NCBI GenBank assembly: GCA_900088475.1
Contig: FLMG01000540.1
Location: 145,934-188,764 of the forward strand
Length of the DNA stretch: 42,831 nucleotides
Reading direction: 5' to 3'
Source of the DNA: Hyphochytrium catenoides
Lineage: Eukaryota > Sar > Hyphochytriomycetes > Hyphochytriales > Hyphochytriaceae
Shown in pieces: positions 1-42,831 of this stretch (the stretch's first letter is position 1; every line of letters starts with the position of its first letter). Made by a program: the position numbers and the translations under genes. The notes under the pieces are model-generated. The model was given only the letters and a program-made list of their open reading frames with translations, was not told the DNA's origin and searched no databases.

Positions 1-1351
1 TGTTCTCGTTCTCCCCTTTTGTTGTTCACGTTGTTGCTCTCTCTTCTCTCCAAGAACACGGATCATTTTTTATGTTAATATGGACCTCTTCTCCCCTTTC
101 TTCCCCTTCCATGTCCCTCTTCCTTCCTCCCTCAGCACTCTCTGCCGCGCCTGAATAGTCAACACCCTTGCCTCTAACTAGCCCGTCCCTCCAACACTGC
201 TACTGAGTTGCCAATGACTAGCTATTGCGAAGAAGTCCCTCGATGAGCTGCTCTTTTCCGTCGCTGCTCCTCCCATTCATCCTCCTCCTCCTCCCATCCC
301 CAACGTTAGGGGGCATCGTCCCCAGACTGGACATTAAGGAATTGAATGACAGAGTCCTTAGCCAACGAAAACAAGGCCATCTGCATTGCCCTTCTGTCAT
401 CCCCACCCACTTGCATCCCTGACATTATAACGAAGATAGACATTCTACTACCTACTTTGCTGCCAAAGCTATGAGAGTAGCAGTAGCAAGCCAGGCTACG
501 CATTTGCTGTTGCTGGGGTCGTTAAGAGAAAGAGTAGTCGTGTGCTAGTCCGGAGCATGTCTGTCGATCTGGTGGCTCTGTCCATGAGGGTTGAATGATT
601 AGTAAGCTATCTTTCGCGATCAAGAGGTATACAGCAGCGCCGACATTCAAGTTAATCTTCTAATAGATACCCCTTCATAGTCCTCCATGGAGCAGTCAGG
701 TTCATTGATGTCTCTAGGCCAGGCGCCCTTTTGGTCGGAGCGGGCGGCACATACGGTGGGGGCAGTGCTGCATCAGAGTCGCGGCTGGTATCAAGTTGTC
801 CCCCGATAGGTGATGATACTTCTTGAGATTAGGCCGCGGCAGTCAGATGAGAAGGAATAACATAGTAACAACAAACACGGAGAGTACTACTAGAGAGACA
901 TGATATTACGGTAAGGGACGGCGAAGAGATGAAAAAACGAGAGCCTTATTGCTTCATGATGATTGAGCTGAGAAAGCCTACCACCGTGAAGCAAGTGTTA
1001 GACAACCGACAAGGAATCCTCATCGACGACGTGAGGATGGTAGTAGACAAACAACTTGCTTGTACCTGCTGAATCGGAAGTAGCTGACATAGACAGACCT
1101 GTCGCGACTTCAAGGCACCCTGCTCAGACTCCTACTCGCTTAGCACCGTGGCGGCGATATGGGGTAACGGGTCGGTCGTCCCGCCCCTTTCGCTGATGAA
1201 GGGAATCACCAGGTAACAAGCGACGATACCAGCGAAAGAGTACCATCAAGAACACAGTGGCGGCACGCTGCCATCTTTCTTGTTTGTTGGATGCGAATGT
1301 CATATTGTTCGTTATTATCTGTTCTCTTTCTGAGAACATCATGCTAGGCTA
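1..1351. other. Unresolved region with no confident gene
   Basis: I see no conserved domain on either strand. The first 200 bases are pyrimidine-rich. The only suggestive element is a short plus-strand frame with a signal-peptide-like start (listed separately). It lies downstream of the 3' end of the minus-strand gene that stops at 1352, so the right end probably contains that gene's 3' UTR. Confidence 0.4.
243..422 (+). CDS. Possible first exon of a secreted or membrane protein
   Basis: From the ATG at 243 the frame starts MSCSFPSLLLPFILLLLPSP: a short polar start, then a run of Leu/Ile/Pro residues, as in a signal peptide, followed by about 35 polar residues before a stop. The frame is only 59 residues, so it would have to be a first exon or a chance frame. 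No splice partner downstream was convincing. I do not recognise a family. Confidence 0.2.
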   Translation: MSCSFPSLLLPFILLLLPSPTLGGIVPRLDIKELNDRVLSQRKQGHLHCPSVIPTHLHP

Positions 1352-3954
1352 TCACTTCTTTCCTGAGTCGCTGTCTCTTCTTCTTCTTCCTGAAAGCTCT
1401 CGTTCCAACGTCTGGAGAAGACGGTCGGCAATCTCAACGCCTCGAGAGGTCGCTTTTCTCTTCTTGCGACTGAGACCTTCCTGGCTCCTTATAAGCAATG
1501 CCTTCAGGCCTGTTACCCGTTCCCGCACGTTGAGCTCCACCGACACTTCTCTATTCATGCTGGCCGCCGCCGTTGGATTTGTTGAGACGCGATTAAGCAT
1601 CTTCAGAAGCCACTCCAGCGCCATGACCTTATGGGAAAGTGACGTAGTGTCTGAATCCTCGGCGAACTCTAGAACTATCGAGACGCCAGCGCTCCATCGA
1701 GCTGCTTCGGTGACAATTTCAGCTATGCCGCCGACTTTGAAGAGCAAGAATACCAAGTTCAGATAGGTAAAGAACTTTCGCTTCCACTCATTGTCCAGCA
1801 GCTCGCGGTACTTTGCCCGCTCCTCCTCCCAGTATACCTTATATTGAGGACATTCGGGACATGGTCCACAGCCGCGATCGAGCTCGGCCACAAAGATTCT
1901 CTTCCGTTCCTCTTTCTTAAGCGAAGGATTGCTCCATAATCGACCCAAATGGCCCTGATGCCTGACACAATCTATAATATACGCAACTTCTGATTGAGTT
2001 TCAACCAACACCACGTGCTCGAATCGTTCTTCATCTAACCATCCCTCCCGCCTAGCGTCCTTCAGCCTGTCTGACGAAGGCGGAACCTGACTCAGCTCTT
2101 TCGCAACCAGCATGGTCATTATCGTTATGGCCACGCCGTCCAAGTTTTCAAAGGCGTGGCGACACACTTCGGAAAGGAGAGGCGTGCGAGATATCAGCTG
2201 CGGAGGCAGCATGCCGGTGAAAAGACAATTATCTGCAAGAAATGTCAATCCGTTCTCCGTAAAGAACTCTTCAGTGGAGGCCCTGGAGATTGGAACGTAA
2301 GGACCCTGCAGGCTCCTGTGGATCGCGGCGAGGACTTGAGAGCTTTCCCAGATTTCCTCCCACACGCTAGCGCCGCTGACCCGTAGCTCGGTCCTCACTA
2401 GAGTTTCCAGGATGCCTACTACTTGCTCATGCTTCATGTGGCAGATAAGCTCTTCAATCACGGTACGTTCCTCTTCGCTCGTGGTGGACGATCCTTCTGA
2501 TGATGTCGCAGGTGAACGCAAGAGTACGTTTAGCACGTCTTCTTGTTCCGCCAGTACTTTGAGAAAACTTATGGCGTGGTTTGCACCGTGTCCAAAGCCT
2601 AACAATAGGCACCTCCTCAGTAGCCGTTCGACGCCAAGCTCACAATATTTGGTGCGGCGTCCTTCAGTATCCTGTATAATACCGAAGCTAATCATACAGC
2701 TGAGGATGTGAAGAGCATGGTTTGCGAGAGCGCTGTCGTGGCCGTCAGTGGCCAGCTTGGTCAGGGTACCGTCCATACCGTAGCTAAGCCCCGCCCGTGA
2801 AGAATTCCCAGTATGATCCAAGGGATACGCACGGAGAACAAACTCCTGCAGCTCATGAAGCAGTTGGCAGTGATCGTTAGGGTGAATTTTTGTCCTGAGG
2901 ATGTCATCGCCATTGCATCGCGGTGCAGGTCTTCCTAATTCCTTCCTCAGCCAACGTGCACAGACAGGAACCTGAGCTACACTAAACTGATGCATTGCAC
3001 TATCCATCAGCTTAAGGCCACAGAGCACCACAGCAGCAATGTTAATCTGAGACTGTTCGATCTCATCGCTTGAGAAGAGACGATCAACAGCTAGAACTAT
3101 TTGTTCTCCCATCTCCCCAACAGAAGCACAAGCTCTCTTCCAGTGTAACAGCGCAGGCAGGAGGACTAGGTTGTTTTGCAACGCGACATCTTTGCACACA
3201 TCGTCCATGGTGCTAGTGGTCAGTCCCATGATCTTACGATAGACCGTGTCCCTAATCACACTTAGAATGCGGTCGTTCTCAAGCCTAAGGAAGTCATAAA
3301 TTCCCAAGCATGTTAGTGTACGAGGCATGGGAGAACCAAGCAGAGTTCCCTCCTGGACGTAGTCAACAACAACTGCTCTTGCCACAATGCTGACTAGCAC
3401 CTGCAAATCCTTTGACAGTACGTCCTTATCGTCGTGAAGCAGGGTGAATATGACTTTGAGGAGGAAAGAGTCTTCTGCATATACGCTTGCTCCGCGGTGG
3501 AAGAGATGGCACCAACGAAGTTGATTTCAAAAGGCTGTTGATGGCTGGTGTGAGAGTGCGCTTCCTTCTGCTCGTTATAGTTTTGTCGGAACGCGTCCAG
3601 AAAGGATGTGGGAGGGAGTGCATTCTGGCGGTCTAAGAAATCCACTCCCTCAAGGCCCCGGCGGCGATAGAGAGGCAGTCTCCGTAGAGCTAGAACCCGA
3701 GACTCTACTTTAAAGTCCGGTATAGTACACTCGAGCTCGCAGCCGATTTTGCCAAATAAGCTCCAAGAGTAGAGATCTTCTAGAGACCACTCCGTAAAGA
3801 TAACACGCCAGTAGTCTAGATTGGCAAAGAGCTGCTCAGAGATGATCCTTCGATGATCATCATCCCCACCAGTGGACTTTACCAGATCCCGATACTGTTC
3901 GTCAATCTCATGCGCCACATGTAGCAGAGAAGCCCTTTGTATCTGATTTGCCAT
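1352..3954 (-). CDS. Unrecognised 854-aa helical (ARM/HEAT-like?) protein
   Basis: The gene starts at the ATG 3954-3952 and stops at 1352. Two long frames, 3513-3954 and 1352-3474, join across a putative 38-nt GT-AG intron (3475-3512); this gives 442 + 2123 nt and 854 aa. Without the intron the junction would be a frameshift, because translation upstream of 3474 is open in the downstream frame. The protein is rich in Leu-containing amphipathic segments (for example DSFLLKVIFTLLHDDKDVL just after the junction), which suggests an alpha-solenoid. It has no signal peptide and no clear membrane span. A CPxCP-type cysteine cluster (CGPCPEC) sits near residue 690. The tail is a basic KKRK/RRRR cluster that could be a nuclear signal. 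I do not recognise the family and infer no function. The gene is divergent from the TRAPPC14-like gene, with tRNA-Thr between them. Confidence 0.75.
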
Positions 3955-4598
3955 CGCGGGTGCAGTGACGATAGCGTTATTATGTTCCCATCCTCATCCA
4001 ACCTATCTCCAATTGAGGCTTTGCATTGACCGAACGAATGATAAATGTACCTCCATAGTGTCTCATCTTGAAGCTCACCCCAGTTATCTTCCTATTATCT
4101 AGAGAGTCTGCCATGGGAGGGAACTGGTCCGACATGTAGTACGTAATATACGAACCTTCCCCGCCGTTATACTCACCTGATTTTTCCGATTGCACGACCG
4201 AGTAGCAGCGCAGCGGAATAGTAGACTTGATGATAGACCGCCAGTACGAGCTCACTGGAGGATAAAGAACTGAAGTGAAGAGCACTGGAAAGTGCAGATG
4301 ATGAGACTCCACATGATAAGACTTCCTAGTTGTAAAGTATTTATTTCTTCCGGGTAGAAGAAAGTCTTCCTCTTGTGGAGGAGGAGGGAGAAAGCGGTCG
4401 CCTTTATGTGTTTTTTCAGACTAGAAGACCACAATAACGCTTCCTTCCAGTCATCTTTGCAATTTCTGAATGAAGACTATGACTTTCATTTTCATAGTCG
4501 TCAAGACTCAATGATAGGTCAAGCATAGAACTATCAGGGCCTTCCCCCGTTCTACCCGCAAGTCCCCAAGTAATAAGAGCCAGCAGAGGTAAAATATT
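3955..4598. other. Intergenic, upstream of the 854-aa gene
   Basis: This 644-bp stretch lies between the start of the 854-aa gene and tRNA-Thr. A minus-strand frame of 110 codons (3980-4312, true ATG) is present, but it has no recognisable motif and no coding partner, so I treat it as 5' UTR or promoter DNA. Confidence 0.4.
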
Positions 4599-4671
4599 TG
4601 CTCCTGCTGGGGATTGAACCCAGGACCTTTCGCTTACTAAGCGAATGCTACTACCACTGAGCTACAAGAGC
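4599..4671 (-). tRNA. tRNA-Thr (anticodon AGU)
   Basis: On the minus strand the gene folds as a standard 73-nt cloverleaf. The acceptor stem pairs GCTCTTG with CAGGAGC (one T-G pair) and ends in discriminator A at 4599. The D arm begins TAGCTCAGTGG. The anticodon stem TTCGC/GCGAA holds the loop TTAGTAA, so the anticodon is AGT, read as IGU in vivo, decoding ACU/ACC threonine. The T arm contains GGTTCAATCC. There is no intron. A TTTT run just downstream (4591-4594 on the plus strand, as AAAA) fits RNA polymerase III termination. CCA is not encoded, as expected for eukaryotes. Confidence 0.95.
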
Positions 4672-5255
4672 TGTTGTTGATGTTAGCAGGCACAGCCAAA
4701 AAACATAAAGCCTGCGTTTGCATATGCTCACGGTGGGCTGTTGAGGAAATGCAGATTCACAGTTGCCGACACATGAAGATCCAGATTGACCAGAATGATT
4801 GCTGACCTTTGCAGCTTGCAGCCGCGGTTCATTGGCACGCGAGCCATACCCTATCCATGTGCCTCCCGATTCCGTGGAGACCCCTCACTAATTGGCAGCG
4901 TTCAAGCGTAAGCGCAAGCATGCAAGCCCATGATATTCAGTAAATGCTATGATGAGGGGCATGCGCAATACTGACTTCATACAGAGGTGCCGGCACCGAT
5001 ACGTCATCTGCCTGCCGCTGGTTATAATGGAGGAGTTGAGTCTCTGATGAGGTTCAGAGAGTAGACAGGTAGCAGGACTTGAGCTTCGAACTGGGCGATG
5101 GAGGAAGGTGGCCTCCATGAGTTTCATAATGTAGATATAAGTGCGATTATAGAAAATGAACACCAGGCCCGAGGAATAAGGGCATTCCAAGGTTAGAAGC
5201 CAGAGAAAGTACATGCCAAAGGCGTCGTAGCTCATAAAACTGTTGTCCCTTCCTC
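4672..5255. other. Intergenic, tRNA-Thr to TRAPPC14-like gene
   Basis: These 584 bp lie upstream of both the minus-strand tRNA and the plus-strand TRAPPC14-like gene. The only long frame on either strand is a minus-strand one at 4888-5235 with no family signature. I see no further gene. Confidence 0.4.
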
Positions 5256-7538
5256 ATGCATGGCCGTGACCTCAACTCCATCCTGCTAAGGAGAGTTGCT
5301 GAAACTATACCTGTTGGTGTATCGACCTCCCTCTACTCCTCCATCTCTGGGTGCAGCCACGGAAGAATTGACTGTGTTTCATGAGCAAGAGGCCGCCCGA
5401 GCGGCCGAATTTAAGGCTAGATGGACCGGCCATTGCTCTCATTTGCAGGTGGCAGAGCCCTTATCAAGCATTAAATATGTGCTTTCCCTTTCTGTCATAA
5501 GCTAACAACCCCGTTTTCTAGGTGGATGTCCAACTCTTGAAAGAGGATGAGAAGACCGTTGGGGTTAAAGACAAAGACAGCTATCCTCGGCCAAGCGAGT
5601 TACGGTCAGCACTATTCCGCCGCCGCACCGGATCCTTATCAGTGGCAGAGAATGCCCCTGTTCAACGCTTGCAGACTGAGGGCCGCTCGACCCCGTCTTC
5701 CAAAAGCTCTGTGGCCAATCAGGGCGAAACTTCAGCGCCATCTGTAGTGTCGGATTTTAATGAGGTAAGGAATTGCTAAGCCTAGGTTCTCTTGATAGCT
5801 TTTGAACTGCCTCCTCAGAACTCTCTTACTTCAAGCGATATTCACGCTCATATGTAGGAAGGCGTAAAGCAGCCCGATGTTGTCTTTTTGGTGGAAGTGC
5901 CAGTCTCAGTGAAGCCTGAGTTCCTTGGCATGGAACTCATCCTTGAAGTCTCTATTACAGCGTCAGTTCTTGCTTTGTCTGGGATCAGAGTCTTCAGTGA
6001 TGTTCTATCGAAAGGCTTTAGTGGTGGAAAGGATGAAGGCCACGAAAGGGCTCTGAGCCGGCTATATAACCTCAGTCGGAACACCACTGCTACAGTGGCG
6101 CCGAGGAAGCTAAGAAAGACAATTGTCGTTGTGCAGCCTGTCAGCATTCGCGCACATCACACATACCTTTCAGGCACCACGTGCGTCTGCATCCAGGTAA
6201 TGGAAATGAAGGGTCGTGGTGCGTCAGAGCCTGCCATAATATAAAGCTTATCTCACCGCTTGGTTAACAACTCACTGTGGGAGGCCAAGGGATTCAACTT
6301 ATGGACCACACCCTGACACCCTTTCTTTTATAGGTTGAGAACGTCCAAACAGGCCTCCCATTGCAACTTCACGACATTCAATTCCATCTGAATAGCACGA
6401 GGCGAAACAGCATCCGAACTCGATTGGTCTCCTCTGAACCATCGATGCCCCTCACTCCTACTTCCCCAAGCACTGCGATACGAGAGGAAGCCGAAAGAAT
6501 TGCGGATTTGGACTTGGATATCGGTTCTCTCTTCAAGGCGTACATAAAGCAGGAGAACTTTCCAATAGAGCTCTTACCTGGTAAGTATTGGGTGTCATCC
6601 CAGCCGTTATCTTTAGGAAGGCTTCGGACAAGCTGACTTGCTGCCGCCAAGGCTAGTCGCTGACTGAACTTGGCCGCAGGAGAACAACACAACTTCATCT
6701 TGTGCATTGAAGAACAGAGCTATACTGGGCAGAATTTGGTTGCTCCGGACTCTGACCGGCCAGCGAGGAGGATCACCCCAGTTGGGAGCTTCCGTTCCCT
6801 GTTGACTGTGACCTGGAAGAATGAATGCATGGCAAGCTATGTCATCGCTCAGAACACCCTTAAGTGGTCTCGTCCGGGTCCTGCCGTAGGAGGTATTTCC
6901 CTAAGCTTGAGCGGTAGGATAAAGCATTGCTTTTTGTTCCGTTGCGGAAGTGCTTGACACTAGCTTCCTGGATTTGACCCCTCACTTTTCCGTCCATGCT
7001 AACGCCCTCTCTTTGTCCAGGAGAGTCACCAGTGGTAGCAAAGAAGGTGTTCTCTGTGTCGGTAAATGTGGTAAACAGATCCCCGGAACCAAGAGACCTC
7101 ACTCTGCTCGTGGCATCGCATACCGAAGTGCGATCTGCTGTCTCTGACAACCTTCTCAAGTCGTATCAGGAAAGGGATGCGAGGAGGATAGCAGTAGAGC
7201 CCATGAGTCCTACTTCAATAGGTGTCGAAGCCTCACTCTACTTGGGGTAAGCGCGGGTCTTCTCACTGTCCTCATAGGGGAGAAAGTGCTTGCTATCCAC
7301 TCACACGCCTTTAGACGGTCATCTCATTAGCTTTTCGCACGTACCTTTCTACGGTTCTATCCTTTGCCTCTTCTCTTGCTATCTCAGGCAAGTCGACGGC
7401 TACAACGCATGCTCAGCAAGCCTTCATTTCCTCCCCTTAAGGGAAGGGAAGCTTGAGATTGTGAATATTTATGTGTATGATAGTGTCGAGCAGACCTATT
7501 TCTGGCTAGATCAGCCATACGAGGTATATGCCATCTGA
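5256..7538 (+). CDS. TRAPPC14/Trs65-like trafficking protein (523 aa)
   Basis: Eight exons close in frame: 5256-5316, 5357-5448, 5522-5764, 5858-6196, 6334-6580, 6680-6892, 7021-7246, 7388-7538 (1572 nt). The start is the ATG at 5256; exon 2 has no in-frame ATG, and its join uses a 40-nt intron, so the first exon is the weakest part. The protein is beta-rich. Three blocks recall human TRAPPC14 (C7orf43/MAP11) in order: QPVSIRAHHTYLSGTTCVCI before a strand-rich segment, LLPGEQHNFILCI near residue 325-340, and a C-terminal LHFLPLREGKLEI stretch followed by a D...TY motif. In animals TRAPPC14 is a TRAPPII subunit that brings Rabin8 to the centrosome during ciliogenesis; fungal Trs65 is a related TRAPPII protein. 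The assignment rests on remembered similarity. It could instead be TRAPPC13. It converges on the SNARE gene, whose stop is 106 bp away. Confidence 0.6.
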
Positions 7539-7644
7539 TGCACAGAGAGTAAGAGAAATCTAGCTTTGTAGATCCTTACACAAGGATCAATAGGACAGAA
7601 GTGCAACAGAAGTAGAGAAACCAATAGAGCTACTGATGGCAATG

Positions 7645-8897
7645 CTATTTAGTTGCTCCTAGGAGTAAAAGAAGAATGAGGATGATCGTCAGAATGACGA
7701 TTGTGAGCTTCAGCTTGAATGTATTGGCTGTTTGGCTGGCTTGCCGTGTCCTCTCTGCCTCTGCCCTGAGGCCTGCGGAAGCTTCATCCACATCTCTATC
7801 CATCTCATCGAGAAGCCTCTGAAAGAGCGCAAGCAATGTCAGGCGTTCTCCGAAATCCGCCGCACTCTTCCGGTGCTTCCTTCTCACTCGCTCTACTCAG
7901 AACTATACCCGGTGTTTCCTCTCATTCGTCGATTCAATGTTTGAAGTACAGTGAATTCTCATCTCCCTTTACCGTATACGTACCACGTGCAGGTTGGCTT
8001 CGTCATGGATCGACATGCCGTACTGCTTAAGGTTCCCTACCCCTCGCTCAATCTCAACCAGCTCTTCATCTTGGGCTGCCGTCAAACAATGATGGAATGC
8101 GAGGTTAGAGATGCAAGAGATTTTAGCTAGATGAGCACAGCGTCAAGAAGATTGTCAGGCAAAATATTCACCTTGAAGTACGCTCTTCTGCATAGCAAGC
8201 ACGTCCTCACTGGAGTAGCCAGTAACGTCTGATGGTAAGTTGCTGATTGAGGATGCGCGACTTGAGTTAGTTGCTGAGATAGTTTCAGAAGCCTACATCC
8301 AAAGATTCTTCGTTACCTTCCCTTATATCTTCCCTGCTTGTTTGTCATCTGGAGGACGAAGTTCTGGAAGAAAGTGGATTGGGGCGGCGTCAAGGTACAG
8401 TCTTAGGATCCGGCAAAGGACATAATGTTTTACCATTTCACCCTTGAGGGTGTTAAGCGCAGCCCGGCGTTGGTTCAGCTCTTTGGGTTTGCTAAGTAGA
8501 AAGGGAAGACGGAAGCTTGTTAAGGTCAGGACTCACGAAAGAGGCCGCAGGGACTTACAGTCCGTAACGCTTCGCATTCCCTTCCATTCTGCCCAAGTTA
8601 AGCTCTAACTGCTCGACGGAGCCTTGCAATCGCTCACACTTCTTCTTGGCATCTCCCTAACGAGACCGAGGGTTTGCGCTCAATAAGTTATCGAGTCATT
8701 GTGATACTTATCGTAGCGGCTCCTTACCGCCTTCCCATGTTGCAGGCTGGCCCGTAGCTCCTGGTTGGTGCGGTTAGTAGAGATTTTTCTTCTCAAGGGT
8801 GGCGGTACTTGTCCTTAGCCAAAACGGATCCTACCTTTGTCAGCAGCTTAGTCCTCTCGAAGTCCTCGACCCATTCCTGCGGACTGGACTCCGCCAT
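7645..8897 (-). CDS. Qc-SNARE, syntaxin-8/SYP5 type (212 aa)
   Basis: Seven exons on the minus strand: 8835-8897, 8728-8760, 8559-8656, 8434-8491, 8172-8292, 7984-8075, 7645-7818. All introns are GT-AG and all phases match (639 nt). The N-terminal half has heptad repeats and the RRAALNTLK segment typical of the linker before a Qc SNARE motif. The SNARE motif runs from about residue 125 to 185 and contains RLLDEMDRDVD, which matches the RLLDDLDEDVD core of syntaxin-8/SYP51. A single C-terminal tail anchor (about 192-208, Ile/Leu-rich) ends in GATK. Such proteins sit on late-endosomal/vacuolar or trans-Golgi membranes and form Qa-Qb-Qc-R fusion bundles. Odd feature: the position aligned with the zero-layer Gln is His154. 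Family is sure; which Qc subgroup is less so. The gene is divergent from the ENT transporter. Confidence 0.9.
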
Positions 8898-9593
8898 CCT
8901 TTAGGCACTTTATATGTGTGGCTGTCGTCAATGGGGCATAAGGTTCCAGTACTGCAGGCGCCGCGGAAGATCCTTTAATGACAATTCTGACAAACGACAA
9001 TATACGATCGAAGATGCCCTCTTATACCGGGTATATAGCGAGGCGCCCAAGGCAAAGGGAGAAACGTAGGCGGGCCCGAAGCCTTTGACCTACGAGAGTG
9101 AATGTGTATCTTAACGGGTCCTGCTTGCTGCAGCACAAGCTATGGGAGAGACTTGAGATTAGAGAGCATTGAAGACTGAAGACCGATGATCCGCTTCGTT
9201 CTTGCTTGTTCCTCAGTCGCTTGTTCCTTCTTCATGTCTTCCCTCACCTGTAGGAGAGATTCACTTGACCCTTCTAACGCTTTCTGAAACCCAGATCATC
9301 GCCAAACCTTGGGCTTGTTACATATAATTGAACTGAGATACCCGGCTCAGTTCATATAAATGCCTCGACAAGAATAACCGGGTTAGTCATGGTGGCATTC
9401 TGAAGCTTGAAGCTTCTTCAAGTGCAGCAACTCCAAAAGTATTGCGTCTCATCAGAGTTTCTGATGAGGCTGGCCTCCGGTCCTCAGGTAGAGACTGAGC
9501 AACGGAGCGATTGAGCTCTCCAATGCCATAGCAACGGTAACGAGGGCCTTGTGCTTTTGCTTTGAACCTGCCTGGTGTCTTCTGCTGCGGGGG
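8898..9593. promoter_or_regulatory. Divergent intergenic region between SNARE and ENT genes
   Basis: These 696 bp separate two divergent start codons, so both promoters should lie here. I see no coding signal and no standard TATA box that can be assigned with confidence. A minus-strand frame at 9387-9647 overlaps the first ENT exon and is a shadow. Confidence 0.5.
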
Positions 9594-11115
9594 ATGGAGT
9601 CCAAGAAAGGGTTTGCGAGGGCCAATGCAGACGAAGTGTCTACTCAAACCTTCTTTCTCCTTCTGGTACGTCTACCGCTTATAGTTAGATCAATCTGATG
9701 GCGGCGCCCTCACCACTAAATGTTAGGGCATTGGCCAACTCTTTCCATGGAATGCTTTTGTCACAGCGCATGGGTTCTTTTCTATGCGGCTTAAGGACAC
9801 GTCGTACCAGGATACTTTTGAAAGTTGGTTTGGCATTTCTTTTAACCTCACGGGAGTCCTGGGGCTGGTCTACATCTTGTTGTCAACTTCAAATGTGAGC
9901 TCAGCGCCTAAGCGCATTGTCTTCCCTTTTGGCTGTATGATGGTGTCCTTTGCCATCATTACTGGCCTTGTACATCTGCAAAGTCTGAAAGGAGATCGCT
10001 TCTTCCTCGTCATACTGGGCCTCACCTTCATTAGTGGCATTTGCACCTCAATATTAGGAAGCGCCTTATTTGCTTACTCGAGCCGCTTCCCCCCGCAAAA
10101 CACTGGAGCTGTGATTGCAGGGCAAGCGCTAGCGGGACTGATAGTATCAGCAGCCAACGTTCTGACAGTGGTTCTCGAGCCCAGCGAGCAGCAAGTGGTA
10201 GACTCTAATACCAGTGAGAGGAGGGAAGAGGGCGACGCCCTTCTGAGATCTGCATCCATATACTTCTCTATTGCGACAGTGGTGCTCTTCACCTGTATTG
10301 TTAGCTTCCTCTACCTTCACAAGCACACATCTTCAGCAACTTCATATCAAGCAGTCTCGGCTAGCGCAGCACTGCACCTTCTGGAGGAGGAGGAGAATGA
10401 AGCACTACGAAAGGAGCTTGCTCTTCTTCAAGAACCAGAGGAGAGTCTCTTGGAGCACAGGCAGAGTAGTTGCGAGGAAATTTATCAAAACAGTTCTCAG
10501 CAGGCTGGCATTTGGGAGCTACTCTGCAAGATGCGCTGGTCTGCGCTCTCTCTCTTCATGACGTTTTTCGTTACTCTCTGCATCTTCCCTTCTGTGACTT
10601 CTGCCATTAGACCGACCTGTCGACTCAAATCGACTCATTTGTCCAGTGTCGCTAGCAGACTATGCTCCGACCTCTTTACTCCCATAACCTTTGTCCTCTT
10701 CAACCTTGGAGACTATCTAGGGAGGGTGACTGGCAGCTGGAAGCAAGTCCTAAGTTTACGTGGCATTTTTCTTGGATCTCTCCTACGGTTCTCCTTCCTA
10801 ATCGTCTTCTTATTCTGCAACTATAAGCGGCCTCCTCCGACTACGGAGCTGTTGGACTATAGTTTTGGAAGCAGCCATGGCTCCAACCGCCTTGCCTCAC
10901 TCTCGCGTGATTCCTACGCCATGCTCTCCATCCTCTTCCTGGGATTTACAGGAGGCTACCTAGCCAATTTAGTCTTCATAGACGCATCCACACGCTCGAA
11001 GCCTCAGGATCATGACCGTACGGGATCGATTTTGGTTTTGGCCCTGAATGTAGGACTTTTTTTTGGTTCTATGGCCTCACTTGGCCTAAAGAGCCTACTA
11101 TATAGCTCGGCGTAG
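9594..11115 (+). CDS. Equilibrative nucleoside transporter (SLC29/ENT), 486 aa
   Basis: Two exons, 9594-9665 and 9727-11115, join in phase across a 61-nt intron. Exon 1 encodes the start MESKKGFARANADEV and the beginning of the first membrane segment; the join yields LLLGIGQLFPWNAFVTAHGF, with the PWN signature (residues 31-33) that ENT carriers share. About ten or eleven hydrophobic segments follow. A long hydrophilic, Glu-rich loop lies between about residues 215 and 265, where ENTs have their large cytoplasmic loop after TM6. The end of the protein has the conserved FLGFTGGYLANLVF segment. ENTs move nucleosides and nucleobases down their gradient across plasma, lysosomal or plastid membranes. 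Length matches the family (about 450-500 aa). Substrate and membrane cannot be told from sequence. Confidence 0.92.
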
Positions 11116-12038
11116 CTAAGGCACCAACGAGCCACAAGAGGTATATTGACTTGTGTTGACTTAGGGGGAGCGCGAATGCCCGCCCCTGTCTGCTTCTTGT
11201 GCTAACTCCACTTTACGATAACGGCGGCAGATGAAGTGGCGGAAGGGAGGGAAAGAAGGGTGATTGATCCTTTAAGCCTAACCACGAGTCATGACGTTAT
11301 GTTGTGCCCCAGGGGCTACAGTTGGCATTCTATATACTTGGGACAGACATAAGTCTTTGCTTCTCTTTGACGGCGTAGGAGCACCTCCGATAAAACTACT
11401 TACACCTCTGGCGAGTACTTTAGCAACTGCATCTTCCCAGCAAGGAGAATGTTACGCAGCTAGCTTGATTGGAGTACGTTCCTCGCTTCAGCTCCGTCGT
11501 TGATCCTTGGCCACAGCTAGCGTCATTGTGGAAAAAGCTCCATACATATTTTGACCTTGCTCAGCTCCTTCGTTGATCCTTGGCCACAGCTAGCGTAATT
11601 GTGCAGAAGGCTCCATACATACTTTGACCTTGCCCGACAGGACTTGAGCATCAGAGGTTAGATGTTAGATGAAGAAGCTCTGTAATAATCTGTTGAAGTT
11701 CACGTGGAGATAGGATCTTTCTGAAGATTTGGGTTCTCAATAGAGTTGAAAGTTGCACACAGGACCATATCGTTTGAATCTTTCAAAATTCCTGTAGTCG
11801 CATTTTAAAGCGCAAACCCAAGCTTTTGAAACCAATGTAAGCTATCGATGAAATGTTTCCATCATGGCGGTTCTTACTTTTTTGGGGTACAAGCACTTGT
11901 ACAGTAGGAATTCTTACCAAACCAAGCTGAGAGCCTCTAGATCCGAAAGCTCCAACAAGCTCAGAGTCCTTTTCTGCTGAGTGAAGGAGAGAACGTGAAA
12001 GGCTGGAGGCCTTCAAGCGCTTCGGGAGGTAGTCATTC
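11116..12038. other. Intergenic between ENT and the ankyrin gene
   Basis: This 923-bp stretch carries no gene that I can support. Its one clear structure is the 73-bp tandem duplication at 11489-11634. Short frames on both strands lack family features. Confidence 0.5.
11489..11634. repeat. Two-copy 73-bp tandem duplication
   Basis: Unit 1 is 11489-11561 and unit 2 is 11562-11634. They are directly adjacent and equal in length, with about 8 single-base differences. Each contains the GATCCTTGGCCACAGCTAGC core and ends CATAC-A-ACT/TTTTGACCTTGC. The few substitutions and no indels suggest a fairly recent duplication. It lies downstream of ENT and upstream of the ankyrin gene. Confidence 0.9.
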
Positions 12039-12872
12039 ATGCTTATAATGATGAGAGCTGTCCTTCAAAGAAGTCTTTGTTGCCTTACACCGTCAGCAGC
12101 TCCAAAGAGGACACCTCACGCGAGTCAAGTAGTGTTCCTTACCTGGCGAGACACTGCCATTCGTCAGCGTCGACAAGGACGATGGATAACCTATGAGGGC
12201 TGTGGCCACCACTCGGCAAGGCAGAATCGTTTGAGGATTACATCCATCAGCCTTCTTTCGTGTACTCAAGCCAAAGGAACTGGAAATATCTTCAAGACCA
12301 ACTATCAACATAACCATCAATGCCGTGCGATATCTTCTTCGCCGGAGAGAAAAGGCAAGGAGCTTCTCTCACTGATAAAGCACAGCGATGATGCATCAGT
12401 CATAGCTGCTGAATCCTTACTTGCCGCTGGCGATATTGTTTTGGCAACTGTCGACCAGTTCGGTTCCACGGCCCTCATCCTTGCCGCTGGAAAGGGAGAG
12501 CTAGATCTTTGTCACAAGCTTTTGGAGTTGATGAGATCGAAAGCTGGTGATGGTCTGGACATTAATGCCCAGAACTATTTTGGTTCAACCGCCTTACACT
12601 GCGCGTCTGCCAACGGCCATGTGGAAGTCGTAAGGCTCCTTCTTTCGCATAAAGCAGATGTCCATACAGCATCGAGATGTGGGTCAACAGCTCTTACGAA
12701 AGCTGCTGCTTACGGTCGGATAGGAGTGTGTCGGGTCCTTCTAGAGCATCAAGCTGATGTTAATCGACAGAATAAGTTAGGGAAGTCAGCGCTCGATCTG
12801 GCAGCTGATGATCCGCAGCTATTAGAGCTGCTACGGGAGCACCTTAATAAGGAGGGAAGAGGGGCTCTTTGA
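12039..12872 (+). CDS. Ankyrin-repeat protein with a mitochondrion-like presequence (277 aa)
   Basis: A single-exon gene, unlike most neighbours. ATGs at 12039, 12048 and 12051 are all in frame; the first is used here. Residues 1-105 are rich in Arg, Ser and His and have very few acidic residues, ending in CRAISSSPERKG, which resembles a mitochondrial presequence with an Arg-proximal processing site. From about residue 140 there are four ankyrin repeats, seen as GSTALILAAGKGELDLC, GSTALHCASANGHVEVVRLL, GSTALTKAAAYGRIGVCRVL and a last degenerate one ending KSALDLAADDPQLLELL. Ankyrin repeats bind other proteins; no catalytic domain is present. The location is inferred only from composition; a plastid signal would normally show a signal-peptide start in algae with secondary plastids, which is absent. 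Confidence 0.8.
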   Translation: MLIMMRAVLQRSLCCLTPSAAPKRTPHASQVVFLTWRDTAIRQRRQGRWITYEGCGHHSARQNRLRITSISLLSCTQAKGTGNIFKTNYQHNHQCRAISSSPERKGKELLSLIKHSDDASVIAAESLLAAGDIVLATVDQFGSTALILAAGKGELDLCHKLLELMRSKAGDGLDINAQNYFGSTALHCASANGHVEVVRLLLSHKADVHTASRCGSTALTKAAAYGRIGVCRVLLEHQADVNRQNKLGKSALDLAADDPQLLELLREHLNKEGRGAL

Positions 12873-14506
12873 CTTATTTAGTCATATAGTGATAAATGCT
12901 CTGTTTAGAATTTTGACTACTTTGTTTGCTTGAGAGTCAGAGCGATGGAGTCATGCATCATACAGGCACAAACAGATACAAAGGATCTAGAGTACACGCA
13001 AGTAACGTTAAGCTATCGATTCATAGCTCCAGGAGTACGTTTAGGGATAAAGTCCACAATAGAGAATCACTTGGGACGACCAGTGGTAGTTAATCTTCTC
13101 TGAAGGGCAGCTGGGCTCAGTCCGTCGCTGTTCCTTTGTGCTGCGCTGCTTACGCTTGGATTCTCCCTCACGGGTCTGTCACTCTTCCACAGAAGGATCT
13201 TGCAAGGGGCAGGAAGATCGAACTTGTCCTCTAGAGCTTTATACAATAAAGCACATTCCGATGCTGAGATGGTGTTCAAAGGCGCTGAATAAGGATGGGC
13301 ACTTGGGGTAAGTAAAGTTGATCAATCGAGACAGCCAATGTCATAACAACAATCTAACCTCCTCCAAACTCTCCGTCATTGATCCTCTGCGTGGTAGTCC
13401 GCTTAATGGTGGACATCCTACAACGGCAGGGGCTCTCAGTCTCTGTGAGTGCCGACAGTTCGTTACAGGCTGGCAAGGGCGCAGGGTAGAGACGATCTGC
13501 GATGTCGCGTAAGCTTGGATCTGGAAACTTGAGAAGTGCTGGGTCAGCCGCTGAAGATCTGAATGCGCGCGCTGTCCCCGCAGCCGCTCGACAGTGCAAG
13601 AAACAGAACTTTATGGCTAGAGTGACCTCTATACGAGGACCGGTGTGCCGCTCCAGTGTCTGTATGCAGGTAGCAACAAAGTAAAGTGTCCCTTCCAGGG
13701 GTCACTTGGATCTTCAACTTAGCCCTGTGAAGCGGAGTAGTAATATCAGTAAACTATTGCACGTGTTACCCTAATAACACCTTGATTGCTCAGAACCGGC
13801 GTGGTAATAAATCTTCCCAGCTTGTATGAGATCTTTCTGATCACAGCAGCAGGTATCAAATCTTCCAGTCAACACTATTCAAGAGCTTTCCTGGAGCCTC
13901 CGCCGCAGCGTCTGCCACGAGCTTCATGTCAAAGTGCATTCTTCCCTAATTGAGGCTCCTTCCAACTTCAGATGCAGATGATTTCTCTACCGAGCACGGC
14001 TTACTAACATGTTCTCCATTCCATTGACTGGCCCATTCTGCATTTTTACGGAGCCGGCATGGTGTTCTGGTGAGCTATTTTCTTCATTTGCTCTTTTGCT
14101 CTCTGATATTTATGGCGCTAGAGTGGCTCTACCGTCTCGTCTGCGTTCGACCTGTTCTACCCTTGCTTCTGGGTGAGCTCCACTTCATGCAAAGTGCCTC
14201 AGTGGCAGATTACCAAGAAAAGCGGCAAGCATCATAAGGCTACCCTATCTGTTCATTGTTCGTAGGGGTTTGGAGGGATTAATTGTGAGTCTATGACACT
14301 GTCTCTTGTTTGCGTCAGCGTGATATCTTTAAGCAATCAGTTATTAAGGAGCTAATGACTAGAGGACTTTAGCCCTGGAGAAGGCTAGCATCTCAGACAA
14401 GAAGTGTGTTGGCTACCGCGACAACAGGATGCTTCAAGTGGCTTTATTCGACAAGTGCCCCGTTGGAAGCATCGCAACTCCCTATTCTCCTCAACCGTGT
14501 ACACCA
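12873..14506. other. Unresolved region with conflicting frames on both strands
   Basis: At least one spliced gene is likely here, but I could not close a complete model. On the minus strand 13067-13284 and a piece ending at 13359 join well. On the plus strand an ATG at 13502 opens a 60-codon frame, and 14373-14527 looks like a terminal exon. The plus and minus candidates overlap, so not all can be real. Confidence 0.4.
13067..13670 (-). CDS. Candidate 3' exons of an unrecognised minus-strand gene
   Basis: The last exon (13067-13284) follows a CAG acceptor preceded by a pyrimidine-rich run, and it joins in phase to an exon ending at a GTTAGA donor (exon end 13359), giving ...DGEFGGAPLNTISASECALL. 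The last exon encodes about 72 residues with balanced composition, including KALEDKFDLPAPCKILLW, and ends in a basic TTTGRPK tail. The upstream boundary is uncertain: the frame stays open to about 13670. I do not recognise the family. The competing plus-strand frame at 13502-13684 overlaps it. Confidence 0.3.
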
Positions 14507-14527
14507 CTAGATGAAGTTGATTGGTGA
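14373..14527 (+). CDS. Candidate terminal exon of a plus-strand gene overlapping the IFT121 3' end
   Basis: After a CTTTAG acceptor the frame reads about 50 codons of ordinary protein-like composition (ISDKKCVGYRDNRMLQVALF, then KCPVGSIATPYSPQPC) and stops at TGA 14525-14527. It has five cysteines (counting residue-level Cys in this exon only: four are clear) and two Pro-rich turns. Possible upstream exons lie around 14010-14180 but several splice patterns compete. If real, its coding end overlaps the last 21 nt of the IFT121 coding region in antisense. The family is unknown. Confidence 0.3.
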
Positions 14528-17500
14528 ATGACATAGCAGACAGTACCCTACTTTATCTATCTCTTGTTCCAGCGTCGTCTGGCGGCAGGTTTTGCAATGA
14601 TAGATGGGCTCATTACTCAGTATGGCAGCCCCGGTGGCCATACAAACCTGAAACTGCGTGTGGCACCTACCGCAGGAGCTGTGCCTATAAGAGCAGAGGA
14701 TATGTCAAACCGTGTAACAACTGAGCTGAGTTGCTCAGCCTGTGATACTTTCAATGCATCCTCTTACCATTCTCTAACCTCCTCATCACAGCTGGGGCAG
14801 CGTGGGGGCTGAATGGAAGGATTGTGGGGAGTGTGCTCTGCGAAGATTTGAAGGGCGAGATCTACATACAGCTGCCGCTGTTCAGCTGAGAGTGAAGGCA
14901 GAGTTTCCAACTTCAGGAATGCCTGCGGAACGCAAGGTGGACGTCAGCCAATGGGTGGAAAGTCGCGAATTTGGACCAGTGCCACGCCAGGGGATGGAGG
15001 GAGTCTCGTGTTGGTTATTCAATTGGATGGTACTTCGCACCTTGCTGCACTCCTTGAAATATCTGTTGAAGAATGAGGTTAGGGCCACTAGCGAATAGAC
15101 GTCTTTGGGTTCCAAGATGTCATCATATTCTGGCAACCTCAGAGCCGTATTCATGGCAGCATCGACTTGGCCCTGGGAAGGTCGAAGAGATTGTTAGCAT
15201 TCGTTGACCGTGGCTGCCGTATATATGATGCAAGGTTAGGGCTTACCATGTAGAGCTGCCTCAGAGCCAGGAGATAGAAGTGATAGGCTAGCGGACCTCG
15301 CCATACGTTGTCAAGGACACGACTGAATAGAGATTTAGAAGAGTCAGATAGGCCCTGAACCCTTGTAATGAACCCTTCTTCGCTTTCCCTTCCTATCTTT
15401 GCCTAAAGGACAGCCCTCTCCTGCACCTTTTGGATATCTCTGTTTACCCATTCCTTCTCTCGTTCTCACTCTTCGTCGTTTAGTGAATGCCTGATCAGGA
15501 GTGTTCAAACCTTGATGCAGTTGTCTGATCGTGATGCATCAATGTGTCCAAAGTCTTCGCGGTTGTTTGGGCGGCACTTAAACCTTCATGCAAGGTCTGC
15601 CCCTACAGGTTGGAAGTAGAGCAGAGTAGGACAGGTTGAAATAGAGCAGGAAACAGCAAGGATCAGTGTATACTTGATGGAAAAGTCGATGCAGAGATCA
15701 AGCAACTCAAGTCACGAAGACAGTGTGTAGGCTAGGCAAGTTGTGCTCTCAGTCTTGCTCTTTCCACATTTCAACTTTTTCCTGGCATCTCCCTTACCAG
15801 CGTCTTCTTCTTAAAGACCTCCACCTCCAACGCGGCGAGGACGTATAGTTTTTTTGCTCTCACAGGGTTTCCTTTCGTCCTTGCAATCTCATCTGCCAGC
15901 TTAGCCAGGAGTTTGGCGGCATCAGCACTGCGATTAGCCTTTCGGTACAACTCAATGGCTTGCAGTTGTTTCCCTATAAGAAGAAAGGTTTTAATGGCCC
16001 CCAGCCTGAACCATCAGAATCCGAGACTGATATAGAAGAGGGTGCCCAGAAGATATGGGAGGGAAGTGAGAGCGAAGGTGAAGCTTACCCTTCTCTAGTA
16101 GCTGTTTGGCATATTTGTTCAACAGCCCCTCGATCTGTGGAAAGTTGTGCTCTTGAGCGAGGTTCACGGCCTTGTCCCACTGGTTAAGTAGTACACAGGC
16201 ATCTAGAGCCGCTAAAGAACAAGACAATGATTATAAAGCTTGATCAAGACCTTCATCTGGCCGAGATCTTAGTCCCTTTGTCCTCCTTGCTTCCAAGTAC
16301 ACAATTGAACATCTCTCCTCAATTCTCCATTTCAGGCACTTCCTCATCCCTCCATACTCCTCTTCGCAGCTGACTCTCCATCTTCCTGAGCTCTCGGCCA
16401 CTTGGCCCGTCTTTCTCCCTCGGCAATCATTACTATTCTGCACTCTCCCTCATAAAAGTTTCCTCTGCATCGTTGCTATCGTGGTTCTCTTACCCTTTAC
16501 GTTTCCTGTCTTGACATACGCATTGACCGCGTACTCTGCGATTCCAACACTCTGGAACTTCATAGCAATATCCTGCAGCAGCGGAGAGCCTTCGGGCAGC
16601 ATGCGACTTACCTGTATAGGCAAGCGATCAAATAGAAGAAGTAAATCCATGGTATCGCGTGAGTCTAATCACTGGCGATGCAAGCTCACCCTCTCTAGGG
16701 ACTCATAGTCTTCCGTATTGAAAAAGCACTGGACCAGAGCCTCATAGTTCTTGGCCTGAGAGTAGTATTGAGCGGCCTTCGCCCATCTCAAGCGATCTGC
16801 ATAGTGCTCGCCTAAATTGGGATGAAGACGGCAACAAGTAGCGTTAATGTTCACATGTAATTGATCTAGGAGACCAGTAAGTGATCAGGAGAGGGACGGC
16901 TGGTAGACAGTAGTGAAGACTTAAGAGCAAAGACTTGCATGGAGCTACTCCCGCAACGGCAGCAAAGAAGTCAGGCACGCTTATCAAAACAGGACATTTT
17001 ATGCAACGCGACAAGAAGCTCCGCCCTATGGACTGCTCCTTGGGGTACAGGAAACATGTACAATCAGCACGAAGGTATTGGGTCATGTGGAGATAGACTT
17101 GGAGATAGAGGAGGCAAAAGCATTATCCCTTACCTATCATATTCCAGGCGTGAGTTAGGAGCTTATCATCCCCTCCACCACTTTGAAGCAGGGCGACAAC
17201 CCTGAACCAGTCGCCCAGCCGTACTCGCAGCTCTACCGCTAAGTCCTTGCGGTCCATGTCTCGATATATGCTTTCAGCCTCATCGTATCGTTCAAAGAAC
17301 ACGGCGATCTACGGTGAGGCGAATGCGAAAGGGGTCAGTTCCTCGCCTTCCAAACCGGCACCCTTTAGGACTAGATGAGATAGTAAAAACAAGACTTGGA
17401 CAACGCGATGGAAGAAGAACGGGTTTTTCACGGGCAGAACCCAGTCAAGAGATGGAAACGCAAGCTATATTCATGACCTACTTCTGCTTTCTGTTTCATC

Positions 17501-20500
17501 TTGTCGTCGAGCTTCTGCAAACGCTTCACAAATTGAATGGCTGGATAGTTTGCACAATTGACGAAGGCCACGTCCGCAATGCTGAAGTTCAACTCCTATA
17601 AAAAGAGTGAGCACAGTGGAGGATATGGTCAGACAGAGTAAGATACACATTGAGCTTAGTGGTTCGCTAAACAAGGGCTTAGAAGCAAAAACCTGCAAGA
17701 TGAAAGGAAAAAAGGACTTGCAGAGCAACGTACCTCAAGAGCTGCTTCCCCTAACATCTTCCATAGTCTTGGATGCTGATTGTTCTGTACAAACTCAAAC
17801 GCTTCGTTTAGCCCGCGGTTATTGAGTACATCCAGAGCGTCTTTAAGAGCCTTTGTCTCGATCACAGTGACCTACGAAACCGCATACCCATGGAGGTGGT
17901 CATCAGAGCAAGTGGGCTGCAGAGGGTAATGTGTTGATGAATAAGGAGAAACGTACGTAGAGATTCTCAGAGAAAACTTCCGGGAAAGGGAAACAACTAG
18001 AAGTCGGTTCTCAGGAGCATATGAGAAGAGGGGAGACCATACCACATCCTTAGTGGGACGATCAGGCTCGGCCATGACCTCGTCCATGAGAACTAGGGTC
18101 ACTTCAAGGTCTTTAAAGCGGCAAGGATAGCCAGAGGTCATGACAGGGTCTTCAGGTGTCAGGCCTCTGAAAAACAACAGTTGTAAATAGAAGCAAAATA
18201 CATTGCAGGGGTGAAAGAGACAGAAAAGGCTGAGAGCAAAATCCTTGCGCAGAAGTAAATGGGATGGAGATTGGGAAGTCTGAGGTGGACATACCGGTAA
18301 ACAACAAGCTTCGTCTTCTCCATGATGGCAAGCAGATCTGGATTGTCCTCAGCCCACACCATTGCCCAGACGTCTAACAAACCAAAAAATAGGGAGTTAG
18401 AGAGAATCCTACTAGGGCAGATGAGTAGCGGAGCGGAGATGGGACCAAGCAGCAAGATATCACATTGAAAGTATTGAGACAAAGAGAAACGGAGAGAGGA
18501 AACCTGGACGTATAGCCTATTACCTTTTCTCTCAAACTCTGTCGGTACTACTGTCTTAGACTGGCCGCTAGCTATGGCATCTATGGCGATATAAGGGCAC
18601 GTTAGACTCCAAGCATACTCTGTTCTCAGAGGTCCCCATATTCGGGGAGACAAGGACGATGGATAGGGCGAAGGAGCCCTTGAAGAAGAGGAAAAAGTAA
18701 GAGCGCAGACAGTAAAGTGGAAGCAGAAGCAACAGAAGGGAGAACACGGAGAGGTACACGAAACAGCCCAGGCTACACCAAATCAAGAACGGAACCGAAG
18801 GGAAAAGTAGAGACATCGCCTTACTGATATCGATCATGCTGAGGTAGCCATTGGCATCAATCATACTAAGCTTGGTCTCATTGCAGTTAAGCGCCAAATA
18901 ATGTGGCTTACACCTGCCAAAGAAAGGAGAAGGTTCATTCAGAATAGTTATTACGAAGGTAAGTGGCTAAAGCGTCCTACCCCACTGTGCACTTGGTTTC
19001 CAGCGCGATATGAGGCAGAGAATAGCGGTGGATGAGGCCGCTCTCTCTTGCAATAATCAGCTGATTTTCAGATGCACAGATAGCTGCTATTGGGTCTCTT
19101 GTTGCGGAGGTGGGAGCAAACTCGCTGTCAGCAGTAGGATGAGGGTCGTCGATATGAAAGGACCTCTCTCGGCTCTTATGTCTGATAATCAGGATAGAGG
19201 TGAGGGTTAAGCGGGATGTCGGAGAGCCTTTGCTATAATGCGCATGCTACTTGTGCTGTCCTCTCCCAAGAGTCGACCGTCCCACCCATTCCATCCTGAG
19301 AGTCCTAGCTACTTAGCCCAAATTTCCTCTCAGTCATCCTTTTCTATACTTGGTGCTCGTGAGAATGCCAAGACAAAGAGGAGCAAACTCGACTAAAACG
19401 GGAGCGACGAGATAGAATACCTTGTAAGGTGGTACATGGGTCCAACGGCTTTGCTTTCGGAAGTGACGCTTGTAAGCTTCGATCCTGCTGAGCGATAGTG
19501 CCAGACATAGACTTCTTCCAGCGACGCCGCAATCACATGGAACTTGGTTATTACAAGATGGCGAGGATCCAGAGTGATGTGCTTCATCTCCAAGGGACTA
19601 AATGAAAGCACAGAGGTCAGAGTAGTACAAGCTGGAAGGGTCAGGAGTCATTGGAAAGTATCTCAACACTTATGCAGAGGGCCAGGTCGGGGGAATGAAG
19701 CAGAGACCTAACAAGTAAATAGGAGCTATCAGTTCGTTTACCTGCCGATGGTGTTTGACAGAATGAGGCTATAGTTGTGCTCTTGGCTGGAGGACGACGT
19801 AGCGATAACGGAATACTCTCCACAAGCTGTGAGAGCGAAGACATCCCGCATGTACTTCGGGAATCTAATAGTTATACATACAGACAGTGGCGTGAGTGCT
19901 AAGACGAAGAGCGACGGGCAAGGAAGGACGAACTAGTTATGAGACATCTGTACATCGTGGGTGACAGATGAAATGTCTTCAGTGATCTCACTCAAGAGAA
20001 TTGACAGTGACCCGAATTGTGGGAAGAGACACGATAACTAACTGAAGAGAGGGACATAAAGAGAGAGTACATGACAGGAAGGTCAGCGCTGCTTAGGAAA
20101 GTCTCCTACTTGTCATCAGATTGGACGTCGTAGAACAGGGTGCACTGGTCGTCGCGGCCGATCCTGGTATATGAATAGGCCAAAGTATGCTCGTAGAAAC
20201 ACCACTGAGATTTGAAAAGGCAATACGTCTTATCAATGGGTGCTCACAAACGGGAGGAAGGCTCATCAACAAATGTGGAAGCAAGGTTGAAGATTAGCGC
20301 GAGGAATTGAGGACGGAGAGACCATCCCAGCTCTTTCTTCTTCGTGCGTCCCACCTTATAGCTAGGGCGGATATTGGCAAAGTAGATGAAAGAGTCCACT
20401 GCAAAGGCAATTCTAAGACCCCCTCCCTCCCATGAAATGGCGCTTAGCCTGTTCCCAGGAATCTGCGCAGAGAGTGATGTAGCGTGGTTAGAGCAGGGGG

Positions 20501-22220
20501 TGGGAGTTCTAAGGAAGCAATGCACGCAAAGATCACTCTGTCTGAGCATGAAAGATAACACTATGGGTTAATTGGAACATTCCGCCCTCTATCAATATCA
20601 CCGGTTGAGTCAAGATTTCGCGCTATTGACAAAAGTACCTTGAGAGCCCGGATGAGTTTGCCGAAAGGAGTGTAGAATTGGACCACAGTTGACCGCTTGT
20701 CATCTGCCGACCGGGTCGTGCCGCCGATGGCAAGGACAGATCCGTTGGTGTTCCACTTGCACTGTCATCAGAATAACTATATGAGCGCACCCGCAAATTT
20801 TGACTAAATGGAGGAGACTTGAAAGCTCAAAACTCCATAAACATGAACACCGCATCAAGGAGGGAAACGAGTGGGGAAGAGACGTAGAAGGTGACCTTTG
20901 ACTGGCAATACGAGTATTCGGGAAAGTGATGGACAAGGGTTATGCGGATTATCTGGAGAGTTACTTATACCTGCGTGAGTAGCAAGCCTGTATCAAGCTT
21001 GATGGCATTGTTATCAACCACTCCAGTGGTGATCTGCAGCCAGCCATTCTCAAAGGCCACCGCAAGGCTGGGACAGTCGGGAGCTATGTAGCCCTCCAAG
21101 CCATCATACCAGTCCATCGCCACTATTCTGGCGCTCTGCAGTACGAATGCAGAATCAATTTCCTTACAATCCGCATTAGCATCGATGGCGGCAGTGACTA
21201 ACCTTCCCGTGCATTTCATCTAGTGCGTAGAGGGGTAGCGCCATCACCCTGTTCCCACCATAGTCATAAACGTCAACGTCTTTGTCCCCCTTTACAAAGA
21301 GAAGAGTCTTCCCGTCGGGTGACCATTGCACCAGTCGTAGCTCGGTCTCTAGCTCCTTACCCCAGAGCCGGTTGCCGTCAACACTGCCCACAATCACCTA
21401 CGAAGGGAAGTACAGTCAGATTAGGAGTTCAAGTTGGATGGTGGTCAACGACGGAAGAGGGTTGACTTCGTACCGCTCCGTCCTCATAGACAATGCATAT
21501 CCTATGACCATCCGGAGTCCACTGCATGTCTCGAACTAAACTCTTGTTCCTGTTGTTGATCATCTCTTCGTACCACATCCCCTATGAAAATGGCACAGGG
21601 ATAGGATGGTAAGTACGACAATGGGGACCCAGGGCTCAACATTCCCATAATACTACCCACCTTATGAAGCATCCAGACGATGATGAGACCTTGCTTATCG
21701 CTTGTGGTCAGCTTTCGGAAACGTCCGTTCCATGTTACACACATCACGGAGCCTGTGCCATACACGTTGGACCAGCGCGGATGGTAGACTTTCTTTTGGC
21801 CTTACCACCGTGTCCTTCCAGTGTTTGGTTCATCGTCAGCTCGCTGGAAGCCGCAATACCTCTGGGCGGTTTGGGGTCTTTTGACTCCGCGGGATCAAGC
21901 TTCAGAACCTAAGGGAAAGAAAGAAGAGAGCAGGTAGCAGTGACAGGGGGACAGATCAGGTAGGAGAAAACCATGAGAGAGAGAGGGAGACACCTCGTTC
22001 TCTTCACGATTTTACTCCCTTGCTCAATGTGCTTACCTTGAGCAGGCCATTTTCTCCACCACAGGCGATGTATCCCTGTTCTGTGTTCCATGATAGGCAT
22101 TCCAGATTGATGTTGTTTGGTATAGCGATCTACAATGAACAGAAGTAGATGAGCCCGCCGACCGGTGCTCCGTCTGCATCTCATCGAAAATCTGACCTTT
22201 TTGCTTAGATAGACATACAT
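14507..22220 (-). CDS. IFT121: Intraflagellar transport protein IFT121/WDR35 (1180 aa, 28 exons)
   Basis: IFT-A subunit for retrograde transport and ciliary entry of membrane cargo. Exons: 22197-22220, 22037-22129, 21806-21908, 21661-21752, 21474-21581, 21203-21397, 20971-21135, 20639-20761, 20355-20462, 20110-20204, 19742-19864, 19421-19597, 18981-19181, 18825-18913, 18524-18580, 18295-18373, 18043-18166, 17734-17871, 17482-17595, 17134-17308, 16690-16811, 16494-16611, 16089-16211, 15798-15973, 15247-15402, 15041-15172, 14768-14922, 14507-14684. They total 3543 nt; every phase matches and every intron is GT-AG. The start MYVYLSKK matches the human start in style. Residues 1-610 form WD40 propellers ([54 protein letters not shown]), then TPR-like helices to about 1095. 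The tail has four CxxC pairs (Cys 1112/1115, 1126/1129, 1152/1155, 1170/1173), the zinc-ribbon end of WDR35. Length is nearly that of human WDR35. Confidence 0.97.
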
Positions 22221-23366
22221 CCTTCCCTCTGTCTACCCTTCTTGCCGGCAAAACCGACAGCTTTTGCACCACGGAGACTTGTAACACTTGTTATTGTAGG
22301 GAAGGTTTAGGCCAATACTGCCTCCGCTCTGCCACCTCAGCCGGCTAAGGTCCAAGACGGAAGTCAGCTCGTGCGACGCAGAGTTGGGTGACGCCCGGCG
22401 AGCATTTATGTCAAGGATAAGATACCAGAGTGCCTCCAAGAGCGCGAGAGACAGTATCAGTCTCTTGTTCCGTTATCCCTTTCTCTCCAATCGCTGTCCA
22501 ATAGTCTATTCTCCGCTACAGGAGGGAAGCGGTGTTGTTGCTATTCTAGCTCGCCCGCACTCGTGAGATGAGCTTCTCGTTATTACCTCTTTCTCTCTCC
22601 TCTCCTCTTCTCCCTCGTCTCGGTGTTGCTCGCTCGTTTGCCTATATCTCCCAATCTCTCTCTCTCTTTCTCTCCCTCTCTCTCTCTCTGTCTCTCGCTC
22701 TCTCTCTTTTTCTCTCTCTCTCTCTCTCTCTCTCCCGCTCTCTCTCTCTCCCGCTCTCCTCCGTGAAGCTGCCGCATGCCTTGAACGCCCTGTCCTATGA
22801 AGGCCTTAACTTAGAACTATTCTTCTGACCTTCGGACCATCTCGGACAACCTCCAACCTCTTTCACCTCCCATAGTGACTTTTCGTTGATCTGAACGAGA
22901 GCTACCCCAGGAGTGCAATTGGGGTGTTATCTTTCCAGATCTCCCCTTGGCCTTGGAAGTGCAGAAAGGACACAGGCCCATCATCATCAATCATCATCAC
23001 CGTCAGGAAGAAAGAGGAAGGATGAACGAATCTGAAGGGCATCATGCATCATCGACGCTCGGACCTCCCAAAGACCCCGCTATCCTATGGCTGCTCATAC
23101 TACGTTGGTCTCTCTCTGGACCTGGGCTCTACTCTCGGTCGAGCTCCATACCAGACGCTGACTGGCCTGACAACATCTTTCAGGACACATCGAAGGTATT
23201 TGTCACCGCGATGGTCATTTACAATTGATTGCAGTGATTCAGTTCATCTAATGGCACTGAGCTCTCACTAGTATAGCTAGCTCATGAAGATAAGCCATTT
23301 TATGCGCGTCACCTGCGTCATCCTATATATAAATGGGCGGTCATGGCCTACTCTGGAGGCTAATGC
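22221..23366. other. Upstream region of IFT121 with a CT tract
   Basis: This 1.15-kb stretch lies between the IFT121 start and the 3' end of the WW/PDZ gene. It contains the (CT)n tract at 22656-22762. I looked for an RFX-type X-box (GTTRCC with RGYAAC) near the IFT121 start and did not find a convincing one. A plus-strand frame across the CT tract is a low-complexity artefact. Confidence 0.5.
22656..22762. repeat. Imperfect (CT)n simple repeat
   Basis: About 107 bp of nearly pure TC dinucleotides, with a few TTT and CCC interruptions. On the sense strand of IFT121 it is a GA tract about 440 bp upstream of the start codon. Long polypurine/polypyrimidine tracts can form H-DNA and often act as nucleosome-poor promoter elements; that role is inference here. 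Confidence 0.9.
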
Positions 23367-25388
23367 TCAAACAGTGGTGATAGTAACATAGTCAGCAGAC
23401 GAAGTTGAGGAGCTCCACATCCAACCGAAAAGCCAACCCAGCATTCCAGGCTCCTCAGCTCCCGTATGCAACCGCACGATTTGTTCATCCTCTTGATTGC
23501 TGTCGTGATGCGATTCGCTAGGGGAACGTCGCGGTCGTCGGAACGACATTCTCAGCGGCCGGTGACCACCGCGAAGCATCATCATGATATGGTGGAAAAA
23601 GGCGTCGCTGACATCATTGCCGTCCACCATCACTAGCTCATCATTTGGCTGCAGTCCACTGTAAATGGCTTGGGAGTTGGGGAGGACCCGCTTGACTGTG
23701 GCCCCTCCGCGGCCACTGTTTGAGATGAAATGAATCCCCAACGGCCCAGCTTTGGTGAACATGATGCTGAAATCAGCAGCAATGCTCTGGCTTGTACTGT
23801 TCAGCTCGAGTCCTTCGTCAACCAGCGGTCGATCCATAGAGCTCATGGCCGGGGTATCACCTTCACCGCTACCCTGTTGAACATCTTGAGGGCTTGAGGC
23901 AGCACCCGAAGCACTTATTCGATCTTGCCCAGACGCAGATTGCCCATCTGGAGTCTTAACATCTTCTTGTGTCACTGCAACGGTGGTCCCATTTGCAGAA
24001 GCGACCGTCGTTAACCGAGGATCATCCCAAGTCCTGCGCCGAGGTCTAGCTTAGTTGATATGCCGAAGGATTCAACCGATAGGAATTACTCACGTTGTTT
24101 GTGTCCGGTGGTCTACAAAGAACACATCCCCACTTTCAGTTTTGCGTATCTCCCAGCCCGGGGGTAAGGGAAGTTCCTGCTAAAGAAGGAGTTTAAGGTG
24201 AGGCTCCTTCATCATAGGGAATAACTCTATACTCACCAGTGCAGTGGGGGCACCGGGAACAGCAGGCACCAAGCTTTCTTCTTGTACTGCTTGGGTCTCT
24301 CTTTGGGGATTTGCTGTACTTGACCAGTCTTCATGGTGCTCGGTATGAGAAGTGCCAGTCAAGCTAACAGTGCGAGCCGGAGCTCCACTTTCAGAGGTAT
24401 TTGGGGCTGTAGTCTATATTTCGTAGCTCTTTATAAAAAGAGGAAAAACAAAGGATTACAGAGAGTCTTTACTTCTTCATACCTGCCGAACCTTGTCAGA
24501 TGACGCCGTAGGAGGAGTCATAATGCTCTGTTGATGGATTCTGGGATCCTCATCCGTACTGCAAACAATCGAAGATCACACTCNNNNNNNNNNNNNNNNN
24601 NNNNNNNNNNNNNNNNNNNNNNNNNNNNNNNNNNNNTATACACAACAGGAATGGCTTCAGGGTTGGATAGCTCCCAGTCTTCTCCCAGAGGGGTCGTCTT
24701 AAAATAATCCATCAAAAGTCCAATCTTCTCCCATCGTGGATCCTTCCATGATGTTTGTCTATCAATGTGGTTGAGATAAAATAGCTTCCCCGTGTCAGGG
24801 TCTCTTGCAGCCTATGTAGAATAGCTCCCTGAGGTGCCTTTTTTTTTTTGGAATACCGCGGCATCATACCTCCCAATCCGACGGTAAAGGAATAAATAGT
24901 CGTAGTGCAGTAAGAGCCAAGGCCCGCTCGCTGCAGACTAGATGCAGCTTGCGTAACTCCTCTTCAGCTACTTGTAGCTGCCCCTGAAACTCTTTGTGTG
25001 CATTCGCCTCCCGGACCTTCAATCTTGAATCTCTTGGAATACCCAGCTCCTCCTTCAATGTCAGAAGGTCCTTGGTTGCGTCCTCGCGTTGCTGGAAACA
25101 ACGGGTCAGGTTCGCTGTGTCGTGCTACTCTACCGTTGGTTGTCCTTACCTGGATCGCGTCTTCCAGGGTGGCGCGAAGTGCAGAGAGAATCATTTTTTG
25201 TTCTTCAACTTGCTTCCTTAGCCTTTGGACTTCATCGACAGTGGGCTGGGACCTCCAATTAAGAGATGCCTCACATAGGGGCAGTCCCTTCAACAGATAC
25301 CTACCTTGACGTCATCTTGCTTGTCACTTGACGAGGACCGGACGTCCAACCTCTTGCCACCGTTCTTGACTGGATTGTGCTGGGCCAT
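23367..25388 (-). CDS. Coiled-coil, three-WW and PDZ scaffold protein (gap inside)
   Basis: Minus-strand exons: 25305-25388, 25150-25245, 24870-25091, 24811 into the N-gap, 24483-24558, 24237-24413, 24094-24179, 23367-24033. Outside the gap all phases match. The start is MAQHNPVKNGGKRLDVRSSS. Residues 29-125 are a coiled coil (VQRLRKQVEEQKMILSALRA). WW1 begins at LPSDWE and includes KLFYLNHIDRQTSWKDPRW. WW2 begins PLGEDWEL, is cut by the gap and resumes TDEDPR, so its second Trp is missing. WW3 is LPPGWEIRKTESGDVFFVDH followed by TTTWDDPR. The C-terminal PDZ carries the carboxylate-binding loop PLGIHF and NDELVMVDGNDV. WW domains bind Pro-rich ligands and PDZ domains bind C-termini, so this is a likely scaffold. 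I know no family with exactly this order. The 197-aa gene upstream may belong to it. Confidence 0.85.
24584..24636. other. Assembly gap (53 N)
   Basis: A run of 53 undetermined bases inside the WW/PDZ gene. It removes the end of the exon for WW2 and its donor site. The number of N need not equal the true missing length. Confidence 0.99.
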
Positions 25389-25505
25389 AATGTTATGAGT
25401 AGATACACAGTCCACCTTCCTTCACCCTAGTTCTTGGGCCTCCTTGTCCTCCTTTCCCCTTCACCTCGACCTCGCTACGGTCCACGAATCACCAGTTATC
25501 AGCAA

Positions 25506-26276
25506 TTAATGGGGGTCACCTTTCTCGTCGCCTTCATATGCGGTCATTCTTCCGAAGCCTGTCGAACATAGTTGTCGTACCTCAAAGAGCAAGGACTGTA
25601 GCCCCGCAGGACCAGAAAAGAGCTCTTCAACAAAGGCGGCACCTCCTACTGATCTCAAGGCCTCAAGCATCACCTTGCAAAGCCTAAAGGGGAGGTGAGA
25701 AGGAACAATGGTTGAATGGAGATTGTAAATGGAAGGACGAACCGGATCTGAAATGGTATGGCCGCCTGCAGCTCTTGCTTCAAGGAGCTAGCTAAAACCT
25801 CATCTCTAGTGATAGAGCTGAGTTTACCGAGCCTTTGGCTTGTTGAGGAAGCAGCAGAGTTCCACTCCTGAACAGTAGTTCGAATTCTGTCGAAGATACC
25901 TCTTGTCTCGGAGAGCGATGATCTCTCAGGAGAACTGCGTACGCTTCCATTAGCTAGGCTAGGTGTTTCTGCAAGCGTGTTAGTCTATGATCCAGCATTG
26001 GGGACATCTTCTCTTGCACTCACCACTAGAGCCCAGTGCATCAGTTTCCGCATCGTGGCTCTTGAAGACAGATGCATCTTCTGCGGGGTCCTTGGATGGA
26101 CTGTCTGCTTCCCCTTTTGAAGCATGTCAGCTAACCTCCTTTTTGCTACGGTGTACCGGATTCGGAACGGCCATACCTGTATTCCTGCTACGCTTGCGCT
26201 CGCGGTACTTATCTAGCCGGGCTTTCCCAGCCGCGGCCAAAGCTTCCCGCCTGTTCATATCCTCGTCCACCTTCAT
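25506..26276 (-). CDS. Unrecognised 197-aa protein, or N-terminal part of the WW/PDZ scaffold
   Basis: Four exons on the minus strand: 26177-26276, 26024-26113, 25743-25968, 25506-25683 (594 nt, phases match; introns 54-63 nt). The start is MKVDEDMNRREALAAAGKAR followed by LDKYRERKR. A motif of the type AAAGKARLxKxRxRKR is common at the N-termini of long golgin-like coiled-coil proteins. A Ser/Asp/Glu-rich linker follows, then a helical segment ending EELFSGPAGLQSLLFEV. As modelled the last exon reads on to a TAA at 25506-25508. If instead the GTACGA donor at 25580 is used and joined to the CAG just before 25382, the protein continues into the downstream coiled-coil/WW/PDZ gene in frame. Only 117 bp separate the two models. 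Confidence 0.6.
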
Positions 26277-27225
26277 TGAGAAGAGTCCTCTAGCTAGCTA
26301 CTCTTTTCTAATACCTATTCTCCCCCATTCTTATTAGACTTGGAGGTGCATAGCTGGCTTTGTTGAACGTTAGCGATGTCGGGTCAACACGAAAGGTCCA
26401 TCTAGGTCCACTTGGCTATCAGGTCATGCCATAGGCTGTATTGCCCCAGGTCACAGTCACAGCAAGGTCCCCCGAGTGTATTTCTTTGTCCAGAAAAACC
26501 CCTAATTTTTACAGCTGCATCGTTTTCTACAAGGAGCCATGTATATGCAAAGCCAGAAGCCAACAAATGTGCTGCCAATGTTAAGGCTGTCAGTATGACA
26601 TCGCTCACTTCTGCGCACACCCAGCGAGACACCCGGCGTTTGCAGTGCCAAGAGGCCAAGATATGCATCCATCAGAAGATCCGCAGACCAAACGGCACCT
26701 CGAGCTGCAGAGCAGGAAGGAAAGCAACGCCAATTTTGCCATCATTATTGCCCTTTCTACTGTAGAACAGCGCTGCCTGCTTCGGCTTCCCGTCCTTTCT
26801 TCAAAACATTGAAACTGTACAACTACGATTTACCTTTATATACAGTCTTAGTCAAGAGGAAAATGAACCAACTCAAGGCCTCAAACTGTAGAAAGGCCAA
26901 CTTTGGAAAGTGCACAATTGGTTCTGAAGTCCATTGCTCAATCAGAACCCAAAGCGGCACGATCCCCTCTGAAGTGCCAGGGGCCAGGAAGATGGAAGAC
27001 ACGCTCCTGACTGCTCCTGGCGATGGTCCGCCTCAGCAGACACCGAGTCCTGACGTCTTCAGAAGCTACCTTACTATTGATCAGCTTTCCTGACAGCGTT
27101 GTCACGGCTGTTGGGGCTCTTCAGGCTTCGTGCTTTATTGCCTCCTGTCCAGAAGGGCAATTGCTCCCGCTTGCAGCTAGGAACCCTTTCGTAGCAATAC
27201 CACCGAGGTCAACGTGGCAGTCCCA
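26277..27225. promoter_or_regulatory. Divergent intergenic region before FPGS
   Basis: These 949 bp separate divergent start codons of the 197-aa gene (minus) and folylpolyglutamate synthase (plus). No further gene is visible. Frames on both strands (for example 26402-26765) have no family features. The FPGS frame is open for about 45 nt upstream of its ATG to an in-frame TAG near 27178, so a short upstream exon cannot be excluded. Confidence 0.5.
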
Positions 27226-29262
27226 ATGGCAGACACTATATCTCCTTCCCAAGATGAAGACGTACAGGACCGCTCTATGGAGGGGACGATGAAGGCGCTG
27301 CATTCCCTCATCTCACGCGGCATTCAGTTAGAAATTGCCGCCCAGACCAGAGAACAGTGTATTGAATTGATGCAGAGTTACATGAAGAGGTGAACGAATT
27401 ATAAAGGTATAATGTTTTCTGGTTTCTAACTAGCGAGCAGGCTAGACATTGATGCTTCGAAGCTCTCAATCATTCATGTCGCTGGAACAAAGGGCAAAGG
27501 GTCTACCTGCGCCTTTGTGGAATCTATTTTGCAAAGTATGGGGTATCGTACAGGACTGTTCACAAGCCCTCACCTCGTCGACTTGCAAGAGCGCTTCCGA
27601 ATCAATGGTAAACCTGTGTCCGAAAAGAACCTTCTCAAGCACTTTTGGGGAGTCTGGGATGACCTCCGAGCGACTAAGGTCTTCTACCACAAAATTTGCC
27701 TGTGGCATGCATCGTGACCAAACTTACTTCCCTCTCTAGGAACAAGCGGCTGGGAATCCGGTGATGCCAATGTTCTTTCGATTCTTGACGCTTGTTTGTC
27801 TGCGGATGTACTTAGACGCTGCTGTAGACGTTCTGATCTTGGAGGTACGTAGCGGTGTGAAAGTAAACGGTCTACTATGGTCCTTTGCTAAAGCTGCAGC
27901 CCCAGGTCGGCATGGGCGGTCGCTTCGATCCAACGAACTGCACCCAAGAAGTGGATGTTGCAGCCATAACACTGTTGGACTATGATCACTGCCAGTACCT
28001 TGGGAACACACTTGAAGAGATTGCATACCAGGTAGTCTTTCCCGTAGGCATTCAATCTTCACTGAACGTCAAGCCCAACCAACCCATGTTGCAGAAAGCA
28101 GGTATTATCAAGACTGGAGCACTAGCGTTCACGGTCCCCCAAGATGTAGGAGCTTTAGAAGTTTTGAGAAAATGTGCGCAAGAAGCGGGAGCGACATTGA
28201 TGGTGGTACCCTCACTGGACGTAGTTGCCAAAGAGGAAGATGTGGAGTTGCCTACTTTATCTATGACAGGTACGCTAATCCAGCACTCATGTCTAGCCCC
28301 TCTGGTCAGTTCAGTTTTGACTATTGTCGTCAGGATCCTACCAATACCAGAATGCTGCTTTGGCCTACCAAGTCTGCAAGGCGTGGGTTGAACGCTTCCA
28401 CGCCAAGTATCCTCATAAGACTCACCCCTTTAGCCGTCGGACCGTCTCCTTAAGAGACCCAGGTATTATTGGTCATATCACTGCTGGCCTCGGATATTGC
28501 TAAAACCTGCTGCCAATTCAGATGTTGTCCGTGGCATAAGTCGCTGCCACTGGCCAGGTCGGTGCCACGAGATTGCATTCCCAGATCAGAATGTTATCTA
28601 TTACCTTGATGGTGCCCATACTGAGATCAGTATTCGGTCGGCGGCACAGTGGTATTCACAGGTGCGCACTGTCTTTCTTCCGGTTTGCAATGTCATGCTG
28701 TCTGATGGTCGTCTAATCGTTTATGTGTGCTAGCGGCTACTTGCCTGTGCCGAGAATAATAGTTCACAAGTCCGTGTCTTGGTCTTCAACTGTGGGCATG
28801 AGCGTAAAGTCTCCAGTATAATCACGGCCCTCTTAGCTGAAGCCAAATTTGACCACATTTTCATAACACCAATGGGCTTTACTAGGCCCAGTAGATTCTC
28901 TCCCTTGACAGCAGAAGCAATTCTTCGCGAGGTAAGGACACATAACATAGACTGGGAACTTTTAGTTTCGAGGCTTGAACTAAGACAGCGTTTAGGCTGG
29001 AGTGCCTGACTACAAAGGAAAATCAGAGGATGACGCTTCCTGGGAAAGCACTTTACGGACAGTCTTCACGGTCCTCACAAGTGGCACACACTGCCGCTGC
29101 TCAGTTGCCATGTCCGCTGAAGATTGTAAAAAAAGAGTAGACAACTTGGTCCAGGACCTTCAGGCGCCAGTGCGTGTCCTTGTCACGGGCTCCCTATACC
29201 TAGTCGGAGGCCTGTTGAGGGTGCTGGGCTGGACGGCGCTGGAGGAAACTGAGGATTTCTAA
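27226..29262 (+). CDS. FPGS: Folylpolyglutamate synthase (513 aa)
   Basis: Adds glutamates to tetrahydrofolates with ATP, retaining them in the cell and improving their use by one-carbon enzymes (EC 6.3.2.17). Nine exons: 27226-27389, 27441-27678, 27740-27844, 27906-28031, 28095-28269, 28334-28462, 28522-28661, 28734-28931, 28996-29262 (1542 nt, all phases match). Residues 68-77 are the P-loop [28 protein letters not shown] follows; these residues contact folate and Mg. FFRFLTL and [11 protein letters not shown] (170-180) are the usual acid/ligase motifs. [16 protein letters not shown] and YYLDGAHT mark the ligase-domain boundary and the second nucleotide-contact segment; the protein ends with [20 protein letters not shown], typical of the family. 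Length fits mitochondrial/cytosolic eukaryotic FPGS. No clear presequence is seen at this ATG. Confidence 0.95.
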
Positions 29263-29311
29263 AGCCCCACAAGCCCCAATATAAATATCTTTTTGCCACA
29301 CTTTTGTCACT

Positions 29312-30458
29312 TCACTCTGTCTTCAACTTGGTTTGCTTCCACTCAACAAATTCATCCAGAAGCAACGGCCCTATATCCCCAACCCAGGGCCAACACCCAT
29401 GTGTCGCAGTGGGGAGGACAAAGAAAGAGAGACAGACGGTCAGACGGTCAGGTGTAAGCAACACGCTACTGAAAGTGCCAACTTGAGCACATGACACTTA
29501 CAGGCTCCATTGGGATCATAGCCTTGCAAATCAGCAGTTACATGAGTCGAAAACTCCAAGAAGTTGCTCCACTAGGAGGAACATGGATGGAAGAGCAGGT
29601 CAGTGAACAAATGGCAGAAGTCATGCTGACCTACAGGTACCTGGTCAAAAGTGATTCTTTGGACTGGAGAAGATTCGAGAAACTCAATGAACTCATTCGT
29701 GTGCACGGACCGATCTCCGAGAACTAGGGGAAGGAGTGCGATAACAATGTCCTTCTCTATGGTCTTCGCGGTGCCCTCCCGCGAGATTTGAAATACAAAG
29801 CGAAAGAAGTCACGAAACTTAGAAGGATTCTCAAGCTCAGCACGCAGTTCCGGCAACTTGGCCTTGAGCTGCTGAAGGGTTTCGCATCTAGATCAAAGCA
29901 GTATGTAAGGGCTGTGTCTCCGCAAGAGACGTTCCTTGCAATTGTCTCAGGTACCCGAGCCTTGTCATTCCAGTCTCAAACTCGTCCTTCGTGAATTGCG
30001 ATCCGGTCTTGGCCTTGAAGTGCCATGCAATAATCAGAATCTCGATCTGCATGGGACACATGGTCAACTTCGAAAAACATGTACCCAAAGAAGCTCCATT
30101 GATAATCCTACATCTTCCACAGGGTTAATCTCCAGTTCCTTGCACATTGCTTCGATGCCCTCTGCAAGCCGTCGAAGCACCAAAAACGAGAAACCGCCGG
30201 CGGTCAATAAAGACGATACCATAGCCTAAAAGTTAGGGAGACGCATACCGACCTGGCCCAATTATCTCCTCTTCTTCATCTAGAGTGACGGTGTTACGGA
30301 GTGGCTTAGCCTCGTCAAACCAACTAACTCATGGAGTTGTAAGTTTGCGTACCTAGGTGTAAACGCTCATACATAGCAGTGATAGCGCCAACATCTACCT
30401 TCGACTTTGGCTCTGTGACGGGTGGATTTTTGGGTCGCCTCAGGAAGTATATCGACAT
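29312..30458 (-). CDS. DCUN1D4/5-type cullin-neddylation factor (216 aa)
   Basis: DCN1-like proteins bring the NEDD8-loaded E2 (UBC12) to cullins and raise cullin-RING ligase activity. Seven exons: 30353-30458, 30253-30279, 30112-30161, 29955-30046, 29641-29887, 29502-29571, 29312-29370 (651 nt, phases match). The PONY domain covers most of the protein: IIGPEGIEAMCKELEINP, ILIIAWHFKAKTGSQFTKDE, KFRDFFRFVFQISREG, and ITFDQWSNFLEF. It ends with GAWPLLLDEFVEWKQTK, the C-terminal surface that binds cullin; DEFVEW is shared with human DCUN1D4/5. No N-terminal UBA domain and no myristoylation Gly. The donor of exon 3 (GTAGGA) has an alternative GTACAT 33 nt further on, also in frame. It converges on FPGS with 49 bp between stops. 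Confidence 0.92.
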
Positions 30459-31457
30459 GGTCTCTAGGACTATTGAGTAGTCTCACTAAGTCCTCGCCCT
30501 TCAGCTTTCAACAGCCTGGATTCTGAGACCGTGCGCTTAAAGCTGAAAATCGCTGACCGACCGAACCTGCTGCTTGGCTCCAAATCGCTACCAAACGTAT
30601 TGCTCCAAACGGAGCTTCACCAGGAAAGTCAGACCGCTTGTCCTTGCTTCCTTAATATATTGATAGGTTGGGACTAGTGTGTCGGTAGCAGGACGATGTT
30701 GGACTGGGGATTACGAGCTCGCTAGCTCGAGTAGGGAAGCTCTGCCTATGTGCGACTATGACCTGTGCCCTCCTCTCAGCAGACGGGCAGTTGGCAAATT
30801 GTGATGATGGAAGAAGATAATCCTTTCCTTCGTTCTTCCCACGAGAGCCGTTAACCGTATTAGGGAAGAAGCAAGGACTGCCAGGCCCGTTAATTAATTA
30901 TTAGCAGCACTTTACGAGGTAGAATTTGTCAATAATGCCAATGAAGCTACTGAATTTCAACTTGACTTTCACCGAATATGCCTGCGAATTAGAACTATAT
31001 TTTAACGCTTGTCAAAAAAGGATGCAGCAATGATTTTTTGAGAAATTTTGGCAAAGTGGTCATGTGGATTTTATGATGGGGTGTGCGTGTCATGCGCAGA
31101 CATAAGAAGATAACGGGGCAGGTAAGAAAGCTCAAGAATCAACCTCTGTCATCGCCTCCATATTTGGCTCCTTCCTACAGGCAATAGAGCGGGGTTCCCA
31201 GGCGTATATCCTCCTCCTGAAGGCTCAGCCCCTCTGCCACATGCTACAGCTAGCATACATTCTACAGCTCAGTGTCGATTGTCCCGCAGCATTGGGTGTA
31301 ATGCTTCAGTGATCTGGTTTGACGCGGCGCCAGGATCCTGCCACTAGATGGGCAAGGAAAGTGGCAATGATCGCTCTCAAGCTTGGGTCGGTCCGGTGCA
31401 CTGTATTGCTTCCACAGCAGCCGCAGGAGGGGCTGCTGAACCCGTCGTCTGAGCACG
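30459..31457. promoter_or_regulatory. Divergent intergenic region before the VPS9/RasGEF gene
   Basis: These 999 bp lie between divergent starts of the DCUN1D gene (minus) and the giant GEF gene (plus). It is AT-richer around 30890-31100, with no coding signal on either strand. The minus-strand frame at 31262-31543 is antisense to the first GEF exon. Confidence 0.5.
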
Positions 31458-34400
31458 ATGGATGAGCTGGTGGACATCTTCCGAAGCGATCGGCTCAAGT
31501 TAGGTCGCTTGAGAAGACAAAGAAAAGATGCTGATGGGGACAATTTTTCTGAACCTCAGTAAGGGCTTGAGATCTCTACACACTTACGCTCATCACTGCT
31601 AACAGTCTGCTTTCAGGAGCTCTCCAGCGTCGGTTGGGGCGAGGAGCATTCGGGATGACGTGTCAGAAGAGGCCCGATCGGATAGATCAAACTCTCTTGG
31701 TAACTCCTTCAAGGAGGCTGCGGCGGTAGCAGGTGAGAATGGAAGGAGTCTGTTTATGACTGAGGTTGCAGTACTAAGACTTCCTCGGCTTAGGTTTGCT
31801 GAGTGGGGGCGGCTTTGCCATCCAAACCTTCAGAGAAATGACGCAGCAGCCGCCAGTGACAACCACCAGTCTCACCCTGCCGCCTTCCAACGTCAACGCA
31901 AGATCTTGGTCCATCACGCCATCTTCCGCTACTTCAGTGTATGTTGAGAAAGGAGCCGGGAAGGTAGTCTACTCCGGTTGGCTGCGTAAGCAGGGCAACT
32001 TTTGGTACGCAAGCATATCAATAACGGACCCCACGACCATAATACTGCACTTTTAACCAGCTTTTGAACCCATCAGGACGGGATGGAAGAGAAGATATTT
32101 CGTCCTGCGAGTCCAGAGTGATGATGAGAGTCCAACGCAATACGGCCTTCTCCAGTTCTATAATAACAACCGCTTCGGCAAACTCAAGGGAGAGATTTCA
32201 CTATGTGAAGGGACAATTGCCGTTAGATTCTTGGATATACAGAAGACAGGCAAGCCTTATTGCTTTGAAATCGTCAAGGGCTTCTACCAGGTGAGATCTC
32301 TTTCTTGTGCAATCTCCCTTGTTGTTCCTTTCATGACTCTAAAGCAACGAGCGCATAGTTTATCTGCCAGGCAAGTGACGAAAGAGAATGCAAGGCTTGG
32401 GTGAGTCACCTGCTTCAACTGGTTCCATCCAACACTGCCACGATGGCTGGCACTCCTCGGGTAACGAGGATGGACTCGACGCTCGGAAAAACGGGCACCG
32501 TCGTCCGAGAGTCGATGTATGGCGTTTTCAATAGGCGACTGACGGTGGAGGTGAAAAGTATATTGGTGGGTGTATATGCTACTCAGGTAGACGCGCCTGG
32601 CCTTCATATAACCAGTCCATTATCCCTATTCTTCTGCAGAGTGATCCCCGTAGCAAGGAACACATGTCCTGTCAGACTTATATGAAAAAGTTTGATCACC
32701 GGTCTCCGTCTGCGCTGACTGAACTCGCTAAGGCTATGGGACGACTGAGGGATCGAATGCTGAGCAGTCACGGCGAAGCCCTCTGTAAATATGTTGACGA
32801 ACCGCGAAAGGAAGAAGAGCAAAAAATGACCATAGTATCCAAGGCTGTGACGAGAGGCATAGAGGAAACGCTTTTCATACCATTGCATGACGGAATATAT
32901 TTGAACCTCAAGCGAAGAGTCTCTGAAGAGCAGGAGGTGAGGTTCTTAGTAGCCCGATCTGTGAATGGTGGAAAAGAGTATAAGAGGCTCCTTTGCCTTG
33001 TTACTTTTGAAGGGTGGGTGGGGTTGTCTTGAGTCTTGACCTTCGCTCAGTGCCGACATTTTCCTGACCAGTCGATTCGTTCTCTTGCTTACTAGGCCGA
33101 GATACTCAGAAAAATGCAGTATTTGCGCAGCAAGAACCAGCAATTCTATGATATTCCTAGCTCCCAAATCTCTCCTTCTAACTGGAAGTCAGTCTGCCGT
33201 ATTATGGATACGATTGGCACTCATTCGCTGCCTTCCGACAAACTCGACTGCCTTATACTAGCTGTCCGAGAAATTCATGAGCTCTATGATTTGGAAAAGA
33301 GGCAGTCGGTAGGGACCAAGGGGCTAGATGCGGACGATTTGCTCCCGATATGTAAGATACCGCCGAGAGCCCTAGCTCATCTTCTTTCAAGTCTCCCTAC
33401 TTCCTCCTCTGGAAAGAAAGCATATCCTCTTCTCACTGGTGTACTAACTGAGAGTCTCCTCATCTCCTAGCTCTACTATTCTGTTCTGTCTTTATAGAGC
33501 GTGTGACCCCTTTCCGTGTCACCCCCTTCCCTATGCATAACAACGCATCAGGAAGGTATACTAACAATGAGCTTATATCCTCTTCCATCCCCTTGTGTGG
33601 TCCATCCTCTTCAACCACAGTCACCTTTGTAGTGGTAAACAGCAACCTGGAGAAGCTTCTTACTCTTCGTGAGCTTCTCGTCGCCTTCTCGGATCCATGG
33701 GAGGCTTCAAGCGACAAGGAAATTGGTGTGGATGTTAGCCTCCTGACCTCCTCTATTGACTACATTACGTCCATCAACATACCGGGCATAATGGAGGATA
33801 TGCTCAAAGATCAGGTGGGGCTTCCATTTGTTTTCGGCTTCCAACAGACTCCAGAACGCTCCCCACAGCCAGAGTAGAGGATTGCAAATACATGGTTCTA
33901 TTTCAACCTTGGTTCTGCCATACCTCGAATTGCGTTGCTATCTACTCAATGGAATCCTACTCTTTCCTCTTCACTTCTCCTTGCTTTTCTTGTATTCGCT
34001 GTTGTCGTTACCAGGTATTGGTTAGCGTGGAAGGAGACTGGCGCAGCGGGCTGGAGCTGGAAAAGGACCGATTGTACGGTCTAGGAGCAGTGGTATGTCC
34101 CATTGTGATCCCCCTGATATTGAATTGTCCTTATCTAGGGGGAAACAATTTGCATAATTCTTCTGTCGGCCAACCTGTGGCGGGACGCATGACTACTATT
34201 CGTGCTTACAACCTAGTAGCGCATTCTGCCCGTGAAGCCCTCCTCTGCGGACAAATTCTTATTTCTATCTTTGCTCTATATGCAGTTGCTATCTTCTCAT
34301 CACATGAACCTCTTGCAGGTGAAATCCACCGCTTCCGGCCACAGCCGGTGGGGTGACAACGTCGCTCATTTGAAGATTGGCAAAGGCTCTGTATTGATGA

Positions 34401-37400
34401 CAGTGAACGGCGAGTCAGTGGCCCTTTTCCCCTACGAGGAATGCATAACGATATTAGATAACGCCATTCCACCCAGGAGGTAACAGAAGTTGTTCTCAGC
34501 TATTATTCCACGGAGTGTTAGTTCCATCGTCGGCTAGCTTCCGAGTCTCCACTGTGCCAGACTCACTTCTTGTTCTCAGGCTTGGATTCCTTCCACCGCA
34601 GTTGTACTATAGAATGATGGCCATGAAGAAATATTATTGGGAAAACGCGTTGTGGCAGGTAGGCTGACCCTTAGTATCCGTACGCTGGTATTGTCTCTTA
34701 CCTGTCTGCTTCTCTTTATTTCTTCTTTTGCAGGCATGCAAGCGCAGTAGCTTTCAAGGAGTGAAGCGGTTGATCCAGAATAAAGTGAACGTGAACTGCA
34801 GGAGACAGAACCTTAGCACTGCACTTCACATTGCAGTCCACAGAGTTAACCTTGAGATTGTTAAGCTGCTTATAGAGGCGGGTGCCAACGTCAATGCTGT
34901 GGGACCCATGGATAGGACACCACTACATATGGTGAGTAACATGCGCAAAAACGGCGAAGGTGGTGTTGACGCATTGCCAAGAGAAGAATGCCGCAAGTAT
35001 GCTGTGAGGGAGGCAGTGGGTGCTTCGACTCTTGGGGGGCGTAGCATTGCACGACTGCTGCAATTAGCTCTCCATGATCATCACTAGGCCAAGCGCAAGC
35101 ATGAGGGACGCCTAGCATCGCTTCTGACAACTCTGTCGCTTTCAATTGATGCTCTGTTTAGTTGGGAGTCCCCTTGGGGGAAGAAGAAGCAATCTCAAAT
35201 GAGGTTGACGATAATTATAATGGTGAAGTGACACAGATTGTCGATGCCCTAAAAATCGCCGGCGGGGATCTGGACGCTCGGGACATTTTTGGCAACACTC
35301 CCGCCATGCTATGTGCTCGCAGAGGAGCATCTCAGGCGCTTTCCGCTCTTTTGCGATGTGGTGCAAATCTTGAGATTAGAAACTGGCAGTTCGGGTGGGT
35401 AACGCTACCTAAGTGGAGGCTCTATTGATTGTCTTCTTGGAATCGACATATAGCGGCTGTAGTTTCCAAAAATTATTGCAGATATCTCCACCCCGTATGC
35501 CAATGTCTAGATCTGTTCCTCGGTTTCTTTAAGCAAGCGACCATGTTTGGTATCTTCCTGCCCCTTCATGTGTTTGTCTTCCTGGCTAACATTGCTGTTA
35601 ATCACGGTCCAGGTACACTGCTCTTGCCTGGGCTGCGCAGGAAGGAGCCAATGAGTGTGTACAGGTTCTGCTGCAAGCCGGATCCGAAGTGGATTGTCGC
35701 AGTTTGGATGGCGAAACACCGCTTCATATAGCAGCTTCAATAGGCTCAGCAGTCTGCTGTGACACTCTGCTCCAACAGGGCGCTCATGTAAATGCCCAGA
35801 CAGGTATGCTAAGCCATCCAACCCATAAGATAGGTAGAGCGGATGGGGTAAAGAACAGGAGCAAATGGTGGGGAAGTCTAGACTATGGGCTTCTTGGACC
35901 CGTTCTCCGCTTTTTTTGGTCGTTAGTATCCGTGCTAGTAGGTAGCTTTCTCGCCTCGTTGCTTACTTATCCTTTCCTTCCTCTGGCTTTCTTAATATAT
36001 TGTCACGGTGCAGTGCACGGGGTTTCTCCATTAATAATGGCAGCCTCTCGAGGCCAGGTGCGCCGAATTGGCCCCAAAGCACCTGAAGTAGCAGACGACA
36101 TTCAGCTGGAGCGCACAATAGAGTTATTGCTGCATGCTGGGGCTAACCCGGCGATCGGTAAGAGATGTGAGAATCTATATGAGGCAGCTATAGCAAAGGG
36201 GGAACAGATTCAGTACTATTGATTTTTGCTATATGTGGGTGTCGTTAGCTCTTTGGAACAAAGTTCCAAATCACCTTTCCCCCTAGAAGGCTGGCGTGGC
36301 CGCTGGCCATTTGGGAATCAACCTCCCTGCCTGGGACTGCAGTTCTTTCGAATTCTCAGCGTAGTGTGCTTATATTTACAACCTTCCTTATTTTGCTTTA
36401 TGCTTAGTGGGTAAGAACTTTGGGTCTGCGCTTCACTACGCTATGGTCCATGCAAACGAAGGAGTCGTAAGAAGACTTCTCACCGAAGCACCTCAGATTA
36501 CAGGCGTCAAGGACATCAAGGGTAAGCAAGCAGGACGTGGAACTAGAAGGAGGGGCTTGCCGGTCATTATATATTAGATAGCTGCTCTTGGCGGTAATAA
36601 GGGGTATATCTGGCAAAAAAAGGACTTGTGATGATGGACTTTTAGGGCGACTTGGTCGGTGTCATTAAAGGTGGAAAGAAAAAGAGATTTTTTTTTGTAC
36701 CCTAAACCTCTCAGCTGATATGCGCTATTTTTTCTCCGCAGGCTGCACGCCCTTGGACTTAGTTACTCAGAAACTTCTGGAGTACAGGGCATCTAAGCAC
36801 CAACAGGTGTCCGAAGGAGTGATCAGAGGCACCCTTCCTTCGGCCTCGCCTTCTTCCCGCTCCGCCTCTTCCGAAACTGCTCCATCTCCAACCTCCCACC
36901 TCTTGCGTTGGGCTTCAAATTACCAATTGCTTGCTGGGTCTCGAAATGAAGACTTCAGCACGTTCAACACCCAGCTGCAGGTTATGTGGAAAGACCTGCG
37001 CTGCACCCTGACTTCAGCAGGAGCTCTCCATATCTTGGTAGGATGGGACTGACAGAACTTCTCAAGTCTATATTCTAGCCACTCTCTTTCTCTCCTAATC
37101 TGGAGAACTCTTCCTTCACTCCTTCGTACCTGACGTGACTTAAGAGCTAGATGCTCCTGTCCTCCATAGTCTGCTCTTTTCTTTAGCCCTGCGTCTGCCC
37201 TACAAATAGAGCTCATGTATCACTTCCTCCCGCCCACATTCTCGTAGTCTGGCTCGTTGGAGGCAAGCGTGGCTCATCTCATGTCACCCCAGCACTTTAC
37301 CGGACATGATATGTCGGATATTATTTATAGCATCACGGAGATATGTGACGTGATGTTGTTCCTGAGATACATCAAGGAGGCGTATCAAAGAGCGTTCCCA

Positions 37401-40400
37401 GACTTCATGATGAATTGGATGGCTAGTGTCACAAGTAATGAAGGTGGGCTTGATTTGGTCGACTGTGACGTCCTGTCCATGTTGGGTCCCTCCCTGGCTT
37501 CTCAGTTTCTCCTTTGATGAGAAGGTCAAGTCCTGTCATGTGTATCATTCTTTTACTGGTAGTGCCCAGTGGCTTAGGAATGTCTCTCTCTTCCTTCATT
37601 GGTCTTTCGCGCTGGAGCTGGGCCGACCTGCCCCTGAATTGACTCTCTCTCTCTTCCTACCTTTCGCGTCCTCTCTTCGCATTAGAGGAGGCCAACAAGA
37701 TTGGGGTCGACACGGAAAGTAAAACTTATCTGGAGGACTATGGAGACATTGCCGCAGAAGCCTTTCTCCGCCGCCATGGTATACCCTGTATCGTCCTGAC
37801 CACGAAAGAGGTGAGATACAGTTCGTATTATGCAGGCAAAAGGTGGTGTAAAGCAAGGGAAGGAGAGTCTTAACGGGGGTTTAGTAAGACTTAGTGGTGA
37901 AAGACCAGATGGATGTTGCAGAGTCAATCGACTTATGTTAAGTACAGAGATCATCGTGCAACTGTGCAAATGCCTCTTTCCTATTCTTTGATTGCAGCGA
38001 GTAACTGCAGTGCGACGGATTGCGACATTCTCTCTGGAGCTTCTCGTCGTAGCCCATGAAGAGTTATTGAGGAGCCAGAGTCAATGCTGTGCAGCCTTCC
38101 TGGACTTAGCCAACGACATCATACTTGCAGGTAGTGAGAACACGAGCAAGCATGCCGCCCCTAAAATCCCTGATGGTATTAGAGAAAAAACCAGAGGCTA
38201 GCAAGGGGAACAGGGGAAGTAGTCGAACTGTTCTGGCGCCGAAACATACTGGTAGCTCCGGTAAAACCAAGTAGCGAATCCGTTGCTCATCTCCCGAACT
38301 TTCTCCTTTCTTTTTGGCCCCCGTTGTAGCGGAGCGCGACGGTGATGTCTCTCTTTCCGGCCTCCTCGCAAGTTTCAAGCTACCGCGTTTTGTGGCTTCA
38401 TTCCTTGTGCAAGAGTTGCCCGAAGAGGCGCTGCCGGAGGGTTACGAAGAGCTAGGAGGTACGCTGATGCCGACTGGATCACAATCAGCTAGTTGTTAGG
38501 ACATTAGCGCTAGCGCATTCCATTCAATGCTCCGCTGATCACTCTGCAGCTCTAGGCCAGCAATTTTTTGCGCCAAACGAGGATATCATTTTGGAAACTC
38601 CTTCCCCTATGGACAGAGGACGAGAGAAGCCAAGCGAAAGTCCATTGCATAAGCAGTATCAGGAGGCTCTGCAGGTCGATGCCATCATTGAAGGTTAGTT
38701 TCTAGCTCTCCTCGCATTGTCCGGCTCTTTTGAATGCAATGCTCATGTCCACGTACTTTGCTGTTCTATAGGAGGCCCTTCGCAACTTCACGAATTAGGC
38801 CGAGGAAGTGCCAGAAGGGCCTGGGGCGGGCCGGAGGGCCTTCTGGGCGAGGAAGGCAGGCAGAAGTCGAATAGCGTTACTTCCATGTCGTCAGATCGGT
38901 CCCATGGAAGTTCTAAGAGGAGGTGTACATCTGCTTTCATACTCTCCGTGACTTCCTACTTACCTTGCTCTAATCTCTTATATAAATCGCTAACAATTCT
39001 TTCGTTTCTAGTGAGAGGCTGTTAAGTGTACCTCCTCAGCGAGTGGCGAAACAGATTACATTATTTGCTCATTATTTATATCAGAAAATTCCAGGTGAGG
39101 TCGCTTTTCTTCTGTTCTTTTGCTTTTCCTCTGAATGATCAACTGCTTCTATGTCTTATGTGGCGTCTGTTCGCGTCCTCGTATGTTGGCAATGGAATCA
39201 GGCTATCCAGCGCCACTCTTCCCCCCTGGCGCTTGACCATTCTGACTGTCCCTCTTCAGTGTCCGAGCTGCTTTGCAAGAAAGGTATTCGGCCTGCCTTC
39301 TCCGAGATGAAGCAATTCTTTAACCATGTAAGTGCTGTCCATATGTTAGTTTCCCTATGTCTCGCGGGACCTAACAGAAACAACAGCTGACTATCTGGGT
39401 CATGAGTGAGATCTTGCGGGAGAGAGAAGTGCAACTTAGGACAAGGGCCATCGAGTACTTTATCACGGTAAGAGAACAGTAGAAAGAGTAAAAACATCAG
39501 CATTCCGGTCTCGTCACGTCACTAGGTGACAAGGAAAGGGATGTAGAGTTTAGGTTGCGGAAGGGCTGAAGGTGGATACCATAGAGAAGAGTGAGAGAAA
39601 GGCCGGTGTAGTGTTTCAGTCCGTTTACCCTTGCCTGCAGAAGTCTGTTCTCCTGATAAGCTCTGTAGCGTTAACTCTGTGTACTCCCTACTGATGACCT
39701 CTTCTTTCGTCCTGTGCTGATTACTTATTGCACTCCATCAATGTGTCACTCATGGGTTTCCACAGGTGGCTGCTAAGTGCCGCTCCCCTCTTCACAATTT
39801 TGATGGCCTGGTGGCAATTATGAACGCTTTGCAAAGTACTGCCATCAACCGACTTAAGATGTCATGGGCTAGACTGGGACAGAAGGAAAGGGATCTCTGG
39901 AATGAGCTCAAGCAGCAAGTGGCTGCAGGTGGAAGGTAAGGGAGCGAGTCTCTGGGTTCTTGTAGGGAAGGCAAGTGTCGAGAGAGGAGTTTGTAGATGC
40001 TAAGAGGACTTTGTAAGGACTTTGTACTAGTGCGAAGCACAGGGGATGGACAAAGCCGACCAGGAGACTAATGTAACTGTCTCTTTGCATCTCCCAGACG
40101 CCTATTCCACGTTATCCGAGACACATCTCCACCCTGTGTGCCGTACGTAGGGATATACCTGCAACACCTGACTGGTTACAGAGAAGTGCCCACCTTGCTA
40201 GAAGGAGGACAGAAGATTAACTTCAAGAAGGTAAAAGACATTTTGCTATGAAGATGACGCTGCGAGTGGATCTCTAAGGACATCTAGTGAATCCCGACTT
40301 TAATGCTACGCTTCGTTCTCAAGCTTGGCTAAATGCTCTTTAATATCTCACCTCTTCCTTATGGGGGATCCACAGGTCACCTGGCCTCCTTTGTCTTCCT

Positions 40401-40653
40401 AGAGTCTGCTTTGCCTTCGTCACTCACGGGCATTCCCAACCTCGCGGTCTCCCTGGCCAAATACTTCCCTTTACTTCTCTAGATTCGCTCTGTAGGTGAG
40501 GTACTTCGCTCCTTCACCAAGCACCAGCGGATACCGTACATCATCCCTGTTGACAGCGCCATCCTTTGCCTGGTGTTTCGTACACCAAGGTTCAAGACGG
40601 AAGAAGAGGCATACGACCGTTCTCTTCTCCTGGAGCCGCGCTTACCCTCTTAA
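31458..40653 (+). CDS. PH-VPS9-PDZ-ankyrin-REM-RasGEF fusion protein (1582 aa, 29 exons)
   Basis: Exons: 31458-31558, 31617-31732, 31794-32004, 32077-32290, 32359-32586, 32640-32936, 33096-33351, 33621-33814, 34015-34092, 34319-34479, 34580-34658, 34734-34931, 35162-35394, 35613-35803, 36014-36157, 36408-36521, 36742-37037, 37248-37434, 37686-37810, 37998-38130, 38330-38458, 38550-38693, 38772-38922, 39012-39099, 39202-39327, 39387-39467, 39766-39935, 40098-40230, 40483-40653 (4749 nt, frame closed). PH about 128-237 (VYSGWLRKQGNFW, AWVSHLL); VPS9 about 390-535 (GLDADDLLPIFTFVVVNSNL); PDZ-like 545-625 (SVLMTVNGESVALFPYEECI); ankyrin repeats 646-955; REM from about 1038 (GSLEASVAHLMSP); CDC25 domain about 1335-1579 (FFNHLTIWVMSEIL, PPCVPYVGIYLQHLTGYRE, INFKK, KHQRIPY, LEPR). 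Expected substrates are a Rab5-type and a Ras-type GTPase. Exon 17 runs from the last ankyrin repeat into the linker before REM, supporting one gene. The exon 24 donor is the least certain. Confidence 0.85.
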
Positions 40654-41919
40654 CTTAATCTCAGCTATTCTCTACGCACTAGTTCCATCTGCAGAGAGTA
40701 GAGTTATAGTGCTCAGCTAAGTTATTGATTATGTCTGTCTCTTAAGAGAGGTTCAACTTCTTCGTAGATCAGCCCGTGTTCCTTCCAACCGGTGGGGCCA
40801 GCTACATTCTCTCACTTCGTGGGCCTTTAATGCCAAGCCAAGTACCTCTCACCTCCCATTAAGCAGGGAGAGGGGATCAAACCTAGAGCTCGTTCTTCCA
40901 TTAGTTGATGGCTCCTGTCTAGATCAACTACCTGTCACTCCTCGGCGCCATAGCTTTCCTCCTCTGACCCGATCCTTCGCATACCCGCTTCCCTTTCCCC
41001 AGCGGTAGGTCAGGATGCAGGTGGCTGTGAGCCTTATTGAAGGAAAGGACTCTATTTGGCTGCCAGGGCCATTGTGCGGTCCTGAGAACCATCCGGCTCC
41101 TCCCTTACAGCCCCTAACCTTCAGTCATTAGAGGAAGAAGAGGTCCATCCAAGGGCCGCTTCCAGTGGACACACCACATATGATGATGAGCTCTACCTAG
41201 TGGTAAAGGGAGAGCACAAGCTCCCTGTAGTCAAACTACGCTGTCTCCTCCGTCTTCTCTTCCTTTCCTGAGTCTTTTCCCGCTTCCTGACCTCATCTCT
41301 ACCTTCCACCGGCCTCCCATCTTCACTTTCTGAGTCTCTCAGTGGCTTCTGGACAGCCAGCCCTCCGTCCGTCCTCAGACGGTAGCGCGCGTGTTCGAAG
41401 GAAGATGATGACCTGGGCGCTCGTAACGACGGCACCCCATCCATCCTCAGAATCTCGAACGTCCTCCTTATAGAGGAGTGAGTTTGTCATCACCAGGTTA
41501 ATGTATTGGAAGGTTTCACCCATAGTTTCATTGAAGTCTACGGGTGGGTGGGGCGATCAGGATTGCCATCACGTCGGTTCGGTACAGCTGGATCAGAGAG
41601 AGAGAGAGAGCGAGAGAGAGAAAAAGAAGAGAGACAGAGGGAGAGAGAAAGAGAAAGGCAGCAGGGAGAGAGTAAGAGAGACAGAGACAGGAGGCAGACA
41701 GAGACAGAGAGGCAGACAGCGACAGAGCGGCAGACAGAGAGAGCTAGACAGAGAAAGTAGGAGTCACAGAGGTGTTAGAGAGAGCTTGGAAGGGCCGATG
41801 ATAGCCTGGGAGCTGCGCGCAGTTGTGGAGCTTGTCGTCTGCACTCAGAGTTAGACGCAAGCCTCGATGCGCCGAGGACGGAGGCAGAAGCCGACGAGAC
41901 GGAGTCGGCGACGGGAAAG
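40654..41919. other. Intergenic with a GA tract before the carboxypeptidase gene
   Basis: This 1.27-kb stretch has no supported gene. The long frames around 41190-41850 are low-complexity products of the GA tract or antisense. It should hold the carboxypeptidase promoter. Confidence 0.5.
41595..41763. repeat. Imperfect (GA)n purine tract
   Basis: About 170 bp of GA, GAAA and GACA units, almost all purine plus C-containing CAGA variants. It is on the sense strand of the carboxypeptidase gene, ending about 157 bp upstream of the start codon. It resembles, on the sense strand, the tract upstream of IFT121. Confidence 0.9.
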
Positions 41920-42606
41920 ATGAGGGCGCAGTTTGGGGCTCTTGCGCTGCTCTGCTTCCTGCTTTATTCCGTCTCGATTGTCGAAGGAGGACGGAGCAGG
42001 ACTGCATCCAGACGGCAGTTTCAGGTTGCGCTGCCTGCTGTGTGAGCGCTATTGCCTGTTCCTCTAACTCACAGCCATCTTCTTCCATCATCTTTCAGGC
42101 ACTTAGAGCTGGAACTCGCCTTGAAAAGGCTGTTAGTGAGGCGGAGGGTCCTGTCCAAGGCACTGGAGTCTGTGGCGCGGCTCTGAAGGATGAAACCGGA
42201 TACATTCCGATCGCTGGTGAGCGTCACTCGACCCCATGAGTGCCCTACCCTCGATCTCTAGTCGGTGCCTAGCCTCGATCTCTTGTCTACGTCCCAGCTT
42301 TTCTGCCTCATATATGTAGAGTGACGTCCCCGTCCTGGTGCCCTACTCACAAGATTCATCCCTCGCGGTCTTATCTCTCTTTGAAGGAGGCGCGAGGAAG
42401 TATTTCTACTGGTTCTTTGAATCGGAGTCAGCTTCTGCTTCGGACCCTCTCGTGCTCTGGCTCTCAGGCGGACCAGGGTGCAGCAGCCTCGTTGGTCTCT
42501 TTTATGAGAACGGTCCTTGCCTGCTGAGGAACACCGCCGAGCCAGTGCCCAACCCTTGGTCCTGGCACCGCAAAGCCAACCTTCTCTATGTCGACCAGCC
42601 AGCCGG
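41920..42606 (+). CDS. Serine carboxypeptidase (S10), 5' part, runs off the window
   Basis: Three exons are visible: 41920-42024, 42099-42216, 42387-42606; all joins are in phase. The ATG at 41920 opens a signal peptide (MRAQFGALALLCFLLYSVSI, cleavage near residue 22), so the enzyme enters the secretory route to vacuole/lysosome or outside. After a basic, likely pro-peptide segment the catalytic domain begins: KYFYWFFESES, PLVLWLSGGPGCSS (oxyanion-hole motif of S10), FYENGP, PNPWSWHRKANLLYVDQPAG. The last exon ends at a GTAAGT donor (42607), and the remaining 225 bp are intron. The nucleophile motif GESYxG, and the Asp and His of the triad, lie beyond the window, so activity cannot be judged. 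The S10 family assignment is firm. Confidence 0.93.
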
Positions 42607-42831
42607 GTAAGTGGTTCGCTTTTGAGGCTAGAGTGGTAGCAAACGAAGAAAGACAAGAGGTGGAAGAAGAAGCCGAATAGGTCTAACAGAAGAACTCTGA
42701 AGCCCCAGGAACATTTCTCTATGGACATTTCTCCGCTGTCCCCTTGATTGGTTTCTGTTTATCTTTCAGTCTATGGCTAACTCTAATCCCTTCCTCTCCT
42801 CTCTACCTCTCTCTTCCCCCTCCCGCCCCCC

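Follow-up and report, generated by a model that had tools for sequence, protein, structure and literature searches.

GAPVD1 combines a RasGAP domain with a VPS9 domain, the REM domain is the usual partner of CDC25, and RasGRF1 has a PH domain and is not known to carry a VPS9, ankyrin or PDZ domain. Among proteins with a VPS9 domain, RIN1-3 link Ras to Rab5 within a single chain, according to passages of PMC8963869, and Alsin (ALS2) carries a Rho-type GEF next to VPS9, that is, a second GEF in a VPS9 protein (passages of PMC6032885 and PMC4159981). A survey of Vps9 proteins over eukaryotes reports, in passages of PMC6032885, a stramenopile-specific clade, Vps9-ankyrin proteins in Ectocarpus and Aureococcus, and the addition of PH and RasGAP domains; passages of the same paper give CHPLCxCxxC as the retromer-binding motif of holozoan VARP. 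The terms "RasGEF" and "Ras GEF" are absent from its main text, and its Table S1, a list of Vps9 proteins, may include orthologues of the gene described here.

No protein with both VPS9 and RasGEF is described in the titles and abstract openings of the open-licence papers listed. The two domains are likewise not placed in one protein in the passages of PMC6767298, PMC12475976, PMC8923023 and PMC6397043, nor in those of PMC12652811, PMC4159981, PMC8305018 and PMC9576445, in which both "VPS9" and "CDC25" occur. An initial reading made from the sequence alone had held that no VPS9 protein with a CDC25 Ras-GEF domain is known. This agrees with the literature found, in which none is described. The pair is not unique to this genome: public databases contain proteins of the same domain order from Saprolegnia diclina and Albugo laibachii. 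The family is apparently undescribed.

Gene model and relatives

The gene lies in a window of Hyphochytrium catenoides DNA (the whole stretch analysed, 42,831 nucleotides), and its features are collected in Table 1. The gene model was built by picking splice sites between anchor peptides, and the rebuilt model gives a single open frame over its 29 exons in which the sole stop is terminal. All 28 introns are GT-AG and 58–298 bp long, and an in-frame stop lies seven codons upstream of the ATG. The number of exons and the single frame thus bear out the sequence-only reading; its length of 1582 residues does not match the 1557 obtained here, and may come from other splice choices. The chosen splice pair is the best-scoring one at 22 of the 28 joints (one of these a tie) and the second-best at five, and at joint 14 it was taken from outside the four top pairs; pairs other than the top one were picked for domain continuity. 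Some joints thus leave doubt about the splice sites, and small segments of the gene model may be wrong.

Table 1. Predicted features of the gene, with positions in the window.
Feature	Position	Strand	Basis
Gene, 29 exons	31458..40653	+	Predicted product of 1557 aa, PH-VPS9-(PDZ-like)-ankyrin-(REM-like)-CDC25; one frame, colinear relatives
PH domain, residues 130-235, exons 3-5	31964..32421	+	PF00169, 41.2 bits (cut-off 25.1)
Pre-VPS9 region, about residues 275-411	32539..33182	+	Colinear with relatives; place of the Rabex-5 helical bundle
VPS9 domain, residues 412-519, exons 7-8	33183..33775	+	PF02204, 37.7 bits (cut-off 27)
PDZ-like conserved region, about residues 530-620	33806..34604	+	Conserved with P0068 and P0069; PDZ sub-threshold in P0068
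Ankyrin-repeat array, about residues 634-945	34644..36782	+	Ank_2, 129.9 bits, four stretches
Exon 17	36742..37037	+	One open exon holding the final residues of the ankyrin array and the linker that leads to the REM-like region
REM-like region, about residues 1031-1225, tentative	37248..38551	+	Resemblance by eye in alignments
CDC25 (RasGEF) domain with C-terminal extension, residues 1334-1557	39043..40650	+	PF00617, 130.1 bits (cut-off 23.1)

Other open frames in the window include a 462-aa frame at 9727-11115 (+) encoding a nucleoside transporter (PF01733, 123.8 bits), a 279-aa frame with ankyrin repeats at 12033-12872 (+), and a 227-aa frame with a PDZ domain of 30.0 bits at 23367-24050 (-). 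A 724-aa open frame at 1352-3526 (-) has no Pfam match at E up to 0.01, and a piece of a serine carboxypeptidase (PF00450, 109.3 bits) is found downstream of the gene at 42320-42610 (+).

With residues 125-650 as the query, three proteins were retrieved: P0068, the S. diclina hypothetical protein SDRG_10107 (1472 aa); P0070, an A. laibachii Nc14 protein of 1577 aa whose listed name starts "Rasspecific guanine nucleotidereleasing factor"; and P0069, a protein of 921 aa that cannot show a CDC25 domain because its sequence ends inside the REM-like region. The Pfam order PH, VPS9, ankyrin, CDC25 is identical in P0068 and P0070 (VPS9 of P0068 being just under the cut-off), and in the alignment the predicted protein is colinear with both from PH to the C-terminus, with an overall identity of 35% to P0068 and 27% to P0070. 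Identity to P0068 in the linkers is 22 and 26%, and the linkers before CDC25 share 11-26% with P0068 and P0070. The sequence-only reading had suggested looking for the same domain order in related genomes, and these two species supply it. Since the arrangement is also present in two water-mould proteins, the gene looks like a real conserved family, and we infer that the fusion would be older than the split of the oomycete and Hyphochytrium lineages.

When the parts were compared separately by BLAST against 82 fetched proteins and the pieces of a second RasGEF gene, family members were the best matches for the PH, VPS9, PDZ-like and CDC25 parts; for the linker and REM part, P0068 came first in the same 82-protein set with a non-significant E of 0.31. 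This set was gathered with the predicted protein as query and contains few other VPS9 proteins, so that it is a weak test of orthology for VPS9. The three protein searches were confined to the roughly 8000 candidates with the most words in common. The whole-protein search was swamped by ankyrin matches, and the whole-protein and alignment searches together brought up P0069 and P0072 besides ankyrin proteins and ordinary RasGEFs, and missed P0068 and P0070; absence from their results consequently means little, and the range of the family given here is a lower bound. NCBIfam matches in P0068 and P0070 are all far under their cut-offs and lie within the ankyrin region. P0072 (926 aa) has VPS9 and ankyrin, with RasGEF absent from its listed domains, and possibly belongs to a separate VPS9-ankyrin branch.

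Domains and catalytic positions

The order claimed earlier was PH, VPS9, PDZ-like, ankyrin, REM, CDC25. Pfam recovers PH, VPS9, ankyrin and CDC25 in that order, whereas the PDZ-like and REM parts stay below the thresholds of the sequence tests: in the Pfam search that had been suggested, PH, PF02204, ankyrin and PF00617 exceed their cut-offs, and PF00595 and PF00618 have no match. RA, SH2 and RasGAP have no Pfam match in the predicted protein at E up to 1, and the CHPLCxCxxC motif is absent from it. The PH domain is about 49-50% identical to that of P0068, and the ankyrin array 38%. The PDZ-like region shares about 38-40% identity with P0068 and 38-39% with P0069. PF00595 is without a match in the protein, whether searched whole or in pieces; the colinear spot of P0068 scores 16.2 bits for PDZ, under the cut-off of 23.2, and the order of strands and helices in the P0069 structure model is compatible with PDZ at low confidence.

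The Pfam CDC25 domain proper comprises residues 1334-1503 and extends to 40488. Its best match among solved structures is PDB 2ije (119.8 bits, E 1.2e-33), which is listed as a guanine nucleotide-releasing protein and which we take to be RasGRF1; a profile search against PDB gives the CDC25 part 158.5 bits. The stretches FNHLTIW, NFDGLVAIMNAL, RLKMSW, PPCVPYVGIYL and INFKK align to RasGRF1, Cdc25 and SOS1 chains and correspond to conserved motifs of the CDC25 catalytic domain, which judged from the alignment look intact. CDC25 is 40% identical to that of P0068. In a tree of ten CDC25 rows, the predicted protein groups with P0068 and P0070 (support 0.946), and these three have in common a one-residue insert (SPL before NFDG/NYDG) that is absent in the other seven rows.

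The REM-like region is 24% identical to P0068, and PF00618 (RasGEF_N) has no match in the predicted protein, P0068, P0069 or P0070, whole or in pieces. It was also compared by hhalign with six reference RasGEF_N segments, with eight column shuffles and one reversal as controls: the region reached a P of 0.16, equalled by three of the eight shuffles, and P0068 alone reached 0.039, equalled by one of eight. The matches shown by the PDB profile search cover the C-terminal CDC25 part and not the REM-like region.

The pre-VPS9 region is 35% identical to P0068, and its helices appear in the structure model of P0069, which has low overall confidence. The VPS9 domain itself is 36% identical to P0068. 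PF02204 scores 33.9 bits in P0069, 31.2 in P0070 and 25.1 in P0068, just under the cut-off, and it is present in the database's precomputed domain list for P0068. In Rabex-5, Asp313 and Tyr354 are two key residues, and a change of the equivalent Asp or Tyr in another VPS9-type GEF severely reduces exchange (passages of PMC4379102); changes at Asp313, Pro317, Tyr354 or Thr357 impair Rabex-5 (passages of PMC8963869). The register of the alignment was set by aligning VPS9 locus L001 of the same genome to Rabex-5, and then L001, L002, L004 and L005 to the family. The positions of Asp313 and Pro317 correspond to Asp462 and Pro466 of the predicted protein. The aspartate-finger position reads D, D, D and E in the predicted protein, P0068, P0069 and P0070 (Glu in P0070), and the Pro317 position is P in all four. 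At the Tyr354 position the same four proteins have V, S, T and R, and in the sequence alignment no Tyr is found within five columns of this position in any of them. Tyr is kept there in all six of the other VPS9 loci listed in the genome: L001, L002 and L004 read GYFL and L005 reads EYYL, and by eye L003 reads GYYVT and L006 GYLFT, in the following exon. The Tyr354 position is assigned by sequence alignment; the P0069 model, built from three rows, is of poor quality across VPS9 and the PDZ-like region (block-mean pLDDT 32-43 over residues 311-420 in VPS9). Read in this register, the VPS9 module is predicted to be without the key catalytic Tyr of the Rabex-5 type. The earlier designation as a Rab5-type GEF stands for the VPS9 domain as such (Table 1) and is doubtful for the enzyme, given that none of the four members has Tyr at this position; another residue could stand in for it and keep VPS9 active as a GEF.

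Both candidate GTPase types, Ras and Rab5-type, are encoded in the same genome. A Ras fragment with DILDTAGQEEY and a C-terminal CVLL lies at the end of a contig (C41; L040, G000:C41), its first exon being outside the fragment, and Rab5-type genes, in our own family naming, are found on C107 and C1087. The introns of the L040 Ras gene contain CT-rich repeats, and the contig stops, within a GA repeat, short of the first exon. RasGEF matches listed genome-wide fall at two loci, the present gene and C898, and RasGAP matches also at two among those listed; exon-wise searches of this kind undercount, as the VPS9 search of the genome missed the intron-split VPS9 of the present gene. The second RasGEF gene (L039, G000:C898:13637-13804) has RasGEF exons with upstream peptides that are REM-like by eye, and no VPS9 match on contig C898 is among those listed genome-wide. 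L001 (G000:C202:14872-15165) encodes PX and a C-terminal VPS9 in one open frame and resembles the ochrophyte PDZ-PX-Vps9 proteins in a passage of PMC6032885 (section 2.7). For light-harvesting proteins (PF00504) there is no match.

Proposed role and alternative readings

The reading favoured here over a symmetrical dual GEF is that of a Ras activator anchored by its PH domain, in which VPS9 would mainly read, or weakly activate, Rab5-family GTPases; we give it about an even chance of being right. The PH domain, perhaps together with the PDZ-like part, would place the protein on a membrane, at which CDC25 would load Ras with GTP. The VPS9 module would bind a Rab5-family GTPase, and the loss of the catalytic Tyr is proposed to make it weak or altered in exchange. 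Ras activation would thereby occur on membranes that carry Rab5. A partner might bind to the ankyrin array, or the array might keep the two ends apart. The location, the activities and the direction of coupling are what we infer, and the target of CDC25 could be a Rap-like or other Ras-like GTPase. It is also possible, if somewhat short of an even chance, that the family is an ancient one shared with oomycetes, in which a Ras activator is fused to a VPS9 that reads Rab5-family GTPases without normal catalysis, the endosomal Rab state determining the site at which Ras is activated.

A pair of adjacent genes taken for one, or a false join in the assembly, would be consistent with the variable linker between ankyrin and REM-like region among relatives, and the oomycete relatives P0068 and P0070 are themselves database entries. 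The ankyrin/REM-like joint is, however, spanned by exon 17, which is open from the ankyrin end into the linker at exactly the coordinates first proposed, and introns 16 and 17 contain four in-frame stops each. The gene is also free of N, the sole N run of the window being 24584-24636, and GC3 is alike on the two sides of codon 1000 (0.547 upstream, 0.563 downstream). The recurrence of the PH-VPS9-ankyrin-CDC25 order in the named S. diclina and A. laibachii proteins makes two genes very unlikely, and means that the gene is not private to this genome. The bridge of exon 17 and the two oomycete proteins uphold the earlier claim of one gene rather than two adjacent ones; with no N run in the gene, the artefact was rejected as scarcely credible.

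The remaining alternatives differ in which domain does the work. A true dual GEF, in which VPS9 and CDC25 are both catalytic and Rab5-family GTPases and Ras are activated together at one membrane, would restore the dual-GEF model of the sequence-only reading should VPS9 prove active after all. VPS9 scores over the Pfam cut-off in three of the four members, its conservation is roughly on a par with that of most of the remaining parts, the aspartate-finger position is acidic and the Pro317 position invariant, and genes for both GTPase types are at hand. The loss of Tyr in all four members, set against its retention at the six other listed loci, and the Glu of P0070 in place of Asp argue the other way, and we consider the dual GEF unlikely, if less so than a third reading, an ankyrin-scaffolded trafficking protein with VPS9 as the working part and a CDC25 that merely binds Ras. 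Poor conservation of the linkers before CDC25, and a REM below detection, would fit the latter; but CDC25 keeps the RasGRF1 motifs and its identity to P0068, and the missing catalytic residue is in VPS9, not in CDC25, which leaves a trafficking protein improbable.

If the Ras activator with a Rab5-reading VPS9 module is the true form, its direction is opposite to that of the RIN proteins, where the Ras state feeds Rab5 activation. The family may connect traffic inside the cell with signalling for growth, and would give a concrete handle on endosome-Ras coupling beyond animals and fungi.

Comparison with described proteins

The closest relatives, P0068 and P0070, are like the present protein in domain order, in colinearity, in the insert within CDC25 and in the absence of Tyr from VPS9, and differ from it in the linkers and the REM-like region; no study characterising either of them was found. 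RasGRF1 contributes the solved structure (2ije) closest to the present CDC25 domain. A Ras activator beside VPS9 in a conserved chain would be a third arrangement, after Ras binding in the RIN proteins and RasGAP in GAPVD1. GAPVD1, like the present protein, unites VPS9 with a regulator of Ras, but the Ras regulator of the present protein is an activator domain, and no RasGAP match is found. RIN1-3 bind Ras via RA and carry SH2, whereas the present protein has no RA or SH2 match and its CDC25 would make Ras-GTP. Alsin differs in having a Dbl-type second GEF and a C-terminal VPS9. VARP (ANKRD27), Esi0135_0039 and Aureococcus 70964 combine VPS9 with ankyrin, as the present protein does, and in passages of PMC6032885 CDC25 is not reported for them.
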